Assembly: GCA_016278505.1 (NCBI GenBank)
Contig: JADQBQ010000002.1
Span: 1 to 64,000, forward strand
From: Clostridiales bacterium
GTDB lineage: Bacteria; Bacillota; Desulfotomaculia; Desulfotomaculales; VENG01
DNA: 64,000 bases
Direction of reading: 5' to 3'
Both the position numbers and the translations under genes were made by a program. Positions 1 through 64,000 of the stretch are shown piece by piece. Every line of letters begins with the position of its first letter. The first letter of the stretch is position 1. The notes beneath the pieces are model-generated. The model searched no databases. It was not told where the DNA came from and saw only the letters and a program-made list of their open reading frames with translations.

Positions 1-2
1 CA

Positions 3-224
3 AATATTAAAGATCAACCTTATCTGCCAAAACATATAGTGCTTGCGCGACAGTATATAGATCTGATTGGTATCTTATATATAGTTTTTATGTTGCTTTT
101 CTGTGGCTCGATTTTTGGTTTTATATTTTTAGTAGTTAAATTCTTAAAACGCAAAAGTGAACACAACAAACAAGTTTTACATAAACTTGAAGAAATTATT
201 CTTTTACTCAAGGAAAAAGATTAG
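3..224 (+). CDS. Small single-span membrane protein, 5' end uncertain or outside the window
   Basis: I do not recognise a family. The reading frame is open from the left edge, so this may be the C-terminal part of a longer gene. The first possible start inside the window is a GTG at 39, but no Shine-Dalgarno sequence precedes it. Counted from that GTG the product is 61 aa: one strong hydrophobic span (about residues 9-37), then a basic stretch (KFLKRK) and an amphipathic, coiled-coil-like tail ending in EEIILLLKEKD. This looks like a membrane anchor with a cytoplasmic helix. It lies in an AT-rich stretch with two other unrecognised small genes. Confidence 0.45.
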   Translation, partial: NIKDQPYLPKHIVLARQYIDLIGILYIVFMLLFCGSIFGFIFLVVKFLKRKSEHNKQVLHKLEEIILLLKEKD

Positions 225-286
225 GCAAATTCAACCTAATTTAAGTTGTTTAAGGAGGATTTAGTGAATAAAAGATTAAAGACTGC

Positions 287-733
287 TTGACAGTTATTTT
301 AGCATTTTTTATGGTTGCAAGTTTATCTTATTACCTTTATGTAAAATCTACCATTCAAACAATAAATAATACACCTATAGCTCTTAAAGAGTTCGCCGTG
401 AATGGTTTAGCATTTGCCCATGATGAAAGGGAGTTCTATATTATTAATAAAAGTTCTCAACCCTTAATAATGCTTACTCCATTTAAAGGCTACTCAATTA
501 ACGAGGAGAAGGGCGAGGTTGTTATTTGTCAGAATCTTATCAGTGCAAAACCAAGGAGGAATACTTACCAACTTATTAAAGTTCCCCAAGATAAATATCA
601 TAAAGTAGTATCCAATAATAAACTAAAAATTCGTGTCAAATATGCCTTTCTTAACAAACAATACGCTTTATATAGCTACGACTTTAGAAAGAAAAGTTTT
701 ATTAAAATAAATGAGTTTTTGGTTGGCAAATAA
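287..733 (+). CDS. Unrecognised protein with N-terminal membrane anchor; start possibly frameshifted
   Basis: As read, the frame opens with TTG at 287 and gives 148 aa: a hydrophobic N-terminal segment (about residues 3-20), then a mostly polar, Lys- and Tyr-rich body. That suggests a membrane-anchored or secreted protein exposed outside the cell. No Shine-Dalgarno sequence stands before the TTG. A good one (AAGGAGG, 252-258) precedes a GTG at 264 in another frame. That GTG frame encodes VNKRLKTA and hits TGA at 288, exactly where a -1 shift would continue into the hydrophobic segment and give a normal signal-anchor start. The gene is therefore either frameshifted (mutation, sequence error or recoding) or weakly translated from the TTG. 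No family is recognised. Confidence 0.5.
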   Translation: MTVILAFFMVASLSYYLYVKSTIQTINNTPIALKEFAVNGLAFAHDEREFYIINKSSQPLIMLTPFKGYSINEEKGEVVICQNLISAKPRRNTYQLIKVPQDKYHKVVSNNKLKIRVKYAFLNKQYALYSYDFRKKSFIKINEFLVGK

Positions 734-855
734 TAGATGGATATTGTCAATACCTTAATTGTTATTTTTTTACAATAAAGACATGCTTTTTATTTCATAG
801 GTTAATAATTATTTTATAATATCCTTAAATAGATATAAAAAAGGTAGGGCTGAAT

Positions 856-1395
856 TTGTTTAAACCACTAGCTTTAGGGGTACTTATTGTTGTTTTAGGA
901 CTGTCTAGTTCTTACATATCTAATGATTGGAACATGTTAATAAATATTTCAGGGATAACGGCTATTGTTACATTGATTTTGTCTGCAATTTTTTCTGATT
1001 TTCCTAATGCCAATAAAAACAAGGTTAATAAGGCGGCAACACCGGACGATGGCTTAACGGAAAGGGATACAAACCCAAAACAAAAGTTGGCCTGGAACTT
1101 AATATTTATAGGGTTACCAAATTTAGCAGCCCTTTTTATTGTTTCATTTATATTGAAAGACTTTTTGCTAGACCCTAACCATGGCTTGCCTATATGGTTT
1201 CAATCAGTTATATATATTGGTGCAATGCTAATGATCTTTCATTCAATTAATATAGTGAAATACTGGATGGAAGGTAGAGGCTTTTTTCAATGGCTTCGTG
1301 AGGATCATGGGACATACATAAAGTGGATGATAATTTTTACATTGATTTACGCGGTAGGGTTGATTCTTAATCAGTTTCTTTTTTCCTTGGTGTAA
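856..1395 (+). CDS. Unrecognised multi-pass membrane protein, N-terminal part DUF5316-like
   Basis: The 179-aa product starts at TTG 856 behind AGGTAGGG. It has two hydrophobic spans at about residues 4-20 and 28-46, a charged soluble loop of about 30 residues (NKNKVNKAATPDDG...), then three more spans at about 76-97, 110-127 and 150-175. The N-terminal pair of spans resembles the small two-helix DUF5316 proteins of Firmicutes, but this is recalled resemblance, not a search result. I can assign no function. It stands alone, with 120 bases before it and about 260 bases without a recognisable gene after it. Confidence 0.6.
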   Translation: MFKPLALGVLIVVLGLSSSYISNDWNMLINISGITAIVTLILSAIFSDFPNANKNKVNKAATPDDGLTERDTNPKQKLAWNLIFIGLPNLAALFIVSFILKDFLLDPNHGLPIWFQSVIYIGAMLMIFHSINIVKYWMEGRGFFQWLREDHGTYIKWMIIFTLIYAVGLILNQFLFSLV

Positions 1396-1653
1396 AATAT
1401 CTTTCAGAATCATAGTTGCTGCACATCTTACCTAAATAGCGCATTACTTAGGTTCGCTTCCCATTCGGTTATTGCAGTATATGCATGTTATCTGAAGTAA
1501 CCCAAAAGACAACCCGGTCTTTCTTCTGATTAGGGAGATCGATGAACACGGGAGATAGTTTATTTCAAACCTCATTCCTTAACTCTTGCAGGAATATTTA
1601 TGTCCTCGAGGAATAATTAACCTTAAGAACGGGAATCAAAAACGGAGGAAAAC

Positions 1654-3198
1654 ATGCTTGCAATCGTAAAAAGCGTAGCCCTGCACGGCTTAGAAGGGCA
1701 TATAATACAGGTTGAGGTAGATGTATCTAACGGGCTTCCTGCCTGCGATATTGTTGGATTACCCGATACTGCCGTCCGCGAAGCGCGGGACAGAGTTAGA
1801 ACGGCAATTCGAAACTCCGGTTACGATTTTCCCCTCAGCAGGATAACTGTTAACTTAGCACCGGCAGACATAAAAAAAGAGGGTCCGGTTTATGACCTTG
1901 CCATTGCTGTGGGCATACTGGCGGCCACCGGACAGGTTGATCCAACTGTCTGTCGGCAGTATGCGTTTATTGGAGAATTGTCGCTGGAAGGATCAGTCCG
2001 TTCAATTAACGGAACACTTCCCCTGGTATCAGCATTAAAGGGACATAATATTGACCACATAATTGTACCCTGGAAAAACGCTCCGGAAGCAGCTTTGATA
2101 CAGGACGTGGAAATATACGGAGCCGGAACTCTAGCTCAGTTGGTTTTTCATTTGCAAGGGCATGAGCAAATGCTACCGCACAAGCAGGATATTGAAGGTC
2201 TCTTCCGGCAAGAGAAAGAAGGGACCCCGGATATGGCTGACGTGCGGGGGCAAACAGCCGCTAAGAGGGCACTGGAAATAGCGGCGGCAGGAGGCCATAA
2301 TGTTTTAATGCTGGGTAGTCCCGGCTCGGGAAAAACCATGCTGGCCAGAAGACTGGCGGGCATTTTACCGGATCTCAGTTTGGAAGAAGCCCTGGAGGTT
2401 ACAAAGATACATAGCCTTGCAGGACTGGTCCCGGCCGGAGAACCGCTGGTTGCCCGAAGACCTTTTCGCGGGCCGCATCATACAGTATCTACGGCAGGCC
2501 TTGTCGGGGGCGGAAGATTCCCCCGCCCGGGGGAAATATCTCTGGCCCATAATGGCGTCCTTTTTATGGACGAACTACCTGAGTTCCGCAGGGACGCATT
2601 GGAGGCGTTGCGCCAACCCCTTGAGGATTCTTTGGTTACGATTTCCCGGGTTAATTCATCAGTAAGTTATCCGGCGCGGATAATGCTGGTTGCTGCCATG
2701 AATCCCTGTCCCTGCGGTTTTTTAACCGATGAGGAGCGTGAATGCAGCTGCACCCCGCCCCAGGTGCAAAGGTACCTCGGCCGAATATCCGGGCCGTTCC
2801 TTGATCGATTGGATATACATATAGAAGTACCCCGGCCTCTTTTTTCGGAATTGGAGTCACCACCGGACGGCGACACTTCACAGGATATTAGAAAAAAGGT
2901 TCAAAACGCCAGGGAATTTATGCAACAGCGCTTGGAGAAATTGGGCTTAAACATCCCTTTGAATTGCAATGCACACATGACTTCCAAGATGTTACAGCAG
3001 GTTTGTCGCCCTACTGCGGAGGGGAAAAACCTCCTGCAGGATGCTTTCAGCAGGTTAAAGCTGACCGCGAGGTCGCACGGCAAAGTTCTGAAGGTAGCAA
3101 GGACCATAGCGGACCTTGCGGGTAGTGAAGAAATTGATGCCGTACATGTAGCTGAAGCTATTCAGTACCGTAATCTGGAAAGAAAATTGTGGTTATAA
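1654..3198 (+). CDS. comM: ComM/YifB family Mg-chelatase-like AAA+ ATPase
   Basis: The 514-aa protein has the full ComM/YifB architecture: an N-terminal ChlI-type domain of the Lon-protease fold (about residues 1-160), a central Mg-chelatase-like AAA+ domain with Walker A GSPGSGKT (about 221-228) and Walker B VLFMDELPEF (about 298-307), and a C-terminal chelatase helical domain. A Cys-rich stretch, PCPCGF...CSC (about 350-368), is typical of the family. ComM proteins are hexameric helicases that promote branch migration during natural transformation; the role in non-competent Firmicutes is less clear. The ATG start follows GGAGG at a normal distance. The small downstream thioesterase gene follows after 24 bases and may be co-transcribed. 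Confidence 0.93.
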   Translation: MLAIVKSVALHGLEGHIIQVEVDVSNGLPACDIVGLPDTAVREARDRVRTAIRNSGYDFPLSRITVNLAPADIKKEGPVYDLAIAVGILAATGQVDPTVCRQYAFIGELSLEGSVRSINGTLPLVSALKGHNIDHIIVPWKNAPEAALIQDVEIYGAGTLAQLVFHLQGHEQMLPHKQDIEGLFRQEKEGTPDMADVRGQTAAKRALEIAAAGGHNVLMLGSPGSGKTMLARRLAGILPDLSLEEALEVTKIHSLAGLVPAGEPLVARRPFRGPHHTVSTAGLVGGGRFPRPGEISLAHNGVLFMDELPEFRRDALEALRQPLEDSLVTISRVNSSVSYPARIMLVAAMNPCPCGFLTDEERECSCTPPQVQRYLGRISGPFLDRLDIHIEVPRPLFSELESPPDGDTSQDIRKKVQNAREFMQQRLEKLGLNIPLNCNAHMTSKMLQQVCRPTAEGKNLLQDAFSRLKLTARSHGKVLKVARTIADLAGSEEIDAVHVAEAIQYRNLERKLWL

Positions 3199-3222
3199 TC
3201 AAGGCAAAAGAGGAGGCTACTT

Positions 3223-3636
3223 ATGGATATCATTGATAAAAAGGAATCCCTAAGCCAAGCAAAAAAACGTCTTGGAAAGGATGCCCTGATGAAGCAATTG
3301 GGTATCGAGCTTGAGGAAATAAAGCCTGGTTACGCGCGAACCAGTATGGAGGTAAAACCTGAATTACTTAACGGAGTTGCGTTAACACACGGAGGCGCCA
3401 TTTTTACCTTAGCTGACATAGCCTTTGCTGCAGCCAGCAATGCTCACGGCCCAGTAGCAGTGGCACTAAATGTAAACATCAGTTTTTTAAAGGCCACGAC
3501 TGCGGGCACCACCCTTACCGCAACGGCTCAAGAGGATAACTTAACAAACAAAACCGGCCTTTATCGCTTAGAAGTGAAAGATGAAAGCGGGGAACTGGTT
3601 GCCCTGGCGGAAGGGTTGGTTTATAGAAAGAAGTAA
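3223..3636 (+). CDS. PaaI-type hotdog-fold acyl-CoA thioesterase
   Basis: The 137-aa protein belongs to the hotdog thioesterase superfamily, PaaI/YdiI-like branch. It shows the hallmark N-G-V-A-L-T-H-G-G (residues 50-58) followed by the long helix with FTLADIAFA (61-69); Asn50, the HGG loop and Asp65 fit the active-site pattern. These enzymes hydrolyse aryl- or acyl-CoA esters in the cytoplasm. The substrate cannot be read from the sequence; phenylacetyl-type CoA esters are one possibility. The ATG start lies behind a strong AGAGGAGG site. The gene sits directly after comM and faces a minus-strand MaoC-like gene that also has a hotdog fold. Confidence 0.85.
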   Translation: MDIIDKKESLSQAKKRLGKDALMKQLGIELEEIKPGYARTSMEVKPELLNGVALTHGGAIFTLADIAFAAASNAHGPVAVALNVNISFLKATTAGTTLTATAQEDNLTNKTGLYRLEVKDESGELVALAEGLVYRKK

Positions 3637-3665
3637 ACTATAAGGACACCTATACTGGTTTAAAT

Positions 3666-4103
3666 TTAAACTTCCATAGATGCCTTACCGCTTAGAACGA
3701 TAATTTTGCCAAAAACATTTCCTTCAAGCACTTGCTCGCCATTTTGATTGGTACATATCATTTCAAGTCCAAGCTTTTCACCTTGTTTTAATGTCACTTT
3801 CACCCTAGCTGTGATGGTTTCTCCTATATAAACCGGTGCCAAAAACCGAAAGGACATTTTTGAGGCTACGTACGGCTCCGGGAGGAGTGTGCCGCCGGCA
3901 TGCGTCAACATACCACCAGTTAAAAGGCCCGGTACGATTCTTTTTTTAAACCCGCACTTTTGTGCCGCAATTTCATCTATATGAAACTTGTTAAAATCCC
4001 CTGTAGTACCAGTAAAATTGGCCACATCACCGTCATTGAAAGTTCTGGAAAACTCAATTATGTCTCCTTCTTGCATTTCATCCCAGGAATTAAAAAAACG
4101 CAT
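3666..4103 (-). CDS. MaoC-like hotdog dehydratase/hydratase
   Basis: The 145-aa protein is a single-domain MaoC/(R)-specific enoyl-CoA hydratase-like hotdog protein. The motif GDFNKFHID (residues 35-43) supplies the Asp36/His41 dyad of this family, and IVPGLLTGGML (57-66) matches the conserved helix. Such proteins hydrate enoyl-CoA or dehydrate 3-hydroxyacyl-CoA thioesters in fatty-acid or polyhydroxyalkanoate metabolism; the substrate here is unknown. The start ATG at 4103 follows AAAGGGG. It is transcribed alone, convergent with the thioesterase gene (30 bases apart) and downstream of the exporter operon's TetR gene. Confidence 0.85.
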   Translation of the reverse strand: MRFFNSWDEMQEGDIIEFSRTFNDGDVANFTGTTGDFNKFHIDEIAAQKCGFKKRIVPGLLTGGMLTHAGGTLLPEPYVASKMSFRFLAPVYIGETITARVKVTLKQGEKLGLEMICTNQNGEQVLEGNVFGKIIVLSGKASMEV

Positions 4104-4289
4104 AAAATTAACCCCTTTCTTAACTAAGGTACATACTCGGCAATGCGCCTCAAATCCACTCTTTTCAAAGTCGTCTTAGACAACCAACTGATTCCCTGTA
4201 AATAGCATCAGGTACTCTTGGAAATATTCAAACTATTCCTTTAATTATTCACTCTTAGATCTCAAATTCCTGCTTTTCAGGACTTCTAA

Positions 4290-4868
4290 CTACCTTTTAT
4301 CCTCTGTATTGATACCAAATAAAAACAAGTCAAAGACTTTTCTAAATGCTTCATCCAGGGAAATGGAATGATCACATATGAAAGAAGGATTTATCACAGC
4401 TCGAACCGCTGCCAGAATAGCCGTTATTGTTATATGCGAGTCCACATTTCTGAAATAGCCTAAATTAACTCCCTCTGTTAAAATACTTTCTAACTGCCCT
4501 ATGCGTGCAGTACGAAAGTCATCAATATATGACCATATGTCCGGGTAATGTTTTTGTAATTCACCAAATGCCAGTGAATCCATAAACCGTATATTCTCAT
4601 AAACCAATAGCGCTATCTGCCGCAGTTTTTCCGGTGGTGTCTGGTCACTTTTAATGACTTCCCGGATTAATTTTTCTATGCGCTCGGTCAAACGATGAAA
4701 CATTGCCTCTATTACTTTTTCTTTACTGCTGAAATAGCGGTATAATGTGCGCTTACTTATACCTGCTTCTGCTGCCAATTCGTCCGTTGTAGTTCCGGCC
4801 AGCCCTTTGCGCTCGGCCAATATTTCCATACTGTTCAATATTGTTTCCCTAATATTGCGCTTGTCCAT
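4290..4868 (-). CDS. TetR/AcrR family transcriptional regulator
   Basis: The 192-aa product has an N-terminal helix-turn-helix (about residues 26-46: TTTDELAAEAGISKRTLYRYF) with the classic TetR signature and a helical ligand-binding C-terminal domain. It is the last gene of the exporter operon: its ATG shares one base with the TAA of the permease gene (TAATG), which indicates translational coupling. It probably represses the hlyD-ATPase-permease operon in the absence of an inducing compound, and an inverted repeat upstream of hlyD (7800-7827) is a candidate operator. The arrangement resembles the CecR(YbiH)-YbhGFSR systems of enterobacteria, but the effector is unknown. Confidence 0.88.
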   Translation of the reverse strand: MDKRNIRETILNSMEILAERKGLAGTTTDELAAEAGISKRTLYRYFSSKEKVIEAMFHRLTERIEKLIREVIKSDQTPPEKLRQIALLVYENIRFMDSLAFGELQKHYPDIWSYIDDFRTARIGQLESILTEGVNLGYFRNVDSHITITAILAAVRAVINPSFICDHSISLDEAFRKVFDLFLFGINTEDKR

Positions 4869-6004
4869 TATTCCACCCTCTTGCGGAACTTTAATGAGGC
4901 GACGGTAACAACAGCAATGCCAAAGCCTGCCAGCGGAATCACGTCACGCCAAAGCTGAGTCAAACCCACCCCTTTAAGCATGATACCACGTAGAATTTCG
5001 AGGAAATACGTTAGCGGTATAACATAACCAAGGTAGCTAATAACATTAGGCATAGATTCCCGTGGAAACACAAAACCCGATAAGAGAACAGACGGGAGAA
5101 TGAAAAGCATAACCATTTGCATAGCCTGGAGTTGTGTTTTGGCGACAGCCGAAAACAACATTCCCAGCCCCAGGGCAAAGATCAAAAACAATAGGGACAA
5201 TATTAAAAGCAGCGGCAGACTGCCCTGAATGGACACTTTGAACCACCATACGCCAAGTCCCAGTACCAGACCCACATCCATAAAGGCAATTATGATGTAG
5301 GGAATTAGTTTACCTACCATTAGCTCAAATCCCTGTACAGGAGTAACCATTAGCTGTTCCAGAGTTCCACGCTCCCTTTCCCTAACCAGGGCAAACGCGG
5401 TAAGCATTACGGTAATGTTCTGAAGAATCAGCCCAATTAACCCGGGCACATTAAACTTTAGGCTTTCCAATCCGGGGTTGTAGTAGGCCCGGGTTCGCAT
5501 ATCTATGGGTGGCTCTTTGTCTAACTGTATGCCGCCCTGACGATTAAGAAATTCTATTTGCTTCTGTCTACCTAGATTTTGAGCGGTAATTTGGGCCACA
5601 TTTAGCGCCGTCCTGGCTACCAGGGGGTCTGAGCCGTCCACTAAAAATTGGACCCGTGCCGGTTCCCCGCGCTTTAGATTCCGAGCATATCCGGATGGTA
5701 TGACCAGTCCGGATTTAGCACTGCCTTCATCAAGATGATCTTCGAGCCGGTCAATATTATTGACATAGATTACAGGCTGGAAGTAGCCTGTATTTTCGAA
5801 AGCATCCACCAGTTCGTGCCCCTGCCGGTGACGGTCATTATCCAACACGGCCAGGGATATGTTTTCCACATCCGTAGTCACAGCATATCCAAACAAGAGA
5901 AGCATTAATACCGGCATGGCCACGGATATTATTAAGCTGGGCCGGTCTCTTATTATATGCAATATCTCCTTACGGGCAATAGCAGCGAGGAGACTAAAGC
6001 GCAT
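4868..6004 (-). CDS. ABC-2 type exporter permease (YbhS/YbhR/YhhJ-like)
   Basis: The 378-aa permease has the ABC2_membrane_3 layout: one N-terminal membrane span (about residues 22-42), a large extracellular domain (about 45-175), then five or six spans in the C-terminal half (about 183-372). The motif RERERGTLEQLMVTP (about 208-222) before the second span is diagnostic of the family. It would form the membrane pore, as a homodimer, with the ATPase encoded just upstream, whose 3' end overlaps this gene by 11 bases. Together with the HlyD lipoprotein it should export a hydrophobic compound; the substrate is unknown. Confidence 0.9.
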   Translation of the reverse strand: MRFSLLAAIARKEILHIIRDRPSLIISVAMPVLMLLLFGYAVTTDVENISLAVLDNDRHRQGHELVDAFENTGYFQPVIYVNNIDRLEDHLDEGSAKSGLVIPSGYARNLKRGEPARVQFLVDGSDPLVARTALNVAQITAQNLGRQKQIEFLNRQGGIQLDKEPPIDMRTRAYYNPGLESLKFNVPGLIGLILQNITVMLTAFALVRERERGTLEQLMVTPVQGFELMVGKLIPYIIIAFMDVGLVLGLGVWWFKVSIQGSLPLLLILSLLFLIFALGLGMLFSAVAKTQLQAMQMVMLFILPSVLLSGFVFPRESMPNVISYLGYVIPLTYFLEILRGIMLKGVGLTQLWRDVIPLAGFGIAVVTVASLKFRKRVE

Positions 6005-6740
6005 CCTGTTCAGCTCCTTCCCGGGCCAATTTTACAAACACATCTTCTAAGCTGGAGGTACCGGCAAATTGCTCTATTAAATCTGAGGGCTTACCGAATG
6101 CGCTAAGTTGCCCCTTAAACATTAGAGCGGTTGTGTCACACCGCTCAGCCTCATCCATATAGTGAGTTGTTACCAAAACGGTGATCCCCTTCCGGCTCAA
6201 GTCACTTAGGATTTGCCAAAAAAGCCGTCTGGAAACAGGGTCTACCCCGGCAGTGGGCTCGTCCAGAATAAGCAGACGCGGTTCATGTAGAAATGCGCAG
6301 GCCAAGGCAACCCGCTGTTTCCAGCCACCGGAGAGAGTACCTACAATTTGGTTTTCCCTTATATCAAGCTGCATTTCCTGCTTTAATTCGGACAGCCGCT
6401 CTTTGGCATAACTGCGGGACAGACCGTATATTTGACCGAAAAACAGCATATTTTCCTTAATGGTCAAATCTTCATACAGACTAAATTTTTGATTCATGTA
6501 ACCTATGTTTTGCTTAATCTTTTCAGCACCGGTGACAATGTCATAGCCTAATACAGTTGCGCCACCACCCGAAGGCCTCATTAGGCCACACAGCATTCGT
6601 ATAGTAGTGGATTTGCCGGAACCGTTCGGACCAAGCAGACCAAATATAGACCCTTCGGGTATTTGCAAGGAGACATTGTCCACGGCTTGCAAAGAGCCAA
6701 AATTTTTGCTCAGATTTTCGACTTCTATTACGTAAGGCAC
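5994..6740 (-). CDS. ABC transporter ATP-binding protein (drug-exporter type)
   Basis: This is the nucleotide-binding subunit, with Walker A GPNGSGKST (about residues 37-45), signature LSGGWKQR (about 136), Walker B LLILDEPTAGVDP (about 157-169) and the H-loop TTHYMDEA. I place the start at GTG 6740, because AAGGTGG lies five bases upstream and the protein then begins VPYVIEVENLSKNFG as in relatives. An in-frame ATG at 6764 lacks a ribosome binding site. The gene overlaps the permease gene by 11 bases and follows hlyD by about 45 bases, so the exporter parts are co-expressed. Confidence 0.92.
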   Translation of the reverse strand: MPYVIEVENLSKNFGSLQAVDNVSLQIPEGSIFGLLGPNGSGKSTTIRMLCGLMRPSGGGATVLGYDIVTGAEKIKQNIGYMNQKFSLYEDLTIKENMLFFGQIYGLSRSYAKERLSELKQEMQLDIRENQIVGTLSGGWKQRVALACAFLHEPRLLILDEPTAGVDPVSRRLFWQILSDLSRKGITVLVTTHYMDEAERCDTTALMFKGQLSAFGKPSDLIEQFAGTSSLEDVFVKLAREGAEQDAL

Positions 6741-6784
6741 TAATACCACCTTATTCCTTATCATTTAATTAGCAGTTAGACATA

Positions 6785-7780
6785 TTACAGATAAACATCT
6801 GCCGGCATACCCGGTAAAAGATAAGATTGTCCGTTAACCACTTCTAACTTAACTTTAAAAACCAATCGTACCCGGTCTTCTTCAGTCTGCACATTTTTAG
6901 GAGTAAATTCAGCCTCCGGTGAGATATAGGTGACCTTGGCCTTAAATCGCTTTTTAGGATAGCTGTCCACGGCAATTTGGACTTCCTGTCCAGCTTTAAC
7001 TTTATCCAACCGGTTTTCAGGGATGTAGGTATAAAGGTATAAATCATCAGTATTCCCCAGGGTGGCAATTTCAGATCCGGGCTTTACTACTTCACCTATT
7101 TTATAGTTACACGTAAGCACGGTCCCTTTCATGGGTGTACGCAGCACAGTTTCAGAAAGATTTTGCTCGTGCAATTTTACTGCTGCATTGGCTGCATCTA
7201 CATGGGCCCGAAGTTGTTCTATGGTTTCCGGTTTTACCCCGGACTTTAACAAATCCAGTTTACTGCGGGCAGCTTCCAAACTTGATTCCACAGCATTTAG
7301 GCGGTACTTTGCCTTATCAGTCAAGTTAGCCTGAGTTTTCAATTTATGTTCGGTCAAGGCACCTTGCTCAGCTAACTGCGTGTATTTCTGCAGTGTGTCC
7401 TGCTGAAGGTTTAAGTCTGAGCGGGCCGATTTAAGTTCAGCAGCTATACGCTCCACTTCCTGCCTTGCTGCCGCAATTTCTTGCACCCTGCTTCCGCTTT
7501 CTGCTTCGGCCAGCTTTGCCCGGGTAGCTCTTAATTCTGCTTTGGCTTGCTCCACTTTTAATTCCAATTCCGGAGAGGAAAGCAAGGCCACCTTATCTCC
7601 TCCTGCAACAACCGATCCTTCGTCTACAAAAAGCTCTTTTATCGTTCCGCCTACTTCTGCCACTATTCTAATTTCCTCCGCCTCGACTGTCCCGGTGGTC
7701 TTTAAAATTTTTCCATCGTCGCCGCATCCTGCGGTAAAGGCAATCAAAATAAGAAGAATTAGCATACTGAATTTGTGCAT
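6785..7780 (-). CDS. HlyD/EmrA-type periplasmic-adaptor-like lipoprotein
   Basis: The 331-aa protein starts with a lipoprotein signal peptide (hydrophobic core about residues 5-15, lipobox TAGC with Cys19), so it should be anchored on the outer face of the cytoplasmic membrane. A biotinyl-lipoyl-like half (VAEVGGTIKELFVDEGSVV, about 41-59) is followed by a long Ala/Glu/Lys-rich coiled coil (about 70-190), the second lipoyl half (LRTPMKGTV...) and a C-terminal beta-barrel. This is the membrane-fusion-protein family. It is the first gene of the hlyD-ATPase-permease-tetR operon and has a strong GAGGAGG site. Confidence 0.9.
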   Translation of the reverse strand: MHKFSMLILLILIAFTAGCGDDGKILKTTGTVEAEEIRIVAEVGGTIKELFVDEGSVVAGGDKVALLSSPELELKVEQAKAELRATRAKLAEAESGSRVQEIAAARQEVERIAAELKSARSDLNLQQDTLQKYTQLAEQGALTEHKLKTQANLTDKAKYRLNAVESSLEAARSKLDLLKSGVKPETIEQLRAHVDAANAAVKLHEQNLSETVLRTPMKGTVLTCNYKIGEVVKPGSEIATLGNTDDLYLYTYIPENRLDKVKAGQEVQIAVDSYPKKRFKAKVTYISPEAEFTPKNVQTEEDRVRLVFKVKLEVVNGQSYLLPGMPADVYL

Positions 7781-7799
7781 AGCACGCCCTCCTCTGTAT

Positions 7800-7827
7800 G
7801 TAAACTAAAACCAGTTAATCAGTTTAC
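7800..7827 (-). promoter_or_regulatory. Candidate operator for the exporter TetR
   Basis: The inverted repeat GTAAACT (7800-7806) and AGTTTAC (7821-7827), separated by 14 bases, lies about 20 bases upstream of the hlyD start codon. TetR-family regulators bind palindromes of this size in the leader of the operon they control. Binding here by the regulator encoded at the operon's end is an inference from position and symmetry. Confidence 0.35.
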
Positions 7828-7877
7828 TTTACCCATTTTAAATCAAGCTGGCAGTATATGCAACAGATATCAAGAAA

Positions 7878-7914
7878 AACGCGCTAAATCAGTTCCCTTA
7901 GCGCGCTTTTTTCA
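7878..7914. terminator. Rho-independent terminator, bidirectional
   Basis: An 8-bp GC-rich stem (CGCGCTAA 7880-7887 with TTAGCGCG 7898-7905) is followed by CTTTTTT on the plus strand, with a shorter A-run (T-run on the minus strand) on the other side. It lies between the leader of the exporter operon and the 3' end of the adenine deaminase gene. Confidence 0.6.
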
Positions 7915-7931
7915 TACTTTTCTAAAGTGTA

Positions 7932-7970
7932 AAAAACTCTATTCCGGCCAGCACCGAATAGAGTTTTTTA
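7932..7970. terminator. Rho-independent terminator of adenine deaminase gene
   Basis: A 13-bp perfect stem (7932-7944 with 7956-7968, core ACTCTATTC/GAATAGAGT) has an 11-base loop and runs of T on both strands. It lies directly downstream of the minus-strand deaminase gene, whose stop codon is at 7976. Confidence 0.8.
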
Positions 7971-7975
7971 AACCA

Positions 7976-9769
7976 TTAGCTTTGGACCAGGTCAACAAAC
8001 GAGAAACTCAATGTATTTACCAGCCCCCGGTTAGTAAGTCTTAGCTCTGGCAACACCGGTAGCGAAAGGAGAGACATGGTCATAAACGGAGAAACTAACC
8101 GGCACCCCAACTCCTGCCACGCATCATGAACGCCTTTTACCCTGTCTGCAACTTCCTCTACCGACTTGTCGGACATAAGACCGGCTATGGGCAGGGGTAG
8201 GAGCGCCAGCACTTTACCATCCCGCACGACCACCATTCCGCCCCCGCTTTCTGCCAGGGCGTTTCCGGCTAAGGCCATGTCAGCATCATTCATACCCACA
8301 ATGAGCAGGTTATGACTATCATGGGCAATGGTTGACGCGACGGCCCCTCCGTTTAAACCGAATCCCTGCACCAGTCCCAAGCCTATACTTCCGTTCCCTC
8401 CATGTCTTTCTACAACCGCCGCTTTGGCAATGTCATGGGTTGAGTCAGCTTCAACTCCGCCATCTTTTACTGGTAATTCCTCTGTCTTGTGCCTGTTGAG
8501 CACACTTGCTTCTAAAATCTCCATGACACGAGCTCGGGCTGTTCCTGTACCCGTAGTAGGAGCTACAATTCGGAAGTGATCAGCCTTTAAGGGTTCTTTT
8601 AAATGAACGGAACTACTAACGTTGGTGGGGTATGTAACTTCAGGCAAGTCAGCTAACATTTTACCGGCATCTGCTGTAATTTGCCCGTCGGTCATGACCT
8701 TTTCTACTTCAACACCGGCCAGGTCACTTAAGAAAAGAATATCAGCAAAACGGCCCGGGGCAATTGCTCCCAGGTCCTGGGCCACGCCAAAGCATTCCGC
8801 TGTATTGATGGTTACCGCTTGAATGGCGCGAATGGGATCAAGCCCCTCGTTAACGGCTCTTTGCACTACATGGTTCAGATGGCCTGAACTTAACAGAGTG
8901 TCAGGGTGACAGTCATCGCTTACTAAGATGGCACGGCGGCTATCAACACTGGTTTCAGTCAAACTTTTTACAGTAGCTTTCACATCATGCCACGCAGAAC
9001 CCTCTCGCATTTTGGCATAAAACCCCAAGCGAAGGCGATTTAACGCGTCCTGAGTTAGCACGGATTCATGACAGGAAATAATTCCGGCAGCACCATAGGC
9101 CGCTAAGCCCTGAAAATCGCCAGGCATAGAATAATGACCGGTGATGGGTTTCCCTGCCTGCATAGTAGCCTTTAGCTCTCCGTATACACTTTCATCTCCG
9201 GCCAGTACACCAGGAAAATTCATCATTTCGCCCAAGCCGCAAATCCCAGGCCAGGTCATAGCTTCAGCAATTTCTTCCGGCCCAAAAACAGCGCCCGCAT
9301 CTTCGAACCCGGGAGCCGCAGGAACACACGAAGGCATGGTGGCAAAAACTTTGAGGGGAAGGTCAAGTCCTTCCTCTACCATCAATTTAACCCCGTCCAT
9401 CCCCAACACATTTGCTATTTCATGAGGGTCCATAAATATGGTGGTAGTTCCGCACGGAAGAACTGCACGCGCAAATTGAGTGACCGTTACCATGCTGCTC
9501 TCCACATGCACATGGCCATCCATAAAGCCCGGGCAAAGATAATAGCCTTCCGCGTCAATAACCTCAGTATCAGGACCAATAGTATGACTGACGTCACCCA
9601 CCGTGGCTATCCGGTCCCCCTTAATTGCCACGTCCCAGTTTAATATCTCCCCGGTAAAAACGTTGACCACTTTACCGTTTTGAATAACCTTATCTGCCGG
9701 TGTTTTGCCGGTGGCCGTTGCCACCAAGTCCCGGGTCACTTCCATCAATGGATTCCTGCCTAAAACCAT
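7976..9769 (-). CDS. ade: Adenine deaminase
   Basis: This is the 597-aa bacterial adenine deaminase (AdeC type, amidohydrolase superfamily), which converts adenine to hypoxanthine and ammonia. Metal-binding HVHVESSM near residue 85, FMDPHEIANVLG, SDDCHPDTLLSSGHLNH and the C-terminal GLVQGFGLNGGAVAST are family hallmarks. I start it at ATG 9769, behind AAGGAGG; the longer frame to TTG 9790 would place that ribosome site inside the gene. It is a single-gene unit with its own terminator. It feeds hypoxanthine into purine salvage, which is relevant to the purine-nucleoside cluster near 42-47 kb. Confidence 0.94.
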   Translation of the reverse strand: MVLGRNPLMEVTRDLVATATGKTPADKVIQNGKVVNVFTGEILNWDVAIKGDRIATVGDVSHTIGPDTEVIDAEGYYLCPGFMDGHVHVESSMVTVTQFARAVLPCGTTTIFMDPHEIANVLGMDGVKLMVEEGLDLPLKVFATMPSCVPAAPGFEDAGAVFGPEEIAEAMTWPGICGLGEMMNFPGVLAGDESVYGELKATMQAGKPITGHYSMPGDFQGLAAYGAAGIISCHESVLTQDALNRLRLGFYAKMREGSAWHDVKATVKSLTETSVDSRRAILVSDDCHPDTLLSSGHLNHVVQRAVNEGLDPIRAIQAVTINTAECFGVAQDLGAIAPGRFADILFLSDLAGVEVEKVMTDGQITADAGKMLADLPEVTYPTNVSSSVHLKEPLKADHFRIVAPTTGTGTARARVMEILEASVLNRHKTEELPVKDGGVEADSTHDIAKAAVVERHGGNGSIGLGLVQGFGLNGGAVASTIAHDSHNLLIVGMNDADMALAGNALAESGGGMVVVRDGKVLALLPLPIAGLMSDKSVEEVADRVKGVHDAWQELGCRLVSPFMTMSLLSLPVLPELRLTNRGLVNTLSFSFVDLVQS

Positions 9770-9920
9770 GTGATAGCTCCTCCTTGTCAATACTAAAGTT
9801 AATTGTTAGTCCGTGTTATTAAAGGAAATGTAACTCCTAACTTAGAATTATATAGGATAAATGACTTACCTGTCGAATCTAGTCTGAACACTCATGATAA
9901 GAGAAAGGGGTTATGTAATC

Positions 9921-10268
9921 TTGTTTGTAAGTAATGTTGCCAACATTGATAAAGTTGAAGTTAACGCTCCGGGAGCGCTAAATGCCCTTAAGCAAACCCT
10001 GATAGGGCCGGCACAGGGGTGGGAAGGTTGGGTAATGCGTATGTTTACCCTTTCCGAGGGGGGAAACACACCGCGGCACTCACACGCATGGCCGCATATT
10101 AATTACATTGTGAGTGGCAAGGGCATATTATACCTGGAAGGTGAAGAGCATGTGGTGGAGCCAGGTTCCGTAGCCTATGTTCCCGGCGGCGCTGAGCACC
10201 AATTCAAAAGTAAGGGAAAAGAAGACTTTTCCTTTATATGCATAGTCCCGGAAGAAGGAGATATCTAG
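9921..10268 (+). CDS. Small cupin-domain protein
   Basis: This is a 115-aa single-domain cupin. Motif 1 is HSHAWPHINYIVSGKGILYLEGE (three His that can bind metal, Glu at the end) and motif 2 is PGSVAYVPGGAEHQF. The most likely start is TTG 9921, ten bases after AAAGGGG; an in-frame ATG at 9894 would add nine residues but has no ribosome site. Cupins of this size are sugar- or metal-binding enzymes or sensors of very varied function, and nothing in the neighbourhood fixes its role. It is a monocistronic unit followed by a strong terminator. Confidence 0.82.
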   Translation: MFVSNVANIDKVEVNAPGALNALKQTLIGPAQGWEGWVMRMFTLSEGGNTPRHSHAWPHINYIVSGKGILYLEGEEHVVEPGSVAYVPGGAEHQFKSKGKEDFSFICIVPEEGDI

Positions 10269-10293
10269 TCTGAATTGTGATAAAATTTAATTT

Positions 10294-10326
10294 AAAAACC
10301 CCTTCTTGTATAATGAAGGGGTTTTT
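10294..10326. terminator. Rho-independent terminator between convergent genes
   Basis: A 12-bp stem (10294-10305 with 10315-10326, core CCCCTTC/GAAGGGG) with a nine-base loop is flanked by AAAAA and TTTTT, so it can act on both strands. It lies between the cupin gene and the convergent DUF1287 gene; the minus-strand stop codon overlaps its edge. Confidence 0.85.
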
Positions 10327-11008
10327 ATCTTTCTTGCATATTACCGAGCGGGTAACGGAAATGTCCGGTAATCTCCCAGCGGTTCAAGCAATCCTCTTCC
10401 ACTGCCATACCGGCATTATGGATAACCAGGGGCATGCCGCTAGCACCATTACGGTCGCTAATAATGCCGCAGTGCTCAAGTCCATTGGGAAACCTCCAAT
10501 AGACCACGTCTCCCCATTGCCATTCCTGTAAACCCTCTTTGCCCGTGGAAAGTGTAAGGGAATCACCGAATCTGCTAAAAAAATTAACCTGATTGGGTAC
10601 CCGTCGGTGGTCAATGTTGGGGTCGGGTCGTACCAATCCCCAATTTTGAGGATAACGATTAAAGTGCACCTTCATGTCTTTATGAATCAGTCGCTGCAAA
10701 TCTATACCCGCATGGCGAAAGGCTCTTATGACCACATCCGTACATGCCCCCCGGTTCTCCGGAACGTCGCCCCCAGGATAATCAATAACTTGATAAGATT
10801 CATCGTAAGTAACACCCTTCTTTACTTCCTGCCGTGCCCCAAGTAATACCAGGTCATACACGTCCCGTTCCTGTGATGGGATCTGCTCTACCGGTGAGGG
10901 TTTATCCAAGCTGGAAATAGAATTACCTTCTGTGCCCCCCCCACAGCCGACCAACAAAAAGGACACGGCAAATATAATTACTATCTCTCTAATTTTACTG
11001 CAGTGCAC
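10325..11008 (-). CDS. DUF1287-family lipoprotein
   Basis: The 227-aa product begins at GTG 11008 behind AAAGGAGCGG. It has a lipoprotein signal peptide (hydrophobic about residues 8-20, lipobox LVGC with Cys22). The body matches the DUF1287 family: YPGGDVPENRGACTDVVIRAFRHAGIDLQ, HRRVPNQVNFF, QWGDVVYW and a His near HCGIIS and VIHNAG. Its Cys/His arrangement resembles NlpC/P60-like amidases acting on cell wall, which is a family-level inference. A longer frame from 11128 overlaps the permease gene and lacks a start signal. It follows the ABC permease gene by 15 bases and is probably the last gene of the sigma-factor operon. Confidence 0.8.
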   Translation of the reverse strand: MHCSKIREIVIIFAVSFLLVGCGGGTEGNSISSLDKPSPVEQIPSQERDVYDLVLLGARQEVKKGVTYDESYQVIDYPGGDVPENRGACTDVVIRAFRHAGIDLQRLIHKDMKVHFNRYPQNWGLVRPDPNIDHRRVPNQVNFFSRFGDSLTLSTGKEGLQEWQWGDVVYWRFPNGLEHCGIISDRNGASGMPLVIHNAGMAVEEDCLNRWEITGHFRYPLGNMQER

Positions 11009-11022
11009 GTAACCGCTCCTTT

Positions 11023-11844
11023 TCACTTTTTGCCCAGAGGGTTCAACCGGCGTCCGCTCCACAACAGTAAAAGTGTACCTACACCTATATAAAATATTAG
11101 ATAAACACCCCAATACGGTATTACCCAATTTGCCTCTTGTCCCAGGAGCGGTCCTTCACCCATAATGCGTAGTAGTGCAAACACCGGGTTAATATCAAGC
11201 AAAAACTGCACAGGAAAAGTCATATCATTAATTCCGGCATATATATTTCGGGTAACTTCTCTGATAAATACAGCCAAAAAGGCAGTGCCTGCACCTAAAA
11301 GAGCAGTAATACCGTAAGACGTAATGGTACTTATTCCTGTTCGCTTAAAAAAAGCTGAACAGGCCATACCAATAGAGGCAAATAAATACATAGTTACTAA
11401 GTAAAAGCCAAACATACTTAATAATTGGGCCGGAGCAATACCACCAAACATGAGTACCATGCCATACAGGGGAAACGTCGCCACAACCAATAACAAGGTA
11501 AAGGCACAAGATGATACTAGCTTACTGATTACAATGCCCCGCGGGCTTAAATCGGTAATAAGCAGCACATCAAGGGTTTGGCGTTCCCTCTCTCCACTGA
11601 TCGTACCTGCGGTGAGCCCCGGGGTAACAAAGGCCAGTAGAATCAATTGAGCAACACTTAAGACCGCAAATATTTCCTGACTCCGGGAAGGATTAAATGT
11701 CATCGGCGCGTGACGCCAATTTAAATAGATAAAACCCAGGGTAAATCCACCCAGTACCAGAAGGTAAATAAACAGTATCAAAGGTGCTTTGCCCTTTCTG
11801 AAGGGCTGCCATAATTCTTTAAACAGTACTGGATTGATGGACAT
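11023..11844 (-). CDS. ABC-2 type transporter permease
   Basis: The 273-aa integral membrane protein has about six hydrophobic spans (near residues 22-42, 60-80, 102-130, 140-163, 172-193 and 245-265). The motif SGERERQTLDVLLITDLSP (about 82-100) is typical of ABC-2 permeases related to NatB and gliding-motility GldF proteins. It pairs with the ATPase encoded upstream, which it overlaps by 26 bases; its own GGGGAGG site lies inside that gene. Together with the 761-aa protein, it resembles GldFG-like or exopolymer/multicopper-type ABC systems whose substrate is not known. Confidence 0.87.
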   Translation of the reverse strand: MSINPVLFKELWQPFRKGKAPLILFIYLLVLGGFTLGFIYLNWRHAPMTFNPSRSQEIFAVLSVAQLILLAFVTPGLTAGTISGERERQTLDVLLITDLSPRGIVISKLVSSCAFTLLLVVATFPLYGMVLMFGGIAPAQLLSMFGFYLVTMYLFASIGMACSAFFKRTGISTITSYGITALLGAGTAFLAVFIREVTRNIYAGINDMTFPVQFLLDINPVFALLRIMGEGPLLGQEANWVIPYWGVYLIFYIGVGTLLLLWSGRRLNPLGKK

Positions 11845-12769
11845 TGCTTTCTACCTCCCCGGTCACTGCCATAAATATATCTTCCAGGTTGCCCTGTTCT
11901 TCTGAAAACTGAACTACATCATACCCTGCTGAGACCACTTCTCTAAGCAGATTAACCTGTGCGGTTTTGTTTCCACTAAAAATCAAACGTACCATATTGT
12001 CAATTTCCTCTGCCTGTATAACAGCGGGATAACCACCTAAGTACTCCACCAGTTTTGTCATGTATTCGGTTACCTCGATATTAATAACGCGGTTACCTTT
12101 CCCACCGGAAATTATTTCTGGTACGGGGCCGCTGGCCAGTAATTTACCATTTTGTAATATTCCAACCCGGTCACATATCTCGGATAATTCAGGCAAAATG
12201 TGCGAACTAATAAGTACTGTCTTACCCATCCGGCCTAGCTGTACTATGATCTCTTTCACCTCAGCCCTGGCCCTGGGGTCCAGGCCCGAGGCCGGTTCAT
12301 CCAGAATAAGAACCTGCGGATCGTGAACAAGACACCTGGCCAGAGCCAAGCGCTGTTTCATACCGCGTGATAAATTATCTACATATGCTTCCGCCTTGTC
12401 CGGCAGATTCACCAGTTCCAACAGCTCCTTAACCAGGACGTCATGTTTTTCTTCCGGTATATTATAAGACGACGCAAAAAAGCTCAGGTATTCACGTGAT
12501 GTTAATCCATCATAAACGCCGAAAAAATCGGGCATGTATCCGATAGAACGTCGTACTCCACGGGTATCGTGAACAATATCTTTTCCGTCAACAATGGCCG
12601 TACCACTGTCCGCCGCAGCTAAAGTAGCCAAAATCCGCATGGCCGTAGTTTTTCCGGCACCGTTAGGACCAATAAGGCCGTAAACCTGCCCGCCCGGGAT
12701 GGATAGAGTTAATTCATTTAAGGCGATGTTATTACCAAAGGACTTTGTTAATTCCTTCATTTCAATCAT
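11819..12769 (-). CDS. ABC transporter ATP-binding protein
   Basis: The 316-aa ATPase has Walker A GPNGAGKTT (about residues 34-42), signature LSRGMKQR (about 132-139), Walker B VLILDEPASGLDP (about 152-164) and H-loop SSHILPE. A C-terminal extension of about 80 residues beyond the nucleotide-binding domain ends in QGNLEDIFMAVTG, typical of DrrA/NatA-type exporter ATPases. It overlaps the upstream 761-aa gene by 8 bases and the downstream permease gene by 26 bases, so all three are translationally linked. Confidence 0.92.
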   Translation of the reverse strand: MIEMKELTKSFGNNIALNELTLSIPGGQVYGLIGPNGAGKTTAMRILATLAAADSGTAIVDGKDIVHDTRGVRRSIGYMPDFFGVYDGLTSREYLSFFASSYNIPEEKHDVLVKELLELVNLPDKAEAYVDNLSRGMKQRLALARCLVHDPQVLILDEPASGLDPRARAEVKEIIVQLGRMGKTVLISSHILPELSEICDRVGILQNGKLLASGPVPEIISGGKGNRVINIEVTEYMTKLVEYLGGYPAVIQAEEIDNMVRLIFSGNKTAQVNLLREVVSAGYDVVQFSEEQGNLEDIFMAVTGEVESNVHQSSTV

Positions 12770-15047
12770 TTATTGCCACTCCCTCCACTGCCACGGAAGG
12801 TACCGGAACTATGTCCTTAGCGCCTAATCCCCGGATAAAAATCCTGATACGGTATGCTTCGGAGATATAGGGTTTGAGTTCTTCCGCCTCCATTCGTGTC
12901 TTATTTAATGTCATTTTTTCCCATTTCTCTTTTGTCCAATTAAAGATTTCCAACCTGTAAGGTTCATCCCCACTCATGTATTGAAACTCAACTGACTTGA
13001 TTTCTGCATTCCGGTGCTGCCCAGGCAGTTGGAGGTTATATTCTAACTTTACATTTTGTCCGTGAATTAATTTTCCTTCCGGTGTGGGCTGTACAGAGCC
13101 GCTGTTTCCAATAACACGCGCCGGAATTAATCCCGCAGGAAGCGTAAATTTACCGCTATCCGTCAAATCCAGCGGCAGGCGCTGCATGATCATGGCTGAA
13201 CTGTAGTTTTGTGCTCCCTCATTTTCTATTTGTGCTAACCCAGGCACATTATTACCGTAACCAATTAGTTGAATTCCCTCATCAAAATAGTTTCCTTCCT
13301 TTTCTCTCCAAGTGGTAGGTCTTATTGTTGAAACCGCAACATGTTCAATGGCGGGAATGTCCTGTCCCGGAAAGAACCATTTGCCCGGCTTATTTTGCCA
13401 ATCAAAGAATTTAGCTTTGCTTAGGTTGTATTCCACTTGTACTTCTTTCCCCCTGGGTAACGCGCCAATATCAAACGCTTTCTCTCCGATAACAACCATG
13501 CATTTGGTTAAATTCATGCCGGTTTTATTTTGAAGGGATCCGGAAATACGGTCGCCGGATATTTTTAAACTTCCTTCTATTTCACCGAAGTTATTGTCGA
13601 TCTTATAAGTTGCAGCCTGGCGCATGGACCAAAATTCAACCTGTTCAAAGTGAACCGTTTGCTCCGATTCTATAAACTTAATAACCGGTAAATCCTCCAG
13701 GTCACCGCTGTTCGAATATCTGCGCTGCGGCGTTATGACCGCCTCGCCCGGTGCTGTCAAAGAGAGGGTGCCCCCACGGGGTAGCACGAAGGAACTTCCG
13801 GCTTGAACTTCGGCAACATTCTCATCCATTATTTCCACCATGGCTAAGGTTTGGCCCAGCGGACCACCCAGCCGGTGAAAGGGAGCAAAAAAATATAATA
13901 ATGATGCCGTTACCACTGCCAGTCCCGGTATGCAAAGCCAAGCCCATTCCCTTCGATTATATCTCTTCAAAATAAGGTAGAGCCCTGGCCCAATAATAAG
14001 CATATACAAGGACCAAATCCCTGCCAATATCAATACAGAAGGCATTTTCAACTGTGGAATGTTAGCGCTGGCCTGTACAAGCGAATTACTTTCAAATACC
14101 ATTTTTTCGTTAGTCCTATCAATACCGGCAAATATTACTTCCCATATTTTGCCATCAGCTGCAGCCAGGCTGTCCAGCCCAATGGCGCTGAAAATGACAT
14201 TACCGCGCCCTAGATTCCGATCGGCAACCAGCAATGTATTATTAGCCGCCAGCCTTTCTTCGCCTCTTGCAAATTTGCCTACAGCAATACGAACGGTGCC
14301 GGTGTCGTTTCGCAAACCGTTTATGCTTCCTGTAATATTCTTTTCTCCTGTTACCAATACCGGGCTTATGTCGGCAAACGGTTCTCCTGCCGATGCACCT
14401 GCCCCGCCGGAAAGCACTATGTCCCCTCCCAGCTTCACCCACTTCTTGACGGCATCCACTTGTGAAGCTGTAAGTTCACTGGTCTTATTCTTATCCAGGA
14501 TAATTATATCGGCAGTTTCCAGAGCCAGAGGATCGGCAGGTACTTCCCCGACAGGCATATATTTTACGGTAAGATCATTCATGTGTTCTCCGAGCCAGGC
14601 TTGCAGGCCATTTGATAACGGTGCCTCTCCCACACTTATACCTATCATTTCACTGTTTATTGCTATACCTTGTACCTTTTGACCCGCTATTTCTTTATTA
14701 TTGGAAAGTAATCTAACTCTGGGCTCGCTTCTGGCCATGGATCCAGGGATAACAATGGATGTTTCCAAAGCCTCCCCGGCCGCAACACTGACCGCGCGCT
14801 TATAAATAGCTTCATGCTGCGGACGGCGCACATAATCACCCTGTTTAGCTACATAAACCTCAAGCAAAGCGTTTTCCAATGCTTTTTCGCTATTAACAAT
14901 AGTTATATTTAATTTTACAGGACGATCTGTTTGGTATATGCCGTTAAGCCCCGGGTTGACTTTAATATCCGTACCGGCAAAGGCGTATTGCGGAAGAATT
15001 AACATAGCCAGTATAGTGCAAATAAATATTATCCGTTTCCAAGTCAT
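12762..15047 (-). CDS. Secreted-domain membrane protein of an ABC/ECF-sigma operon, function unknown
   Basis: The 761-aa protein starts at ATG 15047 behind GAGGAGAG and overlaps the previous gene by ATGA. It has a signal peptide (about residues 1-24, ending YAFAG), an immunoglobulin-like beta region, a region resembling the class I glutamine-amidotransferase fold (about 150-260: ADIIILDKNK..., KWVKLGGDIVLSGG), two membrane spans (about 335-360 and 368-390) and a large beta-rich C-terminal domain. The second span is followed by FAPFHRLGGPLG. I know no name for it. Such proteins occur next to ABC-2 exporters, so it may be an extracellular partner of the transporter encoded downstream. Confidence 0.75.
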   Translation of the reverse strand: MTWKRIIFICTILAMLILPQYAFAGTDIKVNPGLNGIYQTDRPVKLNITIVNSEKALENALLEVYVAKQGDYVRRPQHEAIYKRAVSVAAGEALETSIVIPGSMARSEPRVRLLSNNKEIAGQKVQGIAINSEMIGISVGEAPLSNGLQAWLGEHMNDLTVKYMPVGEVPADPLALETADIIILDKNKTSELTASQVDAVKKWVKLGGDIVLSGGAGASAGEPFADISPVLVTGEKNITGSINGLRNDTGTVRIAVGKFARGEERLAANNTLLVADRNLGRGNVIFSAIGLDSLAAADGKIWEVIFAGIDRTNEKMVFESNSLVQASANIPQLKMPSVLILAGIWSLYMLIIGPGLYLILKRYNRREWAWLCIPGLAVVTASLLYFFAPFHRLGGPLGQTLAMVEIMDENVAEVQAGSSFVLPRGGTLSLTAPGEAVITPQRRYSNSGDLEDLPVIKFIESEQTVHFEQVEFWSMRQAATYKIDNNFGEIEGSLKISGDRISGSLQNKTGMNLTKCMVVIGEKAFDIGALPRGKEVQVEYNLSKAKFFDWQNKPGKWFFPGQDIPAIEHVAVSTIRPTTWREKEGNYFDEGIQLIGYGNNVPGLAQIENEGAQNYSSAMIMQRLPLDLTDSGKFTLPAGLIPARVIGNSGSVQPTPEGKLIHGQNVKLEYNLQLPGQHRNAEIKSVEFQYMSGDEPYRLEIFNWTKEKWEKMTLNKTRMEAEELKPYISEAYRIRIFIRGLGAKDIVPVPSVAVEGVAIND

Positions 15048-16450
15048 AACTGCTTCTCTCCTCTGTCCCACAATCTCTCTTCCAAGTGTATTCTTAGTAC
15101 TGATGCCATACCGGTTTCCTGACTGCTGTAAAACAGTTTGTTTCCTTGGCAACCAAATACCGGGTTGGTATACCGGTCAGCTTCGCCCAGGGACAATACC
15201 CTGGGTTCACGAACCCCTTCCAGCTCAAGTTTTTTTAACCATTCTATTTCTTTACCTGTCATCGTTTGGTCCTTACTTACCAGCAAAGTACCGGGTGTTA
15301 TTAAATTTCCTTCAGACTTGTCATCCTGCAGTAATTCACCGCCATCAGGACCGGCATAAATTGACCGCACTTCACCTATCCGTTGCCGCACAGTAAATTG
15401 TGGAGACCCATCAGGCAGATAAGTTAAGACCCGCTCTTCTTGACTGGTAACAACAAAGGCCAAAAAACCCTTTTCACCCCACGCAGCCTGCTCACCTTGT
15501 CCCAACACCTTTGTTATCCCTGTTTTAACATCCACAAGGTAAAGAAAATTATTACCTCCGGATTGGTGACGCTGTACAATAATCTTTGAGCCGTCCGGTG
15601 ACCAGGCCGGATGCCTGCCTGATGATACAAAATCATTTATCCCGTTACTGTTGGTAATATATACCCGAGCTAAATTGCCTTCAGTCTCTGCATATGCCAG
15701 GCGAGCCCCCCCCGGAGACCAGGTAAGACCGCTATACTCGTGAGCATTCTTTCCTCTGCACAATATCTCAAACTGGAGTGCCTCTGCGGCAGAGTCCGGA
15801 TTTAATAATTCCTTGGCTTTAATGACCACAATTTGTGGTGCGTAGCCATTTTGCCTACGCACCAGTGCCACTTCTTTTCCATCCGGGGAAAAAGCGGGAG
15901 ATTTATAATCCCAATTTGGAGGCAAATCCAATACACGGTACGGACTGTTGGATTGGTTCGATAGCAACAACTTGCCATTTCTGGCTACTATCACAGCACC
16001 CTCAGGTGAAACGGTAAAGTCTGTTTCCCCACCTGCATGCCAAAAGCTCATTACCGGTACTGGATTTCCCACTGGTCTAAGGTAAGTTTCAGTAGCATTA
16101 AGCCACGATACAAGTATCGCTGCTGCTATAACTATACCAACTAGCAACAACCAAAAACGGGAGAAAAAATTTCTTATCGGCCTTGGCCCCAACAGTGAAA
16201 ATTCTGAAACAGAAAGATTGTCACCGTGGATTCTACTGCTAAGCAGTAACTGCTTAAGCTCAGTCTGCAATTTTTGATTTACCGGTACCGCCTGTCGTAT
16301 CCTGCGCATATGGTCTAATAATTGGTGCACTGATTCATTAACATCATTTTCGCCGGTGCCTTCAAGCAAACGACACCTGTCCTTATGCCTTTCCTCTTTA
16401 TGTCTTTCCATAGAAAATACTTTCCCTCTGTCTTTGTTAAAATCATTCAT
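15044..16450 (-). CDS. Membrane-anchored TolB-like beta-propeller protein, probable anti-sigma factor
   Basis: The 468-aa protein has a soluble N-terminal region of about 110 residues, one membrane span (about 121-140: RFWLLLVGIVIAAAILVSW) and an extracytoplasmic propeller with PD40/TolB repeats (FSPDGKEVALV, LTWSPGGARLAYA, PAWSPDGSKIIV). Its ATG at 16450 overlaps the sigma-factor stop (ATGA) with GGAG upstream; the longer frame to 16471 lies within the sigma gene. Position directly after an ECF sigma gene plus a cytoplasmic tail and outside sensor domain argues for an anti-sigma role. No clear zinc-binding ZAS motif is visible in the tail, so this is inference. Confidence 0.75.
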   Translation of the reverse strand: MNDFNKDRGKVFSMERHKEERHKDRCRLLEGTGENDVNESVHQLLDHMRRIRQAVPVNQKLQTELKQLLLSSRIHGDNLSVSEFSLLGPRPIRNFFSRFWLLLVGIVIAAAILVSWLNATETYLRPVGNPVPVMSFWHAGGETDFTVSPEGAVIVARNGKLLLSNQSNSPYRVLDLPPNWDYKSPAFSPDGKEVALVRRQNGYAPQIVVIKAKELLNPDSAAEALQFEILCRGKNAHEYSGLTWSPGGARLAYAETEGNLARVYITNSNGINDFVSSGRHPAWSPDGSKIIVQRHQSGGNNFLYLVDVKTGITKVLGQGEQAAWGEKGFLAFVVTSQEERVLTYLPDGSPQFTVRQRIGEVRSIYAGPDGGELLQDDKSEGNLITPGTLLVSKDQTMTGKEIEWLKKLELEGVREPRVLSLGEADRYTNPVFGCQGNKLFYSSQETGMASVLRIHLEERLWDRGEKQL

Positions 16451-16992
16451 TTTTTTATCTCCATTGGCCACTGATGTTTAAAGCGTTTTCGTAGCATTCT
16501 TAACCCCCGAAAATGAATCATTCTTACTGCTGCTCCGGTTTTACCCAGCACCTCGGCAATCTGAGCAAACCTCAACTCCCCGGCATACCGCAGCGACATT
16601 ACATCTCTGTAGTCCGGGGGTAGCGAACTTAGCAAAGAACGGAGTTCAAATACCTCTTCATTCAACAGCATTTGCTCTTCGGGTGTTTTTTGAGGCGCCG
16701 CATATTTATGTAAATACATTTCCGTTGCTGAAGGTTCCGGCAAACCACGCATATAGTCAACAAAAGCGTTATGTGCAATTCTAAACAGCCAGGAGGCAAC
16801 GGAACTTTGCCCTCGAAAGGTATGATACTTTTCCAGAGCCTTCATAAAAACTATCGCTGTCAAGTCGTCTGCGTCCCATGTGTTCTTGACTCGGTAGCGC
16901 AAATAACGGTTTACCCGGGAAAAATGTGTATCGTACAACTCTTCGAAGGATGATGCAGAATCCTTATGTTTGCACTGGGGCGTTTCAGTCAT
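16447..16992 (-). CDS. ECF-type RNA polymerase sigma factor
   Basis: The 181-aa product has sigma region 2 (about residues 17-85, with DADDLTAIVFMKALEKYHTFRG and SWLFRIAHNAFVDYMR) and region 4 (about 118-172, LPPDYRDVMSLRYAGELRFAQIAEVLGKTGAAV) and lacks regions 1 and 3, as in ECF sigma factors. I start it at ATG 16992 behind TGGAGG; the frame also opens from a TTG at 17007. It heads the operon with the propeller protein, the 761-aa membrane protein and the ABC transporter, and probably directs transcription of this operon in response to an envelope signal. Confidence 0.9.
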   Translation of the reverse strand: MTETPQCKHKDSASSFEELYDTHFSRVNRYLRYRVKNTWDADDLTAIVFMKALEKYHTFRGQSSVASWLFRIAHNAFVDYMRGLPEPSATEMYLHKYAAPQKTPEEQMLLNEEVFELRSLLSSLPPDYRDVMSLRYAGELRFAQIAEVLGKTGAAVRMIHFRGLRMLRKRFKHQWPMEIKK

Positions 16993-17104
16993 TTTTAACC
17001 TCCACAATGTCTTTATATTATAGACGAGGTAAAATAGATTTTTGTTACCGCTATTTTCGATTTTTTGCCGGCAAATAAACAGCAGTCAACAAAACAAGCA
17101 AAAA

Positions 17105-17130
17105 AGAACACCACCTTTCGGTGGTGTTCT
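17105..17130 (-). terminator. Rho-independent terminator after the Cys-rich small ORF
   Basis: An 11-bp perfect stem (AGAACACCACC 17105-17115 with GGTGGTGTTCT 17120-17130) with a four-base GAAA loop on the minus strand is followed there by CTTTTTTGC. It overlaps the stop codon of the 36-aa ORF by two bases, and serves transcripts coming from that ORF or from yraN. Confidence 0.85.
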
Positions 17131-17239
17131 ACTGTCCCGCGCAATCTTCGTAACTGTAAAATAGTAAGCCACGACAACAATTTCCCCAATAGTAGATACA
17201 ACTTCTGCACTCGTAACATAAATCTCTATTGGTACTCAT
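17129..17239 (-). CDS. Cys-rich 36-residue small protein
   Basis: This short ORF begins at ATG 17239 behind AAGGGG (eight bases upstream) and ends at TAG immediately before a strong terminator. The 36-aa product has six Cys (positions 8, 11, 14, 21, 22, 33), including a CxxCxxC pattern, with aromatic residues between (CIYYWGNCC) and no membrane segment. A small metal-binding or redox protein is possible. Ribosome site, compact ORF and terminator together make it look like a real gene, but no family is recognised. It lies between yraN and the sigma-factor operon. Confidence 0.5.
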   Translation of the reverse strand: MSTNRDLCYECRSCIYYWGNCCRGLLFYSYEDCAGQ

Positions 17240-17336
17240 AGCTCACACCCCTTCGTGCTCTTTCCATCATGATAGGCTTACTGGGATAGGAAGGCAACGC
17301 AAAAGGGCCAAACGGGTAAAAACAGTCTTTAACCGG

Positions 17337-17699
17337 TTAAAACGCATTTTTAATATGGTTAATTTTTATCAATTCACCATTGGCCTTAAAATGCAGCGCT
17401 AGAACGTCAAAACGGACCTTTGGGAGAGGTTTATGCAAGGATTGCAAATAAAGAGATGCAACCATTCTTATTTTTCTTTGTTTTACCGGTCCAATACTCT
17501 CCTCAGGTAACCCAAAACGTTTAGTGCTGCGGGATCGTACTTCAACAAAAACCAATGCTTCCTTGTCTGCAGCAATTATGTCTAGTTCACCTATTTTACA
17601 TTTATAGTTGGTTTTATGTATTTGAAATCCTTGCTTTTTTAGATAATCCAGGCTCACCTTTTCTCCCAATCTACCTAAAGCTAATCTTTTATGGGTCAT
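17337..17699 (-). CDS. yraN: UPF0102/YraN family putative endonuclease
   Basis: The 120-aa protein is a complete YraN family member: GRLGEKVSLDYLKKQGF at the start, then YKCKIGELDIIAADKEALVFVEVRSRS (about residues 32-58), which contains the Glu/Asp and E-V-R/K residues of a restriction-endonuclease-like (Holliday-junction-resolvase-like) core. The family's precise function is not established. In many Firmicutes yraN lies next to rnhB; here it stands about 14 kb away. The start ATG follows GGAGG by only three bases. Confidence 0.88.
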   Translation of the reverse strand: MTHKRLALGRLGEKVSLDYLKKQGFQIHKTNYKCKIGELDIIAADKEALVFVEVRSRSTKRFGLPEESIGPVKQRKIRMVASLYLQSLHKPLPKVRFDVLALHFKANGELIKINHIKNAF

Positions 17700-17855
17700 T
17701 TACCTCCACCTAACCTATCCACTTTACTAAAACAATCTTCAAATAAGTATTTTACCGACTTTAAAACAAAATCCTTTAAAATCACAATAATAATTAAAGA
17801 AGGTTCTTGGGCACCAATAGCGAACAATCAAGTATAATCTTACGGGGGTGGCAAT

Positions 17856-18068
17856 ATGACCGGTGTAATCAGAACAATAGAAGGACAATATGCCGTTATT
17901 GAAATGGGGACCAGTAAACACAAAGTGATTATGCCAATTCAATTTCTGCCGCAAGGAGCGAAAGAAGGCCATACTCTCCAAATAGACATTACTATTGACC
18001 CCAAAACACCACGAAGACCTCGGTCAAAGGTGACTAACATTAAGGAAAAATTAAACAAAAGAAAATAG
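17856..18068 (+). CDS. DUF3006-like small protein
   Basis: The 70-aa protein has the DUF3006 pattern: a short beta-rich domain (GVIRTIEGQYAVIEM...) with LPQGAKEGHTLQIDI in the middle and a basic tail ending KEKLNKRK. Its function is unknown. A GGGGGTGG ribosome site precedes the ATG. It is a single-gene unit divergent from yraN; a GACCCGT/ACGGGTC hairpin follows the stop codon but has no clear T-run. Confidence 0.7.
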   Translation: MTGVIRTIEGQYAVIEMGTSKHKVIMPIQFLPQGAKEGHTLQIDITIDPKTPRRPRSKVTNIKEKLNKRK

Positions 18069-18091
18069 ACCCGTACTACGGGTCCATTTAA

Positions 18092-18526
18092 TTAATACAA
18101 ACCTTTTTCCTCCATATATTCGCCGAGTAATTTAGCCGTATTACCTGTAATCTTAATACAAGTTCTAAGGTGCTCTTTGCTGTCAAAAGGATACTCATTA
18201 AGTGCTCGGCAGCAGGTTGCTCCAAACTTTTCCTCAAACCTGTCATGGAATTCCTTGGCAACATCATAAGCAGGCTCCCTGGCTTCGGATTGGGTGGTTC
18301 TTCCCTTGACTATCCCCAAAACTGCAACCGATGCGGCAAGAGCCCCACAAACACAACCTGAATGACCAAACCCGCCTCCAAAACCAGTAAACATCCTAAC
18401 TATTGACTCATCCAATTCAGGTGTTACTTGCGGTCTAAATGTTTTTATAATAGATTCTGCACAATTGTAACCCTCTCTGAAGTATCCGCCGGCAGTATTA
18501 CGCATAAGAGTAGCTTTGTCTTCCAT
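18092..18526 (-). CDS. C_GCAxxG_C_C family redox-active protein
   Basis: The 144-aa protein belongs to the C_GCAxxG_C_C family: YNCAESII (Cys near residue 22), GFGGGFGHSGCVCGALAASVAVLG (about 48-71), TCCRAL (about 104) and a final Cys near 122. The spaced cysteines suggest a redox role or metal cluster binding; the family is common in anaerobes, and its biochemistry is not well defined. The start ATG at 18526 follows GGAGG. It seems monocistronic. Confidence 0.85.
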   Translation of the reverse strand: MEDKATLMRNTAGGYFREGYNCAESIIKTFRPQVTPELDESIVRMFTGFGGGFGHSGCVCGALAASVAVLGIVKGRTTQSEAREPAYDVAKEFHDRFEEKFGATCCRALNEYPFDSKEHLRTCIKITGNTAKLLGEYMEEKGLY

Positions 18527-18617
18527 GTTTGCATACCTCCATAAAGTCTGTTATTAGTAATTTAGACAAATATTTTTAAATTCCTTGAAAATTATAAAAA
18601 ATATTAAGGATGAACGT

Positions 18618-19826
18618 TTATTCTCTAACGGTCAAGCGCTTTATAGCTTTCTGTAATCCTTCTAGTGTCAGTTCAAACATTGGAACAATGTCCGAGATAA
18701 TATCTATTGTATGTGCTCCCTCAGTTGCGGGCCAAATTTTTTTCGGTATTGGATTAAGCCAAACAACATGCCTAAAATGGTTAACAATGTGCCGCAACCA
18801 CGTTATTCCCGGCTCATTATTCAGGTAGTTCCACTCCAGCGCCCCGTATTTCATCATTAGCTCACTGGTTGCCATACTGGCATCTCCTACCAAAATAACT
18901 TTATAATCATGAGCATAAGTGTTTAATACTTCCAGTGTTCTTTGAGAAGCTTGAACGCGACAAAAGGGCTCGTGGAAGAGATGTTCATATATACAGTTAT
19001 GAAAAAAATAAACTTTAAACTTTTTAAAGTGGCCCGCTTTATTTGCAGCTTGGAATAGCTGACTGCACAACCGTGCATAGCGATTCATTGATCCACCGGA
19101 GTCCATCAATAGCATTAATTTAACATTATTTTTCCTGGGCCGGTTCCAAACTAATTTTAAATTGCCTGCGTTATTGCCTGTGGCCTCAATCGTACTCTCC
19201 AGGTCCAGCACTTCTTTAGGTCCTTCCTCGTGGCGGGATAGACGGCGCAAACTACGCAGAGCGGTTTGGAAATGGCGCGTGTTTAATACTTCGTCCTTCC
19301 TAAAGTCATGAAAACTTCGTTCAGCTGCTACTTGAGCAGCAGAGCGGTTTATTGACTGCCCACCAATTCGCACTCCGGCAGGGTTATAACCGGAATGCCC
19401 GTAGGGAGAAGTGCCACCGGTTCCAATCCAGTAGGAACCTCCATGGTGTTCAGAATCTTGCTGCTCCATCCTACCTTCCAAATTGCGACGAAGTTCCTCA
19501 AAGTCCCAATCCTCAAAACATGCGCGTTCTGCAGACGTAATATTTAAAGGTGGTATTGATTTTTCCACCCATTTCAATACTTCACTTACCATTTCTTCTG
19601 ACGTTTCTATCCCGCCGAAAAATTTTAAAAAAGCACGGTCAAAAGAATCGTAATAGGCCTCGCTCTTGACAAGAATTGCCCTAGCCAACCGGTAAAATTG
19701 CGTCAAACTGGAGAAGCCCAGACCTTTATCCAGGGCTGACATAAAAGTTATCCATTCAGTTAATGAAACCGGAACCCCCATCCCGCGAATTAAATAAAAA
19801 AAGCCTGTAAACAATCTATACCCCAC
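18618..19826 (-). CDS. von Willebrand factor A domain protein, CoxE-like
   Basis: The 402-aa protein matches the CoxE/YehP-like VWA group that partners with MoxR ATPases. The N-terminal half is helical and charged; the C-terminal half carries a VWA domain with MIDAS-like LLMDSGGSM (about residues 233-241) and a later VILVGDASMATSELM. MoxR-VWA pairs act as metal-insertion or assembly chaperones, for example on carbon monoxide dehydrogenase in CoxDE systems. No molybdenum hydroxylase or other client lies in this window, so the target is unknown. Its start overlaps the MoxR gene by 11 bases. Confidence 0.85.
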   Translation of the reverse strand: MGYRLFTGFFYLIRGMGVPVSLTEWITFMSALDKGLGFSSLTQFYRLARAILVKSEAYYDSFDRAFLKFFGGIETSEEMVSEVLKWVEKSIPPLNITSAERACFEDWDFEELRRNLEGRMEQQDSEHHGGSYWIGTGGTSPYGHSGYNPAGVRIGGQSINRSAAQVAAERSFHDFRKDEVLNTRHFQTALRSLRRLSRHEEGPKEVLDLESTIEATGNNAGNLKLVWNRPRKNNVKLMLLMDSGGSMNRYARLCSQLFQAANKAGHFKKFKVYFFHNCIYEHLFHEPFCRVQASQRTLEVLNTYAHDYKVILVGDASMATSELMMKYGALEWNYLNNEPGITWLRHIVNHFRHVVWLNPIPKKIWPATEGAHTIDIISDIVPMFELTLEGLQKAIKRLTVRE

Positions 19827-20685
19827 CCTGACGGTTAAAATGTCCTACACCCACACTATTAATATACTTTTTAACCTGGGCCATATCCTTGTCCTTTTTA
19901 ATTAACGAGCCTGCAAAAGGTAGCTCTTCAGTAATTTTTGCGGGGTCTACCCCGCCCAAAACTAATGCTTGCAGCCAGTCTAACAGCTCACTGGTACTTG
20001 GCCTTTTTTGTAAACCTGGGACTGATCTTAACCAATAAAAAGCTTGTACAGCTTCTGTTAGCAAGTTCCTCATCAAATTAGGATAATGTACTTTGATAAT
20101 TTGTTTCATTTCCTCAGGTCCCGGAAAAGCGATGTAGTGAAAAATACAACGGCGCAGAAAGGCGTCCGGAAGTTCCTTCTCGGCATTACTAGTTATAATT
20201 ACTATGGGGCGTTTCTTCGCCGTTACAGTTTCGCCGGTTTCTGGAACATGAAAACTCATCATATCCAATTCCCATAAAAGATCATTAGGAAACTCCAGGT
20301 CAGCTTTATCAATTTCGTCAATCAGTAGAACCACTTGTTCTTTTGAAGAAAATGCCTGCCCCAGTTTGCCAAGCTTTATGTAGTTTTTTATTTCTGACAC
20401 ATCACGGTCACCGAATTGACTATCATACAAACGCTGCACCGTATCATACACGTATAGGCCGTCTCGAGCCTTTGTGGTGGATTTAATATTCCACATTAAA
20501 ATATCTAAACCCAGTCCCTCTGCAATACTTTTGGCAAGCATAGTTTTACCTGTACCCGGTTCTCCCTTAATGAGAAGTGGTCTACTCAGTGCAAGAGCAA
20601 CATTAACAGCTTGTTGTAAATCGCCCGGGGCTACGTAGTCGGCAGTCCCGGAAAATCTATTGAATGGTTGATACAAGCTAATCAC
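19816..20685 (-). CDS. MoxR-family AAA+ ATPase
   Basis: The 289-aa ATPase has Walker A GEPGTGKT (residues 41-48), Walker B VVLLIDEIDKAD (about 117-128), sensor 1 IVITSNAEKELPDAFLRRC and a C-terminal lid. It is the MoxR/CoxD-like partner of the VWA protein encoded immediately downstream with an 11-base overlap. The pair probably remodels or loads a metalloenzyme. The gene is first in its operon; the 213 bases upstream separate it from the divergent enoyl-CoA hydratase gene. Confidence 0.9.
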   Translation of the reverse strand: MISLYQPFNRFSGTADYVAPGDLQQAVNVALALSRPLLIKGEPGTGKTMLAKSIAEGLGLDILMWNIKSTTKARDGLYVYDTVQRLYDSQFGDRDVSEIKNYIKLGKLGQAFSSKEQVVLLIDEIDKADLEFPNDLLWELDMMSFHVPETGETVTAKKRPIVIITSNAEKELPDAFLRRCIFHYIAFPGPEEMKQIIKVHYPNLMRNLLTEAVQAFYWLRSVPGLQKRPSTSELLDWLQALVLGGVDPAKITEELPFAGSLIKKDKDMAQVKKYINSVGVGHFNRQGGV

Positions 20686-20852
20686 CGCCTTTGTAAAACT
20701 AATTAATCACTCTTTTAAGCTGCATAATACTACCTTTACAACTAATGATAACAGAAGCAAAACGTCTCATCAAATAAAGTATACTAATCCAGATCTTTCA
20801 GAATAAGTTTTAATTATATGTTTTAGGATAAGAAGGATTTTACCATTATATT

Positions 20853-20880
20853 TTGAATACTCTTATAGTTGTTCTACATA
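20853..20880 (+). promoter_or_regulatory. Predicted sigma-A promoter of the enoyl-CoA hydratase gene
   Basis: A -35-like TTGAAT (20853-20858) and a -10-like TACATA (20875-20880) are separated by 16 bases in AT-rich DNA, 18 bases upstream of the start codon. The short leader would hold only the ribosome site, so the assignment is tentative. Confidence 0.35.
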
Positions 20881-20898
20881 TTTTGGGAGGTGTCTCAG

Positions 20899-21687
20899 TT
20901 GGATTTTAACTTTTTAAATTTGAATAAGTCAGATAATGTGGGCACAATCCTTCTCAATCGTCCGGAATGCGGAAACGCATTGAACCTGCTACTCGCTGAG
21001 GATTTAATAAGTGCACTGGAAAATTGTTGTGAAGATGAAACCATAAACGCGGTAGTCATCACAGGTAAAGGAGATCATTTCTGCAGTGGAGGTGACCTCA
21101 AGGATTCTAAAAACAATCCAGACGGCCGCTCAGAATACTGGAAACATCTAACTCGACGTTTAAACAGGATAATTGTCAATATTCGTTACACAAGAAAGCC
21201 GGTTATTGCCTCAGTTAACGGCCCGGCAGTAGGAGCCGGAATGAGTATTGCCTGTGCCGCTGACTTGAGAATTGCCAGTGCCTCAGCAATCTTTAAACAA
21301 GGATGGACCAGCGTGGGATTAGTGCCTGACGGTGCTTGGACACTCATGCTTCCTCTTACCCTTGGGATGAGTAAGGCCAGTGAATTGATATTTATGGACC
21401 CGGAAATAACTGCCGCTGAAGCTTATAATTTTAGCTTGGTCAATTTAGTAACGCCTAATGATGAGCTGGAAAGAACGACCATAAAATGGGCACTTAAGTT
21501 AGCTAAGGGTCCCTTTGAGGCTCTCGCAAGGTCAAAAGAATTGCTAAATGAATCCATGCTAAATATTCTGGAGGCACAGCTAGGCCGTGAAAGGCGGGAG
21601 ATAGTTGAGGCGGCACGTACTGAGGATCATAAAGAGGCTGTGGAGGCATTCCTTAATAAGAGGGATCCTATTTTTAAGGGAATTTAA
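20899..21687 (+). CDS. Enoyl-CoA hydratase/isomerase family protein
   Basis: The 262-aa crotonase-fold protein starts at TTG 20899 behind GGGAGG; the frame upstream to 20869 has no start signal. The oxyanion-hole segments are GDHFCSGGDLKD (about residues 60-71) and NGPAVGAGMSIACAADLRIAS (about 109-129), and Asp at VPDGAWT matches a catalytic-region acid of the family. It probably hydrates or isomerises an acyl-CoA in beta-oxidation or aromatic degradation; the exact substrate is not visible. It is monocistronic, followed by a long terminator. Confidence 0.87.
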   Translation: MDFNFLNLNKSDNVGTILLNRPECGNALNLLLAEDLISALENCCEDETINAVVITGKGDHFCSGGDLKDSKNNPDGRSEYWKHLTRRLNRIIVNIRYTRKPVIASVNGPAVGAGMSIACAADLRIASASAIFKQGWTSVGLVPDGAWTLMLPLTLGMSKASELIFMDPEITAAEAYNFSLVNLVTPNDELERTTIKWALKLAKGPFEALARSKELLNESMLNILEAQLGRERREIVEAARTEDHKEAVEAFLNKRDPIFKGI

Positions 21688-21702
21688 TACTGCCGTGACA
21701 AC

Positions 21703-21739
21703 AAGAAGCCAGGTTCTGTTAAACAGAACCTGGCTTCTT
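21703..21739. terminator. Long bidirectional terminator between ech-like gene and nuoN
   Basis: An almost perfect 18-bp inverted repeat (21703-21720 with 21722-21739, core GCCAGGTTCTG/CAGAACCTGGC) lies between two convergent genes. Short T-rich flanks on both sides allow function in either direction. Confidence 0.75.
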
Positions 21740-21756
21740 AAGTTCGCTTTATTTCT

Positions 21757-23184
21757 TTATTGCAGGAAGAACGAATGAGCTGCAGCATTTACAACTTCAG
21801 ATAGCGGCCCGGGATATACACCGATAATCAGAGTCACAAGCATAGTAACAACGAGTGTAATGGCCACCGGGCTGGACACCTTTATCGGTGTAGAATCAGC
21901 CGGCTCATCTCGATACATAACCAAAGCTACCCGGAGGTAGTAATATACCGATACCATGCTCATGATCAGACCAATAAAAGCAAGCCATAGGTAATTATCT
22001 ACTATCGTTGTAAAAAGGTAAAATTTACCCACGAAGCCCGCGAGTGGTGGAATACCCGCCATACTGAGCATAGCCACCAACATTACTACGGCCATTAAAG
22101 GAGAGCGCTGGCTTAATCCTGCGTAATCCTTTATTTTATCACTGCCTGTAATGTTATAGAAGTAGGTGGCAACAGTAAACGCACCGAGCGTAGCAAAAAC
22201 GTATAAGAAGGCATAAAACATAACACCCTTTATACCCGCCTCAGTAGCAGTCACCAAGCCTACCAGTATATATCCTGCCTGAGCAATACTGGAGTAAGCC
22301 AAAAGACGCTTAATGTTATCCTGTGGTATGGCAACAAGGTTACCCACAATTATGGTAACTCCTGCCAGTATGGCCACAACCATTGCCCAATGCTCCCATA
22401 TGCCAGGGAGAGCAGCGACAAAAACCCGGAGCAGTATGGCCAATGATGCTGCCTTTGACCCCACAGCCAAAAATGCAGTAACAGGAGTGGGTGCTCCTTC
22501 ATAGACATCAGGTGACCACATGTGGAACGGAACCGCAGATATTTTGAACCCGAACCCGGCCAGCAACATAACCACCCCAAGTATAAGCGCAGGGCTTACA
22601 GGGTTCATGGCCACTATCCGTCCAACCTCATAAATATTAATACTACCTGTTAAACCGTATATCAGGCTCAACCCGTACAACAATACAGCAGAACTCATTG
22701 ATGCAAGTAGAATGTACTTGATGCCGGCTTCTACTGACTTACTTTCGTTTTTACGAAAGCATACCAGGATGATAAAGGAAATGGTCATCAATTCCAAACC
22801 CATAAATAAGGTTATGAAATCTCCTGCGGATGCCATGACCATCATACCCAGTGTAGCGAATATTAAGGTACTATAATATTCGGTTTGTCCACCAAGGTTA
22901 TCCACATAACGCATGGAACCCAGTACGACTAATACAGCTGCAACCAGGAAGGTGAGCTTCCAAAATGTAGCGTAATTATCTACCAGGTACATACCCGAAT
23001 AAACACTACCTTGTGTACCCCAAAAGCCAATGGCTGCCCCGGATACACCCAACAAACCAATAACCGTTATCCAGCCCAGGCCCTTCTTAGCGCTTGCCGG
23101 AGATATAATCCCTAATATGAGCACCGCCAGGCCCAGCGCGGCAGTAAGCATTTCAATGGAAAGTAAAGAAGTATCAAACGGCAT
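21757..23184 (-). CDS. nuoN: NADH-quinone oxidoreductase subunit N
   Basis: This is the 475-aa antiporter-like membrane subunit of complex I, with about 14 spans and the proton-channel elements of the family: FMGLELMTISFIIL with a buried Glu (about residue 130), AGIKYILLASMSSAVLLYG with Lys, and FGFKISAVPFHMWSPDVYEGAP (about 213-234). It is the last gene of the nuo operon; its ATG is immediately adjacent to the nuoM stop codon, with a GGGGGG ribosome site inside nuoM. The length is normal. Confidence 0.95.
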   Translation of the reverse strand: MPFDTSLLSIEMLTAALGLAVLILGIISPASAKKGLGWITVIGLLGVSGAAIGFWGTQGSVYSGMYLVDNYATFWKLTFLVAAVLVVLGSMRYVDNLGGQTEYYSTLIFATLGMMVMASAGDFITLFMGLELMTISFIILVCFRKNESKSVEAGIKYILLASMSSAVLLYGLSLIYGLTGSINIYEVGRIVAMNPVSPALILGVVMLLAGFGFKISAVPFHMWSPDVYEGAPTPVTAFLAVGSKAASLAILLRVFVAALPGIWEHWAMVVAILAGVTIIVGNLVAIPQDNIKRLLAYSSIAQAGYILVGLVTATEAGIKGVMFYAFLYVFATLGAFTVATYFYNITGSDKIKDYAGLSQRSPLMAVVMLVAMLSMAGIPPLAGFVGKFYLFTTIVDNYLWLAFIGLIMSMVSVYYYLRVALVMYRDEPADSTPIKVSSPVAITLVVTMLVTLIIGVYPGPLSEVVNAAAHSFFLQ

Positions 23185-24699
23185 TTATAAGTTCCCCCCT
23201 AACTGCAGCACGTTGCTAATCTCAGCATGGAGAGGCACAACGCCGCTGTTAATCATGTCAAATAACAGGGAGGGAAGCAGACCACCTACTACAAGTACCG
23301 TTCCCAACACTACAAGAGGCACAAGCTCAACACCCTTAATATCTTCCAGGTGATCATATTCCGTTCTGGGAGGACCAAACAGTGTATTGGCTCCCGCTCG
23401 CAGTACATATAGCGCGGTGATAATGATACCCGCGATACCAATTACCGCCAGGCCGCCGTAATTATCAAACGCCGAAACAAATATGGTAAATTCTGGCATA
23501 AAACTTATCAAGCCAGGCAATCCAAGTGACGCCATTGCAGCCATCATAAAGCCTACGGCAAGCTTGGGAGTTTGATGTGCCAGACCTCCCATGTCAGGAA
23601 TCCAACGGGTATGAGTCTTCTCATAAATGAAACCGATCATCGAGAAGAAGAGTGCCGCCATTACACCGTGGGCGAACATATTGGCAACTGCCCCGTTAAG
23701 ACCGATAACATCTAAACAGGCCACGGCGATCATAACGTAACCCATATGGCTGACTGACGAGTATCCCACAACATATTTAAGGTCTTTCTGGGCAAGTGCT
23801 CCGAATGCCGCATAAGCAACACCGGCAATCCCCAGCACAGCCATCCATGGGGCCCAGAAATGTGCACCAACCGGAAGGGTGACAACAGCAACTTTAATCA
23901 AACCATAGCCACCGATTTTTTTAAGCACGCCGGCGTGAATCATACTAACAGCAGTGGGAGCACCGGCATACCCGTCGGGCGACCAGGAGTGGAAGGGCCA
24001 CATGGAAATCAATGACCCGAACCCGAACAGCAGCAGCGCAAACAACCATTTCTGGTCAAAAGCTGAAAGTTGACTCCCCGCGATCGCCAATGCCGAGAAG
24101 CTCATATCCGGAGCACCTAGAATACTAATAGATTTGGTGAACAGAGCAATCACGCCAACCAACAGGAAGCCACTACCAATCAACAAGTAAATAGTCAGCT
24201 TCATAGCTGCGTATTCCTTGGTAACCCGCTTGGAGCTACCCCAAATAACAACCATGATGTAGATGGGAATGACCACAACCTCGTAGAAAAGCAGGAAAAT
24301 AAACAAGTCGTGGGCAATAAAGGTGCCCATAACACCAGTAATTAAGACCAACAAAAGTATGAAGAATTCCCGCGGACGAGTGCCAATGTTCCATGATGCA
24401 AATATAGCGGAAAAACCAATCAAGTTAGTCAGCAAGAGCATAGGCAAACTAATACCGTCCACAGCCAGGAAGAAAGTCACACCTAAATCTTGAATCCAGT
24501 CATGCCGTATAACGTATTGAAGCCCACCTAAGGTCTGGTCATAACCAAAGTACACATAAAAGCTCAAGGCCATAGAAACAAATGTGCCAATGGCCGCTAC
24601 ACTTTTAATTAGCTTGTGTTCATCCTTAGGGACAAATACCAAAACCAGAGCGGCCGCCAACGGGGCCAGCAATATCACAGGGAGTACGGGAAAGCTCAT
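23185..24699 (-). CDS. nuoM: NADH-quinone oxidoreductase subunit M
   Basis: This 504-aa antiporter-like proton-pumping subunit has about 14 spans. Family motifs include FFLAVDGISLPMLLLTN (about residues 75-91), LFYEVVVIPIYIMVVIWG with the key Glu (about 138-155), and MWPFHSWSPDGYAGAPTAVSMIHAGVLKKIGGYGL (about 233-267) with the conserved Lys/His. The gene abuts nuoL upstream and nuoN downstream without spacer. Confidence 0.95.
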   Translation of the reverse strand: MSFPVLPVILLAPLAAALVLVFVPKDEHKLIKSVAAIGTFVSMALSFYVYFGYDQTLGGLQYVIRHDWIQDLGVTFFLAVDGISLPMLLLTNLIGFSAIFASWNIGTRPREFFILLLVLITGVMGTFIAHDLFIFLLFYEVVVIPIYIMVVIWGSSKRVTKEYAAMKLTIYLLIGSGFLLVGVIALFTKSISILGAPDMSFSALAIAGSQLSAFDQKWLFALLLFGFGSLISMWPFHSWSPDGYAGAPTAVSMIHAGVLKKIGGYGLIKVAVVTLPVGAHFWAPWMAVLGIAGVAYAAFGALAQKDLKYVVGYSSVSHMGYVMIAVACLDVIGLNGAVANMFAHGVMAALFFSMIGFIYEKTHTRWIPDMGGLAHQTPKLAVGFMMAAMASLGLPGLISFMPEFTIFVSAFDNYGGLAVIGIAGIIITALYVLRAGANTLFGPPRTEYDHLEDIKGVELVPLVVLGTVLVVGGLLPSLLFDMINSGVVPLHAEISNVLQLGGNL

Positions 24700-26637
24700 T
24701 TACATTACACCTCCCAGGACCAGGCTGGCGGTAGAAGGACCGGCAAAAACCATAAGTACGGCAATAGCCAATACCCCAAGGAAAAATACCAGGGCGTAGT
24801 TTTGCAAACGTCCGGTTTGGAGTACACGTAACCCTTCACCCGAAAGCTTACCAAATCCACCCAGCCCGTTAACAATTCCGTCCACCACATAAATGTCAAA
24901 GAGATAGAATAACTTGGCAGAACCATCCACCATGGTATGATTAAACCAAAGGTACATCTCATCAATATAGTACTTGTTAAAAGATAAATTATAGAGGCTC
25001 TTGTACCTCTCGGCAAGGGCTTTCACCTTGACCTTTTCCTTATCCTTCAGATATAGGGTGTACGCAAGATATATTCCTGCAACAGCTATTACTGCGGAAG
25101 ATATCATAGCACCCCAAGCGATTTCGCCACTATGGTGAGCTTCACCAAAGAAAATCCACTCCGCCCAGATGTTGTTCCAAGGGGTACCTAAGAGTCCAAC
25201 CGTCATAGCACCGGCTGCCAATACGATAAGAGGTACACACATGGTCCATGGTGACTCGTGGGGATGATTCTCCGGCTTTTCTTCACCGTAAAAGGCCAAG
25301 AATATTAAACGCCACATATAAAATGCCGTCAAAAAGGCGGTAAATGCCGCCATGGCATAAAGTATATAGTGACCTCCGTTTAACGTGACAACCAGAATCT
25401 CGTCCTTACTCCAGAAACCGGCAAAGGGCGGTATTCCTGCGATAGCCAACCCGCCAATAACAAACGTCCAGGAGGTTATCGGCATTTTTTTAACCAATCC
25501 ACCCATTTCCCACACATCAGCCTTGTGATGCAGGGCATGCAGTACGCTACCTGCACCAAGGAACATAAGGGCCTTGAAAAAGGCGTGTGTCCACATGTGG
25601 AACATACCGGCCGTTAAGCTTCCCACGCCAAGAGCAAGCATCATGTAGCCAAGCTGACTCACAGTTGAATAAGCCAGAATTCGCTTTATCTCCCGCTGCG
25701 TAATGGCTATAGTTGCGGCAAAGAGTGCGGTAAAAGCACCCGTTATGGCTACTAAGTCCATGGCTACCGGAACTTCGTGGAACAGGAAGAGCATGCGCCC
25801 CACCAGATAAACACCGGCTACAACCATGGTAGCAGCGTGAATCAGCGCGCTGACCGGAGTGGGACCCTCCATAGCATCAGGTAACCATACGTGCAGCGGG
25901 AACTGACCTGATTTAGCAATGGGTCCAATAAAGACCAGTATGGCCAGCAGTGTCATTGTGCCAAATGTAGTATATTCTCTAAAATTAGCTACTCGCTCGC
26001 TTAATTCCACAAGGTCCAAGGTACCAAAAGTAATGACCAGCCCGAGGATACCCAGCAACAGCCCGAAGTCTGCCACACGGCAGGTAACAAAGGCTTTCTT
26101 GGCAGCCTCCCTGGCCGATATCTTGTGCGAATAAAATCCAATTAGCAGGTAAGAACATAAACCAACCAATTCCCATGCAATGAACATCTGCAGCAGGTTA
26201 CTGGAAATGACCAGTAAAAGCATTGACGCTGCAAAGAGGGAAAGGTAAGAGAAAAATACTGAAAACCCAGGGTCTCCCTTCATATAACCAACTGAATACA
26301 GCTGAATAAACGTAGCAATAAAACTCACCATGAAGAGCATCATTGCAGATGTAGGATCCAGTTGAACCCCTACGTTAATCTGGAGTTCCGGCATTCCCGG
26401 GAGACCGAGTGTTAACCATCTCGCAGCATAAACGAGAGGATGCTCGGTATATTGATGGTTAGTGAATACTCCATAAGCCGCCAGTGTTGCAAAAAAGCAT
26501 GCAGTGGCCATACCTCCAACAGAGATAAAGGCACTCAGCTTTGGCCACGGGCGTGCCAAAAAAACAATGATTAAAAATGCGAGGGCGGGCAGGAGCGGTA
26601 CCAACCATGCATGATGCAATGCAAATTCAACAAGCAT
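24700..26637 (-). CDS. nuoL: NADH-quinone oxidoreductase subunit L
   Basis: This is the 645-aa largest membrane subunit, with about 16 spans and a C-terminal extension that includes the long lateral amphipathic helix characteristic of NuoL. Motifs: FIAWELVGLCSYLLIGFY (about residues 139-156), FPLHVWLPDAMEGPTPVSALIHAATMV (about 246-272) and FMWTHAFFKALMFLGAGSV (about 348-366). Charged residues in the middle of these spans form the proton path. Confidence 0.95.
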   Translation of the reverse strand: MLVEFALHHAWLVPLLPALAFLIIVFLARPWPKLSAFISVGGMATACFFATLAAYGVFTNHQYTEHPLVYAARWLTLGLPGMPELQINVGVQLDPTSAMMLFMVSFIATFIQLYSVGYMKGDPGFSVFFSYLSLFAASMLLLVISSNLLQMFIAWELVGLCSYLLIGFYSHKISAREAAKKAFVTCRVADFGLLLGILGLVITFGTLDLVELSERVANFREYTTFGTMTLLAILVFIGPIAKSGQFPLHVWLPDAMEGPTPVSALIHAATMVVAGVYLVGRMLFLFHEVPVAMDLVAITGAFTALFAATIAITQREIKRILAYSTVSQLGYMMLALGVGSLTAGMFHMWTHAFFKALMFLGAGSVLHALHHKADVWEMGGLVKKMPITSWTFVIGGLAIAGIPPFAGFWSKDEILVVTLNGGHYILYAMAAFTAFLTAFYMWRLIFLAFYGEEKPENHPHESPWTMCVPLIVLAAGAMTVGLLGTPWNNIWAEWIFFGEAHHSGEIAWGAMISSAVIAVAGIYLAYTLYLKDKEKVKVKALAERYKSLYNLSFNKYYIDEMYLWFNHTMVDGSAKLFYLFDIYVVDGIVNGLGGFGKLSGEGLRVLQTGRLQNYALVFFLGVLAIAVLMVFAGPSTASLVLGGVM

Positions 26638-26670
26638 TTATCTTAGCACCTACCTTCATTCTGTAGAATC

Positions 26671-26985
26671 CTACCATTTTAGCCAGTCAAATTCATCAAG
26701 ATTGACCGACAATTTATTGCGGTAGATGGCTATTATAATCGCCAACCCTACCCCCACTTCTGCAGCAGCCACAGTAATTACAAAAATGGCAAATATCTGG
26801 CCTATAAATTCGTTCGGCGTAATGTATTTACTGAATGCAATCAAATTAATGTTTACCGCATTCAGCATCAGTTCAATACAGATCAGCACCGAAATGGCAT
26901 TCTTTTTAGATAGAACTCCAAAAAGACCTATACTAAAAAGGATTGCCGACAAAACCACATAGTGGGTAAGGCTAATCGTCAACAT
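26671..26985 (-). CDS. nuoK: NADH-quinone oxidoreductase subunit K
   Basis: The 104-aa protein has three membrane spans and the two conserved intramembrane Glu (LICIELMLNAVNINLIAF and TVAAAEVGVGLAIIIAIY), as in NuoK/MrpC-like subunits of complex I. Its start overlaps the 3' end of nuoJ by 14 bases. Confidence 0.95.
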   Translation of the reverse strand: MLTISLTHYVVLSAILFSIGLFGVLSKKNAISVLICIELMLNAVNINLIAFSKYITPNEFIGQIFAIFVITVAAAEVGVGLAIIIAIYRNKLSVNLDEFDWLKW

Positions 26986-27496
26986 TAGCCTTCACCTCCT
27001 TGGCCAGAACGATCGCTCCTACCAGGGCCACTAACAGCAGCAGGGCAGCGACTTCAAAGGGTATTACGTATTTACTTAAGAGCAACTGACCAATTTGCCC
27101 CAGTGAATCCTCAGGCACCGGGGTGTTGGCCGCTAAATCTGCCCAAGCCGTAGTTCCGGCAAAAAAACCACTCACTGCCAGTGTCAAAGCCACAACTCCT
27201 CCGGCCATAAATGTTTGCCTGTTAAACAGGTTGGACTGTTTCATGTCTGTCCTTTGGATAAGCATTACACCAAAGATAATCATGATACAAACCGCACCGG
27301 CGTATACCAAAACCTGGATAACAGCAAGGTAAGCAGCATCCAGTATAAGGAATAACCCAGCCATGGCTATAAAGCATATGGCCAAAAACAATACTGAATG
27401 GACAATATTCCGCATTGACACTACCAGTATAGCCGAACCCAGGATAACCGCGGCCAGTACGTAAAAAGCTAGTACACTGTAAATACTGGTTTCCAT
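26972..27496 (-). CDS. nuoJ: NADH-quinone oxidoreductase subunit J
   Basis: The 174-aa membrane subunit has five spans, with the conserved AVIQVLVYAGAVCIMIIFGVML segment containing the pi-bulge Tyr (about residues 54-75). I start it at ATG 27496, four bases after the nuoI stop codon, with AAGGAGG in the nuoI end; a longer frame to 27544 lies inside nuoI. The final segment ends KEVKANVDD. Confidence 0.93.
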   Translation of the reverse strand: METSIYSVLAFYVLAAVILGSAILVVSMRNIVHSVLFLAICFIAMAGLFLILDAAYLAVIQVLVYAGAVCIMIIFGVMLIQRTDMKQSNLFNRQTFMAGGVVALTLAVSGFFAGTTAWADLAANTPVPEDSLGQIGQLLLSKYVIPFEVAALLLLVALVGAIVLAKEVKANVDD

Positions 27497-27500
27497 GATA

Positions 27501-28052
27501 TTACTGACCCTCCTTCTCCGGGGCCTTTCCGGCAGCCACTTCATCAGAAGCAGATTTATCTGCCGATGCTGCCGGGGTTTCCTCTTTCTGTTTCCCTTTG
27601 CCCTTTACTTTAGGTTCAGCCTTCTCACCCGATGCCTCCGGTGTTGCTTCTTCCGGCTTTGGTTCAGGCTTAGGTGCTTCTCGCTCAACCAAGATCAAGG
27701 GAATAGCATCATAATTATACTGACTCATATCATGTTCTAAACTAAAGTTTATTGCGTCTTTATTGCAAGCTTCCACACACATGCCGCAAAACAGGCAATA
27801 TTCAATGTTCATAACGTACTTAGTCAAAAACTTCTTCTTTTCAACTTTTTCACTTTTGAGCTCAATTACATTGTTCGGACAAGCATTCGCACACAGATTG
27901 CATGCAATACATTTATCAGCGTCGAAAACAAACCGGCCGTGAAAGCGCTCCGGTTTAGTGTGCTGCTCTTCAGGATACTGCACAGTAAACTTTTTCGACG
28001 TAAATTCCTTCCACGTTATGCGCAGACCTTTGATTAAGCCGTTTCCAAACAT
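27501..28052 (-). CDS. nuoI: NADH-quinone oxidoreductase subunit I with charged C-terminal extension
   Basis: The 183-aa ferredoxin-like subunit binds two 4Fe-4S clusters: CIACNLCANACP (about residues 46-57) and CLFCGMCVEACN (about 85-96). It carries electrons toward NuoB. After the family core it has a tail of about 65 residues (from about 118), rich in Lys, Glu, Pro and Ala, without Cys (KPEPKPEEATPEA...). That tail is longer than in most NuoI proteins and looks disordered. Because NuoE, F and G are missing here, NuoI is the likely entry point for electrons from ferredoxin or another donor. Confidence 0.94.
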   Translation of the reverse strand: MFGNGLIKGLRITWKEFTSKKFTVQYPEEQHTKPERFHGRFVFDADKCIACNLCANACPNNVIELKSEKVEKKKFLTKYVMNIEYCLFCGMCVEACNKDAINFSLEHDMSQYNYDAIPLILVEREAPKPEPKPEEATPEASGEKAEPKVKGKGKQKEETPAASADKSASDEVAAGKAPEKEGQ

Positions 28053-28056
28053 GCCA

Positions 28057-29109
28057 TCACCACCCTATCGCCCGGTAGATATACATACCAATACCGGTTA
28101 CAAAAACGTTGGCCAGGGACAGTGGTACCAGTATTTTCCAACCAAAACCCATTAGTTGATCAACTCTGATACGCGGGAAGGTCCAACGGAACCACATTAC
28201 CACAAAAATCAGTACGTACATTTTCAGGAAAAACCATAACCAAGAAGGAATAAAAGTCAATCCAAAAGGCGCCAGCCAGCCACCCAAGAAAATAGTAGTT
28301 GCCATGGCTGAAATAATCATAATGCTTGCGTATTCGGCTAGAAAGAACATGGCAAATCCCATGCCTCCGTATTCTGTATACGGCCCGTTAATAATCTCCG
28401 ATTCACCTTCCACCAGGTCAAACGGTGTACGGTTACACTCAGCCACTGCGGCTATAAAGAAAATCAAAAAAGCAATGGGCTGGGTAACAATAAACCACAT
28501 GTTCTGCTGAGCGGCAATAATTTCGGTTAAGTTCATACTCCCCACCAGCATAATAACGCCCAGTACCGACAGGATCATAGGGAGTTCATAACTTACCATT
28601 TGTGCTACCACTCGCATAGATCCCAGTAAGGAATACTTATTGTTTGAGCCCCATCCACCCATCCAGAAGATAATGGTAGTTAGAGACGCCAGGGCAAAAA
28701 CGTAAAACAGACCTATATTTAAGTCCAGTGCCACCATATCTTTGCCAAAAGGAATAGCGGCAAAAATCATTAAAGGCGGCACAAATACTAAAGCCGGTGC
28801 CAGCAAGAATAGAATCTTATCTGCACTTTTCGGAATCGGAATTTCTTTACTAATCAGTTTTCCAATGTCACAGGTAGTTTGCAGTAATCCCCATGGTCCC
28901 ACCCTGTTAGGACCTATACGGGCCTGCATGTATCCAGCCACTTTCCGCTCCATAAGCACTAACCAAAGGGCATTTATAAGAATAAATACCAGGATAGCAA
29001 CCAGCTTTACGACCAGCAACGTGACGTCATTCCAAAGTGGAGGGACCCCCGCGCTGTCCAGCAGGTTTCTGAGCAAGCCGGCTATATTTGTAAAAAGATT
29101 TTCCAACAT
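28057..29109 (-). CDS. nuoH: NADH-quinone oxidoreductase subunit H
   Basis: This 350-aa heel subunit joins the peripheral arm to the membrane arm and lines the quinone cavity. Eight or nine spans are visible, with LMERKVAGYMQARIGPNRVGPWGLLQ (about residues 48-73), ELPMILSVLGVIML and NRTPFDLVEGESEIINGPYTEYGG (about 216-239), all family hallmarks. It follows nuoD by 27 bases. Confidence 0.96.
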   Translation of the reverse strand: MLENLFTNIAGLLRNLLDSAGVPPLWNDVTLLVVKLVAILVFILINALWLVLMERKVAGYMQARIGPNRVGPWGLLQTTCDIGKLISKEIPIPKSADKILFLLAPALVFVPPLMIFAAIPFGKDMVALDLNIGLFYVFALASLTTIIFWMGGWGSNNKYSLLGSMRVVAQMVSYELPMILSVLGVIMLVGSMNLTEIIAAQQNMWFIVTQPIAFLIFFIAAVAECNRTPFDLVEGESEIINGPYTEYGGMGFAMFFLAEYASIMIISAMATTIFLGGWLAPFGLTFIPSWLWFFLKMYVLIFVVMWFRWTFPRIRVDQLMGFGWKILVPLSLANVFVTGIGMYIYRAIGW

Positions 29110-29136
29110 GCCTTTTCTCCCCTATAGTCCCATTTT

Positions 29137-30240
29137 TTAACAGTCCACTTCACCCAAAACAATATCAATGCTACCCAGGATAGCTACTAAGTCTGCAATC
29201 AACCAGCCGCGGCTCATTTCATCCAAGTAACCGAGGTTAATAAATGAAGGCCTCCTTACATGAACACGGTGTGGTTTATTAGTACCGTCGCTTACGACAT
29301 AAAAACCCAATATTCCTTTGGAACTTTCGATTTCAGCGTAAGCATCGCCTTTCGGCGGCTTAAGTGCTTTTGGCACCTTGCCTTTAATAGGACCGTCAAT
29401 CTCTTTAATTTGTTCTATGGCCTGCTTAATAATCCGTACCGATTGGCGCATCTCCCTAACTCTGCAGAAATAGCGATCGAAACAATCCCCGTTTTTACCC
29501 ACGGGCACTTCAAAGTCAAAGCGGTCATAAATACTGTAAGGCTTGGCCTTGCGCAGGTCATAGTTTATACCGGATCCCCGCAAAACAGGCCCACTAAGGC
29601 TATAGTCAATAGCAGTTTCAGGAGAAAGACCCCCCACTTGCTTGGTTCTGGCTTGGAAAATTTCATTCCCGGTTATCAGCCCGTCATACTCATCAATATA
29701 CCCTGGCATATCGTCCATCAGTTTGTCGAGCTTTTCCAACCATCCTTCAGGAGCATCATCAGCAACTCCACCAAAGCGAGCATAACTGAAAGTCATCCTG
29801 GAGCCGGTTAGTTCCTCCAATAAATCCATCATCCGTTCACGCTCCCGGAAACAAAGGAGAAATCCTGTAAACCCTCCCACATCCAAGGCATAAACTCCGG
29901 TGGCCAACACATGACTCGCCAAACGAGACAACTCTCCTGAAATAACACGCAGGTATTCTGCCCTTTCAGGGACTTCAAGGCCCATCAATTTTTCAACAGC
30001 CATTACATAACCCCAGTTTTGCAGCATGGATGCCAAGTAATCCATTCTATCCGTATAAGGAATCACCTGTTGATAGGTACGACTTTCAGCTAATTTTTCA
30101 ATTCCCCGGTGCAGATAGCCGCAGACGGGCTCAGCTTTAACAATCTTTTCCCCGTCTAACGTAAGGACCACTTGGAACACGCCGTGGGTAGCGGGGTGCT
30201 GTGGGCCAAAGTTCATTGTATAAGTTTCCGTCCTCAACAT
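29137..30240 (-). CDS. nuoD: NADH-quinone oxidoreductase subunit D (49-kDa-like)
   Basis: The 367-aa protein is the NuoD subunit related to the large subunit of NiFe hydrogenases. [14 protein letters not shown] near the N-terminus contains the quinone-site His, and [12 protein letters not shown] and RMDYLA follow. I start it at ATG 30240 (MLRTETYTM); the frame extends nine bases to a GTG. It is separate from nuoC rather than fused. The hydrogenase Ni-binding cysteines are absent, as expected for complex I. Confidence 0.95.
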
Positions 30241-30266
30241 TTGCCACACCTCTTAATTTTCAAGAG

Positions 30267-30749
30267 TTACTTCCTGCCACCCACCCATTGATAATCCTTG
30301 CGCAACGGGTAGCCCTCAAAATTATCCGTAAGCAAAATCCGCTTTAGATTAGGGTGGTCGGTAAAGACAATACCAAACAGGTCATAAACTTCACGTTCCT
30401 GCCAATTGGCACCGCCCCAAACCGGGAACACGGAAGGTATTTCCGGATTTTTTCGACTAACGCGGGCCTTCACAGTTAAATAAAGTTTCTCATAAACGGA
30501 GGTTAAGTTGTAAACAATCTCCATTTCCCCGTCATCTTCGTCTTCATTACCATCGCCTTTTCCTTTTGCATCAGCGGGATAATCGGCGGCAGTAAGGTTG
30601 GTAAGGTAATTGAAACCAAAACTATTTTTTAATTCCTGCATCAGACCCAGTAAATCCTCAGTCGAAACACTAATAGTTTCCTCTGACGTTTTTATCTGGG
30701 GAAACTTTTCCTTCAATTCGCTTATTATTTCAGATATCTTTTTCTCCAT
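30267..30749 (-). CDS. nuoC: NADH-quinone oxidoreductase subunit C (30-kDa-like)
   Basis: The 160-aa subunit has the NuoC signature ANWQEREVYDLFGIVFTDHPNLKRILL (about residues 116-142) and ends with PLRKDYQW. An acidic, Gly- and Lys-containing insertion (about residues 58-77, DAKGKGDGNEDEDDGE) interrupts the usual compact N-terminal domain; it is likely a surface loop. The gene lies between nuoB (3 bases) and nuoD (26 bases). Confidence 0.94.
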   Translation of the reverse strand: MEKKISEIISELKEKFPQIKTSEETISVSTEDLLGLMQELKNSFGFNYLTNLTAADYPADAKGKGDGNEDEDDGEMEIVYNLTSVYEKLYLTVKARVSRKNPEIPSVFPVWGGANWQEREVYDLFGIVFTDHPNLKRILLTDNFEGYPLRKDYQWVGGRK

Positions 30750-30752
30750 AAT

Positions 30753-31259
30753 CTAAAGCTCCACCACCTTCGGATCAAGTATTTTGGCCCTTAATTTCAA
30801 AAAGCCGTCAATAATTGCATCGGGCCGTGGTGGACACCCGGGTACATATACATCTACCGGAATAATTTGTCTTGCACCCGGTACTACAAAATAAGAATCC
30901 ACAAATGGACCGCCGGAAATAGCACAACTACCCACTGCTATACACCATTTAGGTTCTGCCATCTGCTCCCACAAACGCAACACAAATGGTGCTGACTTGG
31001 TAGTAATTGTTCCGGCAACTACCATTACATCAGCCTGTCGCGGAGTGGGGCGCATAACCTCATAACCAAAGCGCGACAAATCATACCGGGGTCCGTTTGT
31101 ACCCATCAAAGCTTCAATGGCACAGCAGGCCAACCCAAAACCTAATGGCCAAATGGAATGTGCTCTGGCCATATTTAGGACTTTTTCCAGAGATGCAAAG
31201 TGGACAAGTCGCTTTAATTCGCTTGGCATTGGCATGCCCTTATCGTTAGTTACTTCCAT
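30753..31259 (-). CDS. nuoB: NADH-quinone oxidoreductase subunit B
   Basis: The 168-aa subunit holds iron-sulfur cluster N2. The four Cys are in [10 protein letters not shown] (adjacent pair, about residues 44-45), VGSCAISGG (about 109) and [11 protein letters not shown] (about 139). ATG 31259 overlaps the nuoA end by ten bases and has AAGGAAGGTG upstream; the frame also continues ten codons upstream inside nuoA. Confidence 0.95.
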
Positions 31260-31603
31260 TCCAATGCACCTTCCTTCCAGGCGTACCACAAACCGACAAT
31301 TAGAATAAATAGAAATATCATCATTTCAATGAACGCAAATAGCCCCAGGCTCTGATATTTTATAGCCCATGGAAACAAGTATATTGTTTCCACATCAAAT
31401 ATTACAAACATTAGTGCATAAAGAAAGTAAGAAGTCCTGAATCGCACCCACGTTGTGCCAATGGTGGGCACTCCACATTCATAAGCTTCAAATTTTTGAT
31501 TAGCAATACTCCTGGGGTGAATGATAAAACTTGTGACAATTCCTCCAGCGCCAAAAGCAACTGCCACTGCAAGGAAAATCAACACACCCGCCCAGTCGGA
31601 CAA
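31250..31603 (-). CDS. nuoA: NADH-quinone oxidoreductase subunit A
   Basis: The 117-aa, three-span subunit shows [10 protein letters not shown] (the conserved quinone-loop Cys, about residue 44) and [15 protein letters not shown] (about 67-81). It is the first gene of the nuo operon. Its start is TTG 31603 behind a long G-rich ribosome site (AAGGGGGGGAG). The 267 bases upstream, to the end of rnhB, are AT-rich and presumably hold the promoter, but I cannot pick one with confidence. Confidence 0.95.
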
Positions 31604-31870
31604 TGTTCTCCCCCCCTTCTTTTATTAAATACCACAAAGTTTTAAAAACAGCCCCTTTATAACCGGAGGTGTAAATGATTGTGAATTCTGTAACTCCCCA
31701 GCGTATAAAAATAAGCTAACTTCGTGGCTAAAAAAATATTAGTAAAATAATCTTACTAAGCAACTAATAAAATTGAAACAAATAAGTTTTCTAACACTTT
31801 TGCCTATTTGTAGTTTATATAAGTGAAGTTATGAACTAACTTAGACAAACATTACAAAGTAACAACGAAT

Positions 31871-32689
31871 TTACCCTTCTTTAATTTTGTTACAGTGTAA
31901 AAGACGTTTAACCGGAGCAAAATCAGCTCGGTGAGCAGCACAAGGTCCATAAGCCTGTAGTGCCTGGAGGTGTTCTTTCGTACCATAACCTTTGTGCTTT
32001 TTAAATCCATATTGTGGGTGCATAATGTGCAGCACCGTCATTAGTTCATCACGAGTAACCTTGGCCAGTACTGAAGCTGCCGCAATAGAGGCGGAAAGAT
32101 CATCACCACCAACCAATGCTGTTTGATGCACATCAAGATCCTTGATGGGAAACCCGTCCACCAAAAGATATTCGGGCTTATACTGGAGGCCTTGGACAGC
32201 TCTTTTCATAGCCAAAAGTGAAGCCCAATAAATATTATAACACAAAATCTCGTTCACTGTGGATAGGCTAACCGACCAGTCCAAGGAGACTTCTTTTATC
32301 ATTACTGCCATTTTTCTCCGGGCTTCGGGTGACAGCTTCTTGGAATCTCTTAATCCCGGTAGTTCAACAAAGCCCGGCAGCACGACTGCTGCCGCAACCA
32401 CCGGTCCGGCCAAAGGGCCTCTTCCTGCTTCGTCCACACCGGCTATAATTGAAAATCCCTGATCGTATAAATCATTTTCGTGTATGAAAAGTTTTTTTAG
32501 AAACGCTAATTTTCTATCATGTTCTATAGCTTTTTGCTGAACCGAACGGTAAATATTCCTTACTCCCACCCTATGATCTACAGCAAGTGATGCAATGAAT
32601 TCATTATCCAGTTGAGCACTATGGGCAACTATTTTCTTTATTTGAGCTACCGTTAGAGTCCCCGGATCACATTTAAGCTTTTTGGGCAT
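31871..32689 (-). CDS. rnhB: Ribonuclease HII
   Basis: The 272-aa enzyme removes RNA from RNA-DNA hybrids and single ribonucleotides from DNA. Catalytic GVDEAGRGPLAGPVVAA places Asp86 and Glu87; LVDGFPIKDL and GGDDLSASIAAASVLAKVTRD supply the later acidic residues. The N-terminal extension of about 80 residues is typical of Firmicutes RnhB. I start at ATG 32689 behind CGGAG rather than six codons upstream. It ends the ylxM-ffh...rbgA-rnhB block. Confidence 0.94.
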   Translation of the reverse strand: MPKKLKCDPGTLTVAQIKKIVAHSAQLDNEFIASLAVDHRVGVRNIYRSVQQKAIEHDRKLAFLKKLFIHENDLYDQGFSIIAGVDEAGRGPLAGPVVAAAVVLPGFVELPGLRDSKKLSPEARRKMAVMIKEVSLDWSVSLSTVNEILCYNIYWASLLAMKRAVQGLQYKPEYLLVDGFPIKDLDVHQTALVGGDDLSASIAAASVLAKVTRDELMTVLHIMHPQYGFKKHKGYGTKEHLQALQAYGPCAAHRADFAPVKRLLHCNKIKEG

Positions 32690-32770
32690 CTTATTTCTCC
32701 GGCGCAAAAGTGTAAAACTTAATAAGATTTTCTCGGTTTATAAATAAATCCCTGCTCGCAATCACAAATT

Positions 32771-33634
32771 TTAACTCTTTTTTGTTAGCTGTGGAGGCAT
32801 TTCCAGTGTAAAACACCCTAACTTACCCTCACGAAATTCTTTTAATATATGGACAGAGGCTTTATACATATCCACTTTTCCGCCAGAGATAATAAATCCC
32901 CGCCTGTGGGCCACTTGTTCTATGATTTCATTTACTTCATCAATTACTCCATTATCGTCTGACAAATTATACCTATCTCTTAACACACCTGGATGATTTG
33001 TCTCAAACCATTGAATCAATCCAGCTGCTACATCCTCACTGGAGAAAACCTCTTCTTTTATAGCCCCAATAGCAGCCAAACGGAACCCCACTTCAGGATC
33101 ATCAAACTTAGGCCATAGAATCCCGGGAGTATCGAGTAATTCCACTTTTTTACTAACACGTATCCATTGCTGCCCTTTAGTTACACCGGGCTTGTTTCCT
33201 GTACGGGCAGCTTTTTGCCGCACCAAACTGTTAATAAATAATGATTTACCTACATTGGGAATCCCAACAATCATACACCTGACCGGCCTTGCTCTTCCCG
33301 TGGCCGTGGCCTTCATCTTTGCAGGTGCCAGCTTGATAACCGCGTCCGGAACCTTGTTTATACCGTGGCCGGTACGCGAATTAACCACTAAAGAAACACC
33401 CTCAGGACATATACCGCGCGCCCACAATTCCGTTAGCCTTTTATCTGCCAGGTCAGATTTATTTAATACTACCAACTGCGGTTTACGGCCTATAATCTTG
33501 TTAACCATGGGGTTACGGCTGCTGAGCGGAGCGCGCGCATCCACCAGTTCAATAACAACATCTACCAGTTTCAAATTCTGCTCAACCAATCTGCGGGCTT
33601 TGGCCATATGACCTGGGTACCACTGAATATTCAT
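32771..33634 (-). CDS. rbgA: Ribosome biogenesis GTPase RbgA (YlqF)
   Basis: The 287-aa circularly permuted GTPase has its G motifs in the order G4 (NKSD, residues 58-61), G1 (GIPNVGKS, about 119-126), G3 (DTPGI, about 168). N-terminal IQWYPGHMAKA is the YlqF signature. RbgA acts late in 50S subunit assembly. The C-terminal helical domain is complete. Gene order lepB-rbgA-rnhB is the common Firmicutes arrangement. Confidence 0.95.
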   Translation of the reverse strand: MNIQWYPGHMAKARRLVEQNLKLVDVVIELVDARAPLSSRNPMVNKIIGRKPQLVVLNKSDLADKRLTELWARGICPEGVSLVVNSRTGHGINKVPDAVIKLAPAKMKATATGRARPVRCMIVGIPNVGKSLFINSLVRQKAARTGNKPGVTKGQQWIRVSKKVELLDTPGILWPKFDDPEVGFRLAAIGAIKEEVFSSEDVAAGLIQWFETNHPGVLRDRYNLSDDNGVIDEVNEIIEQVAHRRGFIISGGKVDMYKASVHILKEFREGKLGCFTLEMPPQLTKKS

Positions 33635-33701
33635 GGTCTCACTTCCGACTATTGTTTATTAAAGTATACTACCCTTAATTCCATAAGTTGATTATATATT
33701 G

Positions 33702-34277
33702 CTACTTTAGAAGGCCGATCCTTCCCGGAGGCCAATATACAACCACGGCCTCTCCAATCACATACTCTTCCGGCAACGGGCCCCACCTCCTGCTGTCGTC
33801 ACTGTTATTACGATTATCGCCCATCATAAAATAGTTGTCTTCAGGCACCTTAACCGGACCAAAATCAGGGAACCTCAAGTCATCCGGCAGGTAGTTTTCT
33901 TCAACAGGTGTTCCGTCAATATAGAGCTGGCTGTCGCGGAAAGACACTGTTTGCCCTCCAACAGCTATAACCCTTTTTACGAAGTCCCTGTCAGGGTCCA
34001 AAGGAAACCTGAAAACCATTACATCTCCACGGGCAGGCTCAGTAAAATGATAATTTAATTTACTTACAATGATTCGATCACCAATTTGTAGTGTCGGCTC
34101 CATGGAACCGGAGGGAATATAGAAAGGACTGAAAATAAATATGCGTATTAAAGAGGCCAGTATGACAGCAATAACCACTGACTCCAATATCTCCACAAAG
34201 GCTGATTTACGGCGTTTGTCCCTTACTTTAAGCTTAGCATCATTAACTTTATCGTGATCGTTATCTGCCTGCAACAT
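33702..34277 (-). CDS. lepB: Signal peptidase I
   Basis: The 191-aa type I signal peptidase has a short cytoplasmic basic N-terminus, one membrane span (about residues 28-50) and the catalytic Ser58 in PSGSMEPTL and Lys101 in DFVKRVIAV. The MGDNRNNSDDSR box (about 145-156) is also present. I start at ATG 34277 behind GGGGAG; the frame continues upstream to 34346 without a ribosome site. It lies downstream of rplS beyond a hairpin terminator and may have partly separate transcription. Confidence 0.93.
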   Translation of the reverse strand: MLQADNDHDKVNDAKLKVRDKRRKSAFVEILESVVIAVILASLIRIFIFSPFYIPSGSMEPTLQIGDRIIVSKLNYHFTEPARGDVMVFRFPLDPDRDFVKRVIAVGGQTVSFRDSQLYIDGTPVEENYLPDDLRFPDFGPVKVPEDNYFMMGDNRNNSDDSRRWGPLPEEYVIGEAVVVYWPPGRIGLLK

Positions 34278-34358
34278 TTTTATCTCCCCGTAGCATAAAT
34301 TTACCTTTAAGTAAATAAGTGTATCTTGTGCGGAGTTTTCGCACAACCTCTTTAATTA

Positions 34359-34386
34359 TAAAAAGGGACTGGCTGGCAGTCCCTTA
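34359..34386 (-). terminator. Hairpin terminator after rplS
   Basis: On the minus strand a nine-base stem (AAGGGACTG/CAGTCCCTT; plus coordinates 34363-34371 with 34377-34385) with a five-base loop is followed by TTTT. It lies two bases after the rplS stop codon and before lepB, so it would end or attenuate the ribosomal-protein transcript. Confidence 0.75.
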
Positions 34387-34387
34387 A

Positions 34388-34735
34388 TTAATATCTTCTT
34401 CTTTCCTTAACGCGGGCTGCTTTACCTCTGCGCTCACGCAAATAATAAAGCCTGGCTCTGCGCACACGACCACGTCTGGAAACCTCAATTTTAGCAATCC
34501 TGGGCGAGTGCAGGGGAAAAGTGCGCTCCACACCTACTCCATACGAAACCCTTCTAACGGTGAAAGTCTCGCTTATACTGGACCCCTTGCGACGAATAAC
34601 CACACCTTCAAACACCTGAATGCGTTCCCTGGTGCCTTCCACAACTTTCACATGGACCTTAACTGTATCTCCCGGCTGAAAGTTAGGAATGTCATTCTTA
34701 AGCTGTTCCTTTTCTATTACATCAACTAAATTCAA
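34388..34735 (-). CDS. rplS: 50S ribosomal protein L19
   Basis: The 115-aa protein is a full-length L19: [59 protein letters not shown] and the basic C-terminus [13 protein letters not shown]. It binds 23S rRNA near the interface with the 30S subunit. It follows trmD by about 115 bases. Confidence 0.96.
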
Positions 34736-34849
34736 TTTATGTACCCCCTTTTCTGAAGATGTTCATGCCTTAATATCTAAGACAGCGGACCATCTTTTAT
34801 CAACAATCGAAATTATAGCACAATTTTTTTCCAGGTGCAACAAGTTATC

Positions 34850-35599
34850 TTAGGTGCAACTGTCCAAGGTTTTCTTAAGTTCTTTAAGGAATGCCTTGTC
34901 CCGTGCGGTTAACAGGTCACCTTCCAACAAATCCGGCCTTCTGACCATAGTCCTAATTAAAGATTCCTTACGCCGCCAATCTCGAATGAGCTGATGATGA
35001 CCGCTGGTAAGTACATCCGGCACTTCCATCCCCCTAAATTCACGCGGGCGAGTATAATGAGGATATTCCAAAAGGCCATTATAAAAGGAATCTTCTTCAG
35101 CAGATGTCCTTTCTCCCAAGACATCTGGAACCAGCCTTGCCACGGCATCAATCACTACCATAGCCGGAAGTTCACCGCCGGTGAGAACAAAGTCACCTAT
35201 GGAAACTTCATCCGTTACCAGCTGTTCATGTATGCGCTCATCAAAACCCTCGTAGTGTCCGCAAATAATTACCAGATGATCCTCCCGGGCAATTTCCTTG
35301 GCAAATTCCTGATTAAATGGCCTACCGGTAGGACACATAATCATAACACGCCCGGCAAAACCGCCTGACTGGCGACCTATGTAATCCATAGCATTAAAAA
35401 CCGGCTCAGGACCGATAACCATCCCCGCTCCTCCACCAAACGGCGTATCATCCACGGTACGGTGTTTGGTGGTGGAAAAATCTCTGATGTTAACAATATT
35501 AATATTGATTAAGTCTTTCTCTCTCGCCCTTTTAACAATACTGGCATCAAAAGGACCTTGAAACATTTCCGGAAACAAGGTGAGAATGTCTATTATCAA
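34850..35599 (-). CDS. trmD: tRNA (guanine-37-N1)-methyltransferase
   Basis: The 249-aa SPOUT methyltransferase methylates G37 of tRNAs. Start TTG 35599 (MIIDILTLFPEMF) follows GAGGTG. Knot motifs: CGHYEGFDERI (about residues 111-121), IGDFVLTGGELPA (about 132-144) and the flexible YPHYTRPREFRG segment (about 175-186). The rimM-trmD-rplS order is standard. Confidence 0.96.
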   Translation of the reverse strand: MIIDILTLFPEMFQGPFDASIVKRAREKDLININIVNIRDFSTTKHRTVDDTPFGGGAGMVIGPEPVFNAMDYIGRQSGGFAGRVMIMCPTGRPFNQEFAKEIAREDHLVIICGHYEGFDERIHEQLVTDEVSIGDFVLTGGELPAMVVIDAVARLVPDVLGERTSAEEDSFYNGLLEYPHYTRPREFRGMEVPDVLTSGHHQLIRDWRRKESLIRTMVRRPDLLEGDLLTARDKAFLKELKKTLDSCT

Positions 35600-35612
35600 T
35601 GGTTACACCTCG

Positions 35613-36131
35613 TCAAAGTTCCAACCCCTCGGGTAATTGTACCACTATGTTCCCAGCCTCCGGGTCCATATGGTGCACAACTGTTTTTAAAGCCGGAACT
35701 AAAAGTGGTTTGCGGCGTCCTTCTCCTTCCACCACATAAACATCATTTGCACCGGTTCTTATAACATCTTTTACTTCACCAAGGAGTTCTCCTTCCCTGG
35801 TATATACCTTGCAACCTAATATCTCGAAAACATAGTAGGTTTGTTCGGGAAGATCCATGGCCTGCTCTCGGTAGACTTGCAGCAAAGCACCCTTATACTT
35901 TGCTGCTTCGTTGATGTCTTGAATTTCCCGAAACCGTATAACTATAAACCTTTTATTGCGAAAAGCCTCTTCTATGTGTAAGATTTCCCTCTTGTTTCGG
36001 TGCAACACCAAAACCTCATCCATATCAAAAAAGCGGTCAGGAAAATCCGTGAGAGGCAGAATACGTAGCATTCCATGTCTGCCCTGAGTATTTGCTATTT
36101 TACCCACCGTTATATATCGGACATCCTGCAT
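35613..36131 (-). CDS. rimM: Ribosome maturation factor RimM
   Basis: The 172-aa protein has an N-terminal RimM beta-barrel (ITVGKIANTQGRHGMLRI) and a C-terminal PRC-barrel domain (GCKVYTREGELLGEVKDVI..., KPLLVPALKTVV). It helps processing and assembly of the 30S subunit head by interacting with S19. ATG 36131 follows AAGGAGG. Confidence 0.95.
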   Translation of the reverse strand: MQDVRYITVGKIANTQGRHGMLRILPLTDFPDRFFDMDEVLVLHRNKREILHIEEAFRNKRFIVIRFREIQDINEAAKYKGALLQVYREQAMDLPEQTYYVFEILGCKVYTREGELLGEVKDVIRTGANDVYVVEGEGRRKPLLVPALKTVVHHMDPEAGNIVVQLPEGLEL

Positions 36132-36216
36132 CCCATGGAAGTCCTCCTTGCCAACCCCTGTATACTAATTAAAGAGGTGTAATACCCTGGTAAATGCCAG
36201 GAACTTACCCTGGTGT

Positions 36217-36450
36217 CTAGATACTATCAATTTCCACAAATACTTTCTTCCGCTCTTTAATGGCAGCAGCTTTTACAACTGTACGCATTGCCTTAGCAAT
36301 ACGTCCGTGTTTGCCAATAACCTTACCCATATCTTCTGGCGCAACCCTTAATTGAATGACACTGGATTTCTCTTTCTCTGTCACATTTACCGAAACATGC
36401 TCGGGCTGGTCTACCAGGGCTTTGGCCAAGATTTCAACCAATTCTTCCAT
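36217..36450 (-). CDS. khpA: KhpA-type KH-domain RNA-binding protein (YlqC)
   Basis: The 77-aa single-KH-domain protein has the GxxG loop in GKVIGKHGRIAKAMRTVVKAA (about residues 46-66). It belongs to the KhpA/YlqC family, small RNA-binding proteins that work with KhpB in Gram-positive bacteria. I start at ATG 36450 behind GAGGAGG; an upstream TTG in frame at 36468 would put the ribosome site inside the gene. It sits in its conserved place between rpsP and rimM. Confidence 0.93.
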   Translation of the reverse strand: MEELVEILAKALVDQPEHVSVNVTEKEKSSVIQLRVAPEDMGKVIGKHGRIAKAMRTVVKAAAIKERKKVFVEIDSI

Positions 36451-36468
36451 AGAGATAGACCTCCTCAA

Positions 36469-36729
36469 TTATTCCCCTGCTGGTTTATTAAGAACGCCTG
36501 CCTTGTTAAATAAGTCTCTGACAGTACCGGTAAGCTGTGCCCCTTTACCAATCCAGTCTCTCGCCTTGACCTCGTCAATCTTAATTTCTACCGGCTCTTT
36601 AAGCGGATTATAATAACCAAGTTCCTCAATAAACCTACCATCACGGGGCGAACGAGAATCAGATACCACTATCCTATAAATGGGATTCTTTTTAGCTCCA
36701 ATCCTTTTCAATCTAATTTTAACGGCCAC
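36469..36729 (-). CDS. rpsP: 30S ribosomal protein S16
   Basis: The 86-aa protein begins [21 protein letters not shown] and contains [19 protein letters not shown] and [16 protein letters not shown], all S16 hallmarks. Start ATG 36729 follows AGGAGG. Normally ffh lies directly upstream; here a 212-bp inverted-repeat element separates them, so rpsP transcription must cross or restart after it. Confidence 0.96.
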
Positions 36730-36760
36730 CTTGTTGTCACCTCCTTTTTAAAGTATAGGC

Positions 36761-36784
36761 CATCCTAGGGACCGAACGGTCCTC
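36761..36784. repeat. Left flanking direct repeat: duplicated 3' tip of ffh
   Basis: CATCCTAGGGACCGAACGGT followed by CCTC repeats the sequence at 37030-37055, where it forms the ffh stop codon and last codons. The two copies differ by one base and one two-base indel. This is what a target-site duplication around the inverted-repeat element would look like, although 28 bases separate this repeat from the element's left terminal repeat. Confidence 0.7.
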
Positions 36785-36811
36785 TCAGGTTGTTGACAAA
36801 GCTGTGTGGTT

Positions 36812-37023
36812 AACCTGTCTTTTGCGCCCGCTCATTGCAATTCATCTCGCAGGCCAGGCTAAGGCTCAGTCTCACGCTCCAGCGGGATTCCCGCCCCATT
36901 CGCCGTCCTGGCTCAGGGGGCGGCCTCGCACGTCCTGTGCTCGGTCCCGCTTCCGCTTATCGACTTCGCCAAGCCTGGCTAGCTGCTCGATTCAATGCAT
37001 TCGCTATGCGCAAAAGACAGGTT
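36812..37023. repeat. Inverted-repeat element, copy 1 (212 bp)
   Basis: The element has perfect 16-bp terminal inverted repeats (AACCTGTCTTTTGCGC at 36812-36827; complement at 37008-37023) and imperfectly complementary arms of roughly 75-80 bp around a GC-rich centre. It is far more GC-rich than nearby intergenic DNA and encodes no plausible protein. A second copy with the same ends lies at 40518-40810. It may be a MITE-like non-autonomous element, or a large structured RNA or DNA element. It sits between ffh and rpsP. Confidence 0.8.
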
Positions 37024-37035
37024 TGTCATCATCCT

Positions 37036-38406
37036 CTAGGGACCGAAAGGTCCTCCTTTTTTGCCCATCATTAAGGGGTTTTTACCTGCTTTCCCCTTTT
37101 TCATAGACTTTTCTGCATCCATAAGCTGTTTCATCATTTTTTTGGTCTGTCCAAACTGTTTTAGTAGCCGATTCACATCCTGCACCCTGGTGCCGCTACC
37201 ACGGGCAATGCGCTTTTTCCTGCTGCCGCTGATCTCAGAGGGATTTTGCCTTTCGAAGGGAGTCATAGAATTAATGATTGCTTCTACGTAAACCAGTTCC
37301 TTCTCGTCTATATGCATGTCTTTTAATTTTTTATTGTTTCCCAGTCCCGGAATCATACCCATTATTTGGTCGATAGGACCTAGCTTTTTAACCTGCTGTA
37401 GTTGGTCTACAAAATCATCCAATGTAAACTCCATACTACGAATGCGTTTATTTAACTTGGATACTTTTTCCTGATCGAAATTATCCTGAGCCTTTTCTAT
37501 TAGGGTAAGCATATCCCCCATGCCCAATATACGGTCTGCCATCCGGTTAGGGTGGAATGTCTCCAGGGCATCCAGCTTTTCCCCAATGCCTACAAATTTG
37601 ATTGGACGGCCCGTTACGGCTTTTACCGATAAAGCCGCTCCTCCCCGGGCATCCCCGTCCAGTTTGGTCAAAACCACTCCGTCCAGCTCAAGCCGCTCGT
37701 TAAATGTATTAGCCACATTGACTGCATCCTGCCCGGTCATGGCGTCAACCACCAGTAAAATTTCATCCGGCTTTATCTCTGATTTAACGGCAAATAACTC
37801 TTCCATTAATTCCTCATCAATATGAAGACGTCCAGCGGTATCAATAATCACTACATCTTGGCCATTATTGATTGCACTTTCTTTAGCTGCCCTGGCAATG
37901 GCTGGTGGCCGCTGTTTGTCACCCATGGAGAAAACCGGCATGTCAAGTTGACTACCCAACACTTCCAATTGTTTTATTGCCGCCGGCCTGTATATATCCC
38001 CTGCTACCAATAGGGGCTTGCGACCCTGTTTACGCAGTAACCTGGCCAACTTTGCAGAGGTGGTGGTTTTACCTGCGCCTTGCAGCCCCACCATCATGAT
38101 CACGGTTGGAGGTTTGGAAGCCATATTAATTTTACTTTCTTCGCCTCCCATAAGGCCAACCAGCTCATCATGTACAATTTTTATCACCTGTTGGGCGGGG
38201 GTCAAACTATCCAGAACATCGTGCCCTACCGCTCTTTCTCGGACTCGTTTCATAAAATCTTTTACCACTTGAAAGTTAACATCAGCGGATAAAAGAGCCC
38301 GGCGAACTTCTTTAAGAGCTAAGTCTACATCCGACTCATTTAGTTTTCCCTTGCTTTTAAGCTTTTTAAAGGCATCTTGAAGCCTTTCAGCCAGACTGGA
38401 AAACAC
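37036..38406 (-). CDS. ffh: Signal recognition particle protein Ffh
   Basis: The 456-aa SRP54 GTPase has N and G domains with G1 GLQGAGKT (residues 107-114), DTAGRLHIDEE (G3) and TKLDGDARGGAAL (G4/G5), and a Met-rich M domain (about 300-440) that binds SRP RNA and signal peptides. Start GTG 38406 follows TAGGGGG. Its last codons and stop (GGPFGP*) are part of a direct repeat that reappears beyond the inserted 212-bp element, suggesting an insertion at its 3' end that left the coding sequence intact. Confidence 0.96.
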   Translation of the reverse strand: MFSSLAERLQDAFKKLKSKGKLNESDVDLALKEVRRALLSADVNFQVVKDFMKRVRERAVGHDVLDSLTPAQQVIKIVHDELVGLMGGEESKINMASKPPTVIMMVGLQGAGKTTTSAKLARLLRKQGRKPLLVAGDIYRPAAIKQLEVLGSQLDMPVFSMGDKQRPPAIARAAKESAINNGQDVVIIDTAGRLHIDEELMEELFAVKSEIKPDEILLVVDAMTGQDAVNVANTFNERLELDGVVLTKLDGDARGGAALSVKAVTGRPIKFVGIGEKLDALETFHPNRMADRILGMGDMLTLIEKAQDNFDQEKVSKLNKRIRSMEFTLDDFVDQLQQVKKLGPIDQIMGMIPGLGNNKKLKDMHIDEKELVYVEAIINSMTPFERQNPSEISGSRKKRIARGSGTRVQDVNRLLKQFGQTKKMMKQLMDAEKSMKKGKAGKNPLMMGKKGGPFGP

Positions 38407-38472
38407 TTAACATCCCCCTAGAAATAACTACCGCAGGGTAACCCCCTTGGTAATACTAATCTAAAAAAAATA

Positions 38473-38826
38473 CTATTCTTCACTGCTAATTTCAAGCATC
38501 CTCTCTAACATTTGCCTTGCTTTTACCACTGACTCGGCACTACCTTTAATTTCTGATTCATCCAGCAATCTGGCAACTTCCGACAGCTTTTTTCTCTGAT
38601 CCAAGAATCGTTTCACCAGACCGAGCTTATCTTCGTAATCACTTAAAACTTTTTCCGATCTTTTAAGACTATCATATACCGCTTGTCTACTAACATCATA
38701 GTTCTCAGCTATTTCACCCAGCGATAAATCATGTCCATAGTACAGATCAATAAAACTTTTCTGTTTTTTGGTTAGTAATTGTCCGTAAAAATCAAATAGT
38801 AAAGCCATCCAGGCCACTTTGTCCAT
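38473..38826 (-). CDS. ylxM: YlxM-family DNA-binding protein (SRP operon)
   Basis: The 117-aa helix-turn-helix protein matches UPF0122/YlxM: LLTKKQKSFIDLYYGHDLSLGEIAENYDVSRQAVYDSLKRSEKVL resembles sigma region 4. YlxM is encoded before ffh in most Firmicutes and has been linked to SRP function. I start at ATG 38826 (MDKVAWMALL) behind AAAAAGGG; the frame extends upstream to 38898 without a start signal. It is the first gene of the block. Confidence 0.92.
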   Translation of the reverse strand: MDKVAWMALLFDFYGQLLTKKQKSFIDLYYGHDLSLGEIAENYDVSRQAVYDSLKRSEKVLSDYEDKLGLVKRFLDQRKKLSEVARLLDESEIKGSAESVVKARQMLERMLEISSEE

Positions 38827-38945
38827 ATTCATCCCTTTTTCACTATAAAGGCAATATACTTTACACCAGATTGTAGCGGAACTTACTCCTGTTGTCAAGG
38901 CTTTTAACTTTAAGTTGGCCTGCTAGTGCATGTTATTGCATAAAA

Positions 38946-38974
38946 TTGACAGGCGCTGATTGCCGTGATAAATT
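38946..38974 (+). promoter_or_regulatory. Predicted sigma-A promoter of the class III aminotransferase gene
   Basis: A consensus -35 TTGACA (38946-38951) and a -10 TAAATT (38969-38974) are separated by exactly 17 bases, about 50 bases upstream of the TTG start codon. Confidence 0.6.
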
Positions 38975-38986
38975 TATAAATAAGTT

Positions 38987-39005
38987 TGTGCACAATCTTT
39001 GCACA
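38987..39005 (+). promoter_or_regulatory. Inverted repeat in the aminotransferase leader, possible operator
   Basis: TGTGCA (38987-38992) and TGCACA (39000-39005), seven bases apart, lie just downstream of the predicted promoter, where a repressor could act. No candidate regulator gene is adjacent. Confidence 0.3.
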
Positions 39006-39026
39006 TTAGTGAGGTGAATAGATTAG

Positions 39027-40442
39027 TTGAACGAAAAAAATACCAACAAAAACAGCCTAAACCTTATTTCGTTGGAACAGGCGGTATCTCTAAACAGAAG
39101 TGACATACGAAAACTACATAAAGAATATGGTAATTCAGGCCTTACTTCCACAATGAGCCTTTTAGACTTCGACAAAAATTTTGTCAGAGCCCAAGGAGCA
39201 AGTGTATGGGACAGTGACGGTAATAAATATTTGGACTTTCTGGGCGGGTTCGGCTCACTTAACGTAGGCCACAATCATCCTAAAATTCTCGCTGCACTCG
39301 AAACGGCAAATCAATTACCAAGCATCATACCCGCATCATTACCGGCCCTGGCGGGCGCCCTGGCAAAAAACTTAGCCCAAATCACCCCGGGTGACCTGCA
39401 AAGATCTTTCTTCTGCAACAGCGGGGCTGAAGCAGTTGAGGGGGCACTAAAACTGGCCCGCGCAGCGACTGGAAAAACAAATATCGTATTTTGTGATAAT
39501 TCCTTTCACGGCAAAACCTTTGGGGCCTTATCAGTTACCGGAAGGGATAAATACCAAAAGCCCTTTGAGCCGCTTCTGCCTGGTTGTCATTCGGTACCTT
39601 TCAATGATGTAGACGCCCTGGTAAAAGCTTTAAGTTCATTTTCTCCCGCGGCATTTATAGTTGAGCCCATACAGGGTGAGGGCGGGATTATCACACCTTC
39701 AAAAGAGTATTTTAAACAGGTGCAAAAGATATGCAAAAAATACAGTACGCTTTTGATTATCGATGAAGTTCAGACCGGTTTAGGCCGTACAGGTAAAATG
39801 TTTGCATGTGAGCGCCACCATATAGAACCTGATGTTCTTTGTTTGGCCAAATCTCTAGGTGGAGGGACAATGCCCATAGGGGCATTTGTCACCAAGGATG
39901 CTATCTGGAGAAAAGCCTACGGTGGTATGGATAAGGCTACTTTACATACTTCCACCTTTGGGGGAAATTCCCGGGCTGCAGCTGCCGGGCTGGCCACCCT
40001 GCAAGTAATTTATGAGGAAAACCTGCTTGATAAGACAAAGCAAAACGGAGATTTCTTTCTTGATCAATTGAACAGGCTTAAAAATAAGCATCCCCTTATA
40101 AAAGAAGTAAGGGGACAGGGGCTTATGATTGGGTTGGAATTTAATCAGGTAGAAGGTTTGGGCGATAAATTAAGCATGGGGATTACAAATAAGCTCTCCC
40201 AGGAGTATATGGGCAGCCTTGTTGCCGGAGAATTAATGAACGAGTTCAAAATCATTACTGCTTATACTTTAAACAATCCCAATGTTATCCGGCTTGAACC
40301 ACCTTTAATTGTTTCCCGCGAAGAATTGGAGGCAGTTGTGGATGCTTTTGATAAAATTCTTTCGCGTCACCGGGGGTTCTTTAGTGTTGCTGCTTCGGGG
40401 GCCAGGACAATCCTGAAGTCATTCAGGCAGAATAATAAATAA
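39027..40442 (+). CDS. Class III PLP-dependent aminotransferase, putrescine/ornithine aminotransferase-like
   Basis: The 471-aa protein is a class III (omega) aminotransferase: FLGGFGSLNVGHNHP, FCNSGAEAVEGALKLARAATG, SFHGKTFGALSVTG, LLIIDEVQTGLGRTG and the PLP-Lys in CLAKSLGGGTMPIGAF (about residue 275). The N-terminal extension of about 50 residues is reminiscent of putrescine aminotransferase (YgjG); acetylornithine or ornithine aminotransferase activity cannot be excluded. Start TTG 39027 follows GAGGTG. It is monocistronic with a good promoter, and the second inverted-repeat element lies about 75 bases after its stop codon. Confidence 0.85.
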   Translation: MNEKNTNKNSLNLISLEQAVSLNRSDIRKLHKEYGNSGLTSTMSLLDFDKNFVRAQGASVWDSDGNKYLDFLGGFGSLNVGHNHPKILAALETANQLPSIIPASLPALAGALAKNLAQITPGDLQRSFFCNSGAEAVEGALKLARAATGKTNIVFCDNSFHGKTFGALSVTGRDKYQKPFEPLLPGCHSVPFNDVDALVKALSSFSPAAFIVEPIQGEGGIITPSKEYFKQVQKICKKYSTLLIIDEVQTGLGRTGKMFACERHHIEPDVLCLAKSLGGGTMPIGAFVTKDAIWRKAYGGMDKATLHTSTFGGNSRAAAAGLATLQVIYEENLLDKTKQNGDFFLDQLNRLKNKHPLIKEVRGQGLMIGLEFNQVEGLGDKLSMGITNKLSQEYMGSLVAGELMNEFKIITAYTLNNPNVIRLEPPLIVSREELEAVVDAFDKILSRHRGFFSVAASGARTILKSFRQNNK

Positions 40443-40474
40443 ACCTAAGCCTGGCTTGTTCGCTTTAAGTAGGA

Positions 40475-40482
40475 TCGTAATC
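40475..40482. repeat. Left short direct repeat flanking element copy 2
   Basis: TCGTAATC here recurs at 40813-40820, just beyond the right terminal repeat. Eight bases could be chance, but the layout matches copy 1 (left repeat some 30 bases outside the terminal inverted repeat, right repeat a few bases outside). Confidence 0.35.
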
Positions 40483-40517
40483 CGGCCAGCCTTCGGCCGG
40501 CCAGGGCTTGGTAGCTC

Positions 40518-40810
40518 AACCTGCCTTTTGCGCCCGCTCATTCATTTCATCTCGCAGCGCCAGGCTAAGCTCAGTCTCACGCTCCAGCGGGGTTCCCAAA
40601 TTAATAAGCCTCATCTTAAGACCAGATATTTCCGCAATGGCTTAGATAAGAGTTGTATTACGAAAACAGCGGTGATGCCATTGCTGTCCGCCGTCCTGGC
40701 TCAGGGGGCGGCCTCGCACGTCCTGTGCTCGGCCCCGCTTCCGCTTATCGACTTCGCTAAGCCTGGCTGCTGCTCGATTCAATTCATTCGCTCTGCGCAA
40801 AAGGCAGGTT
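40518..40810. repeat. Inverted-repeat element, copy 2 (293 bp, with about 80 bp extra)
   Basis: The terminal repeats are AACCTGCCTTTTGCGC (40518-40533) and its complement (40795-40810). Apart from a few changes it matches copy 1 at both ends and through the GC-rich centre. An extra segment of about 80-85 bp (about 40598-40688), AT-rich and holding its own GCAATGGC/GCCATTGC inverted repeat, interrupts it. The base that differs from copy 1 in the terminal repeat is changed in both arms, so pairing is kept. Confidence 0.8.
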
Positions 40811-40858
40811 TGTCGTAATCTTACGCCCAAACCCATAAAAAGGTAGCCGTGTTCCCAC

Positions 40859-41704
40859 TTAATCAGGTCTTAGTGCTTGGTAGCCTGCCAGCAGGCTTCT
40901 TGTCAATGGCCCGGGTTTACCGTCACCGATTTCGATATCGTCCACCCTGGTTACCGGGGCTACTTCATGAATGGTGTTGGTGCAAAACACTTCTTCCGCA
41001 GCCGTTAGTTCCGTGGCGGAAAAAGGTTCCTCCCTAACTTCTACACCCATTGACTCAGCAATTTGAATAACATACTTTCTGGTAATACCGGGAAGTATTT
41101 TGTTGCCGTTAGGATATGTTTTTAGTATACCCTGTTTAATTATGAACACATTGCTGGAGGCAGCCTCGGTTACAGTACCGTCATCCATTACAAAGACTGC
41201 TTCTACCGCCCCGCTCTTCTGTGCCTTGTGCTTAGCCAGAATATTTGCCTGCAGGGAAATGCTTTTAACGTTGCACATCTGCCAGCGCAGATCCGGGTGT
41301 GTAATTACTTTAATTCCTTCACTGTACATAGATGGCGGAATTTCCGGCACATGCCGTACGGTAACTAACAGGTTAGGCTTTATCCCGGCGTCAAAGGTAT
41401 GATTACGAGGAGCCGTTCCCCGGCTGAGCTGTATATAAACCATTGCTTCTTTAATGCCGGATTCTGTCAAAAGTTCTTCGCATATGGCGCCGATATCTTT
41501 TTCCACCTCAGGTAGGTCTATTTCCACGGCAGCTGCACTGGACTTTAATCGCTCCAGATGGTCCTGTAGTGCAAACATCTTTCCATTATAAGCGCGAATC
41601 ACTTCATAAATGCCGTCTCCAAAAATATAGCCCCGGTCATTGACTGAGATATGAGCCTCTGCAAATGAGCCAATCCATCCGTTCAGATATACCAGTTCTT
41701 TCAT
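40859..41704 (-). CDS. dat: D-amino acid aminotransferase (PLP fold type IV)
   Basis: The 281-aa fold-type IV aminotransferase has the PLP-Lys in CNVKSISL (Lys147) and the segment SRGTAPRNHTF (about residues 94-104), which matches the RGxxxRxH signature that binds the alpha-carboxylate in D-amino-acid aminotransferases; branched-chain enzymes differ there. It probably interconverts D-alanine and D-glutamate for peptidoglycan. Start ATG 41704 follows TGAGGG. A branched-chain or 4-amino-4-deoxychorismate role is less likely. Confidence 0.82.
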   Translation of the reverse strand: MKELVYLNGWIGSFAEAHISVNDRGYIFGDGIYEVIRAYNGKMFALQDHLERLKSSAAAVEIDLPEVEKDIGAICEELLTESGIKEAMVYIQLSRGTAPRNHTFDAGIKPNLLVTVRHVPEIPPSMYSEGIKVITHPDLRWQMCNVKSISLQANILAKHKAQKSGAVEAVFVMDDGTVTEAASSNVFIIKQGILKTYPNGNKILPGITRKYVIQIAESMGVEVREEPFSATELTAAEEVFCTNTIHEVAPVTRVDDIEIGDGKPGPLTRSLLAGYQALRPD

Positions 41705-41778
41705 ATTATCCCTCATTCGAATAAATTAATTGACTATATAATATCTTTTGGATTAGCTAAAAGGCAATATATTATAGA

Positions 41779-41810
41779 AAAAAACGGTGCCGCGCCCGGC
41801 ACCGTTTTTT
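41779..41810. terminator. Terminator of the SAM by-product salvage operon
   Basis: A 13-bp stem including flanking A/T (41779-41791 with 41798-41810, core CGGTGCC/GGCACCG) has a six-base loop and T-runs on both strands. It stands three bases after the mtaD stop codon (41814). Confidence 0.9.
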
Positions 41811-41813
41811 AAA

Positions 41814-43127
41814 CTATTTACCTGCCGCCTCTTTCACCAGCCGGTCAGCACATTCTTGTGCTTTAGCGCAAATTTCATCTACATCTACTGTCAGCAGGCG
41901 GCGGTTTTCCATAAGTATCTGCCCGTTGACAATGGTTGTATCGATGTCGGCGGATGAAGCAGCATATGCCACATGAGAAGCAGGATTGTGGAGCGGATAC
42001 AGGTGTGGTTTATCCATATCGATAAGTATTATGTCGGCCTTATAACCGGGCTTTAGCATGCCTACTTCTTTTTCCATGCCTAACACCCTGGCTCCCTCTC
42101 TAGTGGCCATACCCAAAGCGGCAGATGCCGGCAAGGCGGTTGCATCTTCGGTGGAAACCTTTTGCAGGAATGATGCGCTGCGCAATTCTTCCAGCATATC
42201 CAAATTGTTATTGCTGGACGCGCCGTCTGTTCCCAGCCCAACTACTGCTCCGGCGTCTATTAGTTTTTGTACCGGCGCTATACCGCTGGCTAACTTCATA
42301 TTGCTTTCGGGATTATGAGCAATACCAACCTTTTTAGTGCTTAGTATTTCTATGTCTTTATCATCCAAATGCACGCAATGAGCGGCAAGGACCGGAAGTT
42401 CAAAGAGCCCAATACTGTCCATGAGCTGAGTGGGTGTCTTTCCGTACTGCTCAGTTATGTCGGTGAACTCCCCGCGGGTTTCTGCCAGGTGAATGTGGAT
42501 ACCCACATTTAGTTCTTTCGCGTATTCCATAGCCTGCTGAACAAACTCGGGCGGGCATGTATAAGGGGCGTGGGGTCCGAACATACACTTAATTCTTCCT
42601 TCTGCCGTACCGTTATAATTCTTTATAAATTCTTTACTTTCTTCCAAGGCCTGGGGGCCGTTGGGGGCTATACCGATCATGCCCCGGCTTAAAACAGCTC
42701 TCAGACCCGACTTTTCTACCGATTCGGCAATCCGGTCCATGTGCATGTACATATCAGCAAAAGTGGTGGTCCCTGACATTATCATTTCCACGCAACAAAG
42801 CATAGCTCCCCAGTAATTATCATCCGACGTCATATTATCCTCAAATGGCCAAATCATTTCCTGCAGCCATTTCATCAAGGGGAGATCATCGGCATAACTG
42901 CGCAGCAGGGTCATGGAAGCATGGGTGTGACAGTTGACAAAGCCGGGCAGAGCAACCATCTTGTCACCACCGGTGGTTTTTTCAGCTACAAAATCTCCGG
43001 TGGTTGACCCCGCCGGGCCAACATGAATAATGCGGTCGCCGTCAACCGCTATTTCGCCGCCGGAAAAGACCTCACCATTTTCATTCATGGTAAGAATGTT
43101 TCCGGCTTTAATCAAAAGTTTTGCCAT
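41814..43127 (-). CDS. mtaD: 5-methylthioadenosine/S-adenosylhomocysteine deaminase (MtaD/DadD)
   Basis: The 437-aa amidohydrolase has Zn-binding NCHTH (His67, His69), IHIHLAETRGEFTD, AHCVHLDD and GLGTDGASSNNNLDMLEEL, matching MtaD/DadD. These enzymes deaminate S-adenosylhomocysteine, methylthioadenosine and 5'-deoxyadenosine to their inosine forms. It is the last gene of the salvage operon, and its products would be substrates for the MtnP-like and AhcY-like neighbours. A GGGAGGG ribosome site lies about 24 bases upstream, with an ACCGGT-CTTT-ACCGGT hairpin between it and the ATG. Confidence 0.88.
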   Translation of the reverse strand: MAKLLIKAGNILTMNENGEVFSGGEIAVDGDRIIHVGPAGSTTGDFVAEKTTGGDKMVALPGFVNCHTHASMTLLRSYADDLPLMKWLQEMIWPFEDNMTSDDNYWGAMLCCVEMIMSGTTTFADMYMHMDRIAESVEKSGLRAVLSRGMIGIAPNGPQALEESKEFIKNYNGTAEGRIKCMFGPHAPYTCPPEFVQQAMEYAKELNVGIHIHLAETRGEFTDITEQYGKTPTQLMDSIGLFELPVLAAHCVHLDDKDIEILSTKKVGIAHNPESNMKLASGIAPVQKLIDAGAVVGLGTDGASSNNNLDMLEELRSASFLQKVSTEDATALPASAALGMATREGARVLGMEKEVGMLKPGYKADIILIDMDKPHLYPLHNPASHVAYAASSADIDTTIVNGQILMENRRLLTVDVDEICAKAQECADRLVKEAAGK

Positions 43128-43186
43128 CTATTTACCGGTAAAGACCGGTTCCCTCCCTTCATTATAAAAGTTATCCATATTGATCA

Positions 43187-43211
43187 CACCCGCCCCTTTT
43201 TAGGGCGGGTG
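43187..43211 (-). other. Strong hairpin between aldolase and mtaD genes
   Basis: A nine-base GC-rich stem (CACCCGCCC 43187-43195 with GGGCGGGTG 43203-43211) lies five bases after the aldolase stop codon. On the minus strand no T-run follows, so it is more likely an mRNA-stabilising or processing hairpin, or a weak attenuator, than a full terminator. Confidence 0.5.
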
Positions 43212-43215
43212 GTTT

Positions 43216-43863
43216 CTAATTCTCTGTATTCTGTCCGTAACTTTGCAAAAAGGCACTCCGCAAAGAAGAAACATCCTTTTCATCAAGGCAGAACGGGGAA
43301 CCCACGGACAGGCTCATGATATATACACGGCAAGCCTTCTCGACTATTTGGCAGATAAGTAGAGCTTCCCTGATGTCCTTACCTACTCCTACCAGTCCAT
43401 GGTTAGCTAAAAGTACAGCCCCGCAGTCTCCCAGGGTTTGTGAAGCAGAACAGGCTAACTCTTCACTGCCGGCCGGGGCATATTCGCTGACCGGAACCTC
43501 TCCACCCACAAGCTGAGCTTGTTCCTCCAGTATAACCGGGAGATTAATACGAGACACCGCCAGTGCACTTGCATAAATACTGTGAGTATGCATTATGGCA
43601 TGCACGTCCGGCCTGTTACGATAAATCTCCAGGTGCAGCGGAGCTTCTGTGGACGGGCGCCTAAAACCTGATTTTACGTTCCCCGAATTATTTAGTAATA
43701 CTATATCCTGGACATTCAGAGAATCATAAGGCATCCCGCTTGGCGTGATAATCAGGCCATCTGCAACGCGCATCGAAGCATTTCCCCAGGTGCCGGCCAC
43801 GAGGCCGCTGCCGATCATATCATTACAAGCCGCTATCAGCTCCAGGCCGGCTTTATTATTCAT
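43216..43863 (-). CDS. Class II aldolase/adducin-family protein, probable 5-(methylthio)ribulose-1-phosphate aldolase
   Basis: The 215-aa protein is a class II (zinc) aldolase of the fuculose-phosphate aldolase type: [12 protein letters not shown], a catalytic Glu near residue 73 (STEAPLH), His92 and His94 in [10 protein letters not shown], and a third His in [11 protein letters not shown]. Next to mtnA, the likely reaction is cleavage of methylthioribulose-1-phosphate (or 5-deoxyribulose-1-phosphate) to dihydroxyacetone phosphate and an aldehyde, as in the Ald2 branch of the DHAP shunt; MtnB dehydratases are a related fold but differ. ATG 43863 overlaps the ahcY stop; an in-frame ATG lies at 43887. 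No gene for the later Met salvage steps follows. Confidence 0.78.
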
Positions 43864-45109
43864 CTCCCCAGCTGTTAAGGTACGCATATTGATCGTCGGT
43901 TAAGCGGTCAATTTCAATACCCATGGACTTCAATTTAAGGTCTGCAACACGGCGATCCAGATCTTCCGGTACTACATATACTTTTTTATCCAACTGCGCA
44001 CCGTGATTTAATATATGCCGGGCAGATAATGCCTGCAGGGCAAAGGACATGTCCATAATCTCCGCCGGGTGCCCGTCACCTGCCGCCAAATTTACCAAAC
44101 GTCCCTCTGCTAACAGGTAAATGCGGCGCCCGTCCGGAAGTTTAAACTCTTCAATATTTGTGCGTACTTCCCTGCGGGAAACAGAAGACTTTTCAAGCTC
44201 TGGAATATTTATCTCCAAATCGAAGTGCCCTGCATTACACAGTATAGCACCATCTTTCATCCGGTTATAGTGCCGTTCACGCAGAAGATCCTTACAGCCC
44301 GTTACCGTAACAAAAACATCTCCACGAGAGGCAGCCTCGTCGCTGCTCATAACTTCAAAGCCGTCCATATATGCTTCAATAGCTTTGATGGGGTCAACGT
44401 CACATACTATCACCTTTGCACCCAGGCCTTTAGCACGCATAGCAACGCCTTTACCGCACCACCCATAACCGAAAACAACAACTGTTTTTCCGGCTACTAT
44501 AAGATTTGTTGTACGCATAATTCCTGACCATGTGGATTCTCCGGTGCCATATCTATTGTCAAAAAGATATTTGCAAAAAGCATCGTTAACAGCAAGCATA
44601 GGAAAACGAAGCTGACCGGCCTGTTCCATAGCCCTTAAACGGAGTACACCGGTGGTGGTTTCCTCACTACCACCGATCACTTCACCGGCTTGGTCTTTCA
44701 GCTCTGTATGCAGCATATGCACCAAGTCACCGCCGTCATCTATAATAATGCGAGGTCGGGTTGACAACGTTTTCCGCAGGTGTTCATTATATTCTTCGCT
44801 GGTAGAGTTATACCATGCAAAAACATTGATATCTTCCTTGGCAAGTGCCGCTGCCACATCATCCTGGGTGGAAAGGGGATTGGAACCTGTAATTGCTACC
44901 TCAGCTCCACCAGCCCTCATTACTTCTGCCAAATATGCAGTTTTCGCTTCCAAATGAATGCTCATTGCTACCCGCATCCCTTTAAAAGGAAGCTCTCTTT
45001 CAAATTCATCACGGATGGCGTTTAATACAGGCATGTGGGCCCTTACCCACTCAATTTTGAGCCTGCCGCTATCTGCCAGGTTGATGTCACGAACAATGTA
45101 GTCAGACAC
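43856..45109 (-). CDS. ahcY: Adenosylhomocysteinase-like protein, possibly S-inosylhomocysteine hydrolase
   Basis: The 417-aa NAD-dependent hydrolase has the AhcY core: [45 protein letters not shown] (Rossmann, about residues 203-224), [10 protein letters not shown] and NLAAGDGHP. Two points set it apart from classical enzymes: [10 protein letters not shown] (51-60) has Lys56 where the human enzyme has Glu59 next to the purine, and the C-terminal tail with KPDHYRY is missing (it ends LNSWGDE), as in archaeal-type enzymes. Next to MtaD, hydrolysis of S-inosylhomocysteine to homocysteine and inosine is likely. Confidence 0.88.
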
Positions 45110-45147
45110 TTATATTTTCCTCCCTTTTTTATGTTGATTGTCTACGG

Positions 45148-46176
45148 TTATTTAAGAGCCGCAAGGCCCTGGGCATATGGAGAACGGGCAATTCCCTTAT
45201 CTGTGATTATAGCTGTCACCAGGTCAGACGGGGTTACATCAAAGGCAGGGTTCCAGACCCGGACACCTTCCGGAGCGACAGCCTGCCCGGCCAGGCCTGT
45301 AACTTCGTGCCATTCCCGTTCCTCAATGGGAATTTGGCTCCCGGAACCAAGTTTAAAATCTATGGTTGACATAGGCGCGGCCACATAAAACGGTATGTTA
45401 TGTTGTTTAGCCAAAACAGCTACACTGTAAGTACCGATTTTATTGGCTACATCTCCGTTGGCTGCTATACGGTCAGCGCCCACAATGACTATGTCCACCA
45501 TACCCTTATACATTAAATACCCTGCCATATTATCAGTAATTATAGTGACCGGGATATTTTCCTGCATCATTTCCCATGCAGTCAACCGGGCACCCTGCAA
45601 AAGCGGTCTGGTTTCGTCTGCATAAACGCTAATATCTAAACCCTTTTCATGGGCTGCTCGTATTACCCCCAGTGCCGTGCCGTAACCAGCTGTGGCCAAT
45701 GCTCCGGCATTGCAATGGGTTAATATCCTGGCTCCGTGGGGGATAAGGTTAAGGCCGTGCTGCCCCATCTGCTTATTCCCTTCGACATCCTCGTTAAAGA
45801 TTTTATGTGCTTCCTCAAGCATATCCGAGATAATACCCGCCGTATCCCGGGCATGGCTTGAATGTACACGGGCAAGCATGCGTTCTAACGCCCACTGCAG
45901 GTTAACAGCAGTAGGGCGAGTAGAAGCTATTTCCCGCGCAATGTCCTCTATTTTTTTTATAAAGGTAGTTTGATTAAGATGCTCTTCAGAAAGAGCTCCA
46001 ATAACTAACCCGTAAGCTGCTGATGCTCCAATAGCCGGGGCTCCCCGTACACTAAGCCGTTTGATGGACTGCATCACATCATGGTAGTCTGTGCATTCCA
46101 GGTATACCGTTTTCGATGGTAGTTGGGTTTGATCCAGCAGCTTTAGGCATCTGTCTTCCCAGTACATTGTTTCCAT
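45148..46176 (-). CDS. mtnA: S-methyl-5-thioribose-1-phosphate isomerase
   Basis: The 342-aa isomerase has SVRGAPAIGASAAYG, catalytic Cys155 in THCNAGALATAGYGTALG and Asp235 in IVGADRIAANGDVANKIGTY. It converts methylthioribose-1-phosphate, and probably 5-deoxyribose-1-phosphate, to the ketose. I start at ATG 46176 behind GGAG; the frame runs upstream to 46272 into mtnP. It sits between the phosphorylase and the hydrolase/aldolase genes, supplying the aldolase's substrate. Confidence 0.94.
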   Translation of the reverse strand: METMYWEDRCLKLLDQTQLPSKTVYLECTDYHDVMQSIKRLSVRGAPAIGASAAYGLVIGALSEEHLNQTTFIKKIEDIAREIASTRPTAVNLQWALERMLARVHSSHARDTAGIISDMLEEAHKIFNEDVEGNKQMGQHGLNLIPHGARILTHCNAGALATAGYGTALGVIRAAHEKGLDISVYADETRPLLQGARLTAWEMMQENIPVTIITDNMAGYLMYKGMVDIVIVGADRIAANGDVANKIGTYSVAVLAKQHNIPFYVAAPMSTIDFKLGSGSQIPIEEREWHEVTGLAGQAVAPEGVRVWNPAFDVTPSDLVTAIITDKGIARSPYAQGLAALK

Positions 46177-46213
46177 TAGGGCTAACTCCAATCTTAGAAG
46201 AGGTTGTTTGATA

Positions 46214-46999
46214 TTATTTAGTGACCGAGGGGTCTTCAGCCGGCTCATGGCAAATGCACGACCGTCTCTCATCCAAAACGGAAATGGTACCCATTACCAG
46301 TTTGCGCAGGTTGTTAGCATTCTCATCCATTACATCCAAAACCTCCTGGTGCGACAGCCTATCCTGTGAAATCCCTGCGCCAAAATTAGTCACCATGGCG
46401 ATGGTTGCGTAGCACATTTGTGCTTCCCGGGCCAGGACTACTTCCGGTACGCTGGTCATTCCCGCTAAATCTCCTCCCAGACGAGAAAACATGCTTACTT
46501 CAGCCGGTGTTTCAAACCTTGGCCCCTCAGTGCACACGTAGGTACCCTGATTGTGATATGAAAGCCCTAATTTTTTTGCTGATTGCTCCAACAATGATCG
46601 CAGTTGAGGGCAGTAGGGATCGGTCATATCCAAGTGGATTACCCCTTCCTCCACAAAGGTTTGCGGACGTGATTTAGTAAAGTCTAAAAACTGGTCAACA
46701 AACACAAAATCCTTTGGTTTCATAGCTTTATTGAACGAACCAACGGCAGCGGTAGCAAAAATGTTTTTTACCCCGAGATCTTTCAGAGCCATTATGTTTG
46801 CCCGGTAATTTACCAGGTGCGGCGGCACCGAGTGATCCTCACCATGCCTGGCCATAAAAGCTACCGACTTGCCCCGATATTTGCCGACCTTAACCTTTAC
46901 TTTCCCCCATGTGGTCATGACCGTTTCATCCCTTATGTCCTCGAGTATGTTCGGGTCATATACCCCGGTACCTCCAATAATACCAATCTTAATTGTCAT
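46214..46999 (-). CDS. MTAP/PNP-family purine nucleoside phosphorylase, probable methylthioinosine phosphorylase
   Basis: The 261-aa enzyme belongs to the MTA phosphorylase family by overall sequence: IGIIGGTGVYD, FMARHGEDHSVPPHLVNYRANI, TEGPRFETPAEVSM. The base-recognition loop, however, reads TNFGAGIS...LSHQEV (residues 204-220): Asn205 and Gly207 stand where human MTAP has Asp220 and Asp222, and the pattern is that of 6-oxopurine-specific PNPs, with His217 near the 5' position. It should prefer inosine-type nucleosides such as methylthioinosine or 5'-deoxyinosine, the products of MtaD. First gene of the operon. Confidence 0.85.
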   Translation of the reverse strand: MTIKIGIIGGTGVYDPNILEDIRDETVMTTWGKVKVKVGKYRGKSVAFMARHGEDHSVPPHLVNYRANIMALKDLGVKNIFATAAVGSFNKAMKPKDFVFVDQFLDFTKSRPQTFVEEGVIHLDMTDPYCPQLRSLLEQSAKKLGLSYHNQGTYVCTEGPRFETPAEVSMFSRLGGDLAGMTSVPEVVLAREAQMCYATIAMVTNFGAGISQDRLSHQEVLDVMDENANNLRKLVMGTISVLDERRSCICHEPAEDPSVTK

Positions 47000-47045
47000 C
47001 TTTTACCCTCCAATATGCAAGCCTTTGCAGATAGCATGGTTGCTT

Positions 47046-47074
47046 AACATAGTTGGTATTCGCTGTATTTTCAA
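47046..47074 (-). promoter_or_regulatory. Predicted sigma-A promoter of the salvage operon
   Basis: On the minus strand, TTGAAA (47069-47074) and TATGTT (47046-47051) are separated by 17 bases, about 45 bases upstream of the first ATG. No SAM riboswitch or other recognisable leader structure is seen in this short region. Confidence 0.5.
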
Positions 47075-47133
47075 TGTTTTCCTTTCTCCAAGTGACAATT
47101 TCACATGATTTTAAAAGTTGTCGGAGATACAAT

Positions 47134-47161
47134 AAAAGTAAGGCTGGCCAGCCTTACTTTT
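47134..47161. terminator. Terminator after ftsY
   Basis: A perfect 28-base palindrome (14-base arms AAAAGTAAGGCTGG / CCAGCCTTACTTTT) lies four bases after the ftsY stop codon and ends in TTTT on both strands. It closes the fatty acid/rnc/ftsY operon. Confidence 0.8.
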
Positions 47162-47165
47162 TAAT

Positions 47166-48113
47166 TTACTCTATTTCATGTTCATCTTCGCTATTATCTA
47201 TTTTTGTGAACAGAGCTGCTGCGAATTCTCCAGCATCAAACACACGCAAGTCATCCAATCCCTCACCGATTCCAATTAGTTTCACCGGTATATTCAAAGA
47301 TTCGTTAATACCAATAATAACCCCACCTTTGGCCGTTCCGTCCAATTTTGTTAAAACGATACCTGTTAAGTCTATTGCTTCATTAAACAGTTTGGCTTGG
47401 CTAATAGCGTTTTGCCCGGTGGTAGCATCAAGAACTAATAGGGTTTCGTGAGGTGCTTCAGGAATTTCACGCCGCAAAACTCTATAAATTTTTTTGAGCT
47501 CTTCCATTAGGTTGCTTTTTGTATGTAATCTACCGGCAGTATCGATAATCAGGACATCGGCATTACGAGCTTTAGCTGCCTGCAGCGAATCATACGCCAC
47601 CGCCGCAGGGTCAGCACCATGCTGGTGCTTAATTACATCTACCCCAACCCTATGTCCCCATATTTCCAGCTGCTCTATGGCCGCTGCCCGAAAAGTGTCC
47701 GCTGCCCCGATAATAACTTTTTGGCCCTGAGACTTACACATGTAAGCCAGTTTTCCGATGGTTGTAGTTTTACCTACCCCGTTAACACCCACTACCATAA
47801 CCACAACCGGCCCGGGCACATTAAGCATTAATGCCTGGTTTTCCCCGCCCAGAACGTCCTGAATTAACTCCTGCAGCAGGGGTGTTACCTCTACGGCTTC
47901 CTTTATTTTGCGCTGCCTTACCTCCCCGCGAAGGTTTTCTACCAAATCAATAGCAATATCAGCGCCCATATCAGCCTCTATCATAATTTCTTCCAGTTCT
48001 TCATAAAGGCTTTCATCAATATTTTTACGTACTTTGACTAAGTTCTCAACTTTTTCCACAAACCCTTGGCGAGTCTTGCCCAGGCTGTCCTTAAGTTTTT
48101 TAAATAATCCCAT
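47166..48113 (-). CDS. ftsY: Signal recognition particle receptor FtsY
   Basis: The 315-aa SRP-family GTPase has G1 GVNGVGKT (residues 109-116), DTAGRLHTKSNLMEEL (G3), TKLDGTAKGG and the C-terminal GIGEGLDDLRVF. The acidic A domain of enterobacteria is absent, as usual in Firmicutes. It directly follows rnc (24 bases); smc, which commonly sits between these two genes in Firmicutes, is not here. Confidence 0.95.
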   Translation of the reverse strand: MGLFKKLKDSLGKTRQGFVEKVENLVKVRKNIDESLYEELEEIMIEADMGADIAIDLVENLRGEVRQRKIKEAVEVTPLLQELIQDVLGGENQALMLNVPGPVVVMVVGVNGVGKTTTIGKLAYMCKSQGQKVIIGAADTFRAAAIEQLEIWGHRVGVDVIKHQHGADPAAVAYDSLQAAKARNADVLIIDTAGRLHTKSNLMEELKKIYRVLRREIPEAPHETLLVLDATTGQNAISQAKLFNEAIDLTGIVLTKLDGTAKGGVIIGINESLNIPVKLIGIGEGLDDLRVFDAGEFAAALFTKIDNSEDEHEIE

Positions 48114-48137
48114 GAAAGATAACTACCTCCGGTTTAC

Positions 48138-48842
48138 TTACTCCTTTTCTAGGACATTTAGAGCCTTTCTCGCGGCTTCCTGCTCGGCCTCCTTTTTAGA
48201 ATGCCCCTGTCCTTCACCCAGTATTTTTCCCCGGTGGCTTACAGTAACAGTAAAAGTCTTATCGTGATCAGGCCCTTCTGCATGTACTAACTGGTACTTT
48301 ACAGGTTCACTGTAGCGCTGCTGCAGGTATTCCTGCAATTCAGTCTTAAAGTCCCTTCCGTATGTCCCGCTTAAAACCCCCTGCAAAACTTCATCAAGCT
48401 CTCTTAAGGCAAAATCTCTGGCTAAATGGAACCCCTTGTCCAAGTACAATGCCCCCAGCAGTGCCTCAAACACATCAGCCAGAATTGAAGGCCGCTTTCG
48501 GCCGCCTGAACGTTCCTCTCCTCTTCCCATAAACATAGACCTGCCCAGATCTAATTTACGGGCAACGGAAGCCAGGGAGGGCTCACAAACTATCCTGGCC
48601 CTCATTTTAGTTAACTCCCCCTCCGGTTTGTCCGGACACAATAAGAATAAATGTTCACTTATGATCAGTTCAAGAACTGCATCGCCAAGGAATTCCAGAC
48701 GTTCATTGTGTTTTATATTTGCCTGGCCTTTATTTTCGTACGCATATGAACTGTGAGTCAGAGCCTCTTGCAAGAGAGAAGTTCGCTCCCAGTCTATGTT
48801 TAGCACTCTTCGGAGGTTTTCCATACTTGTATCGAAAGACAT
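48138..48842 (-). CDS. rnc: Ribonuclease III
   Basis: The 234-aa enzyme has the RNase III signature NERLEFLGDAVLELIISE (about residues 46-63, catalytic Glu and Asp), a second acidic site in DVFEALLGALYLD, and a C-terminal double-stranded-RNA-binding domain (about 160-232, EYLQQRYSEPVKYQL..., SKKEAEQEAARKAL). It processes rRNA and other double-stranded RNAs. It lies between fabF and ftsY in the fapR operon. Confidence 0.95.
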   Translation of the reverse strand: MSFDTSMENLRRVLNIDWERTSLLQEALTHSSYAYENKGQANIKHNERLEFLGDAVLELIISEHLFLLCPDKPEGELTKMRARIVCEPSLASVARKLDLGRSMFMGRGEERSGGRKRPSILADVFEALLGALYLDKGFHLARDFALRELDEVLQGVLSGTYGRDFKTELQEYLQQRYSEPVKYQLVHAEGPDHDKTFTVTVSHRGKILGEGQGHSKKEAEQEAARKALNVLEKE

Positions 48843-48898
48843 TTTCTCACCTGTTATCTTTATTAAAGGTTATTGTAATCTTTTTAGACAATTCATTC

Positions 48899-50137
48899 TT
48901 AATCAACACTCTTAAATATCAGACTAACATTATGTCCGCCAAAACCAAAGGAATTAGAGATTGCTGCGCGAACGTGCATATCCCTAGAGTGATTCGGAAC
49001 ATAATCCAAATCGCACTCCGGGTCGGGGGTATTATAATTGATAGTCGGTGGGATTTGCCCATGTTTAATAGCCATCACACAAGCCACACCCTCTATAGCT
49101 CCGGCAGCTCCCAATAAATGGCCGGTCATCGATTTGGTAGAACTCACCGCCAACTTGTGCGCGTGTTCCTGGAATACCTCATGAATAGCAAGTGTTTCTG
49201 CTTTGTCACCAGGAGCAGTGGAAGTACCATGGGCATTCACATAATCTATCTCTTCCGGCTTCATTTGTGCATCTTTAAGGGCCATTTGCATGGCTAACAC
49301 GGCACCTTTACCTTCAGGATCCGGGGCCGATATATGATAAGCATCGCAGGTACTGCCATACCCACAAATTTCAGCGTAAATATGGGCTCCCCGCCGTTGG
49401 GCGTGCTCCAGTGTTTCTAAAACCAATGTTGCTGCCCCTTCCCCAATTACAAAACCATCTCTTTCTTTGTCAAACGGACGACTTGCATGTTCCGGCTCAT
49501 CATTACGGGTAGACATTGCTTTCATGGAGCAAAAACCGGCAATGGCCAGTGGTGTTATAGGTGCCTCAGCCCCACCTGTGATGGCCACATCTGCCTGTCC
49601 TCTCTGCAATAACTTAAAGGAATCCCCGATGGCGTTATTAGCCGATGCACAGGCGCTGGTAGTGGTAAGGTTAGGACCACGCAGGCCAAAATTAATTGCA
49701 ATTTGTCCGGCAGCCATGTTGGAAATCATCATGGGTATAAAAAAGGGGCTCACCCTTCCCGGTCCACGACTCAAAAGGGTTTCTTTTTGATTTTCCAGGG
49801 TTTCCAGGCCACCAATGCCAGAACCCATAATTACAGCTACACCGTCCCTGTCTGTTTTTTCCAAATCAATCTCAGCATGGCTCAGGGCCATGCCTGCCGA
49901 TGCCAACGCAAATTGAGAAAACTTGTCCATTCGCCTGGCTGCTTTACGATCCATATAATCTTCCGCTTTGAAATCCTTTATTTCTCCAGCTATACGGGTA
50001 CTAAAGTCTGCGGCATCGAACCTGGCGATAGGACCAATTCCTGAAACACCATCAATCAGGTTGGACCAAAACCTTTCCAGCCCCGTCCCCACTGGCGTTA
50101 CCACGCCCAGTCCCGTAATAACAACCCGTTTATGCAT
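48899..50137 (-). CDS. fabF: 3-oxoacyl-[acyl-carrier-protein] synthase II
   Basis: The 412-aa condensing enzyme elongates acyl-ACP with malonyl-ACP. The catalytic triad is Cys163 ([13 protein letters not shown]), His in [12 protein letters not shown] (about residue 303) and His in [13 protein letters not shown] (about 340). Length and motifs are normal. It follows acpP by about 125 bases. Confidence 0.96.
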
Positions 50138-50264
50138 TTTCTCACTCCGTTTTTTTCTTTATATCTTTTCGTAGTTTCTCCGGTTTCACTGCCCAAGATC
50201 TGTTATGCGTCCCGGCATGGTAATCACAAGCCGGGACAGTCAACCCCACATGACCGGCCGTACA

Positions 50265-50495
50265 TTACTGGTGATCTTTAATATACTGTACAGCCTCTCC
50301 CACAGTACGAATCTTTTCGGCATCCTCATCAGGAATTTGCAGATCGAATTCTTCCTCTAAAGCCATAACCAATTCCACAATATCCAAGGAATCGGCCCCC
50401 AAGTCTTCTGTAAAAGATGCTTCTACTTTTACCTCTGCCGCATCCACACCCAACTGCTCTACAATAATTTCCTTAATTCTCTCAATTTCACTCAT
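50265..50495 (-). CDS. acpP: Acyl carrier protein
   Basis: The 76-aa acidic protein has phosphopantetheine attachment Ser36 in [22 protein letters not shown] 50495 follows GGGAGG. It lies between fabG and fabF in the usual order and carries the growing acyl chain. Confidence 0.96.
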
Positions 50496-50545
50496 TTTTT
50501 TACCTCCCTGCACGTTTTAATTGAAAACATTAATTCCTTGCTAAA

Positions 50546-51289
50546 TTACATACTCATGCCACCATCTACTGCCAATACCTGCCCGTTAATATAACCGGCA
50601 CCTTCACTGGCTAAAAAGGAAACTATAGATGCAACATCTTCAGGGGTGCCCAGGCGGTTTGCGGGGACCTGCTTGAGCATCTCCCGCTCCTTTTCCTGCG
50701 ACAACTGAGCTGTCATCTCAGTAGCAATAAAGCCCGGGGCAACAGCATTAACAGTGATATTTCTGGAACCCAGTTCCCGCGCCAGTGATTTAGTCATACC
50801 TAAAAGTCCTGCTTTCGCCGCACAATAGTTAGCCTGCCCCGGATTACCAATTATTCCTACCACTGAAGAAATATTTATTATACGTCCCCACCGGGCCTTT
50901 AGCATTTGCCGGGAAAATTTCTTGGCGCACAAAAACGCTCCCTTAAGATTTACCTGCATTACAGCATCCCAATCCTCTTCTTTCATACGCAATATCAAAT
51001 TATCACGGGTTATACCCGCATTGTTAACGAGAATGTCTACTTTACCGAGAGACGCTGTTATTTCTTTAGCCATGCCATCAACAAAGCCGGGATCGGCTAC
51101 ATTTCCTTGTACAATCACCGCCCGTCTGCCCATAGCTTCAATTTCCTGCTTAACTTCTTCTGCCTCCACAATTCTGGAAGCGCAATTTATTGCCACGTGG
51201 GCGCCCTGCCGGGCTAATTCCATGGCTATAGCTCTGCCAATACCTCGGGACGAACCAGTAACCAATGCTACTTTATTATTTACCCTCAT
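50546..51289 (-). CDS. fabG: 3-oxoacyl-[acyl-carrier-protein] reductase
   Basis: The 247-aa short-chain dehydrogenase has the cofactor loop TGSSRGIGRAIA (residues 11-22), NNAG (89-92), catalytic Ser (ISSVVG, about 142), Tyr155 and Lys159 (YCAAK). The C-terminus INGQVLAVDGGMSM is typical of FabG. NADPH is the expected cofactor. It directly follows fabD. Confidence 0.96.
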   Translation of the reverse strand: MRVNNKVALVTGSSRGIGRAIAMELARQGAHVAINCASRIVEAEEVKQEIEAMGRRAVIVQGNVADPGFVDGMAKEITASLGKVDILVNNAGITRDNLILRMKEEDWDAVMQVNLKGAFLCAKKFSRQMLKARWGRIINISSVVGIIGNPGQANYCAAKAGLLGMTKSLARELGSRNITVNAVAPGFIATEMTAQLSQEKEREMLKQVPANRLGTPEDVASIVSFLASEGAGYINGQVLAVDGGMSM

Positions 51290-51292
51290 TTA

Positions 51293-52231
51293 TTAAATAA
51301 CCTCCTTTACCCGCAACATAATTGATTCCAACTCCGAACCGGTGTCGGTACAGAATGTAGTTATCTGGCGGTTAATCTTGCGGGTAAGGCCTGTTAACAC
51401 TTTGTTTGGCCCAACTTCAAAAAATACCTGGTAGTCGTCACTTAGTAATCTTTCCACTGACTCCTGCCAGCGTACCGGGCTGTAAACTTGATCCTTCAGG
51501 GCCTTTCCTATTTCGGCTCTGGAGTGCACATAATCTGCGCTTACATTTGCTACCACCGGAATCTCAGGGTCATTTATGGACAATCCATCCAATTCCCCCG
51601 CCAAACGATCCCCGGCCGGGCGCATAAGACTGCTGTGGAAAGGAGCGCTTACAGGAAGTTTCATACAGCGCTTTGCCCCCCATTCTCTTGCTAGGCTACA
51701 TGCTTCATCAAGTGCTTCATTTTCACCGGCAATTACTACCTGACCGGGGCAATTTAGGTTTACTGCCTCCACAACACCTTGGGAAGATGCTTTTAAACAC
51801 AACTCCTGTACAGCTTTGACATCCAAACCCATTACCGCAGCCATACCCCCGCGGCCTAAGGCCACAGCTTCTTGCATAAACAGCCCTCTCTTGCGAACCA
51901 GTTGAACAGCATCCTCAAAATCAATGCTGCCGGCAGCAACAAGGGCAGAGTATTCTCCCAAGCTATGCCCTGCTGCTGCATGTGCTTTTAAGCCCAATTC
52001 ATTTATTACCTGAAGGTAAGCAACACTGACTGTAAGGATTGCCGGTTGGGCGTTGACAGTCTTGGCCAACTCATCTTCGGGACCCTCAAAACACATGCCG
52101 CTCAGATTTATTCCCAGGCGGGCATCTGCACGTTCAAAGATCTCTCTTGCCCGGGGATACATATCATAAATATTTCGCCCCATACCAACATACTGAGAAC
52201 CCTGCCCCGGAAAAACTAAAGCCAGCTTCAT
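51293..52231 (-). CDS. fabD: Malonyl-CoA:ACP transacylase
   Basis: The 312-aa transacylase has FPGQGSQYVGMG, the nucleophile elbow GHSLGE (Ser90), and His in PVSAPFHSSLM (about residue 199). It loads malonate onto ACP. Its start codon overlaps the fabK stop. Confidence 0.96.
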   Translation of the reverse strand: MKLALVFPGQGSQYVGMGRNIYDMYPRAREIFERADARLGINLSGMCFEGPEDELAKTVNAQPAILTVSVAYLQVINELGLKAHAAAGHSLGEYSALVAAGSIDFEDAVQLVRKRGLFMQEAVALGRGGMAAVMGLDVKAVQELCLKASSQGVVEAVNLNCPGQVVIAGENEALDEACSLAREWGAKRCMKLPVSAPFHSSLMRPAGDRLAGELDGLSINDPEIPVVANVSADYVHSRAEIGKALKDQVYSPVRWQESVERLLSDDYQVFFEVGPNKVLTGLTRKINRQITTFCTDTGSELESIMLRVKEVI

Positions 52232-53202
52232 TATTCTTTCACCGCCCGTTTTTCCAATTGGTTTATTATATGCCGGGCCTCATCTACAATTTGCTTAATT
52301 ATTTCGCCTGCAGGTTGTATTTCTTTAATCATAGCACAAACCTGTCCGGCCATGACCGAACCATATTCCACATCACCATCAACCATAGCACTGCGCAGGC
52401 GTCCCACACCCAGTTTTTCAATCTCCTCCGGAGCGGCACATTTCTTTTCTAATTCCTCAAACTGCCTGCTTAGTTTATTCTTTAATACCCTTACCGGGTG
52501 CCCCGTGGACACACCTGTCACCACTGTATCCCTATCCTTGGCTTTCACAAGACATTCTTTCACTTTAGGGTGAATGGCACATTCTTGGGCAGACATAAAC
52601 CTGGTGCCCATTTGCACCCCTTGTGCTCCCAGAGCCATAGCAGCAACCATTCCCTTTCCGTCATATATACCCCCGGCGGCGATAACAGGAACTTCTACTG
52701 CCTCAACAACCTGTGGCACTAACGGGAGTGTGCCCAGATCACCCACATGACCTCCGGATTCACGACCCTCGGCAATCAGTGCGTCAATACCACTGCGCAC
52801 TAAACGACGAGCCAGTGCAACAGAGGCCACCACGGGAATTACTTTGCACCCTACATCCTGAAGCGGTTTTACATACTTGCCGGGATTACCGGCGCCGGTG
52901 GTAACTACATGCACCTTTTCCTCAATTAAAACATTTATAATATCATCAACATACGGTGACATCAACATAACATTAACGCCGAAGGGTTTATCCGTCAGTA
53001 GTTTAGCCTGCCGTATTTGTTCCTGAACATACTCCGGCGGGGCCTGACCAGCCCCGATTATACCTAATCCGCCGGCATTACTTACTGCCGCAACTAAAGG
53101 GGCCGTGGAAACCCAGGCCATACCTCCCTGAACAATCGGATAATTTATATTTAACAAATCGCAAATAGATGTCCGGATATTACCCCTCCTCCCTCTGTTC
53201 AT
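52231..53202 (-). CDS. fabK: FMN-dependent enoyl-ACP reductase FabK
   Basis: The 323-aa protein (from ATG 53202) is a nitronate-monooxygenase/FabK-family flavoprotein: CDLLNINYPIVQGGMAWVST, GIIGAGQAPPE, GVNVMLMSPYVDDI, ALGAQGVQMGTRFM. It catalyses the last step of each elongation cycle and takes the place of FabI here. The N-terminus is odd: the strong site GGGAGGAGG lies inside the first codons (MNRGRRGN), six bases before an ATC codon, and family members begin at about that point. The ATG itself has only a weak ribosome site. Confidence 0.92.
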   Translation of the reverse strand: MNRGRRGNIRTSICDLLNINYPIVQGGMAWVSTAPLVAAVSNAGGLGIIGAGQAPPEYVQEQIRQAKLLTDKPFGVNVMLMSPYVDDIINVLIEEKVHVVTTGAGNPGKYVKPLQDVGCKVIPVVASVALARRLVRSGIDALIAEGRESGGHVGDLGTLPLVPQVVEAVEVPVIAAGGIYDGKGMVAAMALGAQGVQMGTRFMSAQECAIHPKVKECLVKAKDRDTVVTGVSTGHPVRVLKNKLSRQFEELEKKCAAPEEIEKLGVGRLRSAMVDGDVEYGSVMAGQVCAMIKEIQPAGEIIKQIVDEARHIINQLEKRAVKE

Positions 53203-53206
53203 AAAC

Positions 53207-54211
53207 CTACTGTTTTTGGTACCATTTCACGGCCAGGCCGGCCCACGTCAGTCCGGCACCAAAACCAACCATGATTATATTTTGACCGTCTTTTATTTTC
53301 TTCTGCTTTACAGCCTCGTATAGTGCAATTGGTATAGAGGCCGTGGAAGTGTTACCAAACCGATCTACATTTACCAGCACCCTATTCATGTTAATTCCTA
53401 CCCGGCGTGCGGCTGTTTCAATAATTCGGATATTAGCCTGATGGGGAATAAAAAAGTTTATATCTTCAGGCGTTAAGCCTGCCATCGATATCACTTCCAT
53501 GGCCCCTTCACCCATGGCACGAACGGCGAACCGAAAAACCTCTCTGCCATTCATAGTCACATAATGAAGGTTCTCCTGTATTGTGGCTTCAGACGCCGGC
53601 AGGCGGGAACCACCGGCCGGTACTTTCAGATGCTTTCCGCCGCTACCATCAGAGCCAAGCCGTGTAGAAAGGATACCTCTATTATCGGGGACCCTTTCCA
53701 GGACTGCCGCCCCGGCACCATCTCCAAAAAGAACACAAGTGTTTCTGTCCTTCCAGTTAATTATTTTAGAAAGCGTTTCAGCACCGATAATAAGGACTGT
53801 CTCAAATGTGCCTGACGCAATATACTGATGACCCACGGATAGGGCGTAAAGAAAGCCTGTGCAACCGGCCAACAAATCAAAGGCACCAGCATTTGCCGCT
53901 CCCAACCTGTCCTGAACCATGCAGGCGGTAGCGGGCATTAGCATGTCCGGAGTATTAGTAGCCACTATAATCAGATCTACACTCTCCGGCCTTAACCCGG
54001 CGTTTTTTAGCGCCTCGCCAGCGGCATCAACCGCTAAATCAGAAGCAGCTTGATCTGGACCGGCAATTCTTCTCTCTTTGATCCCTGTTCTAGTTCGGAT
54101 CCATTCATCCGAAGTATCTACCATCTGTTGTAAGTCCAAATTGGTTAAGACTTTATCTGGTACAGCCACCCCCAGGCCGGTGATGCCCGCCCTGTAAGTA
54201 GATTTAGGCAT
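53207..54211 (-). CDS. fabH: 3-oxoacyl-[acyl-carrier-protein] synthase III
   Basis: The 334-aa initiating condensing enzyme joins a starter acyl-CoA to malonyl-ACP. The triad is Cys117 (LAGCTGFLYAL), His in IPHQANIRIIE (about residue 256) and Asn in DRFGNTSTASIPIAL (about 286). Its 5' end overlaps the end of plsX by 8 bases. Confidence 0.96.
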   Translation of the reverse strand: MPKSTYRAGITGLGVAVPDKVLTNLDLQQMVDTSDEWIRTRTGIKERRIAGPDQAASDLAVDAAGEALKNAGLRPESVDLIIVATNTPDMLMPATACMVQDRLGAANAGAFDLLAGCTGFLYALSVGHQYIASGTFETVLIIGAETLSKIINWKDRNTCVLFGDGAGAAVLERVPDNRGILSTRLGSDGSGGKHLKVPAGGSRLPASEATIQENLHYVTMNGREVFRFAVRAMGEGAMEVISMAGLTPEDINFFIPHQANIRIIETAARRVGINMNRVLVNVDRFGNTSTASIPIALYEAVKQKKIKDGQNIIMVGFGAGLTWAGLAVKWYQKQ

Positions 54212-55217
54212 TACCGTAATTCACCTCCCGGCCTGCTGTATCGGCGACTCCGCTATGAATAGCGGATACGATATCCTTTTCTGCAGAATCTCTTGCCATT
54301 CGAATGGCATGTTTAATGGCTGTTGAATTCGAACTTCCATGCGCTATAATGGTTATTCCATTCACCCCTAATAGCGGGGCACCCCCATATTCTGAGTAAT
54401 CCATTTTACGTTTTATCTCCTTCAATACCGGTATGGTCAAAATTGCTCCCAACCTGGCCCTCATGCTCTTGGCGACCTCTTCCTTGATTGCGCCCATTAA
54501 GGTTGCAGCAAGTCCTTCACCGGTTTTCAAAACAACATTTCCCACAAAACCGTCGCATACAATTACATCGGCAACGCCACTAAACACATCCCGTCCTTCA
54601 ACATTCCCGATAAAATTAACGTTTGAAGCTTTTAACAGGGGATAGGTACCAAGTGTTAGTTCATTTCCTTTTGTTTCCTCTTCTCCTATATTTAAGAGCC
54701 CTACGGCAGGGTTTTCAACCCCCAGTATGAGCTTAGAATACAAAGAACCCATAATACCAAACTGCAGTAAATGCTTGGGACTGCAATCTGAATTTGCCCC
54801 TGCGTCTAACAACAATGTACACCGGGTGCGGTTAGGTAAAAGAGTAGCTATAGCCGGCCGGCCGATACTTTTAATCCTGCCCAAGTAAAGCAATGAGGCC
54901 GCCATTACAGCTCCTGTACTGCCAGCTGAGACCATTGCTTGGGCTTTCCCGCCTTTCATTAACTCCACAGCTTTTACGATCGAAGAGTTGCGCTTGCGCC
55001 GCACTGCTACTGCAGGTGACTCGTGCATTCCAATGATTTCAGGTGCATGTTCCACTGTTACATCTTCAGCGCTCAGCGCTTTCAATTCTTTTACTATTAT
55101 ATTTTCGTCTCCTATTAAACTCACTTCTATCCCCAGTTCCCGATGTGCACGCACCGCCCCAAGGACAATCTCACGGGGGGCAAAATCCCCACCCATGGCA
55201 TCAACGACAATATTCAC
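54204..55217 (-). CDS. plsX: Phosphate acyltransferase PlsX
   Basis: The 337-aa enzyme makes acyl-phosphate from acyl-ACP for phospholipid synthesis. Start GTG 55217 gives MNIVVDAMGGDFAPREIV, the normal N-terminus; it shares GTGA with the fapR stop codon and has GAGGAGG ten bases upstream. MVSAGSTGAVMAASL, GNEEETKG-like and CDGFVGNVVLKTGEG motifs follow. A TTG three codons earlier is too close to the ribosome site. Confidence 0.95.
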   Translation of the reverse strand: MNIVVDAMGGDFAPREIVLGAVRAHRELGIEVSLIGDENIIVKELKALSAEDVTVEHAPEIIGMHESPAVAVRRKRNSSIVKAVELMKGGKAQAMVSAGSTGAVMAASLLYLGRIKSIGRPAIATLLPNRTRCTLLLDAGANSDCSPKHLLQFGIMGSLYSKLILGVENPAVGLLNIGEEETKGNELTLGTYPLLKASNVNFIGNVEGRDVFSGVADVIVCDGFVGNVVLKTGEGLAATLMGAIKEEVAKSMRARLGAILTIPVLKEIKRKMDYSEYGGAPLLGVNGITIIAHGSSNSTAIKHAIRMARDSAEKDIVSAIHSGVADTAGREVNYGNA

Positions 55218-55789
55218 CGATGCCAAACCTCCTCTGCTATAGCAAAAATCAGAAACTTTCCCTCAAAAACGATTTCTTCGCCTACTCGCGAGGAAACCCT
55301 TACCATGTATTTATTTCCTTTTTTTCTGGTAATAGTCGCCCGGGCAACCACATTTTCGCTTTCGTATACTGGACGTTTAAAACTAATCTTAGATGTCCCG
55401 GTTAGCGCAACTTCGGTGTCAATAAGAGCTACAGCCAGAGAATTTGCTTGGGCAAAAATCAAGTGCCCCCTTGCTACTCGCGTTTTTTGTAAAGTCATAT
55501 TATCAGTTACATTTAAAATGGAAACCCCGTAACTACCCACTTCTACATCCACCAGCTCCCCAACCAATTCTTCCCGGTCAAGAGAACGGACATGCGTATA
55601 AACCTTTTGAGCTACCTCTTTTAGACGTTTACGCATCTCCGGGATACCCTTTTCGGAACGGTCGAGACGAACAGTCTGAATACTAACACCAAGGGTATGT
55701 GCTAAATCTTCATCTGTTAAAAAGGGATTCCCTTCGATATATTTTTGTAAAAGTCTTTGCCTAGTCACCTTTGACAATGCGTTTTTCAA
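55214..55789 (-). CDS. fapR: Fatty acid/phospholipid synthesis regulator FapR
   Basis: The 191-aa repressor has an N-terminal DeoR-like helix-turn-helix (about residues 22-45, FLTDEDLAHTLGVSIQTVRLDR) and a C-terminal hotdog ligand domain (about 95-190) that in this family binds malonyl-CoA, which releases DNA. It heads the operon it presumably controls, behind a palindrome matching the FapR box. Confidence 0.95.
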   Translation of the reverse strand: MKNALSKVTRQRLLQKYIEGNPFLTDEDLAHTLGVSIQTVRLDRSEKGIPEMRKRLKEVAQKVYTHVRSLDREELVGELVDVEVGSYGVSILNVTDNMTLQKTRVARGHLIFAQANSLAVALIDTEVALTGTSKISFKRPVYESENVVARATITRKKGNKYMVRVSSRVGEEIVFEGKFLIFAIAEEVWHR

Positions 55790-55810
55790 ACCAACTCACC
55801 TAATATCATA

Positions 55811-55827
55811 TTAGTACCAGGTACTAA
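55811..55827 (-). promoter_or_regulatory. FapR operator
   Basis: The perfect palindrome TTAGTACCAGGTACTAA (eight-base arms around one base) closely matches the FapR binding box of Bacillus and Staphylococcus. It lies 22 bases upstream of the fapR start codon and overlaps the expected transcription start of the predicted promoter. Confidence 0.85.
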
Positions 55828-55832
55828 AGTGT

Positions 55833-55861
55833 AGTATAAATCACGTTGGAAAAAAAAGCAA
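55833..55861 (-). promoter_or_regulatory. Predicted promoter of the fapR-plsX-fab operon
   Basis: On the minus strand, TTGCTT (55856-55861) and TATACT (55833-55838) are separated by 17 bases. The FapR palindrome begins six bases after the -10 box, which fits repression by blocking initiation. Confidence 0.5.
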
Positions 55862-55912
55862 TAAAAAAGTGAGTTTAAATAAGTTCCCTTATAGTCATTA
55901 ATAATAATAAAA

Positions 55913-55940
55913 AATAAGCCCCGAAAATTCGGAACTTATT
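55913..55940 (-). terminator. Terminator after rpmF
   Basis: The imperfect stem AATAAG-cc-CCGAA/TTCGG-aa-CTTATT is followed on the minus strand by a T-rich run. It lies about 15 bases after the rpmF stop codon and separates it from the fapR promoter. Confidence 0.65.
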
Positions 55941-55955
55941 TGGATAAATTACCTT

Positions 55956-56129
55956 TTATTTGGCTACAACCTCTGTCCCTTTATAATAACCGCATTCGGG
56001 ACATACACGGTGAGATACCGTAAAGGCATGGCATTGCGTACATTTTACCAACTTAGGCGCCGTCAACTTTTGAGTTGCCCTGCGCTGGCGGTTACGCTGC
56101 TTACCCCTTTTCCTCTTGGGAACCCCCAT
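55956..56129 (-). CDS. rpmF: 50S ribosomal protein L32
   Basis: The 57-aa protein begins GVPKRKRGKQRNRQRRATQ and has four Cys in the zinc ribbon pattern (CTQC ... CPEC), as in zinc-type L32. It overlaps the 3' end of the DUF177 gene by 29 bases, and its GGGGAG ribosome site lies inside that gene, so translation is coupled. Confidence 0.95.
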   Translation of the reverse strand: MGVPKRKRGKQRNRQRRATQKLTAPKLVKCTQCHAFTVSHRVCPECGYYKGTEVVAK

Positions 56130-56655
56130 TATTCTCCCCCCTTTTCAACAATTCCTTCAATTTTGCCATTCTTGGATCTACAATCTCCTCACGGCAATCA
56201 CATTCCTTAACATTCCGGTTGCATCCACACTGAGGGCATAGGCCTTTACATTGTTCACCACAAAGCGCCCGTATAGGCATGGCTAGAATAATGGCTTTCA
56301 AAACCTCAGGCTGAATGTCAATCTCATCTCCAGAATAAGGAACATAGTCGTCCCCCTCCTCTGCATTCTGAGAGAGCCCTTTCTCCTTGTCATAATAGGT
56401 TTCAAACAGATCGGCATGGACGGGATATTTGAAGGACGCAAGGCATCTTGCGCATTGTGTGTTGACACTGGTATCAATTGTTCCGGTAACAAGCAAACAC
56501 AATCCGGTATTTGTTATGTCAACATGGATATCAGTAGTCCCGGCAAAAGATACTTGACCTTCACTACTGTCTAACTCCGGTAGACTAACATCCAAGTCAT
56601 AATGATCTTGCCTGCCTCTTTCTTCTTTTAAACCCTTAACGTTAAGCCTGATCAT
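56101..56655 (-). CDS. ylbN: DUF177/YceD family protein (YlbN)
   Basis: The 184-aa protein is a YceD/DUF177 member: N-terminal beta-rich region, CARCLASFKYPV, and the C-terminal Cys-rich stretch CGEQCKGLCPQCGCNRNVKECDC, which probably binds zinc. The family is almost always encoded before rpmF and is linked to 23S rRNA accumulation in plants and bacteria. Start ATG 56655 follows GGAGGG. Confidence 0.9.
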   Translation of the reverse strand: MIRLNVKGLKEERGRQDHYDLDVSLPELDSSEGQVSFAGTTDIHVDITNTGLCLLVTGTIDTSVNTQCARCLASFKYPVHADLFETYYDKEKGLSQNAEEGDDYVPYSGDEIDIQPEVLKAIILAMPIRALCGEQCKGLCPQCGCNRNVKECDCREEIVDPRMAKLKELLKRGENNGGSQEEKG

Positions 56656-56808
56656 ATTATCCCTCCGATATAACAAATTCAATTATATAAACAGTTCTAT
56701 CCATTGTCAAGGATTGGACTTGTACAGGTTATTCTGTCGGCAGTCATTTTCCATCCCCTTAAATTCATATATTTCAAAGAATAGTGAGAAGGGACTGAAA
56801 TACTCTCC

Positions 56809-58107
56809 ATGACGTTCATTTTGATGTTAATAGTGGCTATACTTATACTAATGTTTCGGATAAGTTTCGCTCAGACATTGTACCCGCATAAAGACACGCT
56901 AACAAGGGTTCTATTAGGAGTCACAGTGGTAAGTTTCATTATCATCATGATAACTCACCCCAAAATTATCTTTGCTGGTTCTGTTGCCGGGCTGAATGCA
57001 TGGTGGAATATTGTTTTCCCCGCCTTGCTTCCCTTTTTTATTGCATCCGAATTATTAATGAGTTTTGGTATTGTACACTTTATGGGTGTATTACTGGAAC
57101 CGATGATGCGCCCTCTCTTTAATGTCCCGGGAACAGGTTCCTTTGTGATGGCCATAGGTTTCACCAGTGGTTATCCAATTGGTTCCATGGTCACTGCCCG
57201 CCTGCGTAGCCAGGGTCTGTGTTCAAGGGTGGAAGCAGAAAGACTGATGTCATTTACCAACAATTCAAGCCCCCTGTTTATGCTGGTTGCCGTGGCAGTG
57301 GGAATGTTCAACAACCCTGCGGTAGGGCTGGTAATTGCTGGCGCTCATTATACGGCAAACCTTACCTTAGGATTATGTCTTAGATTCTACAGAATAAGCG
57401 AAAAAGGAAAATCATTGCCACCGCGTACCAAAATACACCTGATACCGGCTAAGGCGCTGGAAGAGATGCTAGGCATTGTAAGGCAGGAGAACCGCCCTTT
57501 CGGGAAAATAATGGGGGATGCGGTCAAAAACTCAATAAACAACCTGCTTAATATTGGCGGCTTCATTATTTTGTTTGCGGTTATTATTAACGTGCTCACC
57601 GAATTAGGCGTGATTGGATTAATTGCCGCAGCTCTTGGTGAAATATTAATCCCGGTAGGTGTATCAGCCGGCGTATTAAGTGCGGTTGCCAGTGGCATCT
57701 TTGAAATGACCATGGGTACAAAACTAGCAAGCGAGGCTAGTGCTCCTTTACTACAACAATTAGTAGCTGTATCATTCATTCTCGCCTGGAGCGGTTTATC
57801 CGTCATCGCACAAGTAGCAAGCATGATTGCCCATACCGACATTAGACTTGGACTCTTTATCATTGCGCGCATATTTCATGCTTTTCTAGCTGGTATATAT
57901 ACCGTGTTTTTTTATAATTTATTTGAACCTAAAATAAATACCAGTACTGTTTTTAATGCCTACACCCAAACGGGTTTGGGCACTACCCTAATTTTCATGG
58001 AGAACAGTCTGTTATTGTTTTTTGGCATTCTGGCCGTTTTTATAGCTATCTCATTGTTATCATACCTGACTGTTCTTATTTTCCATATTTTTGCACGTAA
58101 AATGTAG
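56809..58107 (+). CDS. ylbJ: Sporulation integral membrane protein YlbJ
   Basis: The 432-aa membrane protein has about nine or ten spans and two nucleoside-recognition (Gate) type domains: FPALLPFFIASELL, GFTSGYPIGSMVTARL and NSINNLLNIGGFIILFAVIINVL. This matches YlbJ, needed for spore cortex formation in Bacillus. The local order rsmD-coaD-...-ylbJ-...-ylbN-rpmF is the conserved ylb cluster of Firmicutes. ATG 56809 lacks a strong ribosome site, so the start is moderately sure. Confidence 0.9.
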   Translation: MTFILMLIVAILILMFRISFAQTLYPHKDTLTRVLLGVTVVSFIIIMITHPKIIFAGSVAGLNAWWNIVFPALLPFFIASELLMSFGIVHFMGVLLEPMMRPLFNVPGTGSFVMAIGFTSGYPIGSMVTARLRSQGLCSRVEAERLMSFTNNSSPLFMLVAVAVGMFNNPAVGLVIAGAHYTANLTLGLCLRFYRISEKGKSLPPRTKIHLIPAKALEEMLGIVRQENRPFGKIMGDAVKNSINNLLNIGGFIILFAVIINVLTELGVIGLIAAALGEILIPVGVSAGVLSAVASGIFEMTMGTKLASEASAPLLQQLVAVSFILAWSGLSVIAQVASMIAHTDIRLGLFIIARIFHAFLAGIYTVFFYNLFEPKINTSTVFNAYTQTGLGTTLIFMENSLLLFFGILAVFIAISLLSYLTVLIFHIFARKM

Positions 58108-58229
58108 GGATATTTTAAAGATTAAGCGTCCTTGCAAAAATTAGAACCTTCATGCATTTGTAATTAAAAGCCTGGATACCCTAACTTATAGTTTGTAACT
58201 ACTTTGACCCTACCGGAAGGTGAATAAAT

Positions 58230-60332
58230 ATGAATGGGATTTCAAATTTTTTTACTCCTCAATCCGTAGCCATAGTTGGTGCATCAAAAACCCCGGGTAA
58301 AATAGGCAATGCTATTGTGAAAAATATGATTCAGAGCAACTTCCCAGGGAAAATATATCCCATCAACCCCAAGGAGAATGAAATTGAGGGTTTAGAATGC
58401 TACCCATCGATTAGTGACGTCGATGGTAGTTTGGACATGGTAGCTGTGGCCATTCCTGCTGCACATACTGTGCCACTGGCAGAGGAATGCGGACAAAAGG
58501 GTGTTAAACACCTGGTGGTTATCTCAGCCGGCTTTAAAGAAATAGGGCATGAAGGAATGGAACTCGAAAAACAGCTTGTTTCCACATGTCAGAACTACGG
58601 CATGCGTCTACTGGGCCCTAACTGCATTGGCGTCATGGACACACATTCCGGGCTAAATGCATCCTTCTCTGGAGTTTACCCAACCAAGGGTGACATAGCA
58701 TTCATATCTCAAAGCGGTGCCATGTTGGTGGCAATTCTCGACTGGAGCAAAGCTATCGGACTCGGATTCAGTAAGGTAATCAGCTTGGGTAATAAAGCAG
58801 ACCTTACGGAAACTCACAGCATAGACATCGCGGCGGATGATCCTAATACAAAAGTGATTTTATGTTACATCGAAGACGTAGCAGACGGAGAACATTTTTT
58901 AGATGTAGTATCAAAGGCCAGTAAGAAAAAGCCGATCATAATTCTCAAATCCGGAACCAGCCAGGCCGGGGCACAGGCAGCTTCTTCACATACGGGGGCA
59001 CTTGCCGGCAGTGACATTGCATATGAAACCGCTTTTCGCCAGTGCGGGGTGATAAGGGCTCATACCATGCCGGCACTATTTGACCTGGGCATTGCTTTTT
59101 CCCGGCAACCGGTTCCACAAGGAAAGCGAGTTGCCGTGATAACAAATGCGGGCGGGCCCGGGATTGTTAGTACCGATACCATTGAGAACACAGGACTGGC
59201 AATGGCTAGATTTAATAAAGAAACTATTTCCAAGCTAAGGGATAGCCTGCCGTCGGAGGCGAATATTTACAACCCTGTAGATGTTTTAGGTGATGCTAAG
59301 GCCGACCGTTATGGTTTTTCGCTGGAAAAAGCTCTTGGTGATAAAGGAGTAGACAGTGCCCTTGTGCTGGTGTGCCCCACCGCAGTTACAGACCCCGTAA
59401 ACACCGCCAGAGAAGTGACGCGGGTTCACCGGTTATACCCGGAGAAACCTGTATTTGCGGCATATATGGGTGGCGAAACACTTAAGGACGGATCTAAACT
59501 ATTGGAACGGGAAGGTGTCCCCAGTTTTATATTTCCAGAGCCGGCCATCCATGCCCTTGCAGGCATGAGTCGGTATGCAGAATTACAGCAAAGATTTGAG
59601 GAAGAAAAGGATGAGGATAAGCAAGAAACCGGTACAAAGGAAGTTAAACAAATTTTTAACTCTGTAAAGAATGATGGTAGACTGGTACTACTGGGTAATG
59701 AAACAGCGCAAGTGGCTACGGCTTTCGGGATTCCCGCCGCCCCGGTTGAACTGGCCGAAAGCCCGGATGAAGCGGCAAAACTAGCTGATGAAATGGGTTA
59801 CCCGGTAGTGTTAAAAGTAGCTTCCCCCAAAATTTTACACAAGACAGATGTGGGGGGAGTTAAAATAAATCTCAATGGCCCTAACGAAGTGCGTAAGGGG
59901 TTTGTTGAAATAAACGAAAACATCCAAAGATATTTACCCGACGTAGTAATACACGGCATAGAAGTGCAAAGAATGATGCCTAAAGGGGTGGAACTAATCG
60001 TCGGAATGAGCAGAGACGTACAATTTGGGCCACTCATCGCCTTCGGCCTGGGAGGTATTTACGTTAACCTGCTTAAAGATGTTAGCTTCAGACTCGCCCG
60101 GAATTTAACCAGGAAAGAAATAGAAAGTATGATCCACGAAACGAAAGCATATACCTTACTTCGAGGTTATAGAGGAGATAAGCCGGCGGACATTAAGTCC
60201 ATAACTAATCTTATCGACCGTGTGGGAAGGCTGACCATAGAATTCCCGGAAATCACGGAAATGGACATTAATCCTGTGTTTGCCTACCCCGATGGAGCGT
60301 CAGCTCTGGATATTAAAATAACTATTTCGTGA
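58230..60332 (+). CDS. ADP-forming acyl-CoA (acetyl-CoA-type) synthetase, fused alpha and beta subunits
   Basis: The 700-aa protein fuses the NDP-forming acyl-CoA synthetase domains: CoA-binding (about residues 8-135, VAIVGASKTPGKIGNAI), two succinyl-CoA-ligase-like domains with the phospho-His in SSHTGALAGSD (His254), and a C-terminal ATP-grasp (about 480-700, KVASPKILHKTDVGGVKINL). It interconverts acyl-CoA plus ADP and phosphate with acid, CoA and ATP, so it can conserve energy in fermentation. The substrate acid is unknown. The next gene encodes a DRTGG protein and is coupled. Confidence 0.92.
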   Translation: MNGISNFFTPQSVAIVGASKTPGKIGNAIVKNMIQSNFPGKIYPINPKENEIEGLECYPSISDVDGSLDMVAVAIPAAHTVPLAEECGQKGVKHLVVISAGFKEIGHEGMELEKQLVSTCQNYGMRLLGPNCIGVMDTHSGLNASFSGVYPTKGDIAFISQSGAMLVAILDWSKAIGLGFSKVISLGNKADLTETHSIDIAADDPNTKVILCYIEDVADGEHFLDVVSKASKKKPIIILKSGTSQAGAQAASSHTGALAGSDIAYETAFRQCGVIRAHTMPALFDLGIAFSRQPVPQGKRVAVITNAGGPGIVSTDTIENTGLAMARFNKETISKLRDSLPSEANIYNPVDVLGDAKADRYGFSLEKALGDKGVDSALVLVCPTAVTDPVNTAREVTRVHRLYPEKPVFAAYMGGETLKDGSKLLEREGVPSFIFPEPAIHALAGMSRYAELQQRFEEEKDEDKQETGTKEVKQIFNSVKNDGRLVLLGNETAQVATAFGIPAAPVELAESPDEAAKLADEMGYPVVLKVASPKILHKTDVGGVKINLNGPNEVRKGFVEINENIQRYLPDVVIHGIEVQRMMPKGVELIVGMSRDVQFGPLIAFGLGGIYVNLLKDVSFRLARNLTRKEIESMIHETKAYTLLRGYRGDKPADIKSITNLIDRVGRLTIEFPEITEMDINPVFAYPDGASALDIKITIS

Positions 60333-60342
60333 GGTGTGTCTC

Positions 60343-61401
60343 GTGAAAAACATTTACACTTTAGGTCCTACAGGAAGCGGAAAAACTGCTATGGCCGTTG
60401 GCCTAGCCCTAAAATTACAACAAGAAGGATATAAAGTATCTTATTTTAAACCAGTGGGTAACACCATGGGGGGTGCTAATAAAGACGAAGATGCTTCACT
60501 TATGCAGCGGGTTTTGAATATGAATCATTCTCTTGATACCATTGTACCGTGTATTACGGGACCCTCATATTTATCCGGATATAAAAAAATGGAGTCTTTG
60601 GAACAAATATTATCATCGTATCAAAAAATTGCAAAAAATAGTGACATAGTTATCATTGGCGGTTCAGGCAACCCATACATACTTGCCTCCTTTGGGCTGG
60701 ATGCGGCCGCCCTCGCAGCGAAAATGGATGCCGTTGCTTTATTCATGATACGAATTGAAAATGATTTTAGCCTTGACCAGGCAATTTTCTATAATAAATA
60801 TTTTTTAAATTATGGTATTTCTGTTATTGGCAATGTATTTAACAATGTACCAAGGCCGTTACTTTCAAAAACTGAAGGGGTTTATAAAAAGATCCTGGAA
60901 GAAAAGGGCCTAAAGACCGTAGGGATCATACCGGTACGTGCCAACATGGCTTCTCCTACCGTAGCAGAGTACTATGAAGTACTGGGTGGAGAGATTCTTA
61001 CCGGTGAGGACAGTATGGACAGACTTATTGAGGATGTAATTATTGGAGCCATGACCTTGGAAAGTGCCCTGGGATATTTAAGACGGGCCCCTAACAAAGC
61101 AATCATTACCGGGGGAGACAGGGCGGACCTTGCACTGGCCGCGTTGGAAACGAGCACCTCGGCCCTGATTCTTACCGGCGGTCTGTATCCCGATGTGAAA
61201 GTTGTTGCCCGGGCAGCGGAAAAGGAGGTACCTGTTATTTTAGTCCATTATGATACGTACACAACAATTGAGAAAATTAACGAGGTATCCAGACACATAA
61301 GACCTGATGATAAGTTAAGCATAAGAATTGCCCAGGAAAATACGGAAAAATACTGTAATTGGGAATATGTGTTAAATTGCGCAAAAAGTGAGGGCGATTA
61401 A
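60343..61401 (+). CDS. DRTGG-domain/phosphotransacetylase-N-terminal-like P-loop protein
   Basis: The 352-aa protein has a BioD-like P-loop domain (Walker A GPTGSGKT, residues 8-15) and a C-terminal DRTGG-like domain (about 215-325, AIITGGDRADLALAALETSTSALILTGGLYPD), as in the N-terminal half of Pta, but no phosphotransacetylase catalytic domain. It starts at GTG 60343, ten bases after the synthetase stop, with GAGGTG between. Pairing with ADP-forming synthetases recurs in Clostridia; a regulatory role is inferred. Confidence 0.85.
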   Translation: MKNIYTLGPTGSGKTAMAVGLALKLQQEGYKVSYFKPVGNTMGGANKDEDASLMQRVLNMNHSLDTIVPCITGPSYLSGYKKMESLEQILSSYQKIAKNSDIVIIGGSGNPYILASFGLDAAALAAKMDAVALFMIRIENDFSLDQAIFYNKYFLNYGISVIGNVFNNVPRPLLSKTEGVYKKILEEKGLKTVGIIPVRANMASPTVAEYYEVLGGEILTGEDSMDRLIEDVIIGAMTLESALGYLRRAPNKAIITGGDRADLALAALETSTSALILTGGLYPDVKVVARAAEKEVPVILVHYDTYTTIEKINEVSRHIRPDDKLSIRIAQENTEKYCNWEYVLNCAKSEGD

Positions 61402-61408
61402 ACGCCCT

Positions 61409-61855
61409 CTACTTAGACTCTCTTAATTCATTTCTTCCGTCTTTAATTTCTTCTAAAACTTTCATTAAATTATCTTCCAATTCACCAAGAATATCATCAG
61501 CATATTGGTACGCTCCCTGTTTAATTTGTGATGCTATTTCTTGTGCCTGCTGATGGTGTTCTTCAGATATTTCCTGCGCTTTTTTTACCACTTCCGATTC
61601 CTCTGCCCGGGTCTGCAGTTCATTTTCTGCGTCTTGAATAATACGTATAGCTTCCTGCTTAGAATCGGCAATCACTTTTTCCCTTTCCTGTACCACCCAT
61701 TTAGCCTGCCGTACTTCTTCGGGCAACGAGGTTCGAATGCGGTCTAGATAATCGAGCAATTTGTCTTCATCCACTAAAACCCTGCTTGTCATAGGAACCT
61801 TAGGACAGGTTTCTATTAACTCTTCTAACTCGTTAAGTATATTAAATATCTCCAT
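61409..61855 (-). CDS. Coiled-coil protein, V-type ATPase subunit E/DivIVA-like
   Basis: The 148-aa acidic protein is almost wholly helical and coiled-coil: Gln/Glu/Ala-rich from about residue 45 to the end (QEREKVIADSKQEAIRIIQ...). ATG 61855 follows GGGAGGG; the longer frame to 61942 lies inside coaD. Similar proteins near coaD are often labelled ATPase or DivIVA-like, without known function. It is the last gene of the rsmD-coaD operon. Confidence 0.7.
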   Translation of the reverse strand: MEIFNILNELEELIETCPKVPMTSRVLVDEDKLLDYLDRIRTSLPEEVRQAKWVVQEREKVIADSKQEAIRIIQDAENELQTRAEESEVVKKAQEISEEHHQQAQEIASQIKQGAYQYADDILGELEDNLMKVLEEIKDGRNELRESK

Positions 61856-61877
61856 CAGTATCCCTCCCGTAGCGTAC

Positions 61878-62360
61878 TTAAGGGCAAATTGACTTATCAC
61901 GCAAACGTTCTTCAACCAGAGAAGGCACCATATCCCGAACACAACCGTTAAAAAACGCTATCTCCTTAACTGCAGTGGAACTGATAAATGAATACTCAGC
62001 CCTGGTCATTAAAAAAATTGTTTCTACAGAAACTTCCAACTTTTTGTTGGTCAAGGCCATCATTAGCTCATTTTCAAAATCCGAAATAGCCCGAAGCCCC
62101 CTAATTATTGCCTGTGCTCCTTGAACCTTAGCATAGTTAACAGTTAAACCGTGAAAAGAATCAACTTCCACGTTGTAATATGGCCCTAAAACTTCCCGCA
62201 ACATATCCACCCTTTCCTCCACAGCAAACAAGGGAGTCTTCCCAGGGTTTCGGGATACAGCAACTATTACCCGGTCAAAAAGTCCAGCAACTCGCTCGAT
62301 AATATCCAAGTGACCATATGTAACGGGGTCAAAACTTCCCGGATAAACTGCTACTCGCAA
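61878..62360 (-). CDS. coaD: Phosphopantetheine adenylyltransferase
   Basis: The 160-aa enzyme makes dephospho-CoA from phosphopantetheine and ATP. YPGSFDPVTYGHLDIIERV holds the TxGH nucleotidyltransferase motif, and YSFISSTAVKEIAFFNG holds the ISSTxVR/K-like motif. TTG 62360 follows GAGGAGG. It overlaps rsmD by 10 bases. Confidence 0.95.
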   Translation of the reverse strand: MRVAVYPGSFDPVTYGHLDIIERVAGLFDRVIVAVSRNPGKTPLFAVEERVDMLREVLGPYYNVEVDSFHGLTVNYAKVQGAQAIIRGLRAISDFENELMMALTNKKLEVSVETIFLMTRAEYSFISSTAVKEIAFFNGCVRDMVPSLVEERLRDKSICP

Positions 62361-62935
62361 CGAATTTCCTCCTCTTCTTGTATAGTTGGATTGTTAAATA
62401 GAGTCAATAAAGTATCTCCGTATTTTTCGCAACGAATTTTTTTTAGTGAGGATATCATATCCGGGAACATTTGTTTTTTATGACTTTCCACTACCACTAT
62501 TCCGCGTCCTTTGAGTAATTTAGAGGAACATATCTCTTCCAAGACAGCAAACTCTAACTGCTGCCCATAAGGCGGGTCCATAAATATGTAATCAAAAGCT
62601 GCTCCTCTGCGAGCTAACAGTTTTAATCCCTTGTATACATCATTATTGATCAAGAAGGCCCTCTCTAAGAGCTTTGTATTCTCTAGATTTTTCTTTAAAG
62701 TACCCATGACGCGTTTATCTTTCTCTACAAAAGCGCAGTAAGCCCCTCCCCGGCTGAGGGCTTCAATTCCCAATGCACCTGAACCGGCAAAAAGATCCAA
62801 TATCTGCGCTTCCTGCACCCCTGAACCAAGTATACTAAATAATGCCTCTTTTACACGGTCTGCCGTAGGGCGAACTTTCCCCTGGCCGGGCATTTTAAGG
62901 GTTGTCCTTTTTGCAGATCCAGCTATAACGCGCAA
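62351..62935 (-). CDS. rsmD: 16S rRNA (guanine-966-N2)-methyltransferase
   Basis: The 194-aa methyltransferase has VRPTADRVKEALFSILG, SAM-binding LDLFAGSGALGIEALSRG and catalytic MDPPYG. It methylates G966 of 16S rRNA. TTG 62935 is the start; a TATAAT box at about 62977 on the minus strand may be its -10, though no clear -35 accompanies it. Confidence 0.93.
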   Translation of the reverse strand: MRVIAGSAKRTTLKMPGQGKVRPTADRVKEALFSILGSGVQEAQILDLFAGSGALGIEALSRGGAYCAFVEKDKRVMGTLKKNLENTKLLERAFLINNDVYKGLKLLARRGAAFDYIFMDPPYGQQLEFAVLEEICSSKLLKGRGIVVVESHKKQMFPDMISSLKKIRCEKYGDTLLTLFNNPTIQEEEEIRCE

Positions 62936-63096
62936 TGTAAAAGTTTCCGCCTTTCCAATTTACTAACTTTTCATATTATAACACACAAAATTCAAAAAAT
63001 CGATTTGTTGCCTGGTTAATTTTAGTTAAATAAGGTTTTTCAGTATAATTTTTAGAATCATGGTAAACCTATGCCACAAGAAGGGAGTGCGCATCA

Positions 63097-64000
63097 ATGG
63101 AGTTTGATTTTTTTAAGACTTTTTCCATAAATCTTGACTTAGCAGTTGAAGCCAGAGAGGTAGTACGTGGAAAAACGGGCCAGGAGATTCCCGGTGCTCA
63201 AGTTTCTACTGAAAAATATGACCAGGCGGAAGTAACAATTGTCCATATTATGGACGAGAAGGCTGCAACAATCATGGGGAAACCGATTGGCAAATACATA
63301 ACCATTGAAGCCCCTGCTATTCGCGAGAACAATGGTCGGGCCCATAAAGATATTACTGAGGTATTAAGCCAGCAGTTAACAAAACTCTTCAAAATCTCCA
63401 TGGAATCAAATGTTTTAGTAGTGGGACTGGGAAATTGGAATGCCACTCCGGACGCCTTGGGTCCAAAGGTAGTGGAACAAACTTTAGTAACCAGGCACCT
63501 TTTCAATTATGCACCACAAGAATTACAAGGAGGCATGAGACCTGTCAGCGCGCTGGCTCCTGGAGTTCTTGGGACAACAGGAATTGAAACGGCCGAGATT
63601 ATAAAAGGGGCCGTAGATAGGATAAAACCGGATCTGGTGATTGCCATTGATTCCCTGGCGGCGAGAAACGTAACACGCATAGCTACGACCATCCAGATGG
63701 CAGATACCGGAGTTAATCCCGGCTCAGGGATTGGAAATCAACGCATGGGGATTAACCAAGAAACCCTTGGGTGTCCCGTAATTGCAATTGGAGTACCCAC
63801 GGTGGTAAATGCTGCTTTCATATGTAAAGACGCCCTGGATTCCTATCTAAAGCAAACAGGAAATTATGTCACACAACAAGAACAAATGGACCCTAACGTT
63901 AAGCAGGCCATTGAGAATGTACTTAATCCTTTTGGGGGTGATTTGACGGTAACACCAAAGGAGGTGGATATCCTTATTGACACTACAGCCCAGATTGTAT
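63097..64000 (+). CDS. gpr: Germination protease Gpr, 3' end outside the window
   Basis: ATG 63097 follows AAGGGAG. The visible 301 residues match Gpr, the spore endopeptidase that degrades small acid-soluble proteins at germination: NLDLAVEAREVV (near the propeptide cleavage region), VVGLGNWNATPDALGPKVVE, LAPGVLGTTGIETAEII, VIAIDSLAARN and PVIAIGVPTVVNA. The N-terminal segment of about 14 residues is probably removed for activation. No stop codon occurs before the window end. Confidence 0.93.
   Translation, partial: MEFDFFKTFSINLDLAVEAREVVRGKTGQEIPGAQVSTEKYDQAEVTIVHIMDEKAATIMGKPIGKYITIEAPAIRENNGRAHKDITEVLSQQLTKLFKISMESNVLVVGLGNWNATPDALGPKVVEQTLVTRHLFNYAPQELQGGMRPVSALAPGVLGTTGIETAEIIKGAVDRIKPDLVIAIDSLAARNVTRIATTIQMADTGVNPGSGIGNQRMGINQETLGCPVIAIGVPTVVNAAFICKDALDSYLKQTGNYVTQQEQMDPNVKQAIENVLNPFGGDLTVTPKEVDILIDTTAQIV

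Follow-up and report, generated by a model that had tools for sequence, protein, structure and literature searches.

The sigY operon of Bacillus subtilis, which presumably encodes the YxlFG exporter, combines an ECF sigma factor, small regulators and an ABC-2 type transporter under autoregulation; to our knowledge, it encodes neither a propeller nor a GIFT-domain protein. In the available part of one account, the function of YxlFG is listed as unknown (PMC11466899). The ECF257 sigma group has ABC transporters and AAA ATPases as conserved neighbours and is described, in the accessible portion of its source, without a cognate anti-sigma factor (PMC8999054). RsbN, the partner of the sigma factor BldN, contains a class III anti-sigma domain (PMC7406223, PMC8103513, excerpts) and binds with three helices (PMC7406223, excerpt). 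Secreted and gliding proteins change in abundance when Flavobacterium loses GldG (PMC5682007, excerpt). No description of a sigma-propeller-ABC system was found in the literature searched, which covered few subscription papers.

The window (the whole stretch of 64,000 nucleotides analysed) contains a minus-strand operon of five genes that encode, in order, an ECF sigma factor (SIG), a propeller protein (PROP), a 761-aa membrane protein, an ABC ATPase and an ABC-2 type permease (Table 1). The ORF and junction listing confirms the serial overlaps of 4-26 bases given in the earlier note: the sigma/propeller and propeller/761 genes each share the 4 nt ATGA, the 761 and ATPase genes share the 8 nt ATGATTGA, and the ATPase and permease genes overlap by 26 nt. 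We read this locus as an ECF sigma operon that regulates itself and supplies a single membrane complex, with PROP as an anti-sigma factor that would read that complex (probability roughly 0.58); the computed basis is the operon, its conservation, a promoter motif, and predicted topology and folds. A lipoprotein gene with a DUF1287 profile above the Pfam cut-off, which the earlier note had listed after the five genes, most likely starts, to judge from its sequence, at GTG 11008 behind AAAGGAG rather than at TTG 11128. It adjoins the permease gene in none of 23 same-order loci, and its membership is rejected in favour of a local addition. In one record (L061, same contig as L074), the propeller gene has a DUF1287 gene about 5 kb upstream. 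The hairpin upstream of the operon is weak evidence alone because only 8 such sites were found against 10.1 expected by shuffling.

Table 1. Features of the operon and its flanks (positions in the window)
Feature	Position	Strand	Basis
ECF sigma factor (SIG), 181 aa from ATG at 16992; 186-aa ORF	16447..16992	-	ORF, Pfam
Propeller protein (PROP), 468 aa from ATG at 16450; predicted anti-sigma	15044..16450	-	ORF, Pfam, model
PROP tail core, 28 aa (residues 49-76, 475-aa ORF numbering)	16244..16327	-	conservation
761-aa membrane protein	12762..15047	-	ORF, profile and fold searches
ABC ATPase, 316 aa	11819..12769	-	ORF, Pfam, NCBIfam
ABC-2 type permease, 273 aa	11023..11844	-	ORF, Pfam
DUF1287 lipoprotein, co-directional, 14 nt after permease stop	10325..11008	-	ORF, Pfam
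Predicted ECF promoter of the sigma operon, GTAAC-N17-CGTCT	17022..17048	-	motif
Terminator-like hairpin, 11-bp stem and T run, between operon and upstream YraN/UPF0102 gene	17105..17130	-	
Hairpin and T run 3' of DUF1287, likely operon terminator	10293..10324	-	by eye; absent from terminator scan

SIG matches Sigma70_r2 at 53.6 bits (Pfam cut-off 24), Sigma70_r4_2 at 42.8 bits (25.7) and the NCBIfam sigma70-ECF model at 85.9 bits (42.9), which identifies it as an ECF sigma factor. Its best NCBIfam family model is BldN (117.9 bits, under the cut-off of 206.45), but this link is weak because SigW scores almost equally in the PDB (7.4e-24, against 4.4e-25 for BldN). By analogy of neighbourhood, compared by description alone, SIG may belong to ECF257 itself, although the operon here has a predicted anti-sigma factor. 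The likeness to the sigY operon, compared by gene content, lies in the pairing of an ECF sigma factor with an ABC-2 type transporter in an autoregulated operon.

The ATPase scores 104 bits against ABC_tran (cut-off 25), and its Walker A, signature and Walker B motifs are intact by eye. It is DrrA/GldA-like, below the cut-offs of both models (GldA 232.5 bits vs 402.6, NCBIfam). The permease scores 37.4 bits against ABC2_membrane_3 (cut-off 31.6) and falls under the cut-off of GldF (24.6 bits vs 288.5, NCBIfam). The presence of both an ABC ATPase and an ABC-2 membrane subunit marks an ABC-2 type transporter and supports the transporter output that had been suggested for the circuit.

The 761-aa protein comprises a signal peptide, an Ig-like domain, a GATase1-like/GIFT domain, a two-TM hairpin and a C-terminal beta part. 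No Pfam model matches it above cut-off (best DUF7408, 18.7 bits vs 27); a fold search recovers the GATase-like domain noticed earlier as a GATase1/GIFT-type domain (IFT52 N-domain, Z 13.9). GldG, we assume, carries a GIFT-type domain too, and the likeness to GldA/GldF/GldG consists of this domain in the accessory protein and the sub-cut-off scores of ATPase and permease. The likeness to GldG is one of fold only: ABC_transp_aux (PF09822) matches 3 of 39 relatives of the 761-aa protein at E<=0.1 and does not match the window protein. Reaction-centre H subunit and ketothiolase matches (E 0.09 or worse) and the full-length Foldseek list (TM-scores about 0.1-0.2) were dropped, as was a mannanase match of the 761 profile (E 0.0017), which agrees with a GATase-like domain; in a second-look fold list, absence of a fold was not counted as exclusion.

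PROP matches PD40 above the Pfam cut-off and resembles TolB in fold only (best E 1.8e-11), scoring 45.4 bits against the TolB equivalog TIGR02800 (cut-off 343.15). Its structure model (mean pLDDT 81.6) predicts a helical cytoplasmic tail, one TM helix (102-124) and an outside TolB-like propeller (129-467, well predicted), in line with the membrane-anchored outside propeller proposed earlier. The tail helices reach a block-mean pLDDT of only 44-79, helices 44-61 and 66-82 being of middling confidence and helix 21-32 weak; positive charges seen by eye before the TM helix fit a tail inside. The core of the tail has a consensus of about 30 residues, LLxHMRxVRxAVPVNxxLxxELRxKL, with L51, R59, P63, V64, L68 and L72 invariant in 35 sequences. 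The ZAS motif (Hx3Cx2C), reported as lacking in the earlier note, was unseen in the N-terminal parts of PROP inspected. A profile of the tail against the PDB returned no anti-sigma factor; its augmin and ETV6 matches were dropped as weak. PROP is predicted to be a single-pass, zinc-free membrane anti-sigma factor. It would thereby resemble RsbN, a membrane anti-sigma factor with a short helical cytoplasmic domain, and SIG is nearest to the BldN model (under its cut-off); however, the tail lacks a PDB match, the outside part is a TolB-like propeller, the linkage is to an ABC complex, and SigW is nearly as near to SIG.

Identity was compared across lineages, with 24 Desulfotomaculales-like loci set against 8 from Bacillales. 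The PROP core (49.9%) is conserved like sigma (45.0%), unlike the rest of PROP, where identity falls to 18.8% in the TM helix and 19.1% in the propeller. The outside parts of the 761-aa protein retain 18.9-19.9%, its TM hairpin 42.5% and the permease 41.1%. Partial distance correlations are of moderate size and fail to favour the contacts proposed here over other pairs: they amount to 0.43 for PROP core and sigma, 0.44 for propeller and sigma, 0.36-0.38 for propeller and 761 outside domains, 0.34 for propeller and permease, 0.28 for PROP core and permease, and 0.12 for propeller and 761 TM. The 761 TM hairpin and the permease are not correlated (0.08; 136 of 500 permutations as high), which speaks against the contact between them suggested below.

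All five genes occur in the same order, as full-size ORFs, in 21 of 23 same-order loci, and all five are present in the 8 Bacillales loci in which sigma was found among the matches listed, extending the order to Brevibacillus; the 761 ORF is split in one of the latter (L149). These counts place the operon order beyond chance. The PROP tail is present in 24 of 60 same-order genomes and in 15 of 299 genomes of the phylum, and the 761 family accompanies it in 24/24 and 15/15. Gene order and co-occurrence support the single unit suggested earlier, as one inherited together. The counter-prediction, that most relatives have its members apart, is contradicted for the propeller and partly holds for the 761-ATPase-permease trio: of the 32 same-order genomes holding 761, 8 have the trio but no propeller, as do 48 of 57 loci (L093-L149, from the best 80 matches). 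In a quickly searched gene tree, two sigma-less rows (L077 and L089, both loci ending at contig ends) fall within the sigma clade, and 4 changes are needed, at least 3 of them forced by well-supported branches; the tree fits one origin plus loss as well as two origins. A first scan of named genomes with the 761-aa protein gave no match. A plasmid record labelled Klebsiella gave a 23.7% match that spanned half of the query.

Trio loci without sigma have other neighbours. Among the 54 counted, the stretch examined contains MoxR in 46, DUF58 in 46 and BatA in 44, whereas none of the 42 sigma-type loci contains a relative of MoxR, DUF58, BatA or VWA (phmmer, E<=1e-8); the trio is thus common to both kinds of locus, while the MoxR-DUF58-BatA/VWA modules are not. 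A ternary MoxR-vWA-propeller system was rejected, as 0 of 42 sigma-type loci have MoxR or vWA relatives. At least three genomes hold a pair of loci, one sigma-type and one sigma-less: Brevibacillus thermoruber (L099, L120), B. borstelensis (L102, L146) and Anoxybacillus sediminis (L137, L149). The genome of the window has one partial DUF58 match only. The window also encodes, 1.6 kb upstream and two genes away, an AAA ATPase together with a CoxE-like VWA protein; this pair has no PF20030 match and no relative in the other loci.

Of 40 loci, 29 have the ECF-type promoter motif GTWAC-N16/17-CGTC before the sigma gene, against an expectation of 0.07; the earlier note had proposed to look for such a promoter, and its presence implies, from the sequence, probable autoregulation. 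The strict motif is missing from the other 11. This set was chosen by the authors: besides the window it includes all same-order loci except L061, which has no intact sigma gene (22 of 23), together with 8 loci of Bacillales and 9 Desulfotomaculales-like records that carry names. The looser GTDAC-N16/17-CGTM is found in 38 of the 40 (0.34 expected), a post hoc count, as the pattern was relaxed after the Bacillales upstream regions had been viewed; each pattern had its own shuffle control. Among ten more records of the sigma type, most of them named entries for genomes already in the set, 7 have the strict motif, including L086, taken as a genome outside the first 40; L092 reads GTGAC, and L070 and L074 lack the motif.

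From these elements we infer sigma binding and release, what is sensed, and whether the complex would export or would do mechanical work on the envelope. The helical cytoplasmic tail of PROP would hold SIG, with the TolB-like propeller on the outer side of the membrane. The 761-aa protein would be a partner subunit of the ABC-2 transporter, with a role like that of GldG beside GldA/GldF; its Ig-like, GIFT-type and C-terminal beta domains would lie outside and its two-helix hairpin in the membrane, where it may touch the permease. The propeller would respond to the state of the outside complex, be it load, assembly or ligand, and not to a free small molecule. The signal would release SIG to bind the GTWAC-N16/17-CGTC promoter, giving more sigma, anti-sigma and transporter; this positive loop would be closed by the newly made anti-sigma. 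The propeller might instead sense a free envelope ligand (peptide, glycan or antibiotic) that the ABC-2 complex merely removes, with no contact between propeller and 761. In favour of this account, which we consider doubtful, the propeller and the outside parts of 761 diverge at a similar rate, as expected if both follow one changing ligand, and YxlFG in the sigY operon is a precedent for sigma-controlled exporters. However, the PROP tail is never found without the 761 family in either genome set, and the propeller-761 distance correlation survives controls, a result for which a shared ligand could equally account.

A reading that falls somewhat short of even odds is that the complex is a membrane-stress or surface-assembly machine, not an exporter, controlled by sigma and propeller or, alternatively, by a MoxR-DUF58-BatA module acting on protein. 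The neighbours of the sigma-less loci, the genomes with both trio types and the altered secreted and gliding proteins upon GldG loss (PMC5682007, excerpt) point this way; yet co-location is no proof that MoxR acts on the trio, 8 of the 54 loci have no MoxR, and the 761-aa protein of the window matches no GldG model. It is improbable that the propeller is a transporter subunit and not an anti-sigma factor, with sigma controlled elsewhere or constitutively. The PROP tail has no sequence match to any solved anti-sigma factor, and ECF257, found near ABC transporters and AAA ATPases, is described without one in the part available (PMC8999054); but the propeller gene lies directly 3' of sigma with a 4-nt overlap, the predicted topology is single-pass with the tail inside, and the tail core is conserved like sigma. 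If PROP is the anti-sigma factor of the complex, it could tentatively be taken to found a further membrane anti-sigma kind, in which a sigma-holding element of about 30 residues, one TM helix and a propeller would read a GIFT-domain ABC complex. Two unrelated control modules would then be swapped on one envelope machine, sigma/PROP acting on transcription and MoxR-DUF58-BatA, in other bacteria, presumably on protein. If the overall reading of the operon is correct, it would equip a large family of unassigned Bacillota ABC-2 complexes with a promoter, a regulator and an input open to testing, add a zinc-free, propeller-tied anti-sigma type, and offer a route towards what GIFT-domain ABC partners and MoxR-DUF58-BatA clusters do.

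The genome of the window has 14 strict motif matches, 13 of them inside ORFs and the operon promoter the only one outside; as a reversed control pattern gives 35, a broad regulon in this genome is unsupported at the strict motif. GTTACA-N15/16-CGTCT has 38 matches summed over 24 sigma-positive genomes and 21 over 36 sigma-negative ones; ten of the 38 are operon promoters. Among the 28 others, 24 were examined in context (all 13 of family f12 and 11 of other families); the remaining four comprise three in the genome of the window, inside ORFs, and one inside the ATPase ORF of L057. In f12, 10 of the 13 lie outside ORFs of at least 100 aa and 9 precede a gene, against 2 of 11 outside ORFs and none preceding a gene in the other sigma-positive genomes, and 1 of the 20 examined (of 21) outside ORFs in sigma-negative genomes. 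In Desulforamulus-like genomes of f12, a second ECF sigma gene (L215, L220) carries the same motif upstream, so that the motif by itself does not show which factor reads it. Some f12 genes behind the motif are cell-envelope genes (Amidase_3 with SH3, SLH, SIMPL); others encode TerD and a PD40 protein.

The operon in the window carries genes for an ECF sigma factor, a propeller protein, a 761-aa protein, an ATPase and a permease in series, which overlap by 4, 4, 8 and 26 bases, as the earlier note had described (five genes overlapping by 4-26 bases, with a DUF1287 lipoprotein gene after them). The short gap between permease and DUF1287 gene, together with a hairpin and T run directly after the DUF1287 stop, suggests that the latter is probably co-transcribed here. 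Its membership in the operon is not borne out elsewhere, since none of the 23 close-type loci of the same order described below has a DUF1287 gene next to its permease; the gene is joined to the operon only in the window. In Pelotomaculum propionicicum (loci L061/L074), a DUF1287 relative lies near the operon, not in it. Upstream of the operon, the window encodes an AAA ATPase together with a CoxE-like VWA protein (18618-20685, minus strand); relatives of these were absent from the other neighbourhoods at E<=1e-8.

Coordinates of the operon, its protein domains and related features (residue numbers for proteins)
Feature	Position	Strand	Basis or remark
Operon	16992 to 10325	minus	ORF calls and junctions
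Terminator-like hairpin	17130-17105		upstream of operon
DUF1287 gene	10325-11008	minus	start GTG 11008, if correct; 14 nt past permease stop
Propeller protein, tail helix	21-32		model; weak
Propeller protein, tail helices	44-61, 66-82		model; middling confidence
Propeller protein, TM helix	102-124		model
Propeller protein, propeller	129-467		model
761-aa protein, signal peptide	N-terminal		model
761-aa protein, Ig-like domain	26-139		model; domain name assigned by the authors
761-aa protein, alpha/beta domain	148-330		model
761-aa protein, TM hairpin	338-386		model
761-aa protein, C-terminal beta part	397-758		model; domain name assigned by the authors
ECF-like sigma/334-aa region, three loci of genus g10	L063:116-1776, L068:889-2375, L069:13428-14914

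Relatives of the 761-aa protein occur in 32 of 60 same-order genomes (own genome counted), and neighbourhoods were fetched for the 31 others. A close-type match was found in 23, and in 21 of these all five genes are full-size and in order, which upholds the conserved gene order that the earlier note had proposed to check; L052 has broken ORFs and L061 no intact sigma gene. One of the 21, L045, has two ORFs between ATPase and permease (L045:3997-6061, minus strand) that resemble a mobile-element pair (IS607-like by eye), the operon being otherwise intact. In the remaining eight loci the 761 type is distant and mostly longer, and is accompanied by the ATPase but not by the propeller protein; all but L064, which lies at a contig end, also have the permease. 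With a profile built from 35 sequences, the cytoplasmic N-terminal tail of the propeller protein was detected in 24 of the 60 genomes; comparison of the two lists identified these as the own genome plus the 23 close-type genomes. In a wider draw from the phylum, 15 of 299 genomes had one tail match each, all among the 50 with the 761 family. The earlier note had allowed that operon members might occur apart in most relatives: this fails for the propeller protein, whose tail was never found without the 761-aa protein, and holds in part for the trio of 761-aa protein, ATPase and permease, which lacks it in these eight loci.

The propeller protein is a predicted membrane anti-sigma factor: its tail would hold the sigma factor, which would be let go when the outside propeller is disturbed, and the operon would be the released sigma's own main target. 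Between 24 Desulfotomaculales-like and 8 Bacillales loci, identity is 49.9% for the tail core (residues 49-76) and 45.0% for sigma, versus 18.8% for the TM helix and 19.1% for the propeller. An anti-sigma would show this pattern: the tail core shares both sigma's degree of conservation and its side of the membrane. The tail has no zinc motif, in line with the earlier remark that no ZAS motif was obvious, and no match in the PDB. PD40 was found in 25/25 relatives of the protein (model mean pLDDT 81.6), and the nearest solved structures by Foldseek are TolB (E 1.8e-11, TM-score about 0.4); assignment to the TolB family was rejected on the NCBIfam criterion. Sigma is nearest the BldN family by NCBIfam, with a score under the cut-off, and its best PDB match is 6dxo_A (labelled ECF sigma factor), which we take to be the BldN-RsbN complex, with SigW almost level. 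RsbN is a class III anti-sigma, which uses three helices for binding (PMC7406223, PMC8103513); the likeness of the predicted tail to RsbN is limited to architecture.

GTAAC-N17-CGTCT lies upstream of the window sigma gene. The promoter search was anchored on the sigma gene 3' end to avoid start-site errors, and expected counts were taken from dinucleotide shuffles. GTWAC-N16/17-CGTC, a predicted promoter of the ECF type sought upstream of the operon, was present in 29 of 40 loci (0.07 expected). The exceptions were three same-order loci in which a single base differs and the full set of 8 Bacillales loci, whose upstream regions contain GTGAC (7/8) and CGTA (3/8). GTDAC-N16/17-CGTM, a form chosen after seeing these exceptions, was found in 38/40 loci (0.34 expected) and the loosest form in 40/40 (1.41 expected). 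A count of the strict motif followed by T across the own genome gave 14 matches against 35 for the reversed control, and all except the one at the operon fall inside ORFs. A single operon under autoregulation would be the simplest reading of these data.

In the Desulforamulus-like family f12 (L210, L211, L213, L214, L218, L219, L221), GTTACA-N15/16-CGTCT lies 32-188 nt 5' of several secreted or envelope genes, encoding Amidase_3 with SH3 domains, SLH proteins and SIMPL, and also of TerD and a PD40 protein. Non-operon matches fell outside ORFs in 10/13 cases in f12 versus 1/20 in genomes without the sigma; the f12 matches may represent a wider envelope regulon. In two genomes (L215, L220) a further ECF sigma gene, of a different type, has the same motif about 225 nt upstream, so the two f12 sigmas may use common promoters or act in a cascade.

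The alpha/beta domain of the 761-aa protein (model mean pLDDT 85.4) is GATase1-like by structure alignment, as the earlier note had recognized (2gk3, Z 15.5 over 178 residues at 3.0 A; 3rht, Z 14.1; IFT52, Z 13.9; ThuA-like proteins, Z up to 12.8). The domain lacks cysteine in the window protein, and none is conserved among relatives (8/39 at most in any column), so a cysteine amidotransferase is unlikely; we call it GIFT-type, as in GldG and IFT52. Pfam matches among 39 relatives (E<=0.1) were DUF7408 (30), DUF4350 (15) and ABC_transp_aux (3). Between-lineage identity is 42.5% for the TM hairpin, 41.1% for the permease and 18.9-19.9% for the outside parts. This fits a hairpin packed on the transporter, although hairpin-permease distances show no correlation (0.08) after correction for ATPase and sigma, which counts against packing.

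As to what is sensed, we lean towards a propeller that would read the outside face of the 761 complex, because the tail was never detected without the 761-aa protein (24/60 and 15/299 genomes) and because propeller distances correlate after controls with those of the 761 outside parts (partial r 0.36-0.38, 0/500 permutations as high), not with those of its TM part (0.12, 81/500). These correlations are modest overall, and propeller-sigma (0.44) and propeller-permease (0.34) values are of the same size as that for the outside parts; the signal may instead be a free ligand.

Sigma-controlled ABC-2 exporters are already known in outline; YxlFG belongs to the sigY operon of Bacillus subtilis. In one source YxlFG appears among exporters whose function is unknown (PMC11466899). 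In a review of unusual ECF factors, WD40-like repeats are mentioned as extending ECF57 sigma factors at the C-terminus, and ECF257 is described as adjoined by ABC transporters with AAA ATPases and listed without a cognate anti-sigma (PMC8999054). Since the window ATPase also matches AAA_21 (59.7 bits), the window sigma may, judged by its neighbourhood, belong to ECF257. The sigma-propeller-ABC arrangement was not found described in the literature searched, which contained few subscription papers.

A tree built from the ATPase and permease of 96 loci, 42 sigma-type (including L061, which has the propeller only) and 54 counted without sigma, places the sigma type in a Desulfotomaculales-like and a Bacillales clade, with 4 changes of state versus a shuffled mean of about 31.6. 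Named carriers are Desulfotomaculum-, Desulforamulus-, Desulfofundulus-, Moorella- and Pelotomaculum-like bacteria, Brevibacillus, Ammoniphilus and an Anoxybacillus. The fetched sigma-less stretches encode MoxR (46/54), DUF58 (46/54), a BatA-like protein (44/54), a long VWA protein (43/54) and a protein of roughly 580 aa that belongs to no known family (50/54), all absent from the 42 sigma-type loci; Pfam confirmed AAA_3, DUF58, BatA and VWA in one sigma-less locus. Sigma/propeller and MoxR-DUF58-BatA may thus be two alternative control modules of the trio. By fold class the complex is a putative exporter and, by its GIFT and MoxR links, perhaps an envelope-assembly machine. Proteins of about 530-580 aa follow the sigma-less permease at L115:9880-11478, L099:9874-11616 and L062:2477-4225, with no Pfam match in L115, the one scanned; their relatives are those counted above in 50/54 loci. 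Among the 8 MoxR-less loci, L067, L077, L089 and L130 are short or cut at a contig end (L130 retains the 580-aa protein), and L094 genuinely lacks MoxR over its 18.8 kb. The three g10 loci, also MoxR-less, retain the 580-aa protein; next to it, encoded on the opposite strand, are an ECF-like sigma of a different kind and a protein of 334 aa, possibly a third way of control.

Both trio types occur together in the Brevibacillus thermoruber, B. borstelensis and Anoxybacillus sediminis genomes. The trio of 'Pseudomonas sp. ISL-84' (L127) resembles that of Cytobacillus and that of an 'Armatimonadetes bacterium' (L082) those of Desulfotomaculum-like bacteria; both genomes are likely mislabelled or mis-binned.
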